Shown here: piece after piece, positions 1 through 56,399 of the stretch
Numbering within the stretch: the first letter of the stretch is position 1
How the letters are laid out: every line of letters starts with the position of its first letter
Assembly: GCA_002841275.1 (NCBI GenBank)
Contig: PHET01000015.1
Span: 8,834 to 65,232, forward strand
Direction: 5' to 3'
From: Actinobacteria bacterium HGW-Actinobacteria-7
GTDB taxonomy: Bacteria; Actinomycetota; Coriobacteriia; Anaerosomatales; PHET01
DNA length: 56,399 nt
Position numbers and translations under genes: made by a program
The notes under the pieces: generated by a model
Database searches by the model: none
The model's input: only the letters and a program-made list of their open reading frames with translations
Told to the model about the DNA's origin: nothing

Positions 1-655
1 CCGCCCTCGAGGTTTTGCATGAGGTTGGGTTTGATCGCGTCGCGCATCAGCACGGTCATGGCGCCGGCGCACTTCAGGTCCTCGGCGGTCACGGGCTTGC
101 CCGAGCGGTTCATGCCGATGACGATGCGTCCCAGACGTGCGCGCATGTCGTGCAGGTCACTCGCCATGGCGAGCACCGCCATGACCTCGGAGGCCACCGC
201 GATGTCGAAGCCGGTCTCGCGGGGCACACCGTCCAGTGCGGTACCCAGGCCCACGATGGTGTTCCTGAGCGCCCGGTCGTTCAGGTCCACCACGCGTCGC
301 CAGGTGATCGAGTGGATGTCGATGTCGAGGACGTTTCCGTGGTAGAGGTGGTTGTCGATGTAGGCGGCAAGCAGGTTGGTGGCCATGGACACGGCGTGCA
401 CATCACCTGTCAGGTGCAGGTTGAAATCCTCCATGGGGATGACTTGTGAGTTGCCGCCGCCGGCCGCACCGCCTTTGATGCCGAAGACCGGCCCCAGCGA
501 AGGCTGGCGGATGCACGTGATGGCATTCTTGCCGATGAATTTGAGCGCCTGTCCCAACCCCACCGTGGTGACGGTCTTGCCCTCACCCAGCGGCGTGGGG
601 TTGATGGCGGTCACGTCGATGTAGCGCCCCTGCGGGCGTCGAGATCTGATCTCAT
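1..655 (-). pseudogene. fhs: formate-tetrahydrofolate ligase, 5' end disrupted, 3' end off the window
   Basis: The family makes 10-formyl-tetrahydrofolate from formate, ATP and tetrahydrofolate, the entry step of the methyl branch of the Wood-Ljungdahl pathway and of one-carbon metabolism. From about position 630 down to 1 the minus strand reads a clean [23 protein letters not shown] (ATP-binding loop), [59 protein letters not shown]. The upstream part is wrong. An ATG at 655 has a good Shine-Dalgarno (GAGGA) and begins MRSDLD, like many FTHFS starts, but that frame stops within 15 codons. The homologous frame has no ATG, GTG or TTG before the conserved region, and about 50 family residues are missing. 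This looks like an out-of-frame deletion near 625-645, real or an assembly error. The family assignment is very secure; the pseudogene call is less so. Confidence 0.75.
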
Positions 656-999
656 GTGTGTCCTCAATCCGTGACCGTGCTGCCGGGCGAGGAACGCTGT
701 CCGTATCAGCGTCGTGAGGGGGTCCCCGACGCCCGGCAGCGCCTCGTGATCAACCGAACATACGGCACTCGGACTCGTATGCGGCGACACCGCGCGCAGG
801 CGGACAGACTGCTCGGTCTACGGGTGAGGTCGACCGTCCAGGGCAGCGGTCTGCAAGCCGACGGACCACGCAAGTGCCGCCGACAGACACATTGACGCCG
901 CTCGCGGCCGTATGGGCACCGTACGCGAAGGTGCCGACCGCCGTTGGGAACGGCTCACACTGTTCTTTGAGGCACCACGGGTTCCAGCGTCGTTGACGC
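656..999 (-). other. structured leader and intergenic region upstream of fhs
   Basis: I see no gene in this stretch. It contains a perfect 11-bp inverted repeat (GCTGCCGGGCG at 679-689, CGCCCGGCAGC at 730-740) enclosing a 6-bp hairpin (ACGCTG 694-699, CAGCGT 707-712). A competing stem, GCGTCG 709-714 with CGACGC 727-732, shares bases with both. On the minus-strand RNA the large stem ends about 11 nt before the Shine-Dalgarno of fhs, so a regulatory fold is plausible. No U-tract follows, so it is not a simple terminator. I could not match it to the ZTP (pfl) or THF riboswitch consensus by eye. Confidence 0.5.
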
Positions 1000-1854
1000 C
1001 TATGCCCTTCCGGGAACCGGAAGAATCATGTCGAGCCGTGTGTAGGCGACGCGAAAGCCGGCGCGCTCCATATTGCGCTGTGATCCCGCACCAGGAGTGG
1101 CCTCGCTCACAGCGAGTTCGCAGCCCCCGGCTGCGCTGAGCGCGAGCCGGTAGGCCTGAAGGGCGCGCTGGACGCCACGACCGCGGAACTGAGGCAGGGT
1201 GGCATCAGCGGAAAGCCAGGCGATGCCGTCTTGTATGAACAGCTCTCCTGTTCCGGCCGCACGCCCTTCGATGAAGGCGAGGAAGAGGCGTGTTCCTGGT
1301 CGCCTTACCACCACTGTGCCTAGATCGAGTTGTGCGTCGAGCGGTGGCAGTGGCCATGAGAACCCTGTGGCGGCAACGAGTCTCCACAGGTCGCGTTCCT
1401 CGTCGGTCGCGACCTCACGGATTTCAACGCCTTCGACCAGGTGGTCCACCATCGCATCCCCCTGCGCGACGGTGCGCACCAAGACGTTCTCGAACCCATC
1501 GGCAATCCAGCCCCGCGCCGACAGTCCTACCAGCAGGGACGGATGCGCCAGTGGGCAGACTCTCACCAGCGGACCCGCACCGCGGTCCAGGTAGAAGCGC
1601 TCTACCTCCTCAATCTCCAGAGCATCAACAACCCCGGCAAAGCCCATACCCGTTGCCTGGTTCACTGGTGAATCGACCTCGATGAACGCGGCAATACCTC
1701 CCGCGACCTCTATCCATCCCGCCGGGGAGCCAGAGAACACCGCACCGGCAGTCTGGGCGAAGCGTCTCATCTCCGCAGCCGAAAAAGACTCGAGACGCTT
1801 GGCGAGCTCGAAGTCGGCGAACGGGGCTTGTGCTGTTGAACGACGAATCTTCAT
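1000..1854 (-). CDS. GNAT-family N-acetyltransferase
   Basis: A 284-residue acyl-CoA-dependent acetyltransferase with unknown substrate. The C-terminal third carries the GNAT core: a beta strand (GTGELFIQDGIAWLSADAT), the acetyl-CoA pyrophosphate loop QFRGRGVQRALQ (R/Q-x-x-G-x-G/A type) and the closing segment SQRNMERAGFRVAYTR. The N-terminal half, about residues 1-150, resembles a degenerate first GNAT repeat, so this is probably a two-domain member. It begins 36 nt after the stop of the FKBP gene on the same strand, so the two may be co-transcribed. No strong Shine-Dalgarno is visible at this ATG. It ends with TAG at 1000-1002, followed by a short GCGTC/GACGC hairpin. The family is clear; the substrate cannot be read from sequence. 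Confidence 0.85.
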   Translation of the reverse strand: MKIRRSTAQAPFADFELAKRLESFSAAEMRRFAQTAGAVFSGSPAGWIEVAGGIAAFIEVDSPVNQATGMGFAGVVDALEIEEVERFYLDRGAGPLVRVCPLAHPSLLVGLSARGWIADGFENVLVRTVAQGDAMVDHLVEGVEIREVATDEERDLWRLVAATGFSWPLPPLDAQLDLGTVVVRRPGTRLFLAFIEGRAAGTGELFIQDGIAWLSADATLPQFRGRGVQRALQAYRLALSAAGGCELAVSEATPGAGSQRNMERAGFRVAYTRLDMILPVPGRA

Positions 1855-1890
1855 CGTGTCAGCCGGCTGCTTCCCGGAGTCAACCGCCGA

Positions 1891-2433
1891 CTACTTGATG
1901 GCTAGCAACTCGACGTCGAAAACGAGCGTGGCGTTGGGCGGGATAACTCCGCCGGCTCCTTGCTCACCGTAGCCCATGTCCGGGGGGATGGTCAGCTTGC
2001 GCTTCCCGCCGACCTTCATACCCGCCACGCCCACGTCCCACCCCTGAATGACCTGGCCCTGCCCAAGCGTGAACTCGAAGGGCTGACCGCTGGGGATGGA
2101 TGAGTCGAAGGTCGAACCGTCGGTGAGGTAGCCGGTGTAGTGAACGCTCACCGTGTCGCCGTTCTTCGCCTCGGAACCCGTGCCCACGGTGAGGTCTTCA
2201 ATCTTGAGCTCGGTCACGTCTTCGGTCTTCGTGCCGGGCTGGGACGGAGTCGCCTGTTCGGCGGGGGCGGCGGCAGGCGCGGTCGCCTCAGGGACGGCTG
2301 CCGGCTTCGCGGAGCAGCCCATCAACGTGACGGCCGAGACGATGACGAGGACAAAGAGCAGGACGGCGCGCGCACCGATCAGCGCCCGACTCTGCCGCCC
2401 GAGACCTGCCGAGTGAAACGTCCGCTGCACCAT
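1891..2433 (-). CDS. FKBP-type peptidyl-prolyl cis-trans isomerase, lipoprotein
   Basis: A 180-residue extracytoplasmic prolyl isomerase that should assist folding of exported proteins. The start is set at the ATG preceded by GGAGG with a 5-nt gap; an ATG six codons upstream lacks a site. The N-terminus has a long hydrophobic stretch (about residues 22-40) ending in a lipobox, TLMGC, so the mature protein is lipid-anchored. An Ala/Pro/Thr-rich linker follows, and the C-terminal ~110 residues are a complete FKBP domain: [46 protein letters not shown] and the closing [15 protein letters not shown]. The usual FK506-pocket residues (Y, F, D, V-I, W, Y) are present, so activity is expected. Confidence 0.93.
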
Positions 2434-2543
2434 GACGACCTCCAGATACATGACATCTGCTTGAGAGTTGACTGCCCCACTCTAGGGCAACCGTGAACAA
2501 CGGGAAACACACGGACCGTCTGTCTACCACAGAAGACCAGGAC

Positions 2544-3035
2544 CTAGGACCCGGCCTCGATCGCCATCCGGTGGGCACGATCGAACAGGCGGCCGAACTC
2601 GGTGAGCCGCTCCACGTGCACATCTGCCTGCCGTAGCAGCGCTTCACGCACGGCGGGGTCGTCAGCAATTCCCAAGGTGATCACGCGGAATACCGAGTTG
2701 ATCTCAGAACCCTCAAGCTCGTGGGCCATCTCGTAAGCGTCGTCGAGCGTCTCAACGCGCGCGCTGGACATTCGGACGAAGAGCGCATCGCCAGCACCAA
2801 CCATCGCGCGCTCGTCGCGGCTGATCGACTCCTCCAAACGAGCGGCGGAGACAGCCGCCCTGATCTCCTCCAGCGACTCGGCATGCGAGTCTTCATCGGC
2901 AGACATCCTCAGCCAGAAGTTGCTCACGCCCGGCTCGCCGGAGAACGCGGACGCGAGCGACGAGTAGTAGTCCGCCGCTTGCCGTTCCCAGCCGATGGCC
3001 GTCTCGAGGAGCCAACCTGTGGTGTTCTCAGTCAT
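2544..3035 (-). CDS. ferritin-like diiron protein (rubrerythrin-related)
   Basis: A 163-residue, all-helical protein. The start MTENTTGWLL follows a purine-rich stretch (AGGGACGAACGGG); an upstream in-frame ATG would add 21 unlikely residues. Helix 1 contains ETAIGWERQAADYY, helix 2 EDSHAESL (an E-x-x-H metal motif), helix 3 HELEGSEIN and helix 4 a final E-x-x-x-F pattern near VERLTEF. This is the spacing expected for a carboxylate-bridged di-metal four-helix bundle. No rubredoxin Cys pair is present, unlike classical rubrerythrin. The likely role is iron or peroxide handling under anaerobiosis, but that is inference. It stands alone; the next upstream gene ends 239 nt away. Confidence 0.75.
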   Translation of the reverse strand: MTENTTGWLLETAIGWERQAADYYSSLASAFSGEPGVSNFWLRMSADEDSHAESLEEIRAAVSAARLEESISRDERAMVGAGDALFVRMSSARVETLDDAYEMAHELEGSEINSVFRVITLGIADDPAVREALLRQADVHVERLTEFGRLFDRAHRMAIEAGS

Positions 3036-3274
3036 CCCGTTCGTCCCTGCCCATACAGTGCATCGCCGTAGTGAACTACTGCGTGACGATAGCATCAACC
3101 GGACGAATCGAGCAGTCCGGGACCTGGCGCTCGCTCAAAGCGCTCGCATACGATTGATTCTCGCTCCGCGGTTCTCCACTACTTCACCGTGGGGTAGTTC
3201 GCTACTACCGAAGGATCGTAGCCGGCGAATCCGCCTACGGCTCCGGATTTCGACGGCAGCGCGGTGATGTGTGC

Positions 3275-3547
3275 CTATTCAGCCGTGGTCGGGTCGATCA
3301 TCCGTTTCACTTCGGACACTCGATTGGCAGGGAACCCGCCGCGGTTGGCATGCTCGATTAGGAGCTGCTCGTTCGACGCGATATAGACGCAGTAGACCTT
3401 GTCGTCGGTCACGAAGCTCTCGAGCCACTGGACCTGCGTGCCCATGTCTCTGAGTACACTGCGGGACACTCGGGAGATCTCCTGAAGCTCGGTTCTCGAC
3501 AGGCTGCCTGCACCTGGAATCTCGCGTTCAATCACGTATTTGGGCAT
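3275..3547 (-). CDS. DUF4242 family small protein
   Basis: A 90-residue protein. MPKYVIEREIPGAGSLS at the start, the central QWLESFVTDDKVYCVYIA and EHANRGGFPANRVSEVK towards the end are characteristic of the DUF4242 family (ferredoxin-like alpha/beta barrel). The actinobacterial member SCO4226 has been described as a nickel-binding protein; whether that holds here is unknown. The start has an excellent Shine-Dalgarno (AAAGGAG, 5-nt gap). It lies 69 nt downstream of the radical SAM gene on the same strand and could share its transcript. Confidence 0.85.
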   Translation of the reverse strand: MPKYVIEREIPGAGSLSRTELQEISRVSRSVLRDMGTQVQWLESFVTDDKVYCVYIASNEQLLIEHANRGGFPANRVSEVKRMIDPTTAE

Positions 3548-3616
3548 GGAGGCTCCTTTGATCGGCGGTTGGCCACGGTTGGCCCTGATGGAATCGTCGT
3601 TCGAACTCGACGGGCA

Positions 3617-4900
3617 TCACTCGGTCTGGGACAGCCCCAGACCGTTCGCGATGTTCTCGGCAAGTGCTTCGATTCGCTCGGCCGAGAAGTTCCTCGTCTC
3701 CATGACCATGTGCTTGCAGTCGTAGAGACTCCAGTCGCGCGTGAGTATGGTGAGTCCGAGTTCCTCTGCGCGCTCGTAGAACTTCGTGCCGGGAAACGGC
3801 GTGGTGTACGAGATCAGAAGCTTGCCGCCCGCCTCGCGGATATCTGCCATGAAGGCTGCGGTCTGCGCCAGCGTCTCCTCGGTGTCATCCGGAAACGGAA
3901 TCATGAACGAACACGCAACGGCGATACCTGCATCGACGGCGGACCGCACCGCGTCAAGCGCATCTTCCTTCTGGATCCCCTTGACCGAGTCGAGTATGTC
4001 CTGGGCGCCGGACTCGATGCCGAACTGGATACCGGTGCACCCGGTCTGGGCCATCCGATGCAGCATCGCATCGTCGACACGATCGACCCGCGTGGCACAG
4101 CCCCACGTGAAGCCGCCGCGCTCCTCGATCGCATCCATCAGCTCTGCGAGCCATGTCCGATCCAAGGTGAGAATGTCGTCGACGAAGAACACGTGCTGGG
4201 CACCGTAGTCGCGTATGACATCAGCGACCTCGTCCAACACGTCGGCAACCGGCCTCATGCGCCGGAGCCCGCCCCAAAGGTGGGACGCCGAGCAGAACGG
4301 GCAGCGATACGGGCAACCGCCGCGAGCGGCGAGAACATTGTGCGCGTCTTCGTAGAACTCGAGCGAGAGAAGTTGACGCGCCGGACGGCCGATGTCGGCC
4401 GCGTCCAACGGCTCCCGCGGCTCGTTGAGCACCGCGGTGCCATCCCCTTTGTGGCCCAGCCCGGGGATACGGACGAGAGCAGCAGAGTCCGCGCCGTTCT
4501 CGAGCGCGCGAACAAGCTGAGCGGCCGTCTGCTCGCCCTCTCCGATCGCGACGTAGTCAACCGCAGGCTCGGCGAGAACCTCAAGCGGCAGAATACTGGT
4601 GTGCGGCCCCCCGAAGAGCACCGGGATCGAAGGATCGTGCTCCTTGACCAGCGCAGCGATGGCAAGTGCGTTGGGATAGGTCTCCGTGTGTGAGGAGATG
4701 CCGACAAGGTCAGGGCGGGCCCTGTTCAGAGTCGCCGTGATTCGAAGGGGATTCAAACCGGTGAGGTTGAGGTCGACGAGGTCGACCTCGTGGCCCTGGT
4801 CGATCAGGAACTGAGCTACATACGCCAACCCGAGCGGCGGCGAGAGGTGCGCGTGCGGGCTTCGAATCGAAACCGGTGCCTGGAACAGCAACACTCTCAT
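3617..4900 (-). CDS. B12-binding-domain radical SAM protein
   Basis: A 427-residue protein with the architecture of BchE/P-methylase-type enzymes. Residues about 1-140 form a cobalamin-binding Rossmann fold (RVLLFQAP, then LVGISSHTETYPNALAIA and PVLFGGPH). The radical SAM core follows, with the cluster motif CPYRCPFCS (Cys-x3-Cys-x2-Cys) near residue 195. Further core features are DDILTLDRTW and GIQFGIESG. The family uses SAM cleavage, often with methylcobalamin, for methylation or cyclisation; the substrate is not readable here. The cobalamin-binding D-x-H-x-x-G signature is not present in canonical form, which is common in this group. The start is set at ATG 4900, 9 nt after GGAGG; a GTG two codons upstream is only 3 nt from it. 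The gene follows the ydh terminator, so it is probably a separate transcript. Confidence 0.88.
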   Translation of the reverse strand: MRVLLFQAPVSIRSPHAHLSPPLGLAYVAQFLIDQGHEVDLVDLNLTGLNPLRITATLNRARPDLVGISSHTETYPNALAIAALVKEHDPSIPVLFGGPHTSILPLEVLAEPAVDYVAIGEGEQTAAQLVRALENGADSAALVRIPGLGHKGDGTAVLNEPREPLDAADIGRPARQLLSLEFYEDAHNVLAARGGCPYRCPFCSASHLWGGLRRMRPVADVLDEVADVIRDYGAQHVFFVDDILTLDRTWLAELMDAIEERGGFTWGCATRVDRVDDAMLHRMAQTGCTGIQFGIESGAQDILDSVKGIQKEDALDAVRSAVDAGIAVACSFMIPFPDDTEETLAQTAAFMADIREAGGKLLISYTTPFPGTKFYERAEELGLTILTRDWSLYDCKHMVMETRNFSAERIEALAENIANGLGLSQTE

Positions 4901-4933
4901 GTGCACACACCTCCGCTCATCGGGACAGAAGAC

Positions 4934-4973
4934 GGAAGGCGTCGAGTCCGCCGATGCGGGACCGACGCCTTCC
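4934..4973 (-). terminator. terminator of the ydh-type operon
   Basis: GGAAGGCGTCG (4934-4944) pairs perfectly with CGACGCCTTCC (4963-4973), and the inner bases GTCCGC/GCGGGAC extend the stem. It lies 22 nt downstream of the stop codon of the 135-residue gene. On the minus strand the stem is followed by the pyrimidine-rich GTCTTCTGTCCC, a weak U-tract. Confidence 0.75.
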
Positions 4974-4995
4974 TCACTGCAAATGAAGGAAACGA

Positions 4996-5403
4996 CTACT
5001 CAGCGGCCATTTCCGTGATACCCAGTACCTGCTTCGCCTGCTCGATTCGCGTTGCAATCAAGCTCTTGATTTCCGGTACAAGGAACCCGTAGGGCTTGCG
5101 GGTAGCAGCGATCTCGAGCACCGCTGCGGAGAGCTCTTGGTCGCCCAGTGTCTCGCCGATCCACGTGGCGAGGTGGTTCGGGTCGACATAGTTGACCGTC
5201 GCCCATGCTCCGCCGAGCGCGACGGTCTTGCCTTCGTGAAGGACCAGGAAGCGTTCTGCCTCCTCAAGGCCGAACAGGCAAATCGGCCGCGTCCCTGCCA
5301 TAGGGGTCAGGATTCCTGCTTCAAGAGCGTCGGTCTGCTCGACGCGGCGCAGGAGGTTCCCGGCGCTTTCTACGTCGATTGCCGCTAGCAGAGTCTCATT
5401 CAT
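4996..5403 (-). CDS. unrecognised protein downstream of the YdhV-type oxidoreductase
   Basis: A 135-residue soluble protein that I do not recognise. It starts 2 nt after the stop of the oxidoreductase gene and is the last gene before a strong terminator, so it is almost certainly part of that operon. Visible features are an N-terminal helix (AAIDVESAGNLLRRVEQ), a strand/turn region TRPICLFGLEEAERF, a hydrophobic strand ALGGAWATVNYVDP and a helical C-terminus (IKSLIATRIEQAKQVLGI). There are no signal peptide, membrane segments or Cys motifs; it has a single Cys. By position it could be a maturation factor, chaperone or accessory subunit; this is inference from context only. I see no obvious match to YdhW or YdhT of the E. 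coli operon. Confidence 0.85.
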   Translation of the reverse strand: MNETLLAAIDVESAGNLLRRVEQTDALEAGILTPMAGTRPICLFGLEEAERFLVLHEGKTVALGGAWATVNYVDPNHLATWIGETLGDQELSAAVLEIAATRKPYGFLVPEIKSLIATRIEQAKQVLGITEMAAE

Positions 5404-5405
5404 GG

Positions 5406-7505
5406 TTATGCACCCAGCTTTCCGGCCTTTTCGAGCTCGTCGGCCACATTGGCCAGGTCGAGCTTCTCAAGCGTTTCGCGAGTCGGCCATCCGGACTTGA
5501 CGTCCCAGCCTTCCAGCTTGAAGAACAGGGTCTTCCAGTCCTCGACCCTCTGGCGGTCGAGCACGCGTCCGGCCACGCTCTTGTATGACCACTCGTTGTC
5601 CTCGAACACCGGCATGGTGTAGGGAGCTTCGTACGTGGTCGTACCGGGCTGCGCGCCAGTGGTGTAGCAGTACTCAGAGAACTTCTCGATATCGCGGTGG
5701 CGACCCTGGAGAGCCCAGACCGCACGGTCGAGGTTCCAGATCCTGCGTCCTATCTCCATACCCTGCTCAAAGGTCATGTCTCCGCCGGTGACGGCGTTCA
5801 TGAACTTGTTCTCGCCAACGCTGGTCATGCCCTCGTTGTCAGGACCGTAAGGGTTCACCATGTCGGCCCATGCCCAGTCACAGAACAACATCGACTGCTT
5901 GTAGAACCTCGTGTAGTGGCGGTGCCACGCGACGGTCTTGGCCATGGCCTCAGAGTAGATGCCCTCGTCGCTGTAGTTGATCATCATCGGGTCGTTGAAC
6001 GGTGCCGTCTTCTTGGCGAAGATCTCGGAGAGACGTTTCGCACTCACGACAGGCTCAACACCAAAGAGACCGTTGATGGTCGGCGTCCAGTACACGTGCC
6101 AGTTGAAGTCGTGCTCGTTGATATCGCGCTCGCCGAGCAGCGATCCGTAGCCCCACTCGACCTCTGTACGAGCGTCATAGTGGTGAGGAAGACCCCACTC
6201 CTGAAGCGGCAGGATTCCGCTCTTGGTGTCCATCTCGAGACGACCCCACGCAAGCGCTGCCTGGGCGACGCCCTTGCAGAGTTCCTTGCCGATGTCGGTC
6301 TGGGTGACGATGCTGTTGATGAACGCCTCGGCCCATTCGCCCGAGCCGAACCTGTCGAACGGCAGGTTCGAGTCGATCTTCTTGCCCTTGCCCATGATTC
6401 CCTTGTTGTACAGCTGCTCGATCCACAGCGTGGCGGCTTCCACAGCGAAGGCGTTGACGCCGGCGAGCTGGATCGCGTCAGCTGCTCGGGGAGACGCATC
6501 CGTGACATGCCCGTTCGCCTTGACGTCATGATGGTCGTACCAGAAGAAGTCGACGCATTGAGACTCGTTGCCCTTGCCTGTGTCTGTTCTGCCGCGGCAG
6601 TTGCGGATACAGCCAACGCACCCCTGCGGGCGCGACTTGGTGCCTGCGGGATTGTCCTGGATCGTCGAGAGTGGCTTGCCCGGCGTGCTGGCGAAAGAAG
6701 TCAGACCGGTGTAGGAGGCGGGATCGTCGTGGTGCCCGCCAAATGCGTAGCCGTTGGACCACATACGAGCAGCCATCAGCGCGTTGGCGTCGGCGATGTC
6801 GACGCCGCCGGTGCCTACGACACTGATCGCCTTGAGGTTCTTCGAGGCGAAGACCCCGCCGAATCCGCCTTGACCGGCGCCGTTACCGGCGTCGTGGACC
6901 AGAGCGGCCATCGGCCCGAACTTCTCGGCGTTGGGGCCTGCAGTGATCACTGCAGGGTGCTGGGTGGTGCGCCCCGAGTCGCGCGAGACTCCCATGTTGA
7001 TCCAGCCGCTTTCCTTCTTGCTGGGCTCCACGCGCGCCCATATCTCCTCTTGCGTCTCACGGGTGTTCAGGCCCCACAGATCCGTGGCGTCCTGAAGCTT
7101 CACTTCACCGTTGATGATGTTGAGCCACACCTGCTTGGGCGACTTGCCCACGAGCACGATACCGTCCCAGCCGGCGAACTTGAGCTGAGTCGAGAAGCGA
7201 CCGCCGAAGTTCGAACGAGTGAACCAGCCAATCGGGTAGGCCTGGATGCCGATGCCCTGAACCTCGGTGCGACCGGCGACCGACGGTGCTAGCGTGCCGG
7301 AGAGCGGCGAGGTCATGAGCGTGACGACGTTGCCGGGATCGGTGCCCTTGATAGTCTTGTCGGTGCACAGGTCGAAGAAGATCGCAGACCCGATACCGTG
7401 TCCGCCGCCCCACGACTTGTACTTCTCGGTCTCAATCTCTTCGAACTTCCCGGTGGTCAGATCCACTTTGAGGATCTTCCCCGAGTATCCCTTGCTACTT
7501 GCCAT
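5406..7505 (-). CDS. ydhV: aldehyde ferredoxin oxidoreductase-family enzyme, YdhV type
   Basis: A 699-residue pterin-dependent oxidoreductase. The N-terminus (GYSGKILKVDLTTGK) and the domain-2 Fe-S motif C296-x2-C299-x3-C303 with a distal C542 (LFCDWAW) are those of the AOR family. Total length and C-terminal signature (PTRETLEKL, then ANVADELE) fit E. coli YdhV (about 700 residues) better than classical AOR (about 600). YdhV is reported to bind a bis-molybdopterin Mo cofactor; AORs use W. The metal and substrate here are unknown. There is no signal peptide. The gene follows the ydhX-like gene by about 50 nt and has GGAGG 6 nt before the ATG. Together with the ydhU-like gene this suggests a membrane-linked oxidoreductase exchanging electrons with the quinone pool. 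The family is certain; the YdhV subgroup is likely. Confidence 0.92.
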   Translation of the reverse strand: MASSKGYSGKILKVDLTTGKFEEIETEKYKSWGGGHGIGSAIFFDLCTDKTIKGTDPGNVVTLMTSPLSGTLAPSVAGRTEVQGIGIQAYPIGWFTRSNFGGRFSTQLKFAGWDGIVLVGKSPKQVWLNIINGEVKLQDATDLWGLNTRETQEEIWARVEPSKKESGWINMGVSRDSGRTTQHPAVITAGPNAEKFGPMAALVHDAGNGAGQGGFGGVFASKNLKAISVVGTGGVDIADANALMAARMWSNGYAFGGHHDDPASYTGLTSFASTPGKPLSTIQDNPAGTKSRPQGCVGCIRNCRGRTDTGKGNESQCVDFFWYDHHDVKANGHVTDASPRAADAIQLAGVNAFAVEAATLWIEQLYNKGIMGKGKKIDSNLPFDRFGSGEWAEAFINSIVTQTDIGKELCKGVAQAALAWGRLEMDTKSGILPLQEWGLPHHYDARTEVEWGYGSLLGERDINEHDFNWHVYWTPTINGLFGVEPVVSAKRLSEIFAKKTAPFNDPMMINYSDEGIYSEAMAKTVAWHRHYTRFYKQSMLFCDWAWADMVNPYGPDNEGMTSVGENKFMNAVTGGDMTFEQGMEIGRRIWNLDRAVWALQGRHRDIEKFSEYCYTTGAQPGTTTYEAPYTMPVFEDNEWSYKSVAGRVLDRQRVEDWKTLFFKLEGWDVKSGWPTRETLEKLDLANVADELEKAGKLGA

Positions 7506-7555
7506 CAGATGCCTCCATCAATGTTGTCATTCGGTGCGTTACACGCCGCTTGGGA

Positions 7556-8296
7556 CTAGCCGAGATGACCGCCGGACTGCGGCGCTCCACCAAAGCCCAG
7601 GCTGTCCCATACCGTGCCGGTGCGCAGGTCGGTCTCGTAGCCGTCCTCGCTCTGAACGGGGATCTCCTTGGTGAACTTGATGGCCCCCATGGGGCACACC
7701 TCTTCACAAGCCCGCTTACCGTCGGGGCCGCCGACCTCGTCCCAGAACTTCGCGCCCTCGCACAGATCGCACTTCTCGGCGTGCTTCTCTTCGAAGTTCC
7801 ACAGAGCGCGCGAGGGGGTGAAGGGACACGCGTTGACGCACTTCTCGCAACCGATGCACTTATCCTCGTCGACCGTTCGCACACCGGTCTTGGGGTCCGC
7901 GTGCATGGCACCCGTGGGGCATGCAGCGACGCATGCGGGGTACGGGCACTGGCGGCACTGGGCCATCTGGATGTCGTTGGGGAACTTGCCCCACGGATCC
8001 TGCGTGATCTGGATCCTGGACAGCGACATGTTCGTCTCACCGTGATGCGTGAGCGAGCACGCCATCATGCAGCTCGTGCAACCGGCGCACTTCTTGGTAT
8101 CCACCAGCAGATAGCCACCCGACGCGGGAACAGCGAACACCTTGTCCGGCAGCGCGATGCTCGAGACGAACATCCCGCCCAGGACGGCGCCGATTCCGAC
8201 GCCACCGATGGATGTGACGAACTCGCGTCGCGAGAAGGTCTTGCCCTTGTCGGGCTCGGACGACCTGGGATTCAAAGTAGTGCCCTTGTCCTTCAT
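7556..8296 (-). CDS. ydhX: Tat-exported 4x[4Fe-4S] ferredoxin subunit, YdhX-like
   Basis: A 246-residue electron-transfer subunit of the DmsB/HybA/NrfC type. The start at MKDKGTT has AAAGGA 8 nt upstream; reading further up is not needed. Residues 21-26 form a twin-arginine motif (FSRREF), followed by a hydrophobic Gly/Ala/Val stretch to about residue 50, a Tat signal. Four cysteine groups follow: CAGCTSCMMAC, CRQCPYPACVAACP, CIGCEKCVNACP, and CDLC with CEEVCP. These 16 Cys fit four [4Fe-4S] clusters forming a wire between catalytic subunit and cytochrome b. It lies between the ydhU-like and ydhV-like genes. The oddity is that the export signal is on this subunit while the catalytic partner has none. 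Confidence 0.92.
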   Translation of the reverse strand: MKDKGTTLNPRSSEPDKGKTFSRREFVTSIGGVGIGAVLGGMFVSSIALPDKVFAVPASGGYLLVDTKKCAGCTSCMMACSLTHHGETNMSLSRIQITQDPWGKFPNDIQMAQCRQCPYPACVAACPTGAMHADPKTGVRTVDEDKCIGCEKCVNACPFTPSRALWNFEEKHAEKCDLCEGAKFWDEVGGPDGKRACEEVCPMGAIKFTKEIPVQSEDGYETDLRTGTVWDSLGFGGAPQSGGHLG

Positions 8297-8333
8297 CGTG
8301 AGATTCCTTTCGAAGTTCGAATCAAGCCGGTCA

Positions 8334-9143
8334 TCAGGCAACGCGCTTCGGGGCGATGGGTGAATCGTCGTTCGCTCCGTCGTGACCCTGCTCGTCGGCC
8401 TCGCGGAGTTCCGCGAGCCAACCAGCATGCTCGTGCTTCGCGTAGTCGAGACTCACGTGTCCGGTGAACATGGACCTGAGAATCGGCCAGCTGGACGGCA
8501 GAATCGCCGCGAAGAAGATGTGCGGCAGGATGAAAGCGAGCATGACCACCGTTGCGACATCGTGCGTAGGCGTGATGATCGACATCAGACCAGCAGGCAC
8601 GTCGAGCGAGTGCGCGGCTACCTTCACGAAGCCGGTCACGATGATAGTGATCGTCGTGGCCGCAGCCATGAGGTACGCCATCTTCTCGGACTCGAAGTAC
8701 TTGCGCTCCGGCGGCATCGTGAACTTCTTGAAGCCAAGGAGCAGTCCGTAGTGACGCTTCGTGAACTCCACGGCATCACTCGTGGGAAGGTGCTCCCGCA
8801 GTCGCTTGAGCGCGAGCATGGTGTTTGCGCCGTAGTAGAAGGTTCCAAAGAGGAATACGACCACCGCGACGAAATGGATGTCTAGCGCAATCCAGAGCGG
8901 CCTTCCGCTGCCGACCAGCGCAGGAACGAACAGGACACCAAGGGCGATCCCCGAGACAAGCAGGACTGCCGTGGCGATCCCGTGTGTCCAATGCTCGACG
9001 ATAGCGGCCGTGTCGTGGCGCAGAACGCGATTGCCCTCGATGCGCGGGTCCTGGCGCTTCGTGACCCCCGCTGCCAGGATTCCTGCGAACGGCGCTAGCC
9101 ACACGAGCCATGTCAACGAGTTGAACCACAGAGTAGCTGACAC
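8334..9143 (-). CDS. ydhU: di-haem cytochrome b membrane subunit, YdhU/FdnI-like
   Basis: A 269-residue membrane protein starting at GTG (AAGG about 7 nt upstream). About five hydrophobic segments are visible: residues 5-25, 52-75, 86-108, 158-182 and 195-220. Histidines suited to b-haem ligation lie in or at the ends of helices: EHWTHG, LDIHFVAV, TPTHDV and LPHIFF, the pattern of formate dehydrogenase gamma/cytochrome b561 subunits. The family anchors periplasmic oxidoreductases and passes electrons to or from menaquinone. The C-terminal ~40 residues are polar, probably cytoplasmic. It is first in its operon and divergent from the Fic-like gene across a 431-bp AT-rich gap. Confidence 0.9.
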   Translation of the reverse strand: MSATLWFNSLTWLVWLAPFAGILAAGVTKRQDPRIEGNRVLRHDTAAIVEHWTHGIATAVLLVSGIALGVLFVPALVGSGRPLWIALDIHFVAVVVFLFGTFYYGANTMLALKRLREHLPTSDAVEFTKRHYGLLLGFKKFTMPPERKYFESEKMAYLMAAATTITIIVTGFVKVAAHSLDVPAGLMSIITPTHDVATVVMLAFILPHIFFAAILPSSWPILRSMFTGHVSLDYAKHEHAGWLAELREADEQGHDGANDDSPIAPKRVA

Positions 9144-9574
9144 GCCTTAACCCCTTTCCTTCCAGAGAACCAGCGACTCCGCAATTCGCGCAACGGTGAA
9201 ACTGATACTCCACAACTGGACTGCCGGGTCCTTTGGTGTCGTGACTACAGGCAATTCCACGATGTGTCACGACCATTTCGTACTAATCATACGCCTTCTA
9301 GTACTTAGCATCGGCCAAACACGTCGGTTCTCGGACTTGATGCGAGTCCTACAGGGGCACTGACCTGCGTACTACTCGGTTCTCAACAGGTTTCATAATA
9401 TTGACGCAGACGCTGTAATCGCCAATCTACGTACCTGTTCGTATACTTATTACCGTTTTTTGCATTGTTGGTATATCATCGCGCAATGACACGTTTGCAC
9501 CCGTGTTATCGTTGTATTGAGTCTGACTACTGGCCTAGTCGCCAGATGAACGGCACTTCGATCTGGAGCACGCC
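9144..9574. promoter_or_regulatory. divergent regulatory region between ydh-type operon and Fic-like gene
   Basis: This 431-bp stretch holds no gene I can support and is clearly more AT-rich than its surroundings, especially 9380-9520. An inverted repeat GTCGTGAC (9238-9245) and GTCACGAC (9266-9273), with a 20-nt spacer, lies about 95 nt before the ydhU start and could be an operator or leader hairpin. A possible promoter for the rightward gene uses TATATC near 9472 with a weak -35 (TTACCG) 16 nt upstream. These are visual calls; none is strong. Confidence 0.4.
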
Positions 9575-10885
9575 ATGAACAATTGGATTGATGAACCAAC
9601 AGCGCTTCGCCTCATTGAGGCGTTGGACGAAGGCCGCCTTGACTCGCTCTTCCAGGCCGCCCACGTCGACTACTCCGAGCGCGACGGCTTCTCGGGCACG
9701 AGCCTGACGCTCGGTCTGCCGCGCGACGTGGTTACGCACCTTCTGGGATCCGTGCGTCGCGCTCAGGGGCTCACGATTCTCGCCGGCGCGTGGGGCGACT
9801 ACTCTGGCTGGATAACCGTATCGGCCGAACTCGTCGAGTTGCTGCACGAAGTCGATGTCAGGGCGAACTTCGACTACCGCACCGCAACACAGCTGCCCGA
9901 CGACGTGATCAGGCATCTCAAGAACCGCATCCTCATAGAAGAGGTACTCCCGCTCGGCCTCACCAAGGGGGATCTCACGCCTACAAACGAGAACGAGTTC
10001 ACCCAGGCCAAGAACGCCGCACGACGCATGCTGCTGCATGGCTCCAAGCCCTGCACCGACTACGAGCGCTGGGTGCTCCGGTTCTTCGACCTGATGCAGC
10101 GCCTGCCGGAGTTGGCTGCAGAGCCCCTCACTCTGGAAAGACTGCGGGAACTGCACTCCTTCCTGGTTCTGGATGAGGCGCAGGGCGGCGTCTTTCGCAC
10201 CGAGCCGATCTTCAACCCCAACGTGGGCCTCTCGGCTGACGGCGAAGGCGCACTCCCCGAGAGGATTGCCAGTGAGATGAACGCCATCGCGACGTATGGC
10301 ACCGGCTTTCAGAAGCCGTTCGTGCATCCGCTGATCAAGACGATCATCTACTTCTACTGGATCAGGCGCGTACAGCCATTCGTAGTCGCCAACGGTCTGT
10401 TCGCACGGCTCATAGCCCACATCTACGAGTACCAGCAGGGATACCGTTGCCTTCCGTGCACTCCCCTGACGCGCAACGCCAGCTCAGAATGGGCTGCTGC
10501 TCCCCCTGATGCCGACAAGTCGAAGTTCGACGCAACGGCGTTCGTCATCAAACGCCTCGGACTCTTCCTGGACGCTTACACGGAGGCGGAGAGCGAGATC
10601 CAGAACGCAACACGCCGGCACGAGGCACTGAATGCGAGATTCGGATCTCTGGACATCAACCACCGGCAGGCCCGGATTCTGGACAAGGCACTCGGCGCGC
10701 CAACGACCGTGTTCACGATCAAGCGCCATGCCCGATCATGGAGCCTCGCCTACGAAACCGCTCGACAGGACTTCTTGCAGTTGGTGGCGACCGGCTACCT
10801 CGAGCAGGCGAAGCGCGGGCGGGTGTTCGAATTCCGTCTCGCCCGTGACGCCGAGAAGAGACTGCTCCCGAGGCTACCCGCCTGA
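9575..10885 (+). CDS. degenerate Fic-fold protein with C-terminal winged helix, putative regulator
   Basis: A 436-residue protein. Residues about 160-290 follow a Fic domain: LRELHSFLV, a segment HPLIKTIIYFYW (normally HPhh...HY.F), and at 267-278 QPFVVANGLFAR where active Fic proteins have HPFx(D/E)GNGRxxR. The catalytic His is Gln, the acidic residue is Val and the first Arg is Leu, so AMP transfer is not expected. Residues about 355-436 look like a helix-turn-helix/winged helix ending in a wing (GYLEQAKRGRVFEFRL), as in Fic/DUF4172-type regulators. The N-terminal ~100 residues are of no type I recognise. Its divergent position next to the ydh-type operon suggests it controls that operon; this is inference. 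Confidence 0.8.
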   Translation: MNNWIDEPTALRLIEALDEGRLDSLFQAAHVDYSERDGFSGTSLTLGLPRDVVTHLLGSVRRAQGLTILAGAWGDYSGWITVSAELVELLHEVDVRANFDYRTATQLPDDVIRHLKNRILIEEVLPLGLTKGDLTPTNENEFTQAKNAARRMLLHGSKPCTDYERWVLRFFDLMQRLPELAAEPLTLERLRELHSFLVLDEAQGGVFRTEPIFNPNVGLSADGEGALPERIASEMNAIATYGTGFQKPFVHPLIKTIIYFYWIRRVQPFVVANGLFARLIAHIYEYQQGYRCLPCTPLTRNASSEWAAAPPDADKSKFDATAFVIKRLGLFLDAYTEAESEIQNATRRHEALNARFGSLDINHRQARILDKALGAPTTVFTIKRHARSWSLAYETARQDFLQLVATGYLEQAKRGRVFEFRLARDAEKRLLPRLPA

Positions 10886-10919
10886 GTCGATGCGCTGCGT
10901 GCGTTTCGGCTAGGAGGCG

Positions 10920-11159
10920 CTAGTAGTCGACGTGCGAACCGTCGCAGAACGGAGGATTTCCCGTAAGTCCGCACGCGCAGACGGCAATCGAGCGCACACC
11001 ATCGGACTCGAAAGCGAGCGGCTCGATGCCGCTGCCCTCGTGTGAGCCATCGCAGTATGGGGGCGTCTTGGTCTGCCCGCACTGACACCAGTAGTGAGTG
11101 CCTGCAGGAAGCACACCGATGGCAGGCTTGGTGAGGTCCGTGGCATTCTCGAAACGCAT
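10920..11159 (-). CDS. tandem CDGSH iron-sulfur protein
   Basis: A 79-residue protein with two CDGSH (mitoNEET-type) motifs: CQCGQTKTPPYCDGSH and CACGLTGNPPFCDGSH. Each follows the Cys-x-Cys-x2-(S/T)-x3-P-x-Cys-Asp-Gly-Ser-His pattern that binds a redox-active, acid-labile [2Fe-2S] cluster through three Cys and one His. With both motifs in one chain it can form the two-cluster unit without dimerising. It is cytoplasmic, with a role in Fe-S or redox balance inferred from the family. It has a perfect Shine-Dalgarno (AGGAGG, 5-nt gap). It sits downstream of the DUF302 gene on the same strand, 34 nt after its stop. Confidence 0.95.
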   Translation of the reverse strand: MRFENATDLTKPAIGVLPAGTHYWCQCGQTKTPPYCDGSHEGSGIEPLAFESDGVRSIAVCACGLTGNPPFCDGSHVDY

Positions 11160-11193
11160 AGCATCCTCCTTCGATATGTCGAACGCCTCTATC

Positions 11194-11577
11194 TCACCGA
11201 GACTCGTCGACCATCCGTATCGTCTTGTCCTCGACTTCTTGTGCGACCTCGGTCATCGCGGGATCGTCAGACAAGGCCGAGAGCATCTCGGCGGGCTTGA
11301 TGAGACCGATGCTCGTGGTGCCCTGCTCGGTGAACACCGAGATCCTGCACGGCAAAGCCATGTTGAGCCGCATGTCGCTGGACAGCACCCGCGATGCTTG
11401 CACCGGGTTGCAGACCTCGATGATCTTGCACTCCTCTTCGAACTCAACACCCTTTTTGCGTAGAGTCTCGCCCAGATCGTGCACATGAAGCACGCCGAAA
11501 CCGTTGCGAACGACAGCCGCCTCAAGATCCTCGACGGCCTGAGCGAAAGGCTTGGGCGTCTCGACGATATAGTACAT
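11194..11577 (-). CDS. DUF302 family protein
   Basis: A 127-residue protein of the DUF302 family: an N-terminal strand and helix (YYIVETPKPFAQAVEDLEAA), then GFGVLHVHDLGETLRKKG, CKIIEVCNPVQASRVL and a late PAEMLSAL. Members occur with stress or thiol-redox genes; no enzymatic activity is established. Two Cys, both in the CKIIEVC segment, could form a disulfide or bind a ligand. The Shine-Dalgarno is GAGGAG. It lies between the DUF2892 and CDGSH genes on the same strand with gaps of about 30 nt, so the three form a small cassette downstream of the flx genes. Confidence 0.88.
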   Translation of the reverse strand: MYYIVETPKPFAQAVEDLEAAVVRNGFGVLHVHDLGETLRKKGVEFEEECKIIEVCNPVQASRVLSSDMRLNMALPCRISVFTEQGTTSIGLIKPAEMLSALSDDPAMTEVAQEVEDKTIRMVDESR

Positions 11578-11606
11578 AAGGACTCCTCTTTCTAGATTGG
11601 CATCGG

Positions 11607-11834
11607 CTACTTACCCGCGCGGATCTTGGGACCACTCAAGGGGCATCCGAAGAGCGGAGCGAACACACAGAAGTCGAAGAGCCCCGCCAGCAGCGGAACG
11701 GCTCCCACCACGGCGACGATGATCCCGGTGGTGCCGCCCAAGCCCATCAGGCCCCAAACGATGAGGCCGATACCCGCCACGACTCGAACGGCCCGGCCAG
11801 ATGCAGACGCCATGAACGTACAGAACGGATTCAT
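11607..11834 (-). CDS. DUF2892 inner-membrane protein
   Basis: A 75-residue protein with two hydrophobic helices (about 18-34 and 38-58) separated by a GGTTG turn, the hairpin typical of DUF2892 (also fused to rhodanese domains in YgaP). The first helix follows a basic segment (SGRAVRVVAG). The end, FGCPLSGPKI, contains the family's (P/A)-h-h-G-x-(C/S) turn; the Cys pair DFC and FGC may be exposed. The neighbours are DUF302 and tandem CDGSH. It begins about 70 nt after the flxA stop on the same strand, so read-through from the hdr/flx operon is possible. Confidence 0.85.
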   Translation of the reverse strand: MNPFCTFMASASGRAVRVVAGIGLIVWGLMGLGGTTGIIVAVVGAVPLLAGLFDFCVFAPLFGCPLSGPKIRAGK

Positions 11835-11905
11835 AGGTAGTCCCCCCTCGTAGGAGTGTCGCTACTCTATGATTCCCTTCTACGGCAAAAGCGCACACAA
11901 GGCCG

Positions 11906-12775
11906 CTAATACTCCCCAGGAAGCGCTTTGAGCTGGGCCGCAGTGAAGACGGGACCGTCCTTGCAGACGTAGACCCTACCCACGTTGCAGCGCCCGCACT
12001 TTCCCACGCCGCACTTCATCCGGTTCTCGAGCGTGGTGTAGATGACGTCGTCGGAGAATCCCAGCCGGGCCAACGCCGGCAAAGTGAGCTTGATGACGAT
12101 CGGCGGGCCACAGATCACGGCCACGGAGTTCTCTGCGCTGGGGGCCGCCTGTTCGACGACCGGCGTCACGTAGCCCACCTGGCCGGTCCACTCGGGGGTC
12201 TCACCGTGTGGGTCGACCGTGGTGACAAGCCGTACGTCACTGCGCGCAGCCCACTCGGCCAACTCCCGCTTGTACACGAGGTCGCCCACCGAACGCGCGC
12301 CGTAGATGATGGTCACGTCGCCAAACTCGTCTCGGCGATCAAGCACGTTCCAGATGACCGCACGAACCGGGGCAAGCCCGATGCCACCGGCGATGAAGAC
12401 GATGTTCTTGCCCACCCACTCGTCAACGGGGAAGTAGTTGCCGTAAGGTCCGCGAAACCCGATCGTGTCGCCCACGTTGGCCTCGCGCAGCGCGCTCGTG
12501 ACCTTGCCGGCCGCCTTGAAACTGCACTCGATATAGCCCTGTCGGGTGGGAGGACTCGCAATGCAGAAGGTGCTCTCGCCCCAGCCGAACATCGAGTACT
12601 CGCCAAACTGCCCTACTTTGAAGTTGAACGACTCGGCCACCGCAGGATCCTTGAACTGCAGCCGAAGGGTGCGAGTATCAGACGTCTCGTCGATGATCTC
12701 GCTTATCGTCACGAGATGCGGCACATAGAGGTGCGCCGCCTGGGTGTCTGCTGCGCAGGCGATGGCGTCGTTCAC
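11906..12775 (-). CDS. flxA: FlxA: FAD/NAD-binding and [2Fe-2S] electron-transfer subunit
   Basis: A 289-residue ferredoxin-reductase-type subunit. The start is the GTG at 12775, which overlaps the flxB stop (GTGA). The N-terminal half is the FAD-binding barrel (FKVGQFGEYSMFGWGES, FRGPYGNYF). The middle has the NAD-binding Rossmann motif GGIGLAPVRAVI and ICGPPIVIKL. The end has a four-Cys cluster site CGVGKCGRCNVG plus VCKDGP, as in dihydroorotate dehydrogenase electron-transfer and sulfide/hydrogenase gamma subunits. In FlxABCD-HdrABC complexes this subunit oxidises or reduces NAD(H). It is last of the seven coupled genes. Confidence 0.88.
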   Translation of the reverse strand: MNDAIACAADTQAAHLYVPHLVTISEIIDETSDTRTLRLQFKDPAVAESFNFKVGQFGEYSMFGWGESTFCIASPPTRQGYIECSFKAAGKVTSALREANVGDTIGFRGPYGNYFPVDEWVGKNIVFIAGGIGLAPVRAVIWNVLDRRDEFGDVTIIYGARSVGDLVYKRELAEWAARSDVRLVTTVDPHGETPEWTGQVGYVTPVVEQAAPSAENSVAVICGPPIVIKLTLPALARLGFSDDVIYTTLENRMKCGVGKCGRCNVGRVYVCKDGPVFTAAQLKALPGEY

Positions 12776-13836
12776 AATGATCCCTCTTCGCTCAGTGCCA
12801 GCTGGTCGATTCCCTGCAGGATCTCGATGAGGTCCTGGCCCGCCGGGCAGACACGCACGCATCGGCCACAACCGGTGCACAGCACGTCGCCGAACTTGCT
12901 CGGGTAGATGTAGAACTTATGGCTGATGCGCTGCCGGTGGCGCGAGTTCTGATCGTCGCGCGGGTTGTGCCCACTGGCGTGCAACGTGAACTTCTTGGCC
13001 TGACACGTGTCCCAGCTGCGGCGGCGGACGCCCGTGCCCACACCCGTCTGCTCGTCAGTGATATCGAAGCAGTGGCACGTGGGGCAGACCGATGCACACG
13101 CGCCGCACCCGTTGCAGCGCGGGCCCAAGGTGGGCCAGAAGTCATCGTCGAAGTGGCCGTCGATCCAATGCTCGATGCGCTTGGTGTCGATGTTCAGGTT
13201 GGCTTCGACACGCGCACGCGCCTCGGCGCGGAACGCCTCGCCAGCGGCAAGGGCCGTATCCGGTGCCGCCGTGAAGAACCGCTCATACTCGCCCAGAAAA
13301 GCCTCGCCCTTCTCGGAAACCGGCTCGAAGAGGTAGCCTCCCTCGACGGCCACCAGAAGCGCGTCGGTCCCACGCGTCGCATCCGGACCCAGACCGACGG
13401 CGCTACAGAAGCAGCTCTCGTCGACGCCCGGGCAGGCGATCGAGATGATAGTCGACGCGTCACGCCTGCCGTTCCACAGATCATCGTGGTAGTCCCAGTT
13501 CATGACCGAGTCGACCACGTTCAGAGCAGCCACATCGCACGGCCGGGCGCCAAGCACGACCTGCGCCGCAAAGCAGTTGGGCGCCGGCGTGAGTTCTACA
13601 TCGCCGCCGTTCTGACGCCAACTGAGCAGCGGCTCGCTGGGCGGAAGGAAGTGGCCCTTAAGCGACGGCATCGGCAGTGCATCGTTGAATGTCGCCTGGG
13701 CGAGCGTCTCGATCTCGGAGTAGTTCGCAGTGCCGTCCGCGGCACTCACCGGTGCGACCACGCGCGTGCCCGCCGCGACAAGTTCTGCGACGAGCACGGA
13801 CAGCTGTTCGGCGGAGATGTAGGTGGCGGCGCTCAT
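12772..13836 (-). CDS. flxB: FlxB: Fe-S subunit of the Flox complex
   Basis: A 354-residue protein starting at ATG 13836, which overlaps the flxC stop (ATGA). It belongs to the hydrogenase/sulfur-reductase beta (HydB/AsrA-like) family. The first ~220 residues have the family pattern (FLPPSEPLL, LGARPCDVAALNVVD, ISIACPGVDESCFC). Two ferredoxin motifs follow: CNGCGACASVCPTCHCFDI near residue 230 and CTGCGRCVRVCPAG near 315, giving at least two [4Fe-4S] clusters. It should relay electrons between FlxA and FlxC/HdrA. An upstream ATG in the same frame would overlap flxC deeply and is rejected. Confidence 0.88.
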   Translation of the reverse strand: MSAATYISAEQLSVLVAELVAAGTRVVAPVSAADGTANYSEIETLAQATFNDALPMPSLKGHFLPPSEPLLSWRQNGGDVELTPAPNCFAAQVVLGARPCDVAALNVVDSVMNWDYHDDLWNGRRDASTIISIACPGVDESCFCSAVGLGPDATRGTDALLVAVEGGYLFEPVSEKGEAFLGEYERFFTAAPDTALAAGEAFRAEARARVEANLNIDTKRIEHWIDGHFDDDFWPTLGPRCNGCGACASVCPTCHCFDITDEQTGVGTGVRRRSWDTCQAKKFTLHASGHNPRDDQNSRHRQRISHKFYIYPSKFGDVLCTGCGRCVRVCPAGQDLIEILQGIDQLALSEEGSL

Positions 13837-14705
13837 AGGATGAAATCCTCGCGGTCGTCGTCGCGGAAGGTACCGATGGGCGAAGCGGTTGCCGGATCGT
13901 CGCTGACCTCGAAGTCGAAGCTCTCCGCGACGATCTGCTGGAGCTTGCGGTTGATGAGCGTGATGGGGATGCCCACGGGGCAGGCGCGTTCGCACTCGCC
14001 GCATCCGACACAGCGGCCAGCCAGGTGCAGCGCCCGAGTCATGTGCCACGACAGGTTGCCGCGCGCATGGGGTGAACGCTCGATCCACTGCGGAACGGTC
14101 TTGTCGGCCACACACTGGTCGCAGACGCAGAGCGGACACGCCTGGCGGCAGGCGTAGCAGCGTACGCACTTCTCCATCTGGGACGCCCAGAACTCGAAGC
14201 GCTCGTCGGGCGTCATGGCGTCGAGTTCAGCTACGCGCTCGTCGATCGAGGTGACCTGCGGCGGCTCGGGCTGCTCCTCGCCGATGATGAAGTCGGCCAG
14301 ATGCGGTTCGCGCACATCGCAGCCTGCGCAGCGCGGCGCCACCGTCTCGAGTGTGAGCGTCGCGTCGCCTGCGGGATCCTTGACCACACCCCCACAGCGC
14401 ACGCCGATAAGCACGACCTCGTCGCGCTCGATCTGGGCCTCGCGCAACAGGGCGGCGACGGCCTTGGTGTCGCAGCCCTTCACGACAATTGCGGGCTTGC
14501 CCAGCTTGCGGACCTGCGTACGACGCGGGTCGAGATAGGTCGCGAGGTTGTGCACGCTACGGGTGTCGAAGACGAGCTTCTCGACATCCGAGGGGTCTGT
14601 GATCGTCACGGGACGCAGACCTCGGCGGCCCGCTTCCCACCCGATGACCACCTGCACGGTCCCCTCTTCAAGCAGCTTGCGGGCGAGGTCCTGGAGTTCG
14701 CTCAC
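13833..14705 (-). CDS. flxC: FlxC: ferredoxin-domain subunit of the Flox complex
   Basis: A 290-residue protein. The N-terminal part has conserved segments also seen in FrhB-like proteins (VVVKGCDTKAVAALL, VLIGVRCGGVV). The middle contains CVRCYACRQACPLCVCDQC and the C-terminal part CVGCGECERACPVGIP, two [4Fe-4S] sites, with a further CAGCDVREP segment near residue 130. It overlaps flxD by 4 nt upstream and flxB by 4 nt downstream. In the Flox complex of sulfate reducers the equivalent subunit is a ferredoxin-like relay. I assign it from the operon context plus domain pattern. Confidence 0.85.
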   Translation of the reverse strand: MSELQDLARKLLEEGTVQVVIGWEAGRRGLRPVTITDPSDVEKLVFDTRSVHNLATYLDPRRTQVRKLGKPAIVVKGCDTKAVAALLREAQIERDEVVLIGVRCGGVVKDPAGDATLTLETVAPRCAGCDVREPHLADFIIGEEQPEPPQVTSIDERVAELDAMTPDERFEFWASQMEKCVRCYACRQACPLCVCDQCVADKTVPQWIERSPHARGNLSWHMTRALHLAGRCVGCGECERACPVGIPITLINRKLQQIVAESFDFEVSDDPATASPIGTFRDDDREDFIL

Positions 14706-15232
14706 GATGCGTCACCAGCCTCGGCGACGACGGGAGCCACGACATCCGGCACATCCAGGGAGGTTCCGCTGGCGGCACCTGCAGCCTGGCGAAGCGCGAG
14801 ATCGTGATAGGCGTCGAACGGCCCCAGCTCCCGGATGCGCTCGACGGTCTCGTTGACCACATCGCGCCACTTGGCGCCCTCACCTGCGGATACCCAGGAG
14901 AAGGTGACCCGCCCGAGGTCCACGCCCATGAAGCCGAGCAGTTCTCGGAAGACGATGAAGCGGCGGCGCGCGTGGTAGTTGCCCGCCGTGTAGTGGCAGT
15001 CCGCCGGGTGACAGCCGCTGACGATCACGCCGTCAGCTCCGCGCTCGAACGCCTTGATGATGAACAGCGCATCGATCCGGCCGGTGCAGGGCAGGCGGAT
15101 GATCCGCACGTTGCTCGCCATATGCATGCGGCTCGTACCGGCCATGTCGGCGCCGGTGTACGTACACCAGTTGCAGACGAAGGCCGTGATACGCGGCTCG
15201 AAGTCGTTGATAGGTTCGGTCATCTCACTCAC
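14702..15232 (-). CDS. flxD: FlxD/MvhD-type [2Fe-2S] delta subunit
   Basis: A 176-residue protein of the MvhD/FlpD family that docks partner enzymes onto HdrA. The diagnostic features are all present: CNWCTYTGADMAG, the strand IRLPCTGRID, and SGCHPADCHYTAGNYHA, whose Cys residues bind the [2Fe-2S] cluster. The C-terminal ~25 residues are an Ala/Val-rich tail. Its start overlaps the hdrA stop (ATGA) and its stop overlaps the flxC start. In methanogens MvhD connects hydrogenase to HdrA; here it would connect the NAD(H) module. Confidence 0.92.
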   Translation of the reverse strand: MSEMTEPINDFEPRITAFVCNWCTYTGADMAGTSRMHMASNVRIIRLPCTGRIDALFIIKAFERGADGVIVSGCHPADCHYTAGNYHARRRFIVFRELLGFMGVDLGRVTFSWVSAGEGAKWRDVVNETVERIRELGPFDAYHDLALRQAAGAASGTSLDVPDVVAPVVAEAGDAS

Positions 15233-17253
15233 CAGGTCAGCAGTGCGTTGATTTCGGCGAATATCTGTTCATCGGTGAATCCTTGCAGCTCTACGCTCTT
15301 GCTGGGACACGTCGCGACGCAGGTGCCGCAGCCTTGGCAAACGCCGGGGAGCACGCGCGCCACATGACCGCACACCTCGTTCTCGCGGTTGCAGACGTCG
15401 ATGTGCTCGATGGCGCCGTACGGGCAGACCCGCTCGCAGTTGAAGCAGCCGATGCACGTGCGCTCGTTGACGACGGCGACGGTGGGCTCGCGCTCGAGTT
15501 CGTCTCCGCTGAACATGCCCAGCACCTTGCTGGCAGCGGCGCTCGCCGATGCGATGGAGTCGGGGATGTCGCTCGGGCTCATGCAGGCGCCCGCCACGAA
15601 CACGCCCGCCGTGGTCGTCTCTACCGGTCGCAGCTTGGGGTGCGCCGAGGAGATGAAGCCGTACTGGTCATAGGTGACGCTGAGCTTGCGCCCCAGGTTC
15701 TTGTTGCCCTTGTGCGGTCGCATGGCGGTACAGAGCACGACCATATCCGCGTCGAATATCGCGGTCTCACCGGCCAGCGTGTCGTAGCCCACGACCTTGA
15801 CCGTTTCTCCGTCGCGATACATTCGGCTGACGCGGCCCCGGATGTAGTTGGCACCGTCCTCTTCAATGGCGCGCCTGACGAACTCCTCATAGCCCTTGCC
15901 CGCCGAGCGGATGTCCATGTAGAAGACGGTCGCTTCTCCGTCATGCACCTTGTGGCGATAGAGCATCGTGTGCTTGGCCGCGTACATGCAACAGATCTTG
16001 GAGCAGTAGCTGATGCCCTTCTCGGGATCACGGCTACCGATGCACTGAAGGAAGACGATCTTCTTGGGCACCTTGCCATCGCTCGGGCGCACAATCTGGC
16101 CGCCGGTGGGTCCGCTCGCGCTCGCAAGACGTTCGAACTGCAGTCCCGAGATGACATCGGGGATCTCGCCGTAGTTGTACTCGGCGTAGCCCTTGAGCCC
16201 TTCGGGCTGCTCGCGTCCCACACTGTAGAGCTTGAAGCCGGTCGCGATGACGATCGCACCGACCTTCTCGTCGATGAGTGTGTCTTCCTGCTCGTAGTCG
16301 ATGGCGCTTCTGAGACAGGACTCCTTGCACTTGCCGCACAGGTCCTTCTCGCGACCCTTTGCGCGGCCCTTGAACAGCGTGCAGTTCTCACGGTCGAGCA
16401 CGGGAATGTTGGGCACGGCCTGCGGGAACGGCACGTAGATCGCACTTCGCATGCCCAACCCTGCGTCGAACTCGCTGGGAATCTTGCGGCTTGGGCACGC
16501 CGCCTGGCAATCCCCACAACCCGTGCACAGGTCCTCGTCGACACTGCGCGCCTTCTTGCGCACCGTGACATGGAAGTTGCCGATATAGCCCTCTACCGAT
16601 TCAACCTCACTGTAGCTGTGCAGCGTGATCCTGGGATGCTGGTAGACCTCGACCATTCTCGGGGTCAGGATGCACTGCGAACAGTCGAGCGTGGGAAACG
16701 TTTCGGACAGCTGACTCATGTGGCCACCGATGGACGGCTCCTTCTCGACGAGCACCACCTCGGCGCCGCCGTCGGCGATATCGAGCGCCGCTTGGATGCC
16801 TGCGATGCCACCGCCGATCACCAGAGCACGCTTAGTCACCGGGATATGGATCGTCTCGAGCGGGACGTTGTTCTTGACCTTTTCGACGATCGTGCCAACA
16901 ATCTCGATCGCCTTGGCGTCGGTCTCAGGTCCCGCCTCGTGCACCCATGAGCACTGCTCGCGAATGTTGGCCATCTCTACGACGAACGGGTTCAGCCCCG
17001 CCTGAGACGCAGCACGACGGAACGTCTTCTCGTGCATATGCGGTGAACAGGCCGCGACGACCACGCCCGTGAGGTCGTGCTCCTCGATCGCCTGCTTGAT
17101 GAGCGTCTGGCCGGGATCCGAGCACATGTACTTGTAGTCCTGGCTGACGACCACGCCGGGGTGGTCCTTGAGGGTCGCGCTGACCTTGGCACAGTCGACC
17201 GTGCGCGAGATGTTCTCTCCGCAGTGGCAGACGAATACACCGATACGAGCCAT
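15229..17253 (-). CDS. hdrA: HdrA: flavin-containing bifurcating subunit of heterodisulfide reductase
   Basis: A 674-residue flavoprotein and the expected site of electron bifurcation. The order is: an N-terminal domain with VCHCGENIS and YMCSDPGQTLI, then the FAD Rossmann motif GGGIAGIQAALDIADGG (about 145). Next come a segment with DCSQCILTPRM, an inserted ferredoxin motif CTGCGDCQAACPS (about 240), and QCIGSRDPEKGISYCSKICC, a strong HdrA signature. At the C-terminus are two 4Fe-4S motifs, CIGCFNCERVCP and CQGCGTCVATCPS. Length fits the ~650-residue methanogen/Desulfovibrio type. It starts just after the hdrB stop and overlaps flxD. Confidence 0.95.
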   Translation of the reverse strand: MARIGVFVCHCGENISRTVDCAKVSATLKDHPGVVVSQDYKYMCSDPGQTLIKQAIEEHDLTGVVVAACSPHMHEKTFRRAASQAGLNPFVVEMANIREQCSWVHEAGPETDAKAIEIVGTIVEKVKNNVPLETIHIPVTKRALVIGGGIAGIQAALDIADGGAEVVLVEKEPSIGGHMSQLSETFPTLDCSQCILTPRMVEVYQHPRITLHSYSEVESVEGYIGNFHVTVRKKARSVDEDLCTGCGDCQAACPSRKIPSEFDAGLGMRSAIYVPFPQAVPNIPVLDRENCTLFKGRAKGREKDLCGKCKESCLRSAIDYEQEDTLIDEKVGAIVIATGFKLYSVGREQPEGLKGYAEYNYGEIPDVISGLQFERLASASGPTGGQIVRPSDGKVPKKIVFLQCIGSRDPEKGISYCSKICCMYAAKHTMLYRHKVHDGEATVFYMDIRSAGKGYEEFVRRAIEEDGANYIRGRVSRMYRDGETVKVVGYDTLAGETAIFDADMVVLCTAMRPHKGNKNLGRKLSVTYDQYGFISSAHPKLRPVETTTAGVFVAGACMSPSDIPDSIASASAAASKVLGMFSGDELEREPTVAVVNERTCIGCFNCERVCPYGAIEHIDVCNRENEVCGHVARVLPGVCQGCGTCVATCPSKSVELQGFTDEQIFAEINALLTW

Positions 17254-18186
17254 CTAGACCACACTTCCGTTGCGAGCCGAGGCCTTCGCGGTAGCCGCCG
17301 CTTCCGCCGCCTTCGCCCTCTCGGCCAGCTCGGCCATGAGCGGGCTGGTATCGACGAAGTGGCGGTGCATGCCCAGAGTCTCCGGGTCGATGCCCAGAGC
17401 CAGTCCCACCAGTTGCGTCAGATAGAGCACCGGCAGCGCATCGCCGTCTTCGGTGCGTGCCACCTGCCGGAAGTCGAGGTTGGCGTGGCACATCGGGCAG
17501 GCCACCAACAGTGCGTCCGCGCCCGCCCGCCGTGCATCATCGATGATCGCCCTGCCAAGCCGCACGACCGACGAGGTGCGCGACATCGACAGGCTACCGC
17601 CGCAGCACTCCACGGCCATGTTCCACGTCACCGGTTGCGCGCCACACGCAGTGGCGACCTGCTCCATCGTGGTCGGCACCTCGATGTCGTCCGCGCCGGC
17701 GACACCCACGGGCCGGACCAGCAGACAGCCGTAGTAGGCGGCGACCTTCATCTGCCCCACTGCCGAGAAGACCGGACTCTGCGCCACACGCTCGCGGATC
17801 CGCTCGTCATACTCGAGCAACAGTTGCACGACGTTGAGGACTTCCACGGTGTTCTCGAACGGTCGCTCGAGGATGTCGGGCAGTGATGCCGCAAGTTCCT
17901 CGTTCTCCAAAAGCTCATGACGCGCGGTCGCCAGACGGCTGAAGCACGCCGCGCAGGGCGCAACAACCGCGTCGCGGCCCTCGGCCTCGGCCAGTGCCAG
18001 GTTCCGCGCGGCCAGAGCGACGCCCAGCAGATGACTGGCGCTGTGCGCCGAGCTGGCTCCACAGCACGACCAGTTGTCGATCTCAGTCATCTCGATATCC
18101 AGGGCGTCGGTGACCGCCCGCATGCTTTCATCGAACTCACGAGCTGTGCCATGCAGCGAACAGCCAGGGTAGTAGCCCAGACTCAT
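17254..18186 (-). CDS. hdrB: HdrB: CCG-domain subunit of heterodisulfide reductase
   Basis: A 310-residue subunit with two CCG domains, which in HdrB bind non-cubane [4Fe-4S] clusters that reduce disulfides. Domain 1 has YYPGCSLHGTA, WSCCGASSAHS and APCAACFSRL; domain 2 has YYGCLLVRP, ECCGGSLSMSR and ACPMCHANLD. All key Cys of both motifs are present. The C-terminal ~30 residues are an Ala-rich tail. It overlaps hdrC by 4 nt upstream. The physiological disulfide partner in an organism without coenzyme M/B is unknown (DsrC-like in Desulfovibrio); none is visible in this window. Confidence 0.94.
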   Translation of the reverse strand: MSLGYYPGCSLHGTAREFDESMRAVTDALDIEMTEIDNWSCCGASSAHSASHLLGVALAARNLALAEAEGRDAVVAPCAACFSRLATARHELLENEELAASLPDILERPFENTVEVLNVVQLLLEYDERIRERVAQSPVFSAVGQMKVAAYYGCLLVRPVGVAGADDIEVPTTMEQVATACGAQPVTWNMAVECCGGSLSMSRTSSVVRLGRAIIDDARRAGADALLVACPMCHANLDFRQVARTEDGDALPVLYLTQLVGLALGIDPETLGMHRHFVDTSPLMAELAERAKAAEAAATAKASARNGSVV

Positions 18187-18839
18187 CGCTCATCCCCCTG
18201 CCCGTACGTTCGTTGGACGGCTTCGACGTTGGCGAAGATCCTGCGCACTTCGTCGACATCGCGCATGGGTGGGGTCTTGACCTTGAGCTTGCCTCGGCTC
18301 ACAAGCGCGGGCATCGAAGTCGCATCCTGAAGCAGACGGCCGGATCTCAGATTGAACTGCATCGCCAGGCCCACTTCGGACATGCGCCCGCTGCTTCGGA
18401 TCTGGTCGAGGAAGGTTCGATTGAACGCACCGATGGCGCGCGGCGCAAGCCTGGGGTTGGTCTCCTGCGCCATCTCTCTCAAGGTATCGAAGACACGCGC
18501 CGGATCGGCGCCCTTGGGACAGCGCGCGCTGCACGTCTCGCAGGTCAGACAGAGCCAGATACCGTCGCTCGATAGCGCCTCTTCGCGATAGTTGCGCTGT
18601 ACGAGGTGCATCACCATGTGCGGCCGGACGGCCATCTCCCCAACCATGGGGCAGCCCGCCGAACACTTCCCGCACTGGTAACACAAGCGCACATTGACGC
18701 CCGAGCGAGCGAAGACCTCATCAATCAGGGACATGGGTTCAGATGCCGTGCGGGCAACATGCGCGCCCGACGCGGCAGAAGAACCGCCTGCCACCGCGGT
18801 GGCCTGTTCCTCATTCGAGAGTTGTCTCGAGGATTCCAT
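18183..18839 (-). CDS. hdrC: HdrC: two-[4Fe-4S] subunit of heterodisulfide reductase
   Basis: A 218-residue protein and the first gene of the operon. CYQCGKCSAGCPM (about residue 53) and CLTCETCSARCPK (about 97) are two full ferredoxin motifs in the HdrC arrangement. The N-terminal ~35 residues are a low-complexity Ser/Ala/Glu tail not usual for the family; a shorter start at MSLIDEVFARSG is possible. The Shine-Dalgarno GGAG lies 8 nt before the chosen ATG, which supports the longer start. It passes electrons between HdrA and HdrB. Confidence 0.92.
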   Translation of the reverse strand: MESSRQLSNEEQATAVAGGSSAASGAHVARTASEPMSLIDEVFARSGVNVRLCYQCGKCSAGCPMVGEMAVRPHMVMHLVQRNYREEALSSDGIWLCLTCETCSARCPKGADPARVFDTLREMAQETNPRLAPRAIGAFNRTFLDQIRSSGRMSEVGLAMQFNLRSGRLLQDATSMPALVSRGKLKVKTPPMRDVDEVRRIFANVEAVQRTYGQGDER

Positions 18840-18983
18840 CGTGTGATCTCCGTGTGCGGTGCCGGCCGCTTCAGCCTCAGGATACTCCCCGAGACTCCTT
18901 ACCTTGACGTGAAGTGTAGCAGCCGCAAGCGTAGGTGTGGGAGTAGGGGTACCCCAACGCGGTCAGCGGTATCAAGACGCTCG

Positions 18984-19418
18984 CTACTGGTAGGTCGCTC
19001 CCTTGTACTTCAGCCATCCGGCCACATGCGAACCGCTTGGATCACGATGCGTCCAGTGGATGACGCCCCCTTGCGGGTTGGTCTCAAACTCGCCGTAGAA
19101 CTCGACAGTGTCGCCCACCTTCAGGCCGGGAAGCCGAGGAGCGAGATCGATGTTGTGAGCGATCAGCAACGTCTGCCCCGAGGACAGCTCGATGATGAAC
19201 CGCTGGTGCCGGCTGCCGTCATTGTCATCCGACAAGACCCGGGTCACCGTACCCACGCCCTGCACCTGTTCGCCACTGACGTACGCCGCCGCGTTGCCGG
19301 CGGAACCCTCTGCGCGCTGCGCCGGAATGCTCGCAGACGGACTCGGTGCGTCAACCTGTACGCAACCTGTGAGGACGGACAGCAGCAGTGCCGCCGCGAG
19401 AAGAAGCTGCCTTCTCAT
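18984..19418 (-). CDS. DUF3465 family lipoprotein
   Basis: A 144-residue lipoprotein. Signal peptide MRRQLLLAAALLL with lipobox SVLTGC (Cys-19). A Ser/Pro/Ala linker is followed by a small beta domain: VQGVGTVTRVLSDDNDGS, HQRFIIELSSGQTLLIAHN, LKVGDTVEFYGE and the terminal WTHRDPSGSHVAGWLKYKG, the DUF3465 signature. No function is established; the fold resembles OB-like nucleic-acid- or ligand-binding domains. It lies 144 nt from hdrC on the same strand but upstream of it. Confidence 0.88.
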   Translation of the reverse strand: MRRQLLLAAALLLSVLTGCVQVDAPSPSASIPAQRAEGSAGNAAAYVSGEQVQGVGTVTRVLSDDNDGSRHQRFIIELSSGQTLLIAHNIDLAPRLPGLKVGDTVEFYGEFETNPQGGVIHWTHRDPSGSHVAGWLKYKGATYQ

Positions 19419-19420
19419 GT

Positions 19421-19564
19421 TCAGGCCACCCGCGGGTAGTGGATCACCATGCTCATCGACATCGTCTCCGCTTCCGGATCATGAAGTGCGCCCTGCCCAA
19501 CGTACTCGCGTTCCTCGGGTGCGTCACCATACTCACCCTCATGGCCGAGAATCACCGGGCGCAC
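19421..19564 (-). CDS. possible small protein or C-terminal remnant
   Basis: An open reading frame of 47 codons from GTG, ending 2 nt before the start of the DUF3465 lipoprotein. It reads VRPVILGHEGEYGDAPEE and ends VIHYPRVA, with codon use like its neighbours. There is no Shine-Dalgarno at the GTG. The same frame stays open upstream through the cold-shock terminator without a standard start codon, so it may be the tail of a decayed gene. I do not recognise the sequence. Low confidence. Confidence 0.22.
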   Translation of the reverse strand: MRPVILGHEGEYGDAPEEREYVGQGALHDPEAETMSMSMVIHYPRVA

Positions 19565-19610
19565 GGACGACAGCAAATAGCGAAGGCTTCCGCGCGCCTG
19601 TGCAGAACGA

Positions 19611-19646
19611 AAGAGCCGGACGATCCCGAAGGACCGCCCGGCTCTT
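19611..19646 (-). terminator. intrinsic terminator of the cold-shock gene
   Basis: AAGAGCCGG (minus strand, from 19646) pairs with CCGGCTCTT ending at 19611. The inner stem is capped by a TTCG tetraloop, a hairpin of about 16 bp with G-U pairs. It begins 20 nt after the csp stop and is followed on the minus strand by TCGTTCTG. Confidence 0.8.
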
Positions 19647-19665
19647 GAACGTTTTGCTGGTGGAC

Positions 19666-19869
19666 TTAAAGAACCGTCACCTGCGTGGCCTGCTGCTTGC
19701 CGTTCTGGCCAGTTGCTTCCGTGAAGGAAACCGACGCGCCCTCGTCGAGGCTCTTGAAGCCGTCGCCCTGGATCTCGCTGAAGTGAACGAACAAATCGTC
19801 GCCACCGTCACGCTCGATGAAGCCGTAACCCTTGTCAGCGTTGAACCACTTAACTTTACCCTCTGCCAT
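19666..19869 (-). CDS. csp: cold-shock protein (CspA family)
   Basis: A 67-residue single-stranded nucleic-acid chaperone with an OB fold. RNP1 is KGYGFIERD and RNP2 DLFVHFSEI; the start [14 protein letters not shown] is the family's. It binds RNA and melts secondary structure during cold or growth transitions. The ATG at 19869 has AGG about 7 nt upstream. Its leader (19870-19980) contains three hairpins, one terminator-like, described separately. Confidence 0.97.
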
Positions 19870-19886
19870 GCTGGACCTACTCTCTC

Positions 19887-19988
19887 GCCCCCTCGGGGGC
19901 ACACAAAAACGACGTGACTGTTCCGCAAGAATGCGGTTTGTCACGTCGCAAGCCTGGGAGCCCATTCGGCTCACCTGACGACATATTA
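19887..19988 (-). promoter_or_regulatory. csp promoter and leader with terminator-like hairpin
   Basis: An extended -10 element (TGC then TAATAT, complementary to 19983-19988) lies at the upstream end. Downstream on the minus strand come a small stem GAGCC/GGCTC (about 19956-19972), then a strong hairpin with arms CGACGTGAC (19910-19918) and GTCACGTCG (19940-19948) with an inner CCGCA/TGCGG stem. This is followed directly by TTTTT (19905-19909). A GC hairpin GCCCCC/GGGGGC (19887-19900) lies just before the Shine-Dalgarno. If the promoter call is right, the middle hairpin is an attenuator within the leader; otherwise it terminates the upstream epimerase gene. Confidence 0.55.
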
Positions 19989-20011
19989 GCACGTTTGCGG
20001 CCAAGATGCAT

Positions 20012-21004
20012 CTAGCCAACAGCCTTGCCATAGATTCCGAGGATGCGGTCCATCTCTGCATGCACTGACTCATCCACGTAGCGGCGGCTGGGCTCGGCGG
20101 AAAACCATGCGAGCGTCCGTCGGATCCCCTCTCGGAATGGAACGGTGGCCTCGAATCCGGGCACGAACGACTTGATCTTACTGTTGTCGAACACCACGCT
20201 CCATGTCTTGTCGCCCATCAGGCTTCCGGCCATTTGTGGCGCGACGCGTGCGATGAAGTCCGAGGGGATGTGCACGATGTTGGCCTCCGCACCCAGACCG
20301 GCGGCGATGTGCTGGTAGACCTGGTTCCACGTCATGACATCGTCACTTGTGATGTGGAACGCCTGGCCGATCGCCCGGGCGTTGCCCAAGAGCCCGATCA
20401 GCCCTCGGGCAAGGTCGTCGGCGTGGGTGACGACCCACAGCGACGACCCATCTCCGTGAACGATGATCGGCAGACCCCGGATCAGCCGATCGGCCAGCGT
20501 GTAGGTGCCCCAGCCGCCAAGCGCGATCGGAAGATTCGTGTCGTAGGTCATCGACGGGCGCACGACGGTCACCGGGAAACCCAGTTCATGATAGGCCCGC
20601 ATCAGTCGGGCCTCGCAGGCGATCTTGTCGCGTGAGTACTCCCAATACGGGTTGGCCAGCGGCGTCGACTCCGTGATCACGTAGTGAGTCGGTGGCTTCT
20701 GATAGACAGAAGCCGAACTGATGAAGATGTACTGCGCGACCCGGCCCTCGAAGAGCGTCAGATCCCGCTCGATGTCAGCCGGAGTGTAGGCGATCCAGTC
20801 GACCACCGCGTCGAACTCGAGACCTTCGAGTACGGCGCGAACCGCCTCGCGGTCGTGGATGTCCGCTGTCAGAAGGTGCGCACCCGGCAGCTCGGCCACC
20901 GTCGTCCCTCGATTGAGCAGATACACATCGAGCCCCTGCGCGATGGCCATACGGCTGGTCGCAGTGCTGATGTACCCGCTTCCACCGATGAAGAGCAGTC
21001 TCAT
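20012..21004 (-). CDS. NAD-dependent epimerase/dehydratase (extended SDR)
   Basis: A 330-residue extended short-chain dehydrogenase. The start is set at [13 protein letters not shown], where the Rossmann motif GGSGYIS begins at once; GGAGG lies 12 nt upstream. ADIHDRE provides the adenine-site Asp, and the catalytic Ser (ISSASVYQK) and Tyr-x3-Lys (YSRDK) are in place. VVRPSMTYD and HADDLARGL are typical of nucleotide-sugar epimerase-like SDRs. Substrate unknown. It is divergent from a sugar ABC transporter, so a role in sugar use is possible but unproven. It ends before the csp leader. Confidence 0.88.
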
Positions 21005-21334
21005 GACAGTCCAGTTCCTCCGTCTGACCGACACGTACTCGAGAACACGGTTGCCGCTGATGAGTCGGGCGTGCTGCTCGTATATACCCTGCGACGCAAT
21101 CGAGGGCGACGGCCACAGGTTTCCAGCGAAAATGGAAGCCTGTCGTAGACAGAAAGGCATCTACCGACCAAGAAATGGGTATTGATATACAAGCGATTGG
21201 CATGCGGCGCTCATGGCAAGCCGGGTGAGTGCAATATGGGGTGGATTAGTGACAACCGTGTGCCGAATCGGAACAGCCGGGAGCGTGTCCTGTGATGTGC
21301 AGGGCACCACCAGCCAACTGATTGGGGGCAGGTC
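21005..21334. promoter_or_regulatory. divergent intergenic region, epimerase / sugar transporter
   Basis: No gene is seen in these 330 bp. An imperfect 10-bp inverted repeat (CAGG-T-TTCCA, 7-nt loop, TGGAA-G-CCTG) spans 21116-21142. A hairpin GTGTCCTG/CAGGGCAC at 21285-21307 lies 27 nt before the transporter start. AT-rich hexamers around 21180-21240 (TATTGATATAC, GCAATATGG) may hold promoters in both directions, but no convincing -35/-10 pair stands out. Confidence 0.35.
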
Positions 21335-22456
21335 ATGCGCGGAAGGAAAGTAGCGGTATGGTTTGCCGCGACAGCGCTATTTGTGGGCATAGCTGTGGTG
21401 CTCACGGGCTGTGGCGGAAGCACGGCGACCACTGGAACCGACACCGGGAGCACGGCTGCCAAGCCGTTGAAGATCGCCCTCCTGCTCCCTGAGACCAAGA
21501 CAGCACGGTACGAGACACAGGACAAGCCGCTGTTCGAGGCGAAGGTCAAGGAACTGGCTCCCGACGCGGAGATTCTGTACAGCAATGCCAACCAGGACGC
21601 CACGGAGCAGCAGTCCCAGGCCGACGCGGCGCTGACCAACGGCGCCAACGTACTCGTCCTTGATCCGGTCGATTCGGCATCCGCCGCATCCATCGTCGCG
21701 AAGGCAGCGGCGCAGAAGGTGCCGGTCATCAGCTACGACCGTCTGATTCTCAATGCCGAGGTCGACTACTACGTCTCGTTCGACAACGAGAAAGTCGGAA
21801 CCCTTCAGGGCCAGGCCCTGCTGGACAAGCTGACCGCCGATGGCAACGCCGGCAAGACGATCGTCATGATCAACGGCTCTCCCACCGATAACAACGCGAC
21901 TCTGTTCAAAAAGGGCGCTCACAGCATCCTCGACGGCAAGGTCAAGATCGGTGCCGAGTACGATACTCCCGACTGGAGCCCGGACAAGGCCCAGACCGAG
22001 ATGGATCAGGCCATCACGAAGCTCGGCAAGAACGGCTTCGTAGGCGTGTTGGCCGCCAATGACGGAACCGGCGGCGGCGCAATCGCAGCCATGAAGGGCG
22101 CGGGTATCGACCCGACGACCAGGCCGACGACCGGGCAGGATGCCGAGCTTGCCGCCATCCAGCGCATCCTCTTGGGCGAGCAGTACATGACCGTCTACAA
22201 GGCGATCAAGCTCGAGGCCGAAGCGGCTGCAGAACTGGCCGTATCGCTTGCCAAGGGTGAGGCTGTTCCTTCGTCCATGCAGCTCAGCGCCGTGAACAAC
22301 GGCACCAAGGACGTTGATTCCGTCCTCTTGGCACCTGTGGCCGTTATGAAGGACAACATCAAGGACACCGTCGTTGCAGACGGCTTCTGGACCGCAGCAC
22401 AGATCATGACTTCACCTGAACTCGAGACGGCAGGCGCAGCTGTAGGGCTGCAGTGA
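21335..22456 (+). CDS. sugar ABC transporter substrate-binding lipoprotein, XylF-like
   Basis: A 373-residue solute-binding protein of the periplasmic-binding-protein type I (ribose/xylose) fold. Signal peptide with lipobox VLTGC (Cys-26) and a Thr/Gly linker. The mature part shows KIALLLPETKTARYETQD, NANQDATEQQSQADAALT, VLVLDPVDSASA and the hinge PVISYDRLI. These are closest to D-xylose-binding proteins (XylF), including the conserved Asp/Arg around YDRLI. The specific sugar is inferred. It is the first of three overlapping genes: its TGA overlaps the GTG of the ATPase gene. Confidence 0.9.
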   Translation: MRGRKVAVWFAATALFVGIAVVLTGCGGSTATTGTDTGSTAAKPLKIALLLPETKTARYETQDKPLFEAKVKELAPDAEILYSNANQDATEQQSQADAALTNGANVLVLDPVDSASAASIVAKAAAQKVPVISYDRLILNAEVDYYVSFDNEKVGTLQGQALLDKLTADGNAGKTIVMINGSPTDNNATLFKKGAHSILDGKVKIGAEYDTPDWSPDKAQTEMDQAITKLGKNGFVGVLAANDGTGGGAIAAMKGAGIDPTTRPTTGQDAELAAIQRILLGEQYMTVYKAIKLEAEAAAELAVSLAKGEAVPSSMQLSAVNNGTKDVDSVLLAPVAVMKDNIKDTVVADGFWTAAQIMTSPELETAGAAVGLQ

Positions 22457-23265
22457 CCGTCGAGATCGAGGCGACGGGCCTGGAACCGCTGCTTCTCTCG
22501 CTGAAAGGCGTGAGCAAGTCATTCGGTGCCAATCAGGCTCTCTCCGGCGTCGACTTCGAAGTCGGCGCCGGAGAGGTCGTTGCCCTCGTGGGCGACAACG
22601 GCGCAGGCAAGTCGACGCTTGTGAAAGCAATCGCCGGCGTCCAGCTGTGTGACGAGGGCGTCTTCTACTTCAAAGGCAAGCCAGCCAAGATCACGAATCC
22701 CCAAGAGGCCGCTGCGTTAGGAATCGCCACCGTCTATCAGGACCTTGCACTCTGCGACAACCTCGACGTTGTAGCCAATCTCTATCTGGGACGCGAGCTG
22801 TTCTCAGACGGAGCTGGACGTGCCACCTACGCCATCGATGAGACAGCGATGGAGCAGAGTGCGCTCAAGCTGCTCGATTCGCTCGCAGTGACCACGATCA
22901 AGGACGTCCGCGTACACGTCGGGTCGCTCTCGGGAGGTCAACGGCAGGCCGTGGCGATCGCCCGGTCACTGCTGGGCGATCCCTGCGTCGTTCTTCTCGA
23001 CGAGCCCACCGCAGCGCTCGGAGTCGCCCAGACCGAGCAGGTGCTCAAGCTCATCGGCACCCTGCGCGAGCGTGGTCTGGGCGTCGTGATCATCAGCCAC
23101 AACCTCGAGAACGTCTTCGCCGTGGCGGACCGGATCATCGTCCTGCGCTTGGGCCGACGAGCCGCCACCTTCGATACGAGTGGCGCCAGCCGAGAAGATG
23201 TCGTTTCCGCGATAACCGGTGCGGAGTTCGGTCTCGACAGCGACGACCCCGAGGAGAGCGCATGA
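22453..23265 (+). CDS. sugar ABC transporter ATP-binding protein, single-domain
   Basis: A 270-residue ABC ATPase: Walker A GDNGAGKST (about residue 47), Q-loop region TVYQDLALCDNLDV, signature LSGGQRQ, Walker B VVLLDEPTA and switch His in VIISHN. The classical E. coli XylG has two fused ATPase domains (about 510 residues). This protein has one, so two copies must pair with the permease. It starts at GTG overlapping the binding-protein stop and overlaps the permease start by 4 nt, so expression is translationally coupled. Confidence 0.93.
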   Translation: MTVEIEATGLEPLLLSLKGVSKSFGANQALSGVDFEVGAGEVVALVGDNGAGKSTLVKAIAGVQLCDEGVFYFKGKPAKITNPQEAAALGIATVYQDLALCDNLDVVANLYLGRELFSDGAGRATYAIDETAMEQSALKLLDSLAVTTIKDVRVHVGSLSGGQRQAVAIARSLLGDPCVVLLDEPTAALGVAQTEQVLKLIGTLRERGLGVVIISHNLENVFAVADRIIVLRLGRRAATFDTSGASREDVVSAITGAEFGLDSDDPEESA

Positions 23266-24473
23266 GCGCCGAGCAGGAATCGCGCACCTCATCGCAGGGC
23301 GCCGTCGGCATGCTGCGCGAAGTGGGCCGCAAGCTCGCCCAAGGTGAGGCAGGGCCGCTGTTGGTCTTGCTGATGGTGGGCGCTATCTGGACCTTCTTCC
23401 AGCTTCAGAACGATCGCTTCCTGAGTGCCGGAAACCTCACCAACCTGATGCTCCAGCAAGCCGCGGTGGCCACCATCTCGATAGGCGTGGTTCTCATCCT
23501 CCTGCTGGGCGAGATCGACCTGTCGGTTGGCGCAGTGAGCGGACTGTGCGCGTCAGTGATGGCCGTGCTCGTTGTGCAGCAAGGGATGCCGCCTGTACTC
23601 GCCGTGCTCGTTGCATTGGGACTGGGCGCGGTCATCGGCCTGTTCAACGGCGTCATGATCACGCGCTTCCAGATCCCGTCGTTCGTCGTCACTCTGGCCG
23701 GCTCGCTCGCGTGGGTCGGTTTCCAGCTCCTTGTGTTGGGCCAGACAGGCACGATCAACCTCTCCGACAAGTTCATCATCGGGCTGACCTACACGTACTT
23801 CCCACCCGCAATGGGCTGGGCCGTCGCTGCGCTGGCAATCGCGCTCACGCTTGGCCTCGCGCTTGTGGCGCGTAAACGCCGCGGTGCAGCGGGTCTGAGT
23901 GTCAGCTCCATCCAAGGCCTGGCATTCCGCACTGCAGTAGTTGGCGCCGCATTCATCGCGCTGATTATCGTCGTCAACCAGGACCGCGGGCTCCCGATGG
24001 TCGTATTCATAGTCTTCGTGCTGGCCCTGGCGTTCGCCTACCTGACCGAACGCACTCGGTTCGGGCGCCACATGTTCGCCGTTGGCGGGAACGCCGAAGC
24101 AGCGAGACGTGCAGGCATCAAGATCGATCATGTCCGCATTCTCGTGTTCATGCTTGGCTCGACACTCGCATCCGCCGGAGGCATTCTCGCCGCATCGCGT
24201 CTGATGGCCGTGAACCAGTCTTCAGGCAGCAGCGACCTGTTGCTGATGGCGATCGCCGGACCGGTCATCGCCGGGACGAGCCTCTTCGGGGGTCGCGGCA
24301 CGGTATGGTCGGCGTTGTTGGGCGCGGTGGTCATAGGATCCATCGCTAACGGCATGAACCTGTTGGCTTTCGCGTCCTCCGTGAAATTCATCGTCACTGG
24401 CGCCGTGCTGATCACCGCCGTAACCATCGAAGCGATGACGCGCATGCGCAGGCAAGGTGAACAGCGAGTCTGA
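23262..24473 (+). CDS. sugar ABC transporter permease, XylH-like
   Basis: A 403-residue integral membrane protein of the BPD_transp_2 (RbsC/XylH) family. It has about ten hydrophobic helices and the family motifs GEIDLSVGAVSGL and NGVMITRFQIPSFVVTLAG near the middle. GGNAEAARRAGI, the cytoplasmic loop contacting the ATPase, lies at about residue 275. An insertion between about residues 170 and 240 matches the longer XylH type. The last gene of the transporter, it converges on the acetyltransferase gene 12 nt away; no terminator is visible between them. Confidence 0.93.
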   Translation: MSAEQESRTSSQGAVGMLREVGRKLAQGEAGPLLVLLMVGAIWTFFQLQNDRFLSAGNLTNLMLQQAAVATISIGVVLILLLGEIDLSVGAVSGLCASVMAVLVVQQGMPPVLAVLVALGLGAVIGLFNGVMITRFQIPSFVVTLAGSLAWVGFQLLVLGQTGTINLSDKFIIGLTYTYFPPAMGWAVAALAIALTLGLALVARKRRGAAGLSVSSIQGLAFRTAVVGAAFIALIIVVNQDRGLPMVVFIVFVLALAFAYLTERTRFGRHMFAVGGNAEAARRAGIKIDHVRILVFMLGSTLASAGGILAASRLMAVNQSSGSSDLLLMAIAGPVIAGTSLFGGRGTVWSALLGAVVIGSIANGMNLLAFASSVKFIVTGAVLITAVTIEAMTRMRRQGEQRV

Positions 24474-24485
24474 CAGACGAGGCGA

Positions 24486-25037
24486 CTAGCGCCCTGAGAT
24501 CACCCTGCACGGGTTGCCCGCCACGGTGACTCGTGGCTCGACGGAACGAGTCACAACGCTTCCAGCACCAACGATCGCACCAGCACCGATCTCGACCCCG
24601 GGCAGCACGATCACCCCGCCGCCCAGCCACGCGCCCTCGCCGATGGTGATGGGCTTGGCCGACTCGAGTCCTGCAGCGCGCTCCTCGGCCCCACGCGGAT
24701 GGTCGGAGGTCAGGAGCTGCACCCCGGGGCCCAGCTGTGCGTCATCGCCGATCTCTATCGCTGCACAGTCCAACAGGATGCAGCCGAAGTTGATGAAGGC
24801 ACGGGCACCAAGGCGAATCTGCTCGCCGTAGTCGCAGTAGAATGGCGCTTCAATCCACGCACCCTCGCCCATCTCGCCGAGTAGTTCGCGCATCGTTGCC
24901 CCGATCGCCACAGTATCCGCCGGATCGAGTGAGTTGAACCGTTGAGTCAACCGCCGGGCTCGAACTCGAGCGGCGGCAAGCGCAGGATCGCTGGCGTCGT
25001 AGAGTGCTCCGCTCAGCATCTTTTCGCGTTCGGTCAC
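24486..25037 (-). CDS. sugar O-acetyltransferase (maltose/galactoside acetyltransferase family)
   Basis: A 183-residue left-handed beta-helix acyltransferase. The N-terminal MTEREKMLSGALYDASDPAL is the Mac domain. The hexapeptide-repeat region follows (FYCDYGEQIRLGARAFIN, LLDCAAIEIGDDAQLGPGV, GAWLGGGVIVLPGVEIGAGA), with the catalytic His in SDHPRG. It transfers acetyl from acetyl-CoA to a sugar hydroxyl. It starts at GTG overlapping the sensor-kinase stop (GTGA), an odd pairing for a metabolic enzyme. Confidence 0.92.
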   Translation of the reverse strand: MTEREKMLSGALYDASDPALAAARVRARRLTQRFNSLDPADTVAIGATMRELLGEMGEGAWIEAPFYCDYGEQIRLGARAFINFGCILLDCAAIEIGDDAQLGPGVQLLTSDHPRGAEERAAGLESAKPITIGEGAWLGGGVIVLPGVEIGAGAIVGAGSVVTRSVEPRVTVAGNPCRVISGR

Positions 25038-27070
25038 GAGGGCTCGGTCGACTCTGGCAAGACGAGAGTGAACACGGAGCCCACCCCCACCTCGCTTTCC
25101 ACGGAGATCTCTCCGCCCAGCAGGTGCGCGAACTCCCTTGAGATGCTTAGACCGAGACCTGTGCCCGGAGCCTTGGCGATGCCCGGAATATCGATCTGGG
25201 CGAAGGCGTCGAAAATCCGATACAGATCCGCCTGCGAAACCCCTGGGCCAGTGTCTGCGATACGGATCGCCACCGAGCGGTCACTCTCGCGCTGCATCGT
25301 CACAGATACTTCGCCAGCCTGTGTGAACTTCACAGCGTTGCCTATCAGATTGAGGAGTATCTGCTGCACCTTGGCGCTGTCCGACTGAATAATCCAGTCC
25401 GCGCCCTGAGCGTCAACGCGCAGCTCAAGGCCTTTCTCGGCTGCCATGGGTCGAACCACCTCGACCATCTCCCGCACCATCGCCCCGGAATCCATCGGAG
25501 CAACATGCAGCTCGACTCTGCCCGCTTCGATCTTGGAGAGATCGAGGACGTCGTTGATCAACGTCAGCAGGTGCTTGCCTGACCGGTTGACCATCTCCAC
25601 CTGTACCTGTTGTTCCTTCTGTAGAGGGCCTGCAAGGCCCTGTAGCAGGATTCCCGAGAATCCGATGATCGAGTTGAGGGGCGTCCTGAGTTCGTGACTC
25701 ATCGACGCAAGAAAATCGCTCTTGGCTGCCGTGGCATCACGCAACTCGGCGTTCGTCTTCACGAGCGCGGCCGTACGTTCTTCAACAAGGGACTCGAGAT
25801 TTTCGCGCTGGGACGCGAGTTCGCCCTCGGCGCGCTTGCGCTCGGTGATGTCCATGATGATCGAGTGGATGACCGGACGGCCTCCCAGTTGGACGATGCT
25901 CGATGAGACTTCGACAGCGCGCTCGGCACCGTCCGCCAACCGGTGCCTGAACTCGAACCGCCCACTGCCGCTCTGGGCGACGTCAGCCATGGCAGTCGCG
26001 ATCTCATGGGCCGGCATCGTGTTAAGGTCGCTGGCTCGAAGCTGCAACAGCCGCTCTTTGGAGTAGCCGTAGAACTTGAACGCCGACGCGTTCGCGTCCA
26101 GGATGCGTCCGTCGAAAGGCTCCATCAGCAGCATCGCAACCGAGCTTTTGGCGAACTGGTCCCGGTACGACTGCTCGGACTCGCGCAGTGCGTCCTCGGC
26201 GATCTGGCGCTTGGCTTCTGCGCTGTCGACGCGTCCGCCGATGCGCGAGGCGGAGCGCAGAATCACTGCCGTGACGATGCTCATGACGACGAGCAACGCC
26301 AAGGAGGTCGGAATCGGGTCGTTCTCCGCCCCGAAACGGGCATCCACGACGCCGAGGGCCGCGAACGCCAGCATCGTGGCCATCACAACGGGCAGGACGC
26401 CCCGCATCAGTTGCGCCCGAACCGAGTCGCCTACAAACAGGGACATCGGCCGCCTGTCCGTCCCCATTGCCAGGATTCCGAGCCCAACGATCAACATCCC
26501 CAGCGAGGAGAAGAGCGCGGGCGGGAAGGGGCCCAAGTCGTACATGAGCGGAGCGTCATACGCATAGCCGACGCACAGAACAAACCCAGCGGCCGCGACT
26601 GTCGTCGCGATGACGGCAGCGATTGAGCGGCGCCGCGCGTCAGAAGACTCGAAGAGCGCGAGCGCAGCGGCCAGCGCCGCGAAGAGTACAGCGACAACCG
26701 GAGACATCCTGGCAACCTGTCGGCCCTGCACCATGTCGGCCGCCGACGCGAAGAGCCGGTCCGGAGACACGTGCAGACCGAAGGCGAAGTCGACAAGTTC
26801 GACTACGACAACGACCCATATGGTGGCGGCACAACCGAGAATGAAGCCACGGGCCCGTGGCGACTCCATCCGCAGCCGCACCAGCAGCGCCACACATAGC
26901 GTGAGAAATACCAGAGAAGTGACGGGCACCATCGCGTCGTAGCGCACGGTGCGACCCGCGAGCTGAAAGTCGCCCAAGACCCAACCTGCGAACGAAAGGA
27001 GCGAAATCGCCCCCATCACCAGCGCAGAGACATATTGCATTACACGGATCTGGAACATAGTGCGACCCAT
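25034..27070 (-). CDS. membrane PAS-domain sensor histidine kinase
   Basis: A 678-residue hybrid of an N-terminal membrane domain with about eight helices (residues 10-272) and cytoplasmic signalling modules. A PAS domain lies at about 300-410 (FAKSSVAMLLMEPFDGRIL, ASAFKFYGYSKERL, closing PVIHSIIMDITERKRAE), then a short coiled coil. The HisKA domain has H-box SMSHELRTPLNS (about 455). The HATPase domain has N-box QILLNLIGNAVKF, G1 IADTGPGVS and G2 GTGLGLSIS. No receiver domain or adjacent response regulator is present: an orphan kinase. The start is chosen at MGRTMFQIR, preceded by GGGGTGG; the longer upstream frame has no membrane or domain features. Confidence 0.88.
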   Translation of the reverse strand: MGRTMFQIRVMQYVSALVMGAISLLSFAGWVLGDFQLAGRTVRYDAMVPVTSLVFLTLCVALLVRLRMESPRARGFILGCAATIWVVVVVELVDFAFGLHVSPDRLFASAADMVQGRQVARMSPVVAVLFAALAAALALFESSDARRRSIAAVIATTVAAAGFVLCVGYAYDAPLMYDLGPFPPALFSSLGMLIVGLGILAMGTDRRPMSLFVGDSVRAQLMRGVLPVVMATMLAFAALGVVDARFGAENDPIPTSLALLVVMSIVTAVILRSASRIGGRVDSAEAKRQIAEDALRESEQSYRDQFAKSSVAMLLMEPFDGRILDANASAFKFYGYSKERLLQLRASDLNTMPAHEIATAMADVAQSGSGRFEFRHRLADGAERAVEVSSSIVQLGGRPVIHSIIMDITERKRAEGELASQRENLESLVEERTAALVKTNAELRDATAAKSDFLASMSHELRTPLNSIIGFSGILLQGLAGPLQKEQQVQVEMVNRSGKHLLTLINDVLDLSKIEAGRVELHVAPMDSGAMVREMVEVVRPMAAEKGLELRVDAQGADWIIQSDSAKVQQILLNLIGNAVKFTQAGEVSVTMQRESDRSVAIRIADTGPGVSQADLYRIFDAFAQIDIPGIAKAPGTGLGLSISREFAHLLGGEISVESEVGVGSVFTLVLPESTEPS

Positions 27071-27194
27071 TACCACCCCGAGACACCGATGGTCAGAGCG
27101 CAGGGACAGAACTGAAACCGGCCCGCGCTCACTACGTAGCGAGCATACGCCACACGCAGGTTCTGCGACGCAAAACGAGAGTGATCCGGGGAAC

Positions 27195-27668
27195 TCATCG
27201 GCCCTCGAAGGCCCGACGCAACTCGACCACGTCGAGCTTGCGCATGGCGAGCATCGCGGCGGTGGCCCTCTGCGCTGCGGCCGCATCATCCGAGGACAGC
27301 ATCCTTCTGAGCTCCGTAGGCACGACCTGCCATGACAGCCCGAACCGGTCAGTCAGCCACCCGCACTGACCCTCCTCGCCATCCGCAGTCAGCTTGTCCC
27401 ACAGTTCATCGACCTCGTCGGCCGACTCGCAGTTCACCACGAATGAGATTGCGGGGTTGAACTCGAAAACCGGCCCGCCGTTAAGAGCGATGAACTCCTC
27501 GCCGTCCAGCACGAAGTTGACCGTCATGACTGAGCCCGCGGGAAGCGGCGCGCCTTCGCCGTAGTACGAAGTCCCCAGAATCTTGGAGTTCTTGAACACC
27601 GACACATAGAACTCGGCGGCCTCGTGGGCCCTAGTGTCAAACCAGAGGAACGGGCCGATCTTCTGCAT
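27195..27668 (-). CDS. VOC-superfamily protein (PhnB / 3-demethylubiquinone methyltransferase-like)
   Basis: A 157-residue vicinal-oxygen-chelate fold protein. The start MQKIGPFLWFDTRAHEAAEF has AGGAGG 8 nt upstream. Further family signatures are FYVSVFKNSKI, FVLDGEEFIALNGGP, a CGWLTDRFGLSWQVVP core and a C-terminal helix (AMLAMRKLDVVELRRA). Enzyme activity in this subgroup is generally unproven. It is transcribed towards the sensor kinase and lies head-to-head with the aldo/keto reductase gene. Confidence 0.9.
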   Translation of the reverse strand: MQKIGPFLWFDTRAHEAAEFYVSVFKNSKILGTSYYGEGAPLPAGSVMTVNFVLDGEEFIALNGGPVFEFNPAISFVVNCESADEVDELWDKLTADGEEGQCGWLTDRFGLSWQVVPTELRRMLSSDDAAAAQRATAAMLAMRKLDVVELRRAFEGR

Positions 27669-27863
27669 TCCGTAGACCTCCTGCCTAGTCGACGCCACCT
27701 TTGGCTCTCTGCTCCGGTCCGAACTGACTCTCCACTGGGTAAATCCCCATTTCGCGGCGCGATACCACAGGCAACTGCTCGCCTACGCCGCACACCTACC
27801 GATTGTGTCGCGAGCTGGGATTCGCCACACTCTGAGGTGACCGCCACCAGGAAGAAGGTACCT

Positions 27864-29033
27864 GTGAAATACCGCCCCATGGGATCGCTTGGGTGGGATG
27901 TCTCGGCGCTGGGCTTTGGCTGCATGCGCTTCCCCACCAAGCGCTTCAACCGGCTCGCCGCCGACGGAGCCGAGGCAACGCGTATCGTGCGCAGTGGCAT
28001 CGACCAAGGAATCAACTACGTGGATACCGCGTGGTTCTACCACATGGGCGAATCCGAGAGGATCCTGGGCGAAGCGCTCAAAGACGGCTATCGCGAGCGA
28101 GTGAAGCTCGTGACCAAGATGCCCACGCCGCTCGCGCGCAAGGAGGAGGACTTCGACAAGTACCTCCACGCCCAGCTCGAGCGCCTTCAAACCGACTACC
28201 TTGACGTCTACATGATGCACACGCTGGACCGGGCGGGATTTGACAAGATCAAGCGGCTCAAGTTCATCGAGAAGGCCGAGAAGGCCCGCGATGCCGGACT
28301 CATCCGCCACATCGGTTTCTCGTTCCACGACACGCTGCCAGTGTTCAAGGAGATCATCGACTACTACGACTGGGATGTCGCCCAGATCCAGTACAACTAC
28401 ATGGACACCTGTATCCAGGCGACGACCGAAGGGCTCGAATACGCGCACGCCAAAGACGTCGCCGTCGTGGTCATGGAGCCGCTCAAGGGTGGCCGCCTCG
28501 CCAACCCGCCTGCAGAAGCGCTCGAGGTCATGCGCGCCTCCGGTGTCGAGCGCACCCCCGTGGATTGGGCTCTACAGTTCCTCTGGAACCGTCCAGAGGT
28601 CGCCGTCGTACTCTCCGGCATGGGGTCGCAGCGCATGGTCGATGAGAACTGTGCGAGCGCTGATCACTCGGGCGTGGGCATTCTCACCGAGGTCGAGCAG
28701 GAGACAATCGAGAGGCTCGCCGAGGTCTACCGCGCCAAGATCGTCGTCCCCTGCACGGCCTGCCGTTACTGCATGCCGTGCCCGTACGGTGTCGACATCC
28801 CCGGCAACTTCGCCGCGCTCAACAACATGCAGCTGGGCAACAACTGGTACTTCCGCTACAAGACCAAGCGCGGCGTGCGCAAGCTCGCCCAGACATCCGC
28901 CCAGCTCGACTCCAGCAAGACCAATGGCAGCGTCCACCTCTGCACCCAATGCCGCCGCTGTGTTGAGAAGTGTCCCCAGCATATCGACATCCCCGTGGAG
29001 CTGGAGAAGGTGAAGTCGGAGTTCGGACGCTAG
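27864..29033 (+). CDS. aldo/keto reductase with C-terminal [4Fe-4S] motifs
   Basis: A 389-residue TIM-barrel oxidoreductase. It starts at GTG (KYRPMGSLGWDVSALGFG) with AAGAAGG 5 nt upstream. The family catalytic residues are visible: Asp and Tyr in YVDTAWFYHMG, Lys in VKLVTKMP and a His in IRHIGFSFHD. After about residue 290 there are two Cys groups, CTACRYCMPCPYGVDIP and CTQCRRCVEKCPQHIDIP. Only the second is a standard ferredoxin motif; the first resembles the CxxCxxCxxP motif of this subgroup. Electrons may come from ferredoxin rather than NADPH; substrate unknown. Confidence 0.92.
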   Translation: MKYRPMGSLGWDVSALGFGCMRFPTKRFNRLAADGAEATRIVRSGIDQGINYVDTAWFYHMGESERILGEALKDGYRERVKLVTKMPTPLARKEEDFDKYLHAQLERLQTDYLDVYMMHTLDRAGFDKIKRLKFIEKAEKARDAGLIRHIGFSFHDTLPVFKEIIDYYDWDVAQIQYNYMDTCIQATTEGLEYAHAKDVAVVVMEPLKGGRLANPPAEALEVMRASGVERTPVDWALQFLWNRPEVAVVLSGMGSQRMVDENCASADHSGVGILTEVEQETIERLAEVYRAKIVVPCTACRYCMPCPYGVDIPGNFAALNNMQLGNNWYFRYKTKRGVRKLAQTSAQLDSSKTNGSVHLCTQCRRCVEKCPQHIDIPVELEKVKSEFGR

Positions 29034-29102
29034 GCGGCCGCCTGTGAACACCTACTTCACCCGTGTAGTTCCGTATACCCGACGAACGCAGTCGGGCCCC
29101 TG

Positions 29103-30095
29103 TCAGAGTAAGACGTCCGAGAGGACCGCATTCGTGGTCTCGCGGTCGCGGCGAGCGGGTATTGCGGCGGATCGAGCGGACGCGGAGACAACCACTGCCG
29201 GTGTTCTGCCACGCAGCGTGGCCACCCGGGGATGGGCGTTGGCGATCTTGGCCGCATACATCCGCTGGTCGGCGACGCTCAACAGGGCGTCTGCGCTGTC
29301 TCCGTCCAATGATAGATGCGCCGCACCGAGGCTGAGACCCGCATCATCGAAGTCTCGCCGCATCGCTGCCGACAAGACCTCGAAGCGCTCCTTCCAGCTC
29401 TCGTAGCCGGAAGGCCCCGTCACGGGAAGAAGCACGACGAATTCGTCACCGCCGATCCGGTAGGCGGCGTCTGATGACCGGCAGTTCTCGGCCAGCAACC
29501 GGGCCATGCCCGAGAGCAGCTCGTCCCCCCTGCTGTGGCCATACCTGTCGTTTGTCGCCTTGAGCCCATCGACGTCAGCGCACACGACCGTAAACATCGA
29601 GCCATCGCGCAACGCAAGCGCCACGTGCGCGGCGATGTCGCGCCGAAGCGCCCGGAGATTCCCGAGTCCCGTGAGGGAGTCCTCGAGCGCCATGCGCTCC
29701 ACCAGGCGCTGCTGGGCGTGGAGATCGGCAAGCACCGCGGACACGTGTGCGTTTCGCCTCTGGAGCAGCTTGAACAACACTGAGATCGTCGTACCTTCCA
29801 CCAAGAACGCCACCACACGGACCCAGTCGGCCGGAGTGGCGACGAGCTGATCGAGCCCCATTGCCGGTTGCAGGCTCACGAACAGCGCGACAGCCATCGC
29901 CAACAGGCCAGTCCCCAGTCCACCGACAGCAGCAGCCGCCGAGACAACGATGAGGAAGAAGGACAGGGCCATGTCCGAGCCGAGCATCGGCGTCAGTCCC
30001 TGCCTGACCCCTGCGATGGCAACGGTTCCCAAGAGGGCCACCAGGACGCCCGGAGCTCCCGCGATGATTCGCGACTCAGGTGTCCAGGTACGCAT
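29103..30095 (-). CDS. membrane-bound diguanylate cyclase
   Basis: A 330-residue GGDEF protein that should make cyclic di-GMP. The start at MRTWTPESRI has GGGAG 8 nt upstream. About five hydrophobic helices occupy residues 10-130. The catalytic domain begins at DSLTGLGNLRALRRDI and has DVDGLKATNDRYGHSRGDE and YRIGGDEFVVLLP, the intact GGDEF active site. An inhibitory RxxD upstream of it is not obvious. The short C-terminal tail is Ala/Arg-rich. It converges on the aldo/keto reductase gene. Confidence 0.93.
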   Translation of the reverse strand: MRTWTPESRIIAGAPGVLVALLGTVAIAGVRQGLTPMLGSDMALSFFLIVVSAAAAVGGLGTGLLAMAVALFVSLQPAMGLDQLVATPADWVRVVAFLVEGTTISVLFKLLQRRNAHVSAVLADLHAQQRLVERMALEDSLTGLGNLRALRRDIAAHVALALRDGSMFTVVCADVDGLKATNDRYGHSRGDELLSGMARLLAENCRSSDAAYRIGGDEFVVLLPVTGPSGYESWKERFEVLSAAMRRDFDDAGLSLGAAHLSLDGDSADALLSVADQRMYAAKIANAHPRVATLRGRTPAVVVSASARSAAIPARRDRETTNAVLSDVLL

Positions 30096-30390
30096 GATCA
30101 CACTCCCAGTGGGCCATTCGGGCGCTTCAGAGTTCGCCAATGAGGACCCATGGACAGCCTATGCGCGCGGAGGGTAGTCAATCCAGCTCCCCCCTGAGGT
30201 GCTGGTGACGTGCCTCACAAAGACGCGCTCCTGTGAGCCCGCCAATTGACGCTTGAACCACTACGTCTCGGGCCAGCGGTGCCCTACTGCCAATCGGCGC
30301 TCAAGCCCGCGGCTGGTGAGCGAGAAGGCGAACGTCATCGCGAGGTACATGAGCGTGAACACCGAGCCCTCGCCGTCCACGCTGGCAACT

Positions 30391-30636
30391 TCAGCGCTTC
30401 TTCCAGTAGTCGAACTCCGGCTCGTAGCGAACGCCCGCGAGATCCGAGACCTTCTCGGTGAAGTAGGTCTGCGCATCCGCGATGGCCTGGTTGTAGACAC
30501 CCGGCCCGATTTCCCGAACACAGAAGTCGAGCACTCGTGCCGCCTTGAGGTCGCCGATCTGTGCATCCAGCTCCTCGGCGAAGAAGCGTTTGATCGAACC
30601 GAGGAGATACCTCTCCACGTCTGGCTCAAACTTCAT
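30391..30636 (-). CDS. DUF2164 family protein
   Basis: An 81-residue, mostly helical protein that matches DUF2164 in length and pattern: SIKRFFAEELDAQIGDLKAA, a middle FCVREIGPGVYNQAI and a YFTEKVSDL end. Its function is unknown. It lies just downstream of the dppF gene on the same strand (32-nt gap) and could be on the transporter transcript. Confidence 0.85.
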   Translation of the reverse strand: MKFEPDVERYLLGSIKRFFAEELDAQIGDLKAARVLDFCVREIGPGVYNQAIADAQTYFTEKVSDLAGVRYEPEFDYWKKR

Positions 30637-30668
30637 CTCGCTACTCTTTCCACTTGGGAGGGCGGCAG

Positions 30669-31675
30669 TCAGCCGGGGGGCTGCTGGCTACGTCCGTCGC
30701 CGTCGAACAGGTAGCACGACACGAAGTGGCCGGGAGAAACCTCGACAAGCTCCGGCATGACCGTGTCGCAGGCACATGATGCGCAGCTGCCCTTGGCGTA
30801 GCAGCGGCTCGAGAAGCGGCAACCGGGCGCCGGATCGATGGGGCTGCCCACGTCACCCTCCAGCAGAATCCGCTCCTTGCGGTGGGCCGGGTTGGTCACC
30901 GGGATCGCCGAGAGGAGCGCCTTGGTATACGGGTGCAGCGGGTTGTTGTACAGCTCGCGCTTCGGCGCCACCTCGACCAGACGGCCCAGATACATGACGC
31001 CGACGCGGTCGCTGACGTGCTTGACCACGTTGAGCCCATGGGCGATGAACAGGTACGTCAGGCCGAACTCGCCGCACAGGTCAGAAAGCAGGTTGAGCAC
31101 CTGGGCCTGAATCGACACATCGAGTGCCGAGACCGGCTCGTCGCACACGATGAGCTTGGGCTCCATCGCCAGCGCGCGTGCAATCCCCACCCGTTGCCTC
31201 TGGCCACCGGAGAACTCGTGGGCGAAGCGATTGCGGCTGTTGGCGGGCAGACCCACGGCGTTGAGCAGGTAGCCCACGCGGTCGTCGATCTTGTTGGCCG
31301 GAAGCAGCTTGTTGACGCGGACAGGCTCGGCGATGATGTCGCCCACCGTCATGCGCGGATTGAGCGAGGCGTACGGGTCCTGGAAGATGAGCTGGATATC
31401 GCGGTGGTACACCCGTCGCGCCTTGGTCGAGAGCTTCGCGAGATCACAGCCGTCGTACCAGATCTCACCGGCGCTGGGCGTGTGTAGACTCACGAGCATC
31501 TTGCCCACCGTCGTCTTACCGCAGCCCGACTCCCCCACAAGTCCGAAGGTCTCGCCCGGGAAGATATCGAGCGACAGGTCGTCGACCGCCTTGAGCACTG
31601 AGGTCGTGCGGCCAAAGACACTCCGCTCCACCGAGAAGAACTTCGAGAGGTGCCGCAGGCTGATCAGGGGCTCGC

Positions 31676-31679
<4 letters not shown>
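30669..31679 (-). CDS. dppF: peptide ABC transporter ATP-binding protein, DppF-like
   Basis: A 336-residue ATPase: Walker [11 protein letters not shown]-loop [14 protein letters not shown], signature FSGGQRQR, Walker [15 protein letters not shown]. The C-terminal oligopeptide-transporter extension has four Cys ([19 protein letters not shown]), which in this family bind a [4Fe-4S] cluster. The start overlaps the dppD stop by 4 nt (ATGA). It is the last of the five transporter genes. Confidence 0.94.
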
Positions 31680-32716
<1,037 letters not shown>

Positions 32717-32725
32717 CGCAGGCCC

Positions 32726-33721
32726 CTACTTGATCCGCGACTTGGGATCGAGAGCGTCGCGCATGCCATCGCCCACGAGGTTGAACGCCAACACCGTGAG
32801 CGTTATCGCCAGCCCCGGGAAGATCATCGTGTGCGGGGCCTGGAAGATGAAACTCCTGGCGCGACCCAGCATGTCGCCCCACTCAGCCTGAGGCGGCTGT
32901 ACGCCCATGCCCAGGAACCCGAGCGCCGCCGTGTCCAGCACCGCGGCCGAGATGCCCAGCGTCGCGCGCACCACGATGACCGAGAGGGCTGCCGGCAGCA
33001 CGTGCCAGAAGATGATGCGGAAGTCGCTGTTGCCCGAGATTCGCGCAGCCGCGACGTAATCGTTCTCCTTGATAGAGAGGATGTTGCCTCGCACTAGCCG
33101 GGCATACTCAGGAATCGAGACCAAGCCAATCGCGATGACCGCCTTGTCGATGCCCTTGCCCAGCGCAGCCATCAGCGTGATGGCGAGCAGGATCGACGGG
33201 ATGGCAAGCATCACGTCCATCGCACGCATCACGATGGTGTCGGTCAGACCGCCCACGTACCCGGCGACCGATCCCAGGATCACCCCGATGGTCAACGCGA
33301 TTGAGACAGCCAGCAACCCTACCGTCAGCGAGACGCGCGTACCAACGATCACGCGGCTGAAGATATCCATGCCCAGCTGGTCAGTACCGAACCAATGCGC
33401 GACGCTGGGTGGCTTGAGCGCATTGGCCATGTTGGTCTCGATGGGGTTGTACGGGGTGAAGTACGGCCCGAACACTGCCACGAAGACCAGGAAGCAGATG
33501 AAGAAGAGGCTGATCAGCGCCGCCTTGTTGGCGACGATGCTGCGCCACATCTCGAGCCACCGGTTGTCGGCCTTCTCATAGAACGTCTCGTCACCCACGG
33601 TGACATACGGCACGGGCAGCGACTCCCCCAGCGCCATGGTCTCATCGGCGACGGTACCTTCGGAAGGCGGATCCTCGAACGATTTCGGAGAAAGGGGGGT
33701 CATCTCGCCCATGCCGCTCAT
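32726..33721 (-). CDS. dppC: peptide ABC transporter permease, DppC-like
   Basis: A 331-residue permease with a long cytoplasmic N-terminus (about 60 residues) and six predicted membrane helices. The BPD_transp_1 motif with the EAA loop reads EYARLVRGNILSIKENDYV and AARISGNSD. HWFGTDQLGMDIFSR near residue 112 is the DppC/OppC signature. The start overlaps the dppB stop by 4 nt. Confidence 0.94.
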   Translation of the reverse strand: MSGMGEMTPLSPKSFEDPPSEGTVADETMALGESLPVPYVTVGDETFYEKADNRWLEMWRSIVANKAALISLFFICFLVFVAVFGPYFTPYNPIETNMANALKPPSVAHWFGTDQLGMDIFSRVIVGTRVSLTVGLLAVSIALTIGVILGSVAGYVGGLTDTIVMRAMDVMLAIPSILLAITLMAALGKGIDKAVIAIGLVSIPEYARLVRGNILSIKENDYVAAARISGNSDFRIIFWHVLPAALSVIVVRATLGISAAVLDTAALGFLGMGVQPPQAEWGDMLGRARSFIFQAPHTMIFPGLAITLTVLAFNLVGDGMRDALDPKSRIK

Positions 33722-34737
33722 CCGTCTTTCTTCGACGAGTACTTGATTCGGGGGTCAAGGAACGCATACATGAGGTCGGCTCCCAGATTCACTACCACGA
33801 ACACGACGGCGACAAGGAGCACGATGCCCTGCACCACCGGAAAGTCCGATTTCAGGATGCTATCGACGGTGTATTTACCGATGCCCGGCCACGAGAAGAC
33901 GCTCTCGGTCAGCAGCGCGCCACCCAGAAGCGCACCGAACTGCAGCCCGATGACGGTAATCACGGGGATGAGTGAGTTACGCAGCGCGTGCTTGCCGATG
34001 ACCTTGGCTTCCGAGAGGCCCTTGGCCCGCGCGGTACGCACGTAGTCCTGACCCAGTGTCTCGAGCATGGTGGAGCGCGTCATGCGGGTGATGATCGCCA
34101 TTGAATACATGCCCAACGTGAGCGACGGCAAGATGATGTGTATGAAGGCGTCCTCGAACGCCGGCCAGTTTCCCTGCATGAGCGAGTCGACCATGTAGAA
34201 GCCGGTCACGTGAACGGGCTCGAGGAGGACATTGATGCGCCCTCCGGAGGGCAGCAGGTGAAGAAACCCACTGAAGAACATGATGAACATGATGCCCAGC
34301 CAGAAGATCGGAATCGAGACTCCGACAAGCGCGAACATAGTACTGGCCGCGTCGAAGATGGAGTTCTTCTTCACGGCTGCGACCACACCCAAGAAGATGC
34401 CCACCGTCGACGCGAACAGAATCGCAGCCAGCGCGAGCTCGATCGTGGCCGGGAACCGTGCGCCGATCTCCTTGGCAACCGGAGTGTTGCTGTAGTACGA
34501 GATCCCCAGGTCGCCGTGAAGGGCGCCCTTGAGGTAGGTGAAGTACTGACCGACGATCGGTCCGTTGAGTCCGTTGTGCTCGCGCCAAGAGGCTATCGCC
34601 TCTTGGGTCGCATGCTGGCCCAGCACGATGGGTGCCGGATCCGGCGAGAACACCCTCATGAGGCAGAACACGATGATGGACACCCCGATGAGCACCGGAA
34701 TGACCATCAGTATCCGCTTGGCCACGTATTTCAGCAT
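33718..34737 (-). CDS. dppB: peptide ABC transporter permease, DppB-like
   Basis: A 339-residue permease beginning MLKYVAKRILMVIPVLIGVS, the usual DppB first helix. The second signature is GDLGISYYSNTPVA and the EAA loop MLETLGQDYVRTARAKGLSE. Six helices are expected. The Shine-Dalgarno is weak. It is separated from dppA by 94 nt that contain a perfect 11-bp hairpin, so expression may be uncoupled from dppA. Confidence 0.94.
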   Translation of the reverse strand: MLKYVAKRILMVIPVLIGVSIIVFCLMRVFSPDPAPIVLGQHATQEAIASWREHNGLNGPIVGQYFTYLKGALHGDLGISYYSNTPVAKEIGARFPATIELALAAILFASTVGIFLGVVAAVKKNSIFDAASTMFALVGVSIPIFWLGIMFIMFFSGFLHLLPSGGRINVLLEPVHVTGFYMVDSLMQGNWPAFEDAFIHIILPSLTLGMYSMAIITRMTRSTMLETLGQDYVRTARAKGLSEAKVIGKHALRNSLIPVITVIGLQFGALLGGALLTESVFSWPGIGKYTVDSILKSDFPVVQGIVLLVAVVFVVVNLGADLMYAFLDPRIKYSSKKDG

Positions 34738-34769
34738 GCAGGACGACTCTCTTGTGCGTCAGCCGACGT

Positions 34770-34804
34770 GCAGCCGGAAGCCACGGTGTGTGACTTCCGG
34801 CTGC
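34770..34804 (-). promoter_or_regulatory. hairpin between dppA and dppB
   Basis: GCAGCCGGAAG (34770-34780) and CTTCCGGCTGC (34794-34804) form a perfect 11-bp stem with a 13-nt loop. No U-tract follows on the minus strand. Such hairpins after a binding-protein gene often protect its mRNA from 3' exonucleases or partly terminate transcription, giving more binding protein than permease. Confidence 0.65.
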
Positions 34805-34831
34805 ATCGTGGCGTTTCGATGCGAGCTAAAG

Positions 34832-36403
34832 CTAGTTCTTCACAACGTTTGACAGGAACACGCTACCCGTCACGTGATACACGAATCCATCGACATTCGG
34901 GCGGTACGCGGCCTGGGTCTTGGCGTGCGAGAACGGTACCCAGACAGCGCGCTCGGCGATGTACTTCTCACAGGCGGCATACTGCGCGTCACGGTCAGCA
35001 CCGTTGGGCGTAGCAAGCGCCTTCTTGATCATCGCCTGGTAGGTCGGATCCTCGTAGCGGGCGATGTTCAGGTTCGGATCCTTGTCGGCGAGCAGGTTCA
35101 AGAAGTTGTCCGGGTCGCCGTTGTCACCGATCCAGCCGTAGTATGCGATGTCGTAGTCGCCGGCCTTGACCTTGTCCTTGTACGTGGTCCAGTCGAACGT
35201 GTCGATCGTGGCTTCCACTCCTACCTTCTGCAGGTAGCCCTGGATGGCCGCGGCGAGTGCAGCGCCGGTGGCGGCGTTGTACGGACGCGGGTTGGAGTAC
35301 GTGATCATGTGGACCTTGGTGATACCGGCCTTGGCAAGGCCCGCCTTCGCGGCAGCAGCGTCGTACTGGACCTGATTGATCGAGGGATCGTAGCCCGGCA
35401 TGAAGGTCGGGAGAATCGTGTTGGCGACCTCCGAGTAGCCCTGGTACAGGCTCTGAACGAGCTCGGGGGTATTGATGGCCTGGGCGACCGCGATGCGGGC
35501 GTCCGCATTGTTGAACATCTTGGTGGTGGTGTTGAACGCCATGTAGTTGACGTTCATTCCAGCGGCCTCGTAGAGCTTGTTGCCGCCCTCTTTGACCTTG
35601 TCGACCACCGTGGCGTCGATACCGTCGATCATGTCGACTTCGCCGTTGTTGAGGGCCAGAACGCGAGCCGAGTTGTCCGCGATGATGCGGAAGACGACGT
35701 TCTTGGTCTTGGCCTTCTCGCCCCAGTACTCGTCGTTGCGCACGAGGACGACGTTCTCGCCCTTGTTCCACTTGACGAACTTGTAGGGGCCGGTGCCCAC
35801 CGGAGTCTCCATGACGCTGTTGTTGTTGTCGGTGAGTGCCTTGGGGCTCACGATCGGAGACGCGATGCCCATGGCGAGGTTCGCCAGAAACGCCGTGTTC
35901 GCCTGAGTGAGGTTGATCTTGACCGTGTAGGGATCCACGACCTCGACGTTCTTGACCGTACCGAACACGAAGCTCGCGTACGGCATGTTGTCGTCAACCT
36001 TGGGCGGCAGCTGACGATCGATATTGACCTTCACGGCGTCGGCGTTGAAGTCGGTGCCGTCCTGGAACTTGACGCCCTGACGAAGCTTGAACGTGTAGGT
36101 CATGCCGTCTTCACTGACATCCCAAGACTCGGCGAGGCTGGGCTCGACCTGGGTGGAATCGTCAGCGTACTTGGTCAGACCCTCGTAGATATTCACGATG
36201 ATCTTGCCCGACTCGAGATCGTCAACGCGCGCCGGGTCGAGACCGCGGGGGTCTGCTCCCTGCGCGAAGGTGAACGTGTCGTTGGCGGCGTTAGCGCCGT
36301 CGGTCCCCGCTGTGGAACTGGTCTTGGCACCGCAACCCGTGAGGGCTGTTGCTCCTAGAACGACCGCAAGCATCAGTGCGAGCAAACGAACAGACTTCTG
36401 CAT
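34832..36403 (-). CDS. dppA: peptide ABC transporter substrate-binding lipoprotein, DppA-like
   Basis: A 523-residue family-5 solute-binding protein. The start MQKSVRLLALML has AAGGGG 7 nt upstream; lipobox ALTGC (Cys-24) and a Ser/Thr/Ala linker follow. Diagnostic segments are FAQGADPRGLDPARV, YTFKLRQGVKFQDGTDFNA, GTGPYKFVKWNKGE and YNAATGAALAAAIQGYLQ. It captures oligo- or dipeptides (or nickel-chelate-type ligands) outside the membrane. It is first in the dppABCDF cluster. Confidence 0.94.
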   Translation of the reverse strand: MQKSVRLLALMLAVVLGATALTGCGAKTSSTAGTDGANAANDTFTFAQGADPRGLDPARVDDLESGKIIVNIYEGLTKYADDSTQVEPSLAESWDVSEDGMTYTFKLRQGVKFQDGTDFNADAVKVNIDRQLPPKVDDNMPYASFVFGTVKNVEVVDPYTVKINLTQANTAFLANLAMGIASPIVSPKALTDNNNSVMETPVGTGPYKFVKWNKGENVVLVRNDEYWGEKAKTKNVVFRIIADNSARVLALNNGEVDMIDGIDATVVDKVKEGGNKLYEAAGMNVNYMAFNTTTKMFNNADARIAVAQAINTPELVQSLYQGYSEVANTILPTFMPGYDPSINQVQYDAAAAKAGLAKAGITKVHMITYSNPRPYNAATGAALAAAIQGYLQKVGVEATIDTFDWTTYKDKVKAGDYDIAYYGWIGDNGDPDNFLNLLADKDPNLNIARYEDPTYQAMIKKALATPNGADRDAQYAACEKYIAERAVWVPFSHAKTQAAYRPNVDGFVYHVTGSVFLSNVVKN

Positions 36404-36520
36404 GTCCCATCCCCTTCTACCCCAGACGTTCATCGAGGGGTTCCGCGGCGCACCATCGCCGCGCGAACCGTGTTGCGCAGAGTGTATCCCACGACTGAGC
36501 CGAATGCGTAGGGGACTTGG

Positions 36521-36898
36521 CTACTGTGCAGGACGCAACCGGAACGCCGACCACGTGTCGTTGATACCGACAAGCCCCAGCGGACGCATCCTGGTCTTCT
36601 CGGCAATCTCCCATATGCTGTCCCGGCTCATGTCCAGCCCCGCGGCTTTGGCGCCCTTGCGGTAGAAGACCCAGATCGCGGCGCCGGGCGCGAGGCCCGC
36701 GACAGCGGGTGGCATCTGCGCATCAAGCTCGGCGCGCGTGCTCACGAACAGGAACACAAGCTGGGCCTCGGTGGGCTCCACGAAAGAGACGTCTGCAGGA
36801 AGCCCCAGTGACTCGACGATGCCCGGCACGGCGTTCAGCACAGCGATTGTGGTGCTGGGCCGAATATGCGCCTTCTGGGCGACGGACTTCTGGTTCAC
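36521..36898 (-). CDS. DUF3052-like small protein
   Basis: A 125-residue protein starting at GTG with GGGAGG 5 nt upstream. LVFLFVSTRAELDAQM, AIWVFYRKGAKAAG and RDSIWEIAEKTRMRPLG resemble the DUF3052 family; similar proteins are found in Actinomycetota and others. The function is unknown. No signal or membrane segment. It stands between the dpp operon and the ABC-2 exporter genes on the same strand. Confidence 0.7.
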   Translation of the reverse strand: MNQKSVAQKAHIRPSTTIAVLNAVPGIVESLGLPADVSFVEPTEAQLVFLFVSTRAELDAQMPPAVAGLAPGAAIWVFYRKGAKAAGLDMSRDSIWEIAEKTRMRPLGLVGINDTWSAFRLRPAQ

Positions 36899-37010
36899 GG
36901 GGGCCTCCCGGGTACGGGGTGGTTACAGTGTATGTACCCACGGCGCTTCAGCGGGAGCTCGGATGGCTGGGTGACCAGCCCCCAGAATCGGACGGAATGT
37001 CAGCGCGCGG

Positions 37011-38231
37011 TCACTTCTGCGGGGCGAACACCGCTGCGAGCGAGACCTTCCGCGAGTACTCGATTGACCCATACCTGAACAACCGGACCGCAACGCGCAG
37101 GCCGAGAAGACCGAGGGCGAACAGCTCGACGACCACGATGCTCGCTTCAAGCAGGCTCAAGGAGCCAAAGCCGTTGCGGAGCATGGCCGTCACCGGTGCC
37201 GAGTACGGGAAGTAGGTGAACAGCTGAACGATGAGCGAATGAGGGTCGGACACGACGATGCTGATAGCGTAGAACGGCACGAATACCAGAATCATGATGG
37301 GTGCCAGGATCTGACCCGCGTCACGGGCGGTGGGCATGATCGCGCCGACTGCAATCAGGGTCGTGGTGAACAGGGTGAATCCGCCAACCAGAAGCAGCGC
37401 GCCGAAGATCATCGGGCCCGGGTTGAAGACCAGGCTGGACAGGTCGAGGTTGGGTAGTCTCAATTGAGTGCGAAAGAACAGGTATCCCGCAGCAGTGGGC
37501 AGTGCGAAGGCCAGCATCTGCACGGTTCCAATGATGTAGAGCGAAATGACCTTGCCCACCACGAGTGTCGTTGGATCCAGGGTGGTCAGGATCATCTCGG
37601 TGACTCTGTTCTCCTTCTCCTCCAGAAGACTCGTCGACATCTGGTTTCCTAGAAGCACAATGACAACGTAGAAGATCGCGAGAAACGCCAACGGCGGAAT
37701 GACCTCGTTGACACCCCCGGATTCCTGACCCGCCTTGTACGTCGTCAAAGTCACGGGAAAGCCGCCTTGAACCAACGCGGCCAATGCCCGGTCGCCGATT
37801 CGGTCCTGGACGCTCGTGACCAGGACGTGCGTCGCGACAGCGGAGTACTTGCCGTTCTCGAAGATTCCGTTGTCCGCCCCGTACACCCGCGTCGGCTGCT
37901 TGGTGGGGTCGGACGGATATGCGAAATATGCGTCGACCCTCCCGGACTTCACGTTCGCGATACCTTGAGCCTGATTGGTGGCCGTCGTGCCGCCCAGCGC
38001 TTGCACAACTGCAGGGTTCACGTAGCCGGAGGCATCGGTGTAGGCGAAGGTGAATCTCGCATTCTTCTGAGAGCCCACTTGATTGGTGGTGGTGTCGTTT
38101 GCGACCACCACCAATCCAATCACGATGGCCAACGCGACGGGCACAATCAACGTGGTGATCCAGAAGCGTCTCTTGGTAAGGGTGCGGGTCACCTCGAACG
38201 AAACGACGGTGCCGAGATTGTGTCTCACCAT
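37011..38231 (-). CDS. natB: ABC-2 type transporter permease, NatB-like
   Basis: A 406-residue membrane protein. It has one N-terminal helix (about 24-45, TTLIVPVALAIVIGLVVV), a large extracytoplasmic domain to about 180, then five helices. LLEEKENRVTEMILTTLDP is the signature of the NatB/YhaP sodium-exporter-type permeases. It starts 3 nt after the stop of the ATPase gene; its Shine-Dalgarno (GGAGG) is within the end of that gene. The exported substrate (Na+, or a drug or peptide) is not determined. Confidence 0.9.
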   Translation of the reverse strand: MVRHNLGTVVSFEVTRTLTKRRFWITTLIVPVALAIVIGLVVVANDTTTNQVGSQKNARFTFAYTDASGYVNPAVVQALGGTTATNQAQGIANVKSGRVDAYFAYPSDPTKQPTRVYGADNGIFENGKYSAVATHVLVTSVQDRIGDRALAALVQGGFPVTLTTYKAGQESGGVNEVIPPLAFLAIFYVVIVLLGNQMSTSLLEEKENRVTEMILTTLDPTTLVVGKVISLYIIGTVQMLAFALPTAAGYLFFRTQLRLPNLDLSSLVFNPGPMIFGALLLVGGFTLFTTTLIAVGAIMPTARDAGQILAPIMILVFVPFYAISIVVSDPHSLIVQLFTYFPYSAPVTAMLRNGFGSLSLLEASIVVVELFALGLLGLRVAVRLFRYGSIEYSRKVSLAAVFAPQK

Positions 38232-38234
38232 CAG

Positions 38235-39161
38235 CTACACCTCCGCCAGTTCGTTCTGGTCCCCGTAGACACGCACGAAGATATCATCCAGTGAGAGCTT
38301 GCTGGTGACGAAGCTGCGAACCTGAACACCGGAATTCACCAGCTCGCGGACTATGAGCGCTTCATCGACGTGGTCGGTGACGGTGAGCTCGGCGTAGTTG
38401 TTCTGCCGTAGCGTCACCACGTAGTGCGGCGAGTCCGGCACAACGCCCGAGTAGGTGAGACGAACAACCGTCCCGCCGTACTGGTCCTGCACCTCCGGAA
38501 TCGTCCCGTACGCCTCGGCCACGCCGTTCCTGAGCAGGACCACCCGGTCACACAGCCGCTCAACCTCTTCCATCTGGTGCGTCACCATGAGCACCGTGGC
38601 GCCGGCCTTCTTCTGCTGCTCGATGATGTCCATCAGCAGCCTCCGGTTCACCGGATCGAAGCCCTTGGTGGGCTCGTCTAGGATGAGCAACTCGGGGTCG
38701 TTCATGATGGTCACGCCCAGCTGCACCTTCTGCTGTTCCCCGCCGGAGAGCTTGTCCACCCGAAGCTTCGCCTTGTCAGACAGTGCCACTCGCTCCAGAA
38801 ACTCCAGCGACCACGCCACTGCCGCATGCTTGCTGAGCCCCTTGAGCCGGCCGAAGTAGGTCATCACATCGAGGACCGACTCCTTCTTGTACAGGCCACG
38901 CTCTTCGGGCAGGTAGCCGAGACTCCCGCCATCCTCCGGCTGAAACGCCCGCCCGTTGACGTGCAGGATCCCGGCCGTCGGCTGGTAGATGCCCAGAAGC
39001 GCCCGGATGGTGGTCGTCTTTCCCGAGCCATTCGAGCCGAGAAACCCGAAGGTCTCACCGCGGTTGATGTCGAACGAGAGGTCGCGAACCACGGTGTTTC
39101 CGCCGAAATCCATCCGAAAGTTCAGGATGTGCACAAGAGGCTCTGCTTGGGGTGCCGTCAT
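38235..39161 (-). CDS. natA: ABC transporter ATP-binding protein, NatA-like
   Basis: A 308-residue ATPase: Walker A GSNGSGKTT, Q-loop region LGYLPEERGLYKKE, signature LSGGEQQK, Walker B LLILDEPTKGFDP. LPEERGLY after the Q-loop is typical of NatA/YhaQ-type exporters. The C-terminal ~80 residues are the DUF4162-type extension of this subgroup. It has GGGAG upstream of the ATG and is followed directly by the permease gene. Confidence 0.92.
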   Translation of the reverse strand: MTAPQAEPLVHILNFRMDFGGNTVVRDLSFDINRGETFGFLGSNGSGKTTTIRALLGIYQPTAGILHVNGRAFQPEDGGSLGYLPEERGLYKKESVLDVMTYFGRLKGLSKHAAVAWSLEFLERVALSDKAKLRVDKLSGGEQQKVQLGVTIMNDPELLILDEPTKGFDPVNRRLLMDIIEQQKKAGATVLMVTHQMEEVERLCDRVVLLRNGVAEAYGTIPEVQDQYGGTVVRLTYSGVVPDSPHYVVTLRQNNYAELTVTDHVDEALIVRELVNSGVQVRSFVTSKLSLDDIFVRVYGDQNELAEV

Positions 39162-39262
39162 GTCTACGTCTCTCCCCCTCCGCCCGGCTCACGTTTCGAG
39201 GCCGACGCGCTTCTAACAGACAATCTACCCGCTGACACTCTCGCGGACTCGGCACGCGACCG

Positions 39263-40102
39263 CTAGGGGCGGGTCCAGCGGGCCCACGAGCCGCTTGGCA
39301 CCCGACGTACTTCTGCGGCGCCTGTCAGCTCCATCTCACCCGAGACGGTATGTCCGGGGCTGCCGAGCAGATCGCGCAGCAAACCCTCGAGCTGCTCAGG
39401 TGTGGTGCCCCGCGTGTGTGAGGTGAGCAGCATGAATGCGGGGTTCTCGGAAAGCAGGGTCTTGCACTTCTGTAGCGTGGCGACCAGATGCTTGTCGAGC
39501 TTGTACTGCTCGCCGCGCACGCCGCGTCCGAACGACGGTGGATCGAGCATGATCGCGTCGTAGCGACGGCCTCGGCGGATCTCACGATCGAGGAACTTGT
39601 TCACGTCCTCGATAATCCATCGGATGGGCGCCTCCTCCATGCCGTTCAGCTCCGCATTCTCCCGCGCTCGCAGAACCATCGACTTTGAGGCGTCGAGGTG
39701 GCACACCGAGCAACCCGCTCGGGCAGCGGCAAGCGTCGCCCCGCCGGAGTATGCGAAGAGGTTGAGCACGCTGATGTCGTCGCGCGGCGTCGCGCGCAAC
39801 GTGTCGGTGATCCAGTCCCACAAAGAGCGCGTCTCCGGGAACACGCCCACGTGCCCAGCGGGTGTTAGGCCCAGCTTCAGGGCGATGCCGTTGATGCTGG
39901 CGACCCAGCTGGTTGGCATCTCGGCGTCGAGCTGAGCCTGCCACCCGCCTTCTCGGTCGAAGCATGCACTCGCGGTCGGCCAGAGCTCCGGCCGATCCTT
40001 GAGCCACAGCGCCTGCTCGCACGGGCGCGATAGCACCACGCCACCGAACCGCTCGAGCTTCCGGCCATCCCCGCTATCCAGCAACTCGTATTCGTTGTGC
40101 AT
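39263..40102 (-). CDS. class I SAM-dependent methyltransferase, RlmI-like
   Basis: A 279-residue methyltransferase of the RlmI/RlmK group (23S rRNA m5C-type fold). SAM-binding motif I is LNLFAYSGGATLAAARAGC, then the acidic LDASKSMVLRARENAELNG and the catalytic-site motif DPPSFGRG. The N-terminal PUA domain of RlmI is absent, so this is the short form, whose exact target is uncertain. The start is placed at ATG 40102, preceded by GAGGTGGA; a GTG two codons earlier is possible. Confidence 0.88.
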   Translation of the reverse strand: MHNEYELLDSGDGRKLERFGGVVLSRPCEQALWLKDRPELWPTASACFDREGGWQAQLDAEMPTSWVASINGIALKLGLTPAGHVGVFPETRSLWDWITDTLRATPRDDISVLNLFAYSGGATLAAARAGCSVCHLDASKSMVLRARENAELNGMEEAPIRWIIEDVNKFLDREIRRGRRYDAIMLDPPSFGRGVRGEQYKLDKHLVATLQKCKTLLSENPAFMLLTSHTRGTTPEQLEGLLRDLLGSPGHTVSGEMELTGAAEVRRVPSGSWARWTRP

Positions 40103-40114
40103 CGCCACTCCACC

Positions 40115-41314
40115 TCAGACGATCTCGCCAAGCGCTTCAAGCAGGCGGTCCACATCGCCGGAACTGCTGTAAGGTGCCAGCCCGATCCTGATGCCGCCGG
40201 CATCGCCCAGCCCCAGCCGCCGCGAGGCCTCAAGTGCGTAGAAGTTGCTCGCCGGCACGTTGACATCGACGCGCCCCAGCCTGGCCGATATCTCGCTCGA
40301 CTCGATACCGTCCACCGTGAACAGAAGCGTGGGCGTGCGCCGCTGCGCGCGCGAGTAGACGGTGATGCGGGGGTACTGCGCGAGTCCGGCTTCGATGGTC
40401 CTGCGCAAAGCGTCCTCGTGCTCGCCCATCGCCGCCGCCGAGCGTTCCAAACGCTCCCGCCGAGAAGACGACGAGTCCCCGGCAAGGCCCGCAAGGAAGT
40501 CCACAGCTGCAGTCGTGCCCGCCAGAAGCTCGAAGACGGGCGTGCCCAGCTCGAACTTCTCGGGCACAGTGTTCACCGACGGCAGCAGCTTGTCCGGGTG
40601 CAAGGTCTCGAGCAGTTGGGGCGCCGCCACCAGCACGCCGAGGTGCGGCCCACAGAACTTGTACGGCGAACAGCAGTAGACGTCCGCGCCCATCTCGGCG
40701 ACATCGACGAACGAGTGCGCTGTGTTGTGGACCCCGTCGACGTAGAGCAGGGCGCCGCGCTCGTGCACCTTCTGGGCAATCTGCTTGATGGGCGGGCGCG
40801 TGCCAATGAGGTTGGAGGCGGCGGTGATCGCGACCAGCCGGGTACGCTCGGTGAGTTGCGCCTCCACGTCGTCGACGGTGATCTCGGACGTCTCAGGGTC
40901 GAACTCGATCCAGCGCACTTCAACGCCGACGCTCTGTGCGGCGATGAGCCACGGGCGGATGTTGGCGTCGTGATCGAGCCTGGAGACCACGATCTCGTCG
41001 CCCGGGCCCCACGTCTTCGCGATGGTCCGCGAGAAGTCGAACGTGAGCTGCGTCATGCTCCGGCCGAACACCACGCCGCCCGGATTCGCGCCCAGCAGAT
41101 CAGCGATCGCCTGCCGCGCGCTCAGCACGATCGCATCCGTGCGACGCTCCGCGATTGTGTTGACGCCCCGCTGGCACACCGCAGACGCGAGCGTGTCTCG
41201 GACGGCTTGGGACACCGAGAGCGGGACAAGCGAGCCTCCCGGCGCATCGAAGTGAGCTGCGCCTTCGCTCAGTGCCGGGAACTGTGCTCGGACAGCGTCG
41301 ATCTGCAGTGTCAT
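40115..41314 (-). CDS. cysteine desulfurase-like PLP enzyme
   Basis: A 399-residue aminotransferase class V protein of the cysteine desulfurase-like family (the VC1184 group). AQFPALSEGAAHFDAPGGS at the start, VFGRSMTQLTFDFSRTI, DHDANIRPWL and the PLP-lysine segment SPYKFCGPHLG are diagnostic. The usual mobile-loop Cys of IscS/SufS is not evident, as in other members, so the reaction may differ (selenocysteine or cysteine C-S lyase-like). No Fe-S scaffold gene is adjacent. Confidence 0.88.
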   Translation of the reverse strand: MTLQIDAVRAQFPALSEGAAHFDAPGGSLVPLSVSQAVRDTLASAVCQRGVNTIAERRTDAIVLSARQAIADLLGANPGGVVFGRSMTQLTFDFSRTIAKTWGPGDEIVVSRLDHDANIRPWLIAAQSVGVEVRWIEFDPETSEITVDDVEAQLTERTRLVAITAASNLIGTRPPIKQIAQKVHERGALLYVDGVHNTAHSFVDVAEMGADVYCCSPYKFCGPHLGVLVAAPQLLETLHPDKLLPSVNTVPEKFELGTPVFELLAGTTAAVDFLAGLAGDSSSSRRERLERSAAAMGEHEDALRRTIEAGLAQYPRITVYSRAQRRTPTLLFTVDGIESSEISARLGRVDVNVPASNFYALEASRRLGLGDAGGIRIGLAPYSSSGDVDRLLEALGEIV

Positions 41315-41378
41315 CGCGTTGGGCCCTTCTTCGACGGGTCGGACGGTGCCTGTTGGACGGAAGTGGTTCGGCCGAGCG

Positions 41379-41837
41379 CTACGACGCCCAGCACTGCAAC
41401 TCGAGGATGTTGCCCTCGGGGTCGGTGACGTAGCACCAGGTGATACGCGCGCCTGTCGCCGTCGTCAGCGTGACGATCTCGCCCACAGGACGTCCCCCCG
41501 CTGCGAGCACCTGCTCACGAGCCTCCTCTACCGAGGAGACCTCGAACGAGAGGTGTGCGAAACCCGGCCGACTGACCGCCGGCTTAATCGACTCCGTGGG
41601 CGGCGTGTAGCTGTAGATCTCGAGCGTCGGCCCGCTGTCGCCATGCCCCGGAAGCCTCAGGTGCACGCCGGCCATCGACGCCCCAGCGACGCCCGTTCCG
41701 GCTTCAAGCTCAGGCCCGGAGTAGTCGCGCTCGGGAGGGACCGGAACGCAGCCGAACAGCCGCTCGTAGAAAGCAGCGAGCGAGCGCCAGTCCCGCGCGA
41801 CGATGTTGGTGTGGGCATACCGGACGCCTTGAATCAT
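41379..41837 (-). CDS. VOC-family (glyoxalase/dioxygenase fold) protein
   Basis: A 152-residue single-subunit VOC protein: MIQGVRYAHTNIVARDWRS, FYERLFGCVPVPP, HLRLPGHGDSGPTLEIYSY, FAHLSFEVSSVEEAREQVL and the closing CYVTDPEGNILELQCW. His and Glu candidates for metal binding (AHTN, PTLEIY, AHLSFE, ILELQ) are all present, so an active metal site is likely. The start is placed at ATG 41837 just after GGGGGGAG; a TTG four codons upstream lacks a site. The substrate is unknown. Confidence 0.9.
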   Translation of the reverse strand: MIQGVRYAHTNIVARDWRSLAAFYERLFGCVPVPPERDYSGPELEAGTGVAGASMAGVHLRLPGHGDSGPTLEIYSYTPPTESIKPAVSRPGFAHLSFEVSSVEEAREQVLAAGGRPVGEIVTLTTATGARITWCYVTDPEGNILELQCWAS

Positions 41838-41995
41838 CTCTCCCCCCAACCACGAGTTGACGCTGCAACAACGACGACGCCTGCAGCCTAGGATGGATTC
41901 TACCTTGTGCCACGGTCGCTGAATGGCTGACTATGTCGTGGCATCGACCATGCTCATGGTGGCATTGCTCATCACCGCCGGACGCCCGCGCCCCG

Positions 41996-43282
41996 CTACT
42001 TCGTCGGGTCGTTCACCACACCCAAGAACAGCATCGCTCCACTCTGCTCATCGACGATGGCGAACAAATACGGACGGTCACAGACGATCCGCGGCTTTGG
42101 GGGGGACTCCTCCACCCCGAGCCACCGGAGTCCCACGATTGTCGCGGCTGCTGCCTCAGTGCCCTTCTCGTCAACCGTGACCCTTGTCTTGTGGCGCACT
42201 TCGCCAATAGATATCTGCTGATCAGCCACACCCGAGAATTGAGCATTGTCTGGGTCGAACGCCCGGGACATACCCATTGCATCGAGTTCCTTCTCCAGAC
42301 GCGCAGTGAGGTCCACGTCGATCTTTGGCAACCCCAGGACGACCTCGGTCACGCCCTCAGACCGCATGCCCTTCCTCAGGTCGGAAAGCCCGCTCGCGCC
42401 CAGGCTATCCATGGCAGCGTCAACGTCAACTCCTGGCTTGGGCAACAGAATGTAGAATCCGGTGTCGTTGCCCTCGTACGCGAGCCTCGTACCCTGAACT
42501 GCCGCGTTCTGCGCATAGGGCATCGGCCTGGTAGCGTGCATCATGTCGACTTCAACCTTCGCCCCGTCGGCACGCATGAAGTCCTGCTTGTATGTGGACT
42601 CGTGCTCGAAGGGCGTGATCCAATCCCCTTTGAAGTACACCGCGTTCGCGAGATAGAGAATAGTGTCGGAGGGAACCTCCTCCACGATTCGTGTGATCAT
42701 GCCGTGGGTGTTCTTCGCAACCCACCCATTGATCGCGCCGGCGACATCGTCGTTGGCGAAGTCAAGCGTGGACACCTGGGCACCAAAGTAGTCGCGATCT
42801 GTGTCGATGAACCGCTTCTTGAACGCGACGCTCTGGCGCGCCCACAGAGAGTTCGCAATCGCCAGCGTCTGATCAGGCTGTCGCTCGGCGAGCGCGGACA
42901 GCAGCGAGGCCCATTGCTGGTTGGCCTCTTTTGCGCTCATTGAATCGGTGTGCAGGACGCCCCGCATCTGCTGCTTGGTCTCGCCCTTCGCGCCGTTGAC
43001 TGTCATCGACAGCGCGGCGTGGACAGAAACGGGCGACACAATCACGTTGCCGCTCGTCTCGTTGGCTGCTACGCAGGCCTTGAGCAGGTCGAGTCCGAAC
43101 TCATTGATTGCCCCAGTCAGCGGCTCGGTGGATTGTATCTGCGCATCGGCTTTGAGCGGTTGGCCGGACGGAACCAGCGTGGCCGCGGCAAGTGTCGAGG
43201 CCGCACACCCTGAGAGGGCGAATAGTGTCGCTGCGGCGGCAACGCCGCATATCGTCGCGACCAACGGACTGAAACGCTTCAT
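41996..43282 (-). CDS. serpin-family protease inhibitor, lipoprotein
   Basis: A 428-residue serpin. The start MKRFSPLVAT has GGAGG 8 nt upstream; lipobox ALSGC (about residue 25) anchors it outside the cell. The serpin core is complete: NVIVSPVSVHAALSMTVNG, YLANAVYFKGDWITPF, TGFYILLPKPG, LGLPKIDVDLTARLE and DRPYLFAIVDEQSGAMLFLG. The reactive loop carries the inhibitory hinge EKGTEAAAAT. Counting P17 from that Glu puts P1 at Leu and P1' at Gly (RWL-GV), suggesting a chymotrypsin/elastase-like target. The small Ala side chains of the hinge favour true inhibition. It lies downstream of another lipoprotein gene with a terminator between them. Confidence 0.94.
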   Translation of the reverse strand: MKRFSPLVATICGVAAAATLFALSGCAASTLAAATLVPSGQPLKADAQIQSTEPLTGAINEFGLDLLKACVAANETSGNVIVSPVSVHAALSMTVNGAKGETKQQMRGVLHTDSMSAKEANQQWASLLSALAERQPDQTLAIANSLWARQSVAFKKRFIDTDRDYFGAQVSTLDFANDDVAGAINGWVAKNTHGMITRIVEEVPSDTILYLANAVYFKGDWITPFEHESTYKQDFMRADGAKVEVDMMHATRPMPYAQNAAVQGTRLAYEGNDTGFYILLPKPGVDVDAAMDSLGASGLSDLRKGMRSEGVTEVVLGLPKIDVDLTARLEKELDAMGMSRAFDPDNAQFSGVADQQISIGEVRHKTRVTVDEKGTEAAAATIVGLRWLGVEESPPKPRIVCDRPYLFAIVDEQSGAMLFLGVVNDPTK

Positions 43283-43396
43283 ATCGGCCCCCTCCAGAGA
43301 AACGCACGCCTGTTGGACGCGGCATCCCGTACTCCTGCCTTCCCCCACCGCCACACTGTCCCATATCCCCTCTTCTGGGTCATCGCCAAGTAGCGA

Positions 43397-43428
43397 ATGA
43401 GGCCCCGCGACGTTCCACGGGGCCTCAT
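43397..43428 (-). terminator. hairpin terminator downstream of the lipoprotein gene
   Basis: ATGAGGCCCCG and CGGGGCCTCAT form a perfect 11-bp stem with a 10-nt loop, about 45 nt after the stop of the 201-residue lipoprotein gene and upstream of the serpin start. The following bases (TCGCTACTT on the minus strand) are only mildly T-rich. Confidence 0.7.
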
Positions 43429-43472
43429 CAGATTCTGCTTCAATGCCGCACGCCACACGCTGGTGCGTCGCG

Positions 43473-44078
43473 CTAGTTCTTGCGGATGGACGCCTCACCG
43501 GTCGAAGCGTTCACGTTCACGGGGCTGGTAGTCACGCCACTTTCGCCGGGATCGAACTGAACCGACCACACGAACGGCTCGACCGTCGAGGTGACTCCCT
43601 CGGGCTTGTAGGTCGTGAGGCCCATCACGTAGGCCAGCGGTACGCCTTTGCCGCCACCGGCCGTGAATGCCTTGGTGTACGCCTCGTCGCTATCGATCTT
43701 CCACGTTTCGAGTCCGGGTACTGCCGCCCACTGAGTCTTGTCCAGGCCCGCAGTACCATACTCCTCGGAACCCATCGACTTGCCTCCCGCCATGTACACG
43801 ACGTAGGTCTTGTCCGACGTAGGCGAGCCGAACAGGAATGCCCATGTCGGGGTGCCGGTGGGTTCCACACCCTGGACGGTCTGCACGAGAAGCAGCTTCG
43901 CATCGGGCGCGGTCGTTGACAGGGCTGACTGCGCCACCGCGAGACTCCCAAGCGCGGAGGGCCCGTTCTCGACGACCGGAGCGGCCTTCTTGCCGCATCC
44001 TGCGAGCAGCGCCATCGCCAAGGCGAGCACCGCCACCAGTACGACCCCGATGAGTCGTGTCCGCCGCCTGCTGATCAT
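43473..44078 (-). CDS. hypothetical lipoprotein
   Basis: A 201-residue lipoprotein. The start MISRRRTRLIGVVLVAV follows GGGAGG (8-nt gap); lipobox LLAGC (Cys-28). The mature part begins at GKKAAP and has an alternating beta pattern: DAKLLLVQTVQGVEPTGTP, TPTWAFLFGSPTSDKTYVVY, LAYVMGLTTYKPEG and a C-terminal strand pair ending VNVNASTGEASIRKN. The last part resembles PepSY-type repeats (D/N-x-x-T-G), but the match is weak. Function unknown. Confidence 0.85.
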   Translation of the reverse strand: MISRRRTRLIGVVLVAVLALAMALLAGCGKKAAPVVENGPSALGSLAVAQSALSTTAPDAKLLLVQTVQGVEPTGTPTWAFLFGSPTSDKTYVVYMAGGKSMGSEEYGTAGLDKTQWAAVPGLETWKIDSDEAYTKAFTAGGGKGVPLAYVMGLTTYKPEGVTSTVEPFVWSVQFDPGESGVTTSPVNVNASTGEASIRKN

Positions 44079-44214
44079 GAATGCTCCTCCCATTGGTGAA
44101 ACAAGTAAGTGCCTCTTCGGCAAGCGTGAATCCTACTCGTGTACGCCCGGTTCTGCATCCCCCCGGCGACGTAGCCGCCTCATACGCCCCACGCAGTACA
44201 AAGCCCAGCAGCCC

Positions 44215-44856
44215 CTATCCGGCGTCAAGCGCGCTCGAGAGGGTGGGCAGATCGAAGCACTCGCCGAGAATCTCCAGCGCGGCTTGAGCCGCGAGCCGGT
44301 AGCCGCGCGCATTGGGGTGCGTGAAGTCGGCACTCAGGTTCTGGCGCTCACTGGCGACGGCGAAGTCCTCGAAGTCGAGCAGGCATGCGCCGAAACGAGC
44401 GCTCACCTCACGGATGACCGCATTGACCGCCGAGATGCGCCCGAAGTACAGCCGCCACGACTCGCGAATCTCCACACCCGAGGCCTCGATCGCGGAACGG
44501 ATATCCGGGTAGGCGAAGGTGATGAGCTGCGCTCCGGCATCGGTCACCGCTTGCGCCAACTCGGTGTACTCGCGTTCGAATCGCAGGGCGGTCCAGTCGA
44601 CCGCCCGCGCATCGTTGCCGCCAATGGTGACACTCACCAGCCCCGGCCGCGCCTCGACGACGATGGGTATCTGGTCGCGCAACACATCGCTCGTCGTTGT
44701 CCCGCACACCGCGATGTTCCGGTACTCAAGCACGGAATCCACCGAGACAAGCGCCTCGGCGACCAGATCCGCCCAACTACGGCACTCCAGCTCCGGCACA
44801 GCATCACCGTGGCCCACGGTGATGCTGTCGCCAATGGCCATGTACGTCTTCCACAC
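44215..44856 (-). CDS. SGNH/GDSL hydrolase
   Basis: A 213-residue cytoplasmic esterase-fold enzyme. Block I is AIGDSITVGHGD (catalytic Ser), block III VTIGGNDAR and block V SADFTHPNARGY (catalytic Asp and His): a complete triad. It probably hydrolyses an acyl or acetyl ester such as a lysophospholipid, thioester or carbohydrate ester; the substrate cannot be told. It starts at GTG with GGAAGG 8 nt upstream. No signal peptide. Confidence 0.92.
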   Translation of the reverse strand: MWKTYMAIGDSITVGHGDAVPELECRSWADLVAEALVSVDSVLEYRNIAVCGTTTSDVLRDQIPIVVEARPGLVSVTIGGNDARAVDWTALRFEREYTELAQAVTDAGAQLITFAYPDIRSAIEASGVEIRESWRLYFGRISAVNAVIREVSARFGACLLDFEDFAVASERQNLSADFTHPNARGYRLAAQAALEILGECFDLPTLSSALDAG

Positions 44857-44918
44857 AGGCGGGACCTTCCGGGTGATGTGAGCGGACAGCGCAGCGACAA
44901 CAACGCTGCTGCCCGATT

Positions 44919-45059
44919 CTACCCTTGTTTCGGCGACGATTCGGCCTCCATAGCCACCTTGCGATTGCGCGCAAGAAGGGGCTTCGCATCGCCGTGCAGC
45001 ATGAAGTAGTACAGCGCACTGCCAAGGACGATGGCCGAGTAGCCCGTCAGGTCACGCAC
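44919..45059 (-). CDS. possible small membrane protein
   Basis: A 46-codon open frame from GTG, reading VRDLTGYSAIVLGSALYYFM with one short hydrophobic stretch, then basic KPLLARNRK and an acidic tail to TAG. GGGGGAG lies directly against the GTG, too close for a normal site, so translation might depend on coupling with the preceding gene, whose stop is 17 nt upstream. Codon use is normal. No family recognised. Confidence 0.3.
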   Translation of the reverse strand: MRDLTGYSAIVLGSALYYFMLHGDAKPLLARNRKVAMEAESSPKQG

Positions 45060-45076
45060 CTCCCCCGATACCGTGC

Positions 45077-45523
45077 CTACTCGCAGTAGACCCGCACCTT
45101 CTCACCGTTCTTACCATCCACGTTGACTTCCATCTCGCGCAGCGCCTCGATCAGCTCTTCGATGTCCTCCGGCTTGAAGTTGGTGAAGTCGATCGACATC
45201 CCGCTTTCGGCCATCTGCTGGTTGATCTGCTCCATCGCCTGTGGCGGGATGAGCGACGTCAGCTTCAAGCCCGAGCGCACCAGCGCGAGCGGTATCTTCA
45301 CGTCAACCTTCTCTCCCTCCTCGCCGTCCACCTTCACGTGGAGGAACTTGGGCAACGCATTGAGCAGCGGCGTCGGGTCGCCCGTGATCGCCGGCATGGT
45401 CGAGCCCGTGGTGGCGGTGTTCGGCGTACGCGACTCCAGCGCGTCGAGCAGGCTTTCGGCCTCCTCGGCAGTGATCTTTCCTTCAGCGAGCATCCTCAGG
45501 ATGCGGGCACGGTCCTCACTCAT
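45077..45523 (-). CDS. SHOCT-like regulatory-cassette protein
   Basis: A 148-residue protein. The start MSEDRARILRMLAEGKITAEE contains the short helical (M/L)-L-x-x-G-K-(I/V)-(T/S)-x-(E/D)-E-A motif of SHOCT-like/YvlB-like proteins that sit beside DUF2089 regulators. The rest is predicted mixed alpha/beta (KFLHVKVDGEEGEKVDVKIP, FKPEDIEELIEALREMEVNV) with a repeated V-x-V-D-G-x-x-G-E-K-V motif at both ends. Third gene of the cassette with DUF2089 and a small membrane protein. Confidence 0.8.
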   Translation of the reverse strand: MSEDRARILRMLAEGKITAEEAESLLDALESRTPNTATTGSTMPAITGDPTPLLNALPKFLHVKVDGEEGEKVDVKIPLALVRSGLKLTSLIPPQAMEQINQQMAESGMSIDFTNFKPEDIEELIEALREMEVNVDGKNGEKVRVYCE

Positions 45524-45539
45524 CGTAATCACCCTTCTC

Positions 45540-45821
45540 TCACACGAGGTCTATCTCGACCACGTTCTCTTCCGTACGGATGGATACCAACGTTCCTCGC
45601 AACGCCCCCAGCACACCGAAGGTGCTGAACAGCAACAGCGTGTAGTGGTGGTAGCTCTGACCCGCCAGGAAGAGGGCGATGTCGACCACCAGCGCAATCA
45701 GCAGTACAAGCACGACGATGGGCAGAAGTATCAGCCACACCAGGAACAGCGGGAGCCACAACCCGATGCCGGGCCGAGCCTGCGTGCCGACGCGCACATA
45801 CAGAAGCATCGGCGGGAACAT
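45540..45821 (-). CDS. small membrane protein of the DUF2089 cassette
   Basis: A 93-residue protein with one long or two short hydrophobic helices (about 20-52, LWLPLFLVWLILLPIVVL onward) and a second, weaker segment (about 60-75). The C-terminus (LRGTLVSIRTEENVVEIDL) is polar. Its start overlaps the DUF2089 stop by one base (TGATG), so it is translationally coupled. Similar small membrane proteins accompany DUF2089 and SHOCT-like genes; function unknown. Confidence 0.82.
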   Translation of the reverse strand: MFPPMLLYVRVGTQARPGIGLWLPLFLVWLILLPIVVLVLLIALVVDIALFLAGQSYHHYTLLLFSTFGVLGALRGTLVSIRTEENVVEIDLV

Positions 45822-46192
45822 CAGCGCCTCAACCTCCCCGCAGCCTCGCCCGCTGTGATCTCACCGCGCTCCAGCATCGCCAACACGTCCTGTGAGTCAT
45901 CATGCGACGGCTCCGGTACAGCAACCTGCACCAGACTCAGCTGATCGGCGATGCGGTTCAAGCGGTTCTTCACTGTGGGATAGCTCACGCCGAAGGCCTT
46001 CTCCATGTCCTTGATCGAACCGTGGCTGCGCACGAACTCGCTCACGAAAACCTGGTCCTCATAACGCAGTCGGGCAAGCGGTGGTAGCTCGAACTCGCCT
46101 TCGATCGCCACACCGCTGTCCAACCGCACGCGCGTGATCGTGAAGGGTCGCTCCCCCGTAAGGTCCGTCAACTCGTGCCACTCGTTGCTCAT
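45821..46192 (-). CDS. DUF2089-family DNA-binding regulator
   Basis: A 123-residue protein; the start at MSNEWHELTD has GAGGTGG 7 nt upstream. It shows the DUF2089 signature: GEFELPPLARLRYEDQVFV, then SEFVRSHGSIKDMEKAFGVS and YPTVKNRLNRIADQL, a helix-turn-helix of sigma-70-region-4-like type. The classical N-terminal zinc-ribbon Cys are absent. The C-terminal AMLERGEITAGEAAGRL repeats the SHOCT-like motif of its neighbour. It probably controls its own operon, whose promoter holds operator-like palindromes. Confidence 0.9.
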   Translation of the reverse strand: MSNEWHELTDLTGERPFTITRVRLDSGVAIEGEFELPPLARLRYEDQVFVSEFVRSHGSIKDMEKAFGVSYPTVKNRLNRIADQLSLVQVAVPEPSHDDSQDVLAMLERGEITAGEAAGRLRR

Positions 46193-46225
46193 CGCGTCCA
46201 CCTCAATCATTCGGTTCCTGAATGT

Positions 46226-46268
46226 ATAGTAGGATGCAATATTGATAAAGTCAATGTATCACTTGATA
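46226..46268 (-). promoter_or_regulatory. near-consensus sigma-70 promoter with operator-like repeats
   Basis: On the minus strand TTGACT (complement of 46249-46254) and TACTAT (complement of 46226-46231) are separated by exactly 17 nt. Immediately upstream, TATCA-AG-TGATA (46257-46268) is a perfect palindrome, and TTGA-CTTTA-TCAA overlaps the -35 box. It drives the DUF2089 cassette and is well placed for autoregulation. Confidence 0.8.
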
Positions 46269-46388
46269 ATCTTCATTTGGCTCTTGGCTGTTGACGGGCA
46301 GTGTGGGGAGTATGGGTAGGCCCAGCCGTGGGTCGGGACTTCGAACTCCGCACCGTCGGGTATGAACCGATAAGCGAAAGGAGTTGCT

Positions 46389-47000
46389 ATGAATCACAAC
46401 CAGATGGTTGTTGGTCTTGCAACCTGTCTCTGTGTGGTCGCGCTGGCGGCGAACGCAGGATGCTCGAACCCGACAATAACCGACAGCAGCCCGAACAACC
46501 GCGGCGGCATGATGGGCGGGAATGGTTCCAGCGGCGGCTCGGGGAATGGGCCGAACGGCAACCCGGGTGGCGGGATGATGGGCAATGGCAACCCGGGAGG
46601 CCAGGGCAATGGCAACAGCGGCACGGGGAGCTACGCATCCGACGGTGAGCGCATCTACCTCACGGGCGTAGGCGCCGACGGCCGCGACATCTCCCGAACC
46701 GCGCCCGCCGTGTCGCAGGGCTCTCTGATGATGGGCGGCGGCGGATGCGGCTCGTGTCATGCGGCCGATGGACGAGGCGCGACGATCAAGATGATGATGG
46801 GAACGGCAATCGAGGCGCCCGACATCACCTATGACGCACTCATCAAGGAAGGCTTCACGGACGCCACCATTCAGAAGGCGATCGTCGATGGGCTGGATGA
46901 GGCCGGAAAGCCGCTCGAAGACGCCATGCCTCGCTGGCGGATGAACAGCGCGGATATGAATGCGACGATCGCCTATCTCAAGGTGCTGAGCGCGCAGTAG
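46389..47000 (+). CDS. monohaem cytochrome c lipoprotein with Gly/Asn/Met-rich linker
   Basis: A 203-residue exported protein. Signal peptide with lipobox ANAGC (Cys-25), then about 55 residues of Gly/Asn/Ser with repeated GGMMG and NGNPGG blocks. The folded part starts at SYASDGERIYLTGVG, has a single haem-attachment motif CGSCH at about residue 118 and a late MPRWRMN that can supply the axial Met. It resembles small class I cytochromes c. It should carry electrons at the outer face of the membrane. AAAGGAG lies 6 nt before the ATG. No other cytochrome c gene is nearby. Confidence 0.92.
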   Translation: MNHNQMVVGLATCLCVVALAANAGCSNPTITDSSPNNRGGMMGGNGSSGGSGNGPNGNPGGGMMGNGNPGGQGNGNSGTGSYASDGERIYLTGVGADGRDISRTAPAVSQGSLMMGGGGCGSCHAADGRGATIKMMMGTAIEAPDITYDALIKEGFTDATIQKAIVDGLDEAGKPLEDAMPRWRMNSADMNATIAYLKVLSAQ

Positions 47001-47050
47001 CGGTCACGGCACCGGCGCTCTCTCGGCCAGCCCAACCGGGGCAGTTCCGA

Positions 47051-47497
47051 TCACCCCTCGGTGCCGACCCCCATGGCCGAAATCGCTGCAGCATCGGGCT
47101 CGCGCCACTTCCACGCGGACCCGATGATCAACAGCGCGCATGAAACCTGCACCACCGTGAAGAAGATGCCATGCGGAGAGGTCGATGAACCACCGGCGAC
47201 GTATGCGATCGTGACTATTCCCGCCACGATGTTCGCCCACCGATTCGCTCGATGCTTCAGCACCCGGGAGAGGACGATCATGGCGATCGGAACCTCAGTC
47301 AGTACTGCAGCTACCAGCAAGAAGCCCGGAGTGATCTGGACTTCGCCGGCGTGTCCCGCCATCACTTCGCTCAGGAATCCGGGATACATGAACGAGAGGA
47401 TATCCGCGAAGACCATGTTGAACATGATGAACACCCATAGCATTGAGAGTCTCACCGGCATGCTTGGCGTTTCGGCGGTCCGTTCGTTTCCGTTCAT
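47051..47497 (-). CDS. DUF6326-like membrane protein
   Basis: A 148-residue protein with about four membrane helices: LSMLWVFIMFNMVFADILSF, GFLLVAAVLTEVPIAMIVLS, WANIVAGIVTIAYVAGG and FFTVVQVSCALLIIGSAW. ADILSFMYPG after helix 1 is the pattern of the DUF6326 family. Function unknown. It follows the DUF4386 gene on the same strand by about 60 nt and may be co-regulated by the TetR gene beyond it. Confidence 0.8.
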   Translation of the reverse strand: MNGNERTAETPSMPVRLSMLWVFIMFNMVFADILSFMYPGFLSEVMAGHAGEVQITPGFLLVAAVLTEVPIAMIVLSRVLKHRANRWANIVAGIVTIAYVAGGSSTSPHGIFFTVVQVSCALLIIGSAWKWREPDAAAISAMGVGTEG

Positions 47498-47559
47498 TGT
47501 CTACTCCACTCTCGAGCGCGGCTGACGAGTCACCCGCGACCAATATGTGCTGAAGCCCG

Positions 47560-48327
47560 CTATGCGAGACCTGGGTCTCCCGTTGTCGTGCGTGGCCTTG
47601 ACCCAAGACGCTCCGACTGCGCGGCATTCGCCGATGCAAGCGAGCCCTGCTCGGCTTGCGTTGCCTTCGTCCTCATCAGTGCGACACCGATCCAGACGAA
47701 CCAGACGATCTGCAGCAGCCCAAACGCGTAGGCGGCATCGTGCACCGGGGGCACGACGGAGGCGAGGCCACTCACACCGATGACCATACCGAGCCAGCCC
47801 AGTGCCTTTGGAAGTGCGCCGCTTCGCAGGGCAATCCAGCTGACCAGTAGGACCCACAGACCGCCGAGGAACTCGCCGCCAGCTCCTCCGAGAGCGTTCG
47901 TGATGGGTTCGACCGACTGCCACACCACTTGGGCCTGCGTCGGGTCCGTCTTGACCAGGGCAATCACGGTGGTCATGCCGTAGTTCCACACCATCCCGCT
48001 TGTCACGAGGGCGAACGACCACAACAGACCCACGGCGGTGGCGATGCGCGCCGTGGAGGGCGCGTAGGCGCGCAGCCTGTCGTACAACGCGAATGCCAGC
48101 ACCCCGAGCACGACTCCGAAGAACACGTAGGTGACGAGGTACATCGTGTACATGCTGGCATAGTTGCCGACGATGACCGCGACCTTGTCGGCACCGGTGG
48201 TGGCACCCTGGTAGTCCACCACGAGCAGGAAGTAAGGCATCGCAGCGATATAGGCGAGCGCGAGATAGAGTGCTGCCATGCCTCCCGCCTTCTGCCGCCT
48301 GGCGTCATCGCGGGTCAGAGTCTTCAT
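47560..48327 (-). CDS. DUF4386-family membrane protein
   Basis: A 255-residue protein. The start MKTLTRDDARRQKAGG has GGAGGGGA upstream; a long upstream extension in frame is rejected because it covers the promoter. About six helices are expected (AALYLALAYIAAMPYFLLV, YLVTYVFFGVVLGVLAFAL, IATAVGLLWSFALVTSGMV, EFLGGLWVLLVSWIAL, GWLGMVIGVSGLA, FGLLQIVWFVWIGVALM). It matches DUF4386, a family of unknown function. The C-terminal ~30 residues are polar. It is divergent from a TetR gene over a palindrome-bearing promoter. Confidence 0.88.
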   Translation of the reverse strand: MKTLTRDDARRQKAGGMAALYLALAYIAAMPYFLLVVDYQGATTGADKVAVIVGNYASMYTMYLVTYVFFGVVLGVLAFALYDRLRAYAPSTARIATAVGLLWSFALVTSGMVWNYGMTTVIALVKTDPTQAQVVWQSVEPITNALGGAGGEFLGGLWVLLVSWIALRSGALPKALGWLGMVIGVSGLASVVPPVHDAAYAFGLLQIVWFVWIGVALMRTKATQAEQGSLASANAAQSERLGSRPRTTTGDPGLA

Positions 48328-48383
48328 TGCTATCCCCTCCTCATCAGGCCCCGACGCGCTTGCGCGCCGGGCAACAAACGATA

Positions 48384-48440
48384 TACTTACTAAGTAAGTA
48401 ACGTCAGTATTCCACTTACTAAGTAAGTACGTCAACCCCA
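48384..48440 (-). promoter_or_regulatory. tandem promoters with TetR-type palindromes as spacers
   Basis: Two copies of the perfect palindrome ACTTACTAAGTAAGT lie at 48385-48399 and 48414-48428, 29 bp centre to centre. On the minus strand each forms a -35/-10 spacer: TTGACG, 17 nt, GAATAC for the upstream copy, and CTGACG, 16 nt, TATATC for the downstream one. The pair lies 22 nt before the tetR start and about 57 nt before the DUF4386 start. Confidence 0.8.
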
Positions 48441-48450
48441 CCGGAGAAGA

Positions 48451-49155
48451 ATGCCTAGAACAACTCGCAAAGACACCGAGCAGCCCGGATCGCGCCCTCC
48501 CCTGAGTCGGAACCGGATCCTTGCCGCTGCGGTAGAGATCGCCGATGAGCGCGGGGTCAGCGCGCTCACCATGCGCGAGGTGGCGTCGAGGCTCGGCGTG
48601 GAAGCGATGTCGCTGTACAACCACGTCTCGAACAAGGATGACATCCTCGATGGGATGGTCGATCTCGTGGCCGAGCAGTTCGACCTGCCACAGGACGTGG
48701 ACGACTGGCGCGAAGCGATGCGCCGCCGAGCGGTATCCGCTCACGAGGTCTTCGGACGCCACCCCTGGGCGCCAATGCTCTTCGACTCGCGCGGGTCAAG
48801 CGGTCCGTCCGGACTGCGCTACTTCGACTGGGTTCTGGGTGTGCTACTACGGGCCGGGTTCTCGATAGACGCCGCGCCGCGCGCGTTCTCGCTGCTCGAC
48901 AGCTACATCTATGGCTTCGGCATCCAGCAGTTCAACTTCTCGGCTGGTGGCGACGAGTCACCCGAAGAGAGGGCCGAAGCAATCCTCGAGTACATCCCGG
49001 CGGAGACGTACCCGTACCTGCACCAGATGGCGTCGCATGCGATGCAGATCGGCTACGACGCCGAGGCGGACTTCGACTTCGGACTCGAGATCATCCTCGA
49101 CGGGCTGGATCGGATCCTCGCCGAGTCGCGTTCTGGCTCGAGCGTATCCGGCTGA
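48451..49155 (+). CDS. TetR/AcrR-family transcriptional regulator
   Basis: A 234-residue repressor-type protein. The N-terminal helix-turn-helix is LSRNRILAAAVEIADERGVS, then ALTMREVASRLGVEAMSLY and NHVSNKDDILDGMVDLV, the clear TetR DNA-binding fold. The C-terminal domain (TetR_C_1-like) has the ligand-pocket helices. GGAG lies 4 nt before the ATG. It is divergent from the DUF4386 gene and probably represses both it and itself through the two palindromes. The ligand is unknown. Confidence 0.94.
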   Translation: MPRTTRKDTEQPGSRPPLSRNRILAAAVEIADERGVSALTMREVASRLGVEAMSLYNHVSNKDDILDGMVDLVAEQFDLPQDVDDWREAMRRRAVSAHEVFGRHPWAPMLFDSRGSSGPSGLRYFDWVLGVLLRAGFSIDAAPRAFSLLDSYIYGFGIQQFNFSAGGDESPEERAEAILEYIPAETYPYLHQMASHAMQIGYDAEADFDFGLEIILDGLDRILAESRSGSSVSG

Positions 49156-49278
49156 CAGCCAGACCCAAAGCCGCGATTGCCGCAGATCTTCGGGCGGGCC
49201 AAGCGGTGGAGATGGGGAGACTGGGGGCCGCACAGAGGGCCGAGCCGGGAAGCGACTGAGCCTACTGGGCGCACAACT

Positions 49279-50334
49279 TCAGTCTAGGGCCCTGGGTCCT
49301 CGGTAACGGCGATAGAGCCGGGTCAGGGTGGCTCGCGAAAGCACCACACGCAGTCCCGGCACCAGGAGACCGAGCCAGAGAATTCCGTAGGCGAACCACA
49401 CCGACGCTGCGATCCACACGTAGCCGGAGACAAGGTGCACAACGCCGGCAGCTGCACCGTCGGAAACCCCCAGTGCCCGAACCAGAATCCCAGCCACAAG
49501 GGTGCCAACTGGCAGAGCGATCAGCCAGATGTAGAAGAGCAGCCACGCTTGGCTGCCCTGGATGGCATCGGTGGGGCAGTTGGACATGCAGCGCATGCAG
49601 TTTTGACAGCGATAGGTCCAGTAAGGTCGCCGAACAGCACCCCTGAGGTGCACGGCCTGTTGCGGGCAGTTCTTCTCACACGTCCCGCATGATGTGCACC
49701 GCTCGTCGGCGAAGAACATCTTTGCCAGGAGCAGACGCGCGATAAGCAGGTAACCCAGCGAGAGCGGCAGAATCAGGATACCGAGGAAGAGCTGACCCAG
49801 CCCCTTGAATGCGGTTTCGCCGTCGAGAACGCTTGCGGCGAAGCAATCGGTCTGCAATCTCCCCTTCTCGACGATCGCCGCCGCGTTCGACGGGCCGAAT
49901 GAGGGGACGATGACCGTCCAGTTCAGGGGCATATCGATCGCGCCGACACCGCGGATACGGGCTCCTCGCAGGGCGAGCAGTGCTGCGGGCAGGTATGCCG
50001 CTGTCCCCTCGAAACCCGCAAAGATCCTACCTGCGATTCGTGTACCGCCGCGAGTGACCAGCACAAATGCGTCTGTTCCGCGCACGTTGGGAAGCGTCAG
50101 AGCCGCCTTTAGCACGGGCCAGGTAGTAGTGAACCCGTGAGTAGGTCCAAGTAGGCCGAGAAGATCCCTCGTTCCAGGTTGCCGCTCACCGATGCTCTCG
50201 AGCGAGAACACACGTGTCTCTGCGCCGCGCGAACGTGCGGCCTCCGAGAACCGATCCGCCACGAAGCGGGTGTTGCCCGTGCCGCTCCACACGACCAAGT
50301 CGACGGAACTGAAGGCACCAATTTCTGCCGACAA
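49279..50334 (-). CDS. EFR1-family flavodoxin-ferredoxin membrane protein
   Basis: A 351-residue protein starting at TTG (GAAGGG 6 nt upstream). Residues about 10-160 are a flavodoxin fold, with the FMN phosphate loop WSGTGNTRFVAD and LGPTHGFTTTWPV. A hydrophobic segment (about 185-205) precedes two [4Fe-4S] motifs: CTSCGTCEKNCPQQAVHL (about 217) and CQNCMRCMSNCPTDAI (about 245). Three further hydrophobic segments to about 330 anchor it. EFR1 members are thought to be internal electron carriers of anaerobes; the membrane-attached C-terminus is a longer variant. Confidence 0.9.
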   Translation of the reverse strand: MSAEIGAFSSVDLVVWSGTGNTRFVADRFSEAARSRGAETRVFSLESIGERQPGTRDLLGLLGPTHGFTTTWPVLKAALTLPNVRGTDAFVLVTRGGTRIAGRIFAGFEGTAAYLPAALLALRGARIRGVGAIDMPLNWTVIVPSFGPSNAAAIVEKGRLQTDCFAASVLDGETAFKGLGQLFLGILILPLSLGYLLIARLLLAKMFFADERCTSCGTCEKNCPQQAVHLRGAVRRPYWTYRCQNCMRCMSNCPTDAIQGSQAWLLFYIWLIALPVGTLVAGILVRALGVSDGAAAGVVHLVSGYVWIAASVWFAYGILWLGLLVPGLRVVLSRATLTRLYRRYRGPRALD

Positions 50335-50490
50335 GAGAGACCCTTCGGTTGACCTGACATATCGGCCCTATCGACCAGAACGACAATGATTGTCCACAAC
50401 ATGAGAGCCGCGCTCCGAAGGCGAACGAGGTTGTCCACTCACTGCGGAGTAGATACCCGCCCCAAACCTCGAATCGGCTTGGAGCTGGTT

Positions 50491-50898
50491 CTACCGCTCC
50501 CCCGCTGGCGGCCGGCCCTCCGCGACCTGCATCCACGCATCCAGCAGAATCGCAGCGGCCTCGCGATGCCCCGCCATCAGTGCGTCAACAGCCGCGTTCG
50601 TCTTGGTCTCACTCAACTTCGCGGCTAGAGTCTGCTCCGTCGCGGAAAGCACATCTGCGGCAGTTCGATGGGATTCGAGCAGGGCACGAGCTTCCTCCTC
50701 GGAATGTTCGTGCTCTGTCGCTTCCGTCTGCGCCTGCTGAATGAGGCTCTCGGCGCGCTTCTGTTCCTCAAGCATGAGCGCAACAGCCTCGGCCTCGGCC
50801 TCGCTCTTCACTTGCTCCGCCTTGGCGCTTGCCGCCGCGAGCACGTCCATCGCCCTTTTCTGAGCATCGAGAAGTCGTTCTCGCTCTTGACGGCTCAT
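50491..50898 (-). CDS. coiled-coil protein of unknown function
   Basis: A 135-residue, almost wholly helical protein with Glu/Ala/Lys-rich heptad patterns from residue 1 to 125 (SRQERERLLDAQKRAMDVLA and AKAEQVKSEAEAEAVALM). The start at MSRQERERLL has GGAGG 5 nt upstream. There are no signal, membrane or Cys residues. Gene order gives no clue: it lies between EFR1 and the leucine-rich-repeat protein on the same strand. I do not recognise a family; a structural or filament role is possible. Confidence 0.75.
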   Translation of the reverse strand: MSRQERERLLDAQKRAMDVLAAASAKAEQVKSEAEAEAVALMLEEQKRAESLIQQAQTEATEHEHSEEEARALLESHRTAADVLSATEQTLAAKLSETKTNAAVDALMAGHREAAAILLDAWMQVAEGRPPAGER

Positions 50899-51116
50899 AT
50901 GCCCCTCCAAGGCTAAGTGACTCGCCGGCAACAGAAGCCAGAATACTACGCATGGCCGCCGCTGGACTACTCGCTGAACTGGCGCATGACGCCGACTGCT
51001 CGATGCCGAGGTTAGCCGACCGGAATGGACTGGATGTATGGCGCGGTGTCAGGTGACAGAGCGGTAGTTCAGACACACCATGCCGTTGTGGAAACGACGG
51101 TCATTCACCAACTCGC

Positions 51117-53411
51117 CTACCTCACTACCACGTAGTCTGCGCTCCCGAAGGTGGCTATGTTGCGGCTGTCAGCGGCATGGTAGGCCACTAGCTTCCACGT
51201 GCCGCGCGACTTGAGATTCACTGCGGCCGTGTATCGAGTCTTGGTCGAGGAGTAGTACGAGTACTTCGCTGTGAATGACTGCACGTAGTGGTATTTGCCG
51301 TCCGAGCGCTTCTTGTACGCGCGAATCTTCACGGTGTTCTTGTCGGTGGTGGAGTGTCTCGGGGAGATCAGTCCTTTGGCGTAGTACGTCTTCCCCCGCG
51401 TGAGTCTCGTCCAGGACGTGGATCGCGAAAGAGCCGCCTTCGTTCTCGCAATGGAGAAGTTCTTCGTGACCGTGCCGCCGCAACCATTCCTGCCCTCGAT
51501 GATGATTGTGGCCTTCCCGACCGCCGTGTTGTTCGCGTACGAAAGTGTGTAATCGGCGGGGTCAAGCACATGGAGGGGGACCGTCCTGCCAACGATCCAG
51601 ACTCTGGGCTTCGGCATGACCGCTGATCCCGTGTACGCATAGCTGGCAGAAAGACCGCTCACTGTGGCAGATGAGATATCGGTGACAATTCGTGTCCACG
51701 GCGGGAACGCGAACATGCCGAGCGTAGGCCTGTCCACGTTCAGGACGGCGACAGCAAGCGACGTGCAGTTGAAGAAGGCGCCGCCGTCAATCTGCAAGAC
51801 AGAACCGGGAACGGTGATGCTCTGCAGAGACAAACAGTTCTCGAAAGCCGAGTCGCCGATGAGCTTGACCGAGTCAGGGATGCTGACCGCCTTCAGCGCT
51901 TTGCAGTAGCCGAAGGTCTGGAACTCGATACGCTCCACCCCACTCGGAAGGCTTATCGAGGACAAGGAGCTGCAGCCGTAGAAGGCCCGCAGACCGATAG
52001 ACGTCACCGAGTCAGGCAAGACGAGTGTTTCGAGCGCGCTGCACCCTTGGAAAGCGTATTGGCCAATCGAGGTGACGGTTTCGGGAATGGTGACCGACGT
52101 GAGCGAGGAGCAGCCGTCAAACACGTACATGCCAATCGAAGTCACCGCCCCCGGAATCGTTACGGAAGTCAGCAAAGAACAGTTATTGAACGCAGCTCTA
52201 CCGATGGAGCCGACGCCGTCGGGGATGGTGATCGACGTGAGCGAAGAACACCCGCGAAGCGCGTAGGCCCCAATTGAGGTAACCGAGCCGGGGATGGTGA
52301 TAGACGTGAGCGAGGAGCACCCGGCGAAGACGGAGGGGCTGAGTTGGGTCAGTGAAGCCGGAACCGCCACGGAGGTTAGCGATGCGCAGCCCGAGAAGGC
52401 GTTGGAGCCAACCTGCACGACAGACTCCGGAATGCTGACGGACTTCAGCGAGGAGCACCCGCTGAACGCAGCCTCGCCCAAGGCCAGGACTGAGTCCGGG
52501 ATGGTGACCGTGGCGAGCGCGGAGCAGCCGGAAAAGGTGCCGTCCAGAATCAGAGTGACGGAGTCGGGGATGATGACGGATGTCAGCGAGGAGCAGTTCT
52601 CGAAGGCGTACCTGCCAATTGAGGTGACTGAGCCGGGGATGGCGACTGTTGTCAGTGAGGAGCAGCGGGAGAAGGCAAACTCCCCGATTGCTGCGACCGA
52701 GCTGGGGATGGTGATTGATGTCAACGACGAGCAGCGGGAGAACGCGTACACGCCAATTGACGCGACCGAGTCGGGGATGGTGACTGTTGTCAGCGAGGAA
52801 CAGTACTCAAAGGCGCAATAGCCGATTGTCGTGACCGAGTCGGGGATGGTAACTGATGTCAACGAGTAGCAGTGGGAGAAGGTTGAGCTGCTGATCGCGC
52901 CAATAGAGGTTGGTATCGTGACTGATGTCAGAGAGGAGCAGCCCGAGAACGCGTAGGTGCCGATTGACGTGACCGAGTCGGGAATGGTGAGTGTTGTCAG
53001 CGAGGAACAGCACTCAAAGGCGGAAGGGCCGATTGTCGTGACAGAACCGGGGATGGTGACGGATGTGAGCGAGGAGCAGTACTCAAAGGCAGAATTCCCG
53101 ATCGAGATGACCGAGTCGGGGATGGTGATTGATGTTAGCGATCGCCACTTGAACGCGAAGTCGCCTATCGCCACCACGGAGTAGGTACCCGACTCAGTGC
53201 CCACCACCGAGGGAATCGTTGCCGAGAGCGAGCCAGCGGGAACGGCTGCGGCGATGCCGTCGCCCACCATGACCTGGTCAGCACCGAGTACCTTGTAGGT
53301 GATTCCACTGGAGACGAAAGTCTCGCCGACACCCACGGCAGACGCCATGCCCGGGAGGGCGCACATTGCGACCGCCACAACAGCGGTAACGAAGCAGACC
53401 CGTCTCCACAT
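51117..53411 (-). CDS. BspA-like leucine-rich-repeat surface protein
   Basis: A 764-residue exported protein. The signal peptide MWRRVCFVTAVVAVAMC ends near MASAV; a start 12 codons earlier is possible. Residues about 70-540 are some 20 tandem 23-residue LRR_5 (BspA) repeats of the type LTSVTIPDSVTSIGxxAFxGCSS, encoded by 69-bp DNA repeats. A strand-rich region (about 560-650, YAYTGSAVMPKPRVWI, ADYTLSYANNTAVGKATI) resembles bacterial Ig-like/MBG repeats. The C-terminal ~110 residues form a domain rich in Tyr, Lys and Ser with no obvious sortase motif or transmembrane helix. BspA repeats mediate adhesion in other bacteria. No anchoring partner is visible. Confidence 0.92.
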   Translation of the reverse strand: MWRRVCFVTAVVAVAMCALPGMASAVGVGETFVSSGITYKVLGADQVMVGDGIAAAVPAGSLSATIPSVVGTESGTYSVVAIGDFAFKWRSLTSITIPDSVISIGNSAFEYCSSLTSVTIPGSVTTIGPSAFECCSSLTTLTIPDSVTSIGTYAFSGCSSLTSVTIPTSIGAISSSTFSHCYSLTSVTIPDSVTTIGYCAFEYCSSLTTVTIPDSVASIGVYAFSRCSSLTSITIPSSVAAIGEFAFSRCSSLTTVAIPGSVTSIGRYAFENCSSLTSVIIPDSVTLILDGTFSGCSALATVTIPDSVLALGEAAFSGCSSLKSVSIPESVVQVGSNAFSGCASLTSVAVPASLTQLSPSVFAGCSSLTSITIPGSVTSIGAYALRGCSSLTSITIPDGVGSIGRAAFNNCSLLTSVTIPGAVTSIGMYVFDGCSSLTSVTIPETVTSIGQYAFQGCSALETLVLPDSVTSIGLRAFYGCSSLSSISLPSGVERIEFQTFGYCKALKAVSIPDSVKLIGDSAFENCLSLQSITVPGSVLQIDGGAFFNCTSLAVAVLNVDRPTLGMFAFPPWTRIVTDISSATVSGLSASYAYTGSAVMPKPRVWIVGRTVPLHVLDPADYTLSYANNTAVGKATIIIEGRNGCGGTVTKNFSIARTKAALSRSTSWTRLTRGKTYYAKGLISPRHSTTDKNTVKIRAYKKRSDGKYHYVQSFTAKYSYYSSTKTRYTAAVNLKSRGTWKLVAYHAADSRNIATFGSADYVVVR
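51890..53240 (-). repeat. 69-bp tandem repeats of the BspA-like gene
   Basis: About 20 degenerate copies of a 69-bp unit run through the gene. On the plus strand each shows a copy of GAGTCGGGGATGGTGACTGTTGT or a close variant spaced 69 bp. Copies near 52600-53150 are the most alike, suggesting recent duplication or conversion. The repeats also make spurious long open frames on both strands. Confidence 0.85.
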
Positions 53412-53636
53412 GGAAGTTCCCGTCACACGCTCCACCCATCCCCCCAAGACTGTGCGTTCTCAGAAGATAGCACGCAGGGACTTCGAGAGCGCAGGCCTTG
53501 CGTATCAGCTGCGGCGCGGGCGCCCTCGACGAGTCCAGTCCCACTGGCCGTCAGCCGCGGGTCAGCTCGGTCTGCCAAGTCCCCGGACGCTGTCACTCAG
53601 AGCCTCGGGCGTGCCTCTCCATATGCTCCGGCATAT

Positions 53637-54455
53637 TCAGACCTCTTCTCGCACCTGCGCATAGGTGAGGACGGCAAACATCCCCGTCCCTCCCAGGGCA
53701 TTGCCGAGAAAGGCCGGCAGGATTGCACTTCCCACGGCGGCGAGCGGACCGAGGTCGCCGTGTAAGACCAATACGAACACCTCGGTGGAACCTGCTACCA
53801 CGTGGGACAGGCCACCGAGCCCGATCATGTAAGTCAAGATCAGGATCGCCAGAACCTCTCCACCACTGTCCATCCTCGGCATGATCCACACGATCGAGGC
53901 GATCAGAAACCCGGCCGGAATGCCCCAAGCCAAGTGTTGGATTGCGGTAGCGCTCCCATAGTGCTGCGAGATCGCCAGAATGCTCTCGAAGTGTCGCGCG
54001 GGGACGACATGCCCAAAGACAAGCGAGGCGGCGGCCAGCAAGCAGCCCGTCATGTTCGCACTGAAGACGATTGCCCAGAGTCGCACTGTCCGAAAGAAGT
54101 TCTTGCCAGTCGGCTCGAAGAACAGCGAGAGAATCGGTGTAACGGTGTTCTCTGTGAACAATTGCATCCTGCCGAGGATGACGATGAGAAACCCGACCGG
54201 GTACCCGAGGCTGACAACGGCGGGGGTCCACGGCGCGTCGGGCAGAACTGTCTTGAGAAAGCCCATGCAGACCACGGACAAGCTGATGGCGACGCCGGCG
54301 ATGACGCCTGACCACCAGAGCGCGCCAAACGAGCGGGACAGCTCATGGTCGCCCTCAGCGCGGATTGCTTCATAGATGACGGAGGGCTTGACGCCCGTCA
54401 TCTCCTCGGCCTGTGCGCGCTCCCCCTGGTCGAGCGCGGATCGCTTCTCTGGCAT
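53637..54455 (-). CDS. formate/nitrite transporter (FNT)-family channel, YfdC-like
   Basis: A 272-residue membrane protein with six helices. The FNT fold is shown by ALWWSGVIAGVAISLSVVCM (helix 1), the omega-loop LFTENTVTPILSLF, NMTGCLLAAASLVFG, and IGLGGLSHVVAGSTEVFV, which holds the central pore His. The last helix ends the protein (FLGNALGGTGMFAVLTYAQV). The LFTENTVTP signature is that of the YfdC subgroup rather than FocA, NirC or HSC. Polar N-terminal ~40 residues. The likely cargo is a small monocarboxylate or nitrite, but this is not settled for the subgroup. AAGGGG precedes the ATG. Confidence 0.92.
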   Translation of the reverse strand: MPEKRSALDQGERAQAEEMTGVKPSVIYEAIRAEGDHELSRSFGALWWSGVIAGVAISLSVVCMGFLKTVLPDAPWTPAVVSLGYPVGFLIVILGRMQLFTENTVTPILSLFFEPTGKNFFRTVRLWAIVFSANMTGCLLAAASLVFGHVVPARHFESILAISQHYGSATAIQHLAWGIPAGFLIASIVWIMPRMDSGGEVLAILILTYMIGLGGLSHVVAGSTEVFVLVLHGDLGPLAAVGSAILPAFLGNALGGTGMFAVLTYAQVREEV

Positions 54456-54672
54456 CGGAGACCCCTTTCCAGAACAATCTAGCGCCCCTCGGCTCGGCCA
54501 TTGGCCAAGTGGGTCAGCGGTGTGTGGCTGATTGGCGCGGGACGAGTCTCTGTTGCAGCCTAACGCATTGGGCCTGAGCCGACGCGCATACGCTGTCCAG
54601 CCGACTCACCATCTGGCGTCTGAGCGCCGCATAGCGGACACGTTCGATTGACGACCCGAGCACCCCAGGGTG

Positions 54673-55593
54673 CTACGCCACGCTGATGACCACGTTGCCG
54701 CGCTTGTGCCCCGTGTCGACGTATCTGTGCGCCTCGACGATGTCGTCCAGAGCGTAGGTTCGGTCGATGACGGGCTTGATCTCGCCTCGCGCCGCCAACT
54801 CACCGAGCAACACGAGGTCTTCACGCAGCAGCTTCGGCGTCCCGTCATCGACCGAGATGCAGACTCCGCCTGGGGCGAGCACTTGCCGACATCGCAGGAG
54901 GGCCGCGGCGCTCTTGCGCTTGCCCACGGCGTCGAAAACCAGGTCGTAACGATCCGTCCCGTCGGTGAAGTCCTCGACGGTGTAGTCGACGACCCTCGTA
55001 GCGCCGAGCGATGTCACGAGATCGACATTGGTCGTACTGCAGACACCCGTGACCTCGGCGCCGAGGTGCCGAGCAAGCTGCACGGCCGACGTGCCCACGG
55101 CCCCAGATGCGCCGAATACAAGGACGCGCTGACCCGCCTGAACGCCTACCTTGCGCAAGAAGTGGAGTGCGAGCAGGCCACCGTAGGGAATGGCTGCCGC
55201 CTCCTCATCGGTGAGGTTGGCCGGTCGCGCGGCCAGCAACCCGTCTTCAGGCCAGCACACGTACTGCGCGTACGTCCCGAAGCGGGACTTGTTGAAGCCA
55301 AAGACCCGGTCACCCACCCCAAACCTCCGGACGTCCGGCCCGATCGCGTCCACCACTCCCGAGAGCACCATGCCCAACACCGGCTGCCTGGGCCCGTTCC
55401 AGCCAAGTGCGAGCCGACCCATGATTCGGTACACGGGACTCAGCATCAGTCCCCGGACGTAGCAGTCGCTCGACGTCACGGCGGTAGCCCGAATGCGTAC
55501 GCGCACCTCGTTCTTCCGGGGGACGGGAGTCTCACGTTCCTCGACGCGTAGAACCTCGGGCGGGCCATAGCGCGTGCAGACCACTGCTTTCAC
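54673..55593 (-). CDS. NAD(P)-dependent zinc-free alcohol dehydrogenase/quinone oxidoreductase
   Basis: A 306-residue MDR-superfamily enzyme. It starts at GTG 55593 (KAVVCTRYGPPEVL), overlapping the stop of the upstream DUF4386 gene (GTGA), with GGGAG 6 nt before. The nucleotide-binding motif is VLVFGASGAVGTSAVQLA, with GVCSTTNVDLVTSLGATRVV after it. Structural- and catalytic-Zn Cys residues are missing, as in quinone oxidoreductase (QOR)-like reductases acting on enones or quinones. The upstream part of the same frame (before 55593) has no family match and is rejected. It forms an operon with the DUF4386 gene. Confidence 0.9.
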   Translation of the reverse strand: MKAVVCTRYGPPEVLRVEERETPVPRKNEVRVRIRATAVTSSDCYVRGLMLSPVYRIMGRLALGWNGPRQPVLGMVLSGVVDAIGPDVRRFGVGDRVFGFNKSRFGTYAQYVCWPEDGLLAARPANLTDEEAAAIPYGGLLALHFLRKVGVQAGQRVLVFGASGAVGTSAVQLARHLGAEVTGVCSTTNVDLVTSLGATRVVDYTVEDFTDGTDRYDLVFDAVGKRKSAAALLRCRQVLAPGGVCISVDDGTPKLLREDLVLLGELAARGEIKPVIDRTYALDDIVEAHRYVDTGHKRGNVVISVA

Positions 55594-56294
55594 TCTGAGC
55601 TCCCAAGGGAAGCGATCGCGGATGGGTTGAACCCCTTGGCGATCAGCCACACCGCCAGAACCATCTCCTGCAGGAAGATCGGTAGATTCAAGACGATCTG
55701 GGGCGGCGACATGGGACTGATGGCCTGGAACACGACCAGAATACTTGCCGCGAAGCCCATCATGACTGCAACGATCCCCCAGCCGGACAACCACCGAGGG
55801 ATGAGCCTCGATCGATAGAACACGATGTAGTACAGCAGGCCGGCCGGGTAGAAGGCCAATGTCCCGGCCATCCCCGCCCAGCTCCGAACCGCCATCAGCA
55901 GCGAGCCTGACGCCTGAAGGTACGCCGAGCTCGGAGCGCCGGCTCCCACAAGCTCTCGAGCCACCGTCACCATCGACAGCACGGCTATCGCACCGATGCT
56001 GTAGAGCACGCCCTCAATGATCCTCAAGCCGACAGCGCCGAGCGCCAGACCCTCACTGTATCGCCTCAAGACCGGGTACAGCGCAATCGCGATGCTGGCA
56101 GACGTGAAGAACGCGACCAGCCCGAAGATCGCTCCCGCAGCCACCTGGTTCTGATTCGCGGCGACCTTGGCAAGGAGGTCCGTCCCTTCTTTGAGAATCG
56201 GGTCCAGAAACACCAGCCTGCCAAGCAGGCTTGCAGTCGTAGCGACTATGAAGAGCACTCCTGCAACCACCGCCGTTCGCCTGTCTTTGCTCAT
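55590..56294 (-). CDS. second DUF4386-family membrane protein
   Basis: A 234-residue protein, homologous in type to the gene at 47.6-48.3 kb. The start MSKDRRTAVVAGVLFIVATTAS has GGGGAG 7 nt upstream. Helices: AAGAIFGLVAFFTSASIAIAL, GAVGLRIIEGVLYSIGAIAVL, GTLAFYPAGLLYYIVFY, GIVAVMMGFAASILVVF and FLQEMVLAVWLIAKGFNP; the RIIEG segment is typical of DUF4386. It overlaps the alcohol dehydrogenase gene by 4 nt and is first in that operon. Regulated, by appearance, from the palindromic promoter at the window edge. Confidence 0.9.
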   Translation of the reverse strand: MSKDRRTAVVAGVLFIVATTASLLGRLVFLDPILKEGTDLLAKVAANQNQVAAGAIFGLVAFFTSASIAIALYPVLRRYSEGLALGAVGLRIIEGVLYSIGAIAVLSMVTVARELVGAGAPSSAYLQASGSLLMAVRSWAGMAGTLAFYPAGLLYYIVFYRSRLIPRWLSGWGIVAVMMGFAASILVVFQAISPMSPPQIVLNLPIFLQEMVLAVWLIAKGFNPSAIASLGSSE

Positions 56295-56337
56295 GATCGA
56301 CTCCCCTCTCCTCTTCAAATCCTTTGTGGCACTGGTA

Positions 56338-56397
56338 TACTAACGGTGTTAATTTTATACCCAGACTGAGAATGTACTAACAGTGTTAGTATGTCAA
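56338..56397 (-). promoter_or_regulatory. promoter with TetR-type palindrome spacer at the right edge
   Basis: On the minus strand TTGACA (complement of 56392-56397) is followed by the perfect 17-bp palindrome TACTAACACTGTTAGTA (56375-56391) and then CATTCT, so the palindrome is exactly the -35/-10 spacer. A second imperfect copy (TACTAACGGTGTTAATT on the plus strand) lies at 56338-56354. This matches in layout, but not in sequence, the promoter at 48384-48440. Confidence 0.78.
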
Positions 56398-56399
56398 GG

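Follow-up and report, generated by a model that had tools for sequence, protein, structure and literature searches.

A catalytically dead Fic-winged-helix protein as a probable regulator of anaerobic respiratory operons in Coriobacteriia

The locus and its Fic protein

We have analysed a stretch of 56,399 nucleotides (the window) from Actinobacteria bacterium HGW-Actinobacteria-7, in which the gene for a Fic-domain protein stands divergent from an operon for an enzyme of the aldehyde ferredoxin oxidoreductase (AOR) family (Table 1). The operon holds the genes by which a Class V WOR or YdhV operon is recognised, i.e. an AOR large subunit (AFOR_N/AFOR_C), a four-cluster Fe-S protein and a cytochrome b561. 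The 135-residue protein encoded directly after the AOR gene has no Pfam or NCBIfam match. Downstream of the Fic gene, on the reverse strand (11906-17253), lie what appear from their sequence to be flavoprotein, Fe-S and HdrA-like genes for electron transfer of the heterodisulfide-reductase type. All of the evidence presented here is computational.

Table 1. Features of the regulator gene and the divergent AOR operon, in window coordinates.
Feature	Position	Strand	Remarks
B12-binding radical SAM protein, last in the AOR operon	3617..4900	-	found at this position in further genomes too (cluster c7)
Small protein, 135 aa	4996..5403	-	conserved directly after the AOR gene in most such operons (cluster c4)
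Aldehyde ferredoxin oxidoreductase family enzyme, YdhV-like	5406..7505	-	AFOR_N/AFOR_C
Four-cluster ferredoxin-like Fe-S subunit, NrfC/YdhY-like	7556..8428	-	start possibly 8296
Cytochrome b561 / formate-dehydrogenase-gamma-like membrane subunit	8334..9143	-	start 9143 (GTG), or 9104 by the gene caller
Divergent intergenic region, regulator vs AOR operon	9144..9574	.	
Candidate operator TACTA-N13-TAGTA (TACTAATCATACGCCTTCTAGTA)	9281..9303	.	23 bp; palindrome search
Catalytically dead Fic-winged-helix protein, proposed regulator	9575..10885	+	436 aa
Degenerate Fic motif QPFVVANGLFAR	10373..10408	+	residues 267-278
C-terminal winged helix	10655..10846	+	about residues 361-424; recognition helix AYETARQDF

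The reading frame of the proposed regulator starts with ATG, preceded by the ribosome-binding sequence GGAG at 9564-9567. Residues 184-283 match the Pfam Fic family (PF02661) with 30.4 bits, where the curated cut-off is 24 bits. An AlphaFold2 model of the protein (pLDDT 84, pTM 0.82) was compared with known Fic structures by Foldseek, as the original prediction had suggested, and retrieved the crystal structures 8cil, 3zcn and 3eqx, each a Fic domain plus a winged helix. The model aligns with SoFic (3zec/3zcn) over 314-319 residues, up to model residue 423-424; the Z-scores of about 21 to SoFic and FICD and the Pfam match place the protein in the Fic/DOC domain superfamily (Fido fold). Because this alignment runs through residue 423, it also covers a C-terminal winged helix of the kind found in CccR-type Fic-wHTH transcription factors. 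Among 33 dead homologues, 12 of the 14 invariant residues fall in this winged helix.

Fic enzymes transfer AMP onto other proteins, and their reference active motif is HPFx(D/E)GNGRxxR. In QPFVVANGLFAR the histidine has become glutamine, the acidic residue and the next glycine have become Val-Ala, and the first arginine has become leucine, while Pro-Phe, Asn-Gly and the second arginine are still present. This is not the motif of an active AMP transferase, and the orthologues have suffered the same loss. The inhibitory helix (S/T)xxxE(G/N) that precedes the core of class II Fic proteins is gone as well, with the ASSQIE of canonical relatives aligning within LPLGLTK. A nearly invariant residue, Glu123, was considered as an inhibitory glutamate pairing with Arg278 and dropped, as the canonical inhibitory glutamate is found eight residues later, at Lys131. 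For the N-terminal DUF4172 domain of CccR-type proteins there was no Pfam match at an E-value of 1, nor any among the families of the 33 members, in profile searches that may miss this domain. Motif and model together indicate that catalysis is lost from the Fic domain, with the fold and the winged helix retained, much as originally predicted.

Spread of the motif loss and genomic neighbours

None of the four close orthologues, from other genomes and 65-73% identical, has the intact motif that the original prediction named as evidence against itself; all four carry the equally dead QPF(A/S/Q)VAN(G/A)LFAR. In 69 genomes of the order, many of them MAGs, the homologues form a graded series; gene calls and clustering with our own scripts yielded 37 homologues with a dead motif and 9 with an intact HPFxDGNGR. 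Across the class, a profile search over 398 genomes picked up members in 70, and the motif is broken in all 40 of the class-level proteins read outside the order. These belong largely to a single family (f19) and include the group of L117, whose model (pLDDT 86) matches SoFic too. In contrast, the best ten phylum-level matches outside the class have HPFxDGNGRTAR (nine) or HYFEDGNGRTAR (one), and we therefore regard the catalytic loss as a trait of a Coriobacteriia family, not of a single gene. NCBIfam has no model for this family. In the tree the dead proteins occupy a number of deep clades, placed ambiguously with respect to the canonical one, so that catalysis may have been lost once or a few times.

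In essentially all dead members the motif histidine is replaced, by Q, R, N, D, L or another residue, and the motif varies freely between dead clades while the winged helix stays conserved. This bears on whether the altered motif serves a different enzymatic activity, as in Doc and AnkX, two Fic-fold proteins with changed chemistry. The Pro-Phe, Asn-Gly and second arginine kept in the window's clade would suit such an activity, and toxicity persists in a Campylobacter Fic protein whose core motif is degenerate (PMC5651007). However, the Campylobacter protein retains its catalytic histidine, and with both the histidine and the constancy of the motif gone from the dead proteins we find a residual enzymatic role very unlikely.

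The upstream neighbour could be read for 33 dead homologues of the order, and 29 of these stand divergent to the cytochrome b gene that heads a cytochrome b-FeS-AOR operon, compared with 0 of 7 canonical homologues (Fisher about 2e-5, from almost identical counts). The divergent placement seen in the window is thus conserved across the order, and a family whose members adjoin other genes only, which would have spoken against the prediction, is not what we find. Every order genome with a close AOR homologue has a dead Fic gene (16/16), as do 4 of the 53 others. Put the other way, the AOR occurs in 16 of 20 dead-Fic genomes and in 0 of 49 genomes without dead Fic (p = 2.5e-12). The distances of regulator and AOR are also correlated (r = 0.77, p = 2e-4, n = 18, some being paralogues within a genome). 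In several MAGs the contig ends within the cytochrome b or Fe-S gene (L172:1, L171:1, and contig ends in L046, L047, L050 and L052), as if these genes were near-identical repeats of paralogous operons.

AOR operons are not the only neighbours. One dead Fic gene is divergent from a flavin reductase (L059), another from a formate dehydrogenase (L071), and some homologues stand beside unrelated genes (L055, L072). The formate dehydrogenase (L071:1831-4965) seems to be interrupted by an in-frame stop that splits it into two frames and may be a selenocysteine TGA. Class-level members from outside the order usually adjoin a TAT-exported FAD_binding_2 reductase, in most cases divergently; three members have an AOR operon on the same strand. 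Conversely, about nine AOR operons with readable context have no Fic gene of their own; one of these (L048:3081) keeps the operator of its clade in front. A separate dead-Fic clade (L132, L135-L142, L144-L146, L148, L150) is often found beside a class I/II aminotransferase, and here the palindrome TATCAAT-N9-ATTGATA overlaps a strong TTGATA-N16/17-TATAGT-like promoter that faces away from the dead Fic gene. An aminotransferase as the shared neighbour of the lowest-scoring clade and L045 was dropped, the match being to a generic aminotransferase only. The original proposal of an AOR-operon regulator is partly supported, by the conserved linkage and by a candidate operator within 9144-9574, but was too narrow in view of the flavin reductase, formate dehydrogenase and aminotransferase neighbours. 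The dead Fic-wHTH proteins are a broader Coriobacteriia family and not AOR-specific.

Palindromes upstream of dead-Fic genes

The intergenic sequence between regulator and operon is unalignable between orthologues. We scored every 5-mer inverted repeat with spacers of 0-20 in 11 intergenic regions of the window's clade. The top palindrome, TACTA-N13-TAGTA, is exact in five of the 11, where the maximum for any palindrome in 3000 dinucleotide shuffles was three; four further members have it with one mismatch and two (L043, L080) only with two, so that it is not universal even in this clade. A short palindrome conserved within sequence that cannot be aligned is likely to be meaningful. The copy in the window, about 270-295 bp upstream of the regulator start, is the sole exact one in its 2.53-Mb genome. 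The sole copies of G004, G015 and G017 are likewise within the Fic/AOR intergenic region, as is one of the two copies of G003, and copies distant from the dead-Fic/AOR locus occur in G009 (two) and G037 (one). We propose the palindrome as a candidate operator of the dead Fic protein; it could also be the site of another regulator. Control of the AOR operon by FNR was considered and set aside, given that 9144-9574 holds no FNR-like site.

Elsewhere among the dead-Fic clades, where the adjoining operon is for AOR, flavin reductase or formate dehydrogenase, the palindrome is TRTCAAT-N9-ATTGATA, which shares the 23-bp geometry and has TATCA arms in place of TACTA. In 80 loci centred on Fic genes (1.25 Mb), 32 of 37 such sites are upstream of Fic-family genes, and four of the remaining five precede a second AOR operon or a CxxCH lipoprotein. 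As these loci were chosen around Fic genes, ten whole genomes were scanned in addition. They contain nine exact copies, one each in nine genomes and none more than about 1 kb away from a dead-Fic gene: six directly upstream of it, and three some 0.9 kb downstream, before CxxCH lipoprotein genes. The reversed pattern, used as a control, has 0 copies in the same ten genomes. Sites before the lipoprotein gene (~177 aa; L048:11253, L058:10502, L053:7915) are in two cases divergent from a P-type ATPase, and the position of these sites makes the lipoprotein and ATPase genes possible further members of the regulon. In the small AOR clades C, D and E the count of exact 5-mers gave no shared palindrome above chance, and several of these clades have TRTCAAT-N9-ATTGATA copies with 1-2 mismatches.

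Since TGTCAA and TTGATA resemble -35 hexamers, the palindromes might instead be back-to-back -35 boxes of divergent promoters, or another regulator's sites. The dead Fic protein would then act otherwise, e.g. by binding and silencing an active Fic partner, and its own genome does encode an intact Fic protein (HPFRDGNGRTAR). That gene is, however, on another contig and unlinked to the dead one. The N9 spacing is fixed and the interior conserved, the inner arm has no adjacent -10 in most AOR and flavin-reductase cases, and the TACTA arms of the window's clade are unlike a -35 box. Moreover, the recognition-helix residue after the tyrosine (or its equivalent) is E or Q in proteins with TACTA-type operators and A, G or S in those with the TATCA type; we infer from this small sample that operator type follows the residue. 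Similar palindromes also precede the start of several canonical Fic-wHTH genes from outside the class (L154, L156, L159, L161, L162). Taken together, these points make promoter boxes or a foreign regulator improbable as an explanation. Long inverted repeats just upstream of intact Fic-wHTH genes outside the class (L162:433-455, L161, L157, L159:4122) suggest that these genes autoregulate, in analogy to CccR.

Proposed function and comparison with known systems

We consider it quite probable that the protein is a catalytically dead Fic-wHTH regulator of anaerobic respiratory operons, probably a repressor. A dimer would sit on the 23-bp palindrome via its two winged helices and would control the AOR operon; the regulator's own gene is probably a target too. 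Speculatively, a signal taken up by the relic Fic pocket or by the N-terminal domain may alter DNA binding; a ligand bearing a phosphate is conceivable, as the Asn-Gly and second arginine of the anion-binding loop are kept.

The sign of control is suggested by the sister clades, where the outer arm (TGTCAA, the reverse of TTGACA) often coincides with a -35 box directed at the target gene. A -10-like hexamer (at least 4 matches) is found 16-19 bases on from the outer arm in 63% of cases vs 12% in the background. This overlap favours repression, as does the characterised relative CccR, a repressor (PMC9755527). It would equally suit a class II activator, bound to the palindrome over the -35 region and switching on the AOR operon upon a ligand or redox signal. 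In the window we recognised no promoter directed at the AOR operon, as would be expected if the promoter were an activated one, and repression in the window itself consequently leans on the sister clades and on CccR. However, the -35 box of the sister clades is near consensus (TTGACA) and suits a promoter that needs repressing, so that repression appears the likelier sign and activation rather unlikely.

A bolder reading, offered tentatively and with some doubt, is of a one-component regulator lineage in Coriobacteriia. In this lineage the catalysis of a Fic-wHTH enzyme would have been killed and its relic nucleotide pocket kept as a signal receiver. Each duplicate would have taken charge of one operon for an anaerobic respiratory reductase, and the code between recognition helix and operator would be readable.

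Coriobacteriia, including gut relatives of Eggerthella, have many anaerobic respiratory reductases (Class V AOR, FAD reductases) with no assigned substrate. Dedicated regulators with identifiable operators offer a way to learn when each reductase is in use, and looking for whatever releases the regulator could become a route to substrate discovery. The family would also illustrate how an enzyme fold can take on a new role in transcription, with its active relatives still showing the ancestral way of binding DNA.

Earlier publications describe winged-helix Fic proteins, the binding of DNA by them and, in one instance, autorepression (PMC2686095, PMC10628234, PMC9755527). New here is the candidate operator, proposed from sequence comparison, for a dead-Fic family. 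The statement that no Fic-derived AOR regulator has been described agrees with a 2026 survey of AOR-type enzymes (PMC13328260), which names no regulator for Class V operons and uses neither the word Fic nor the word regulator; the idea of a Fic-wHTH regulator, on the other hand, is not new (CccR). Among open-access papers we found none on Fic proteins in Eggerthella or Coriobacteriia, dead Fic regulators included.

With E. coli ydhYVWXUT and the Class V tungsten- or molybdenum-containing oxidoreductases the window shares a YdhV-like AOR, a YdhY-like Fe-S protein and a membrane subunit, and Coriobacteria are among the Class V hosts in the 2026 survey (PMC13328260). AvrB, with a Fic-like fold (PMC2686095), has lost motif residues as the dead Fic protein has, but is an effector and not a DNA-binding regulator. 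SoFic (3eqx/3zcn) and Coxiella Fic2 (8cil) share the Fic fold and C-terminal winged helix with the dead Fic protein over ~315 residues; to our knowledge, DNA binding had not been shown for SoFic. Coxiella CbFic2 differs in having an intact HPFDDGNGRIGR motif and a TSAIEG inhibitory helix (PMC10628234), both lost in the dead Fic protein; CbFic2 is not known to have a specific target operon. The closest parallel is CccR of Yersinia pseudotuberculosis, a class II Fic protein with a C-terminal HTH that binds as a dimer to an inverted repeat near the -35/-10 elements and represses; its Fic domain is active, it is a T6SS effector and it autoregulates through AGATAATCAT-N26-ATGATAATCT (PMC9755527). 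The dead Fic protein resembles it in joining a Fic domain to a C-terminal HTH, and the palindrome by its gene may be a comparable operator; it differs in its dead domain, the shorter spacing of its candidate 23-bp site and a respiratory operon as proposed target.
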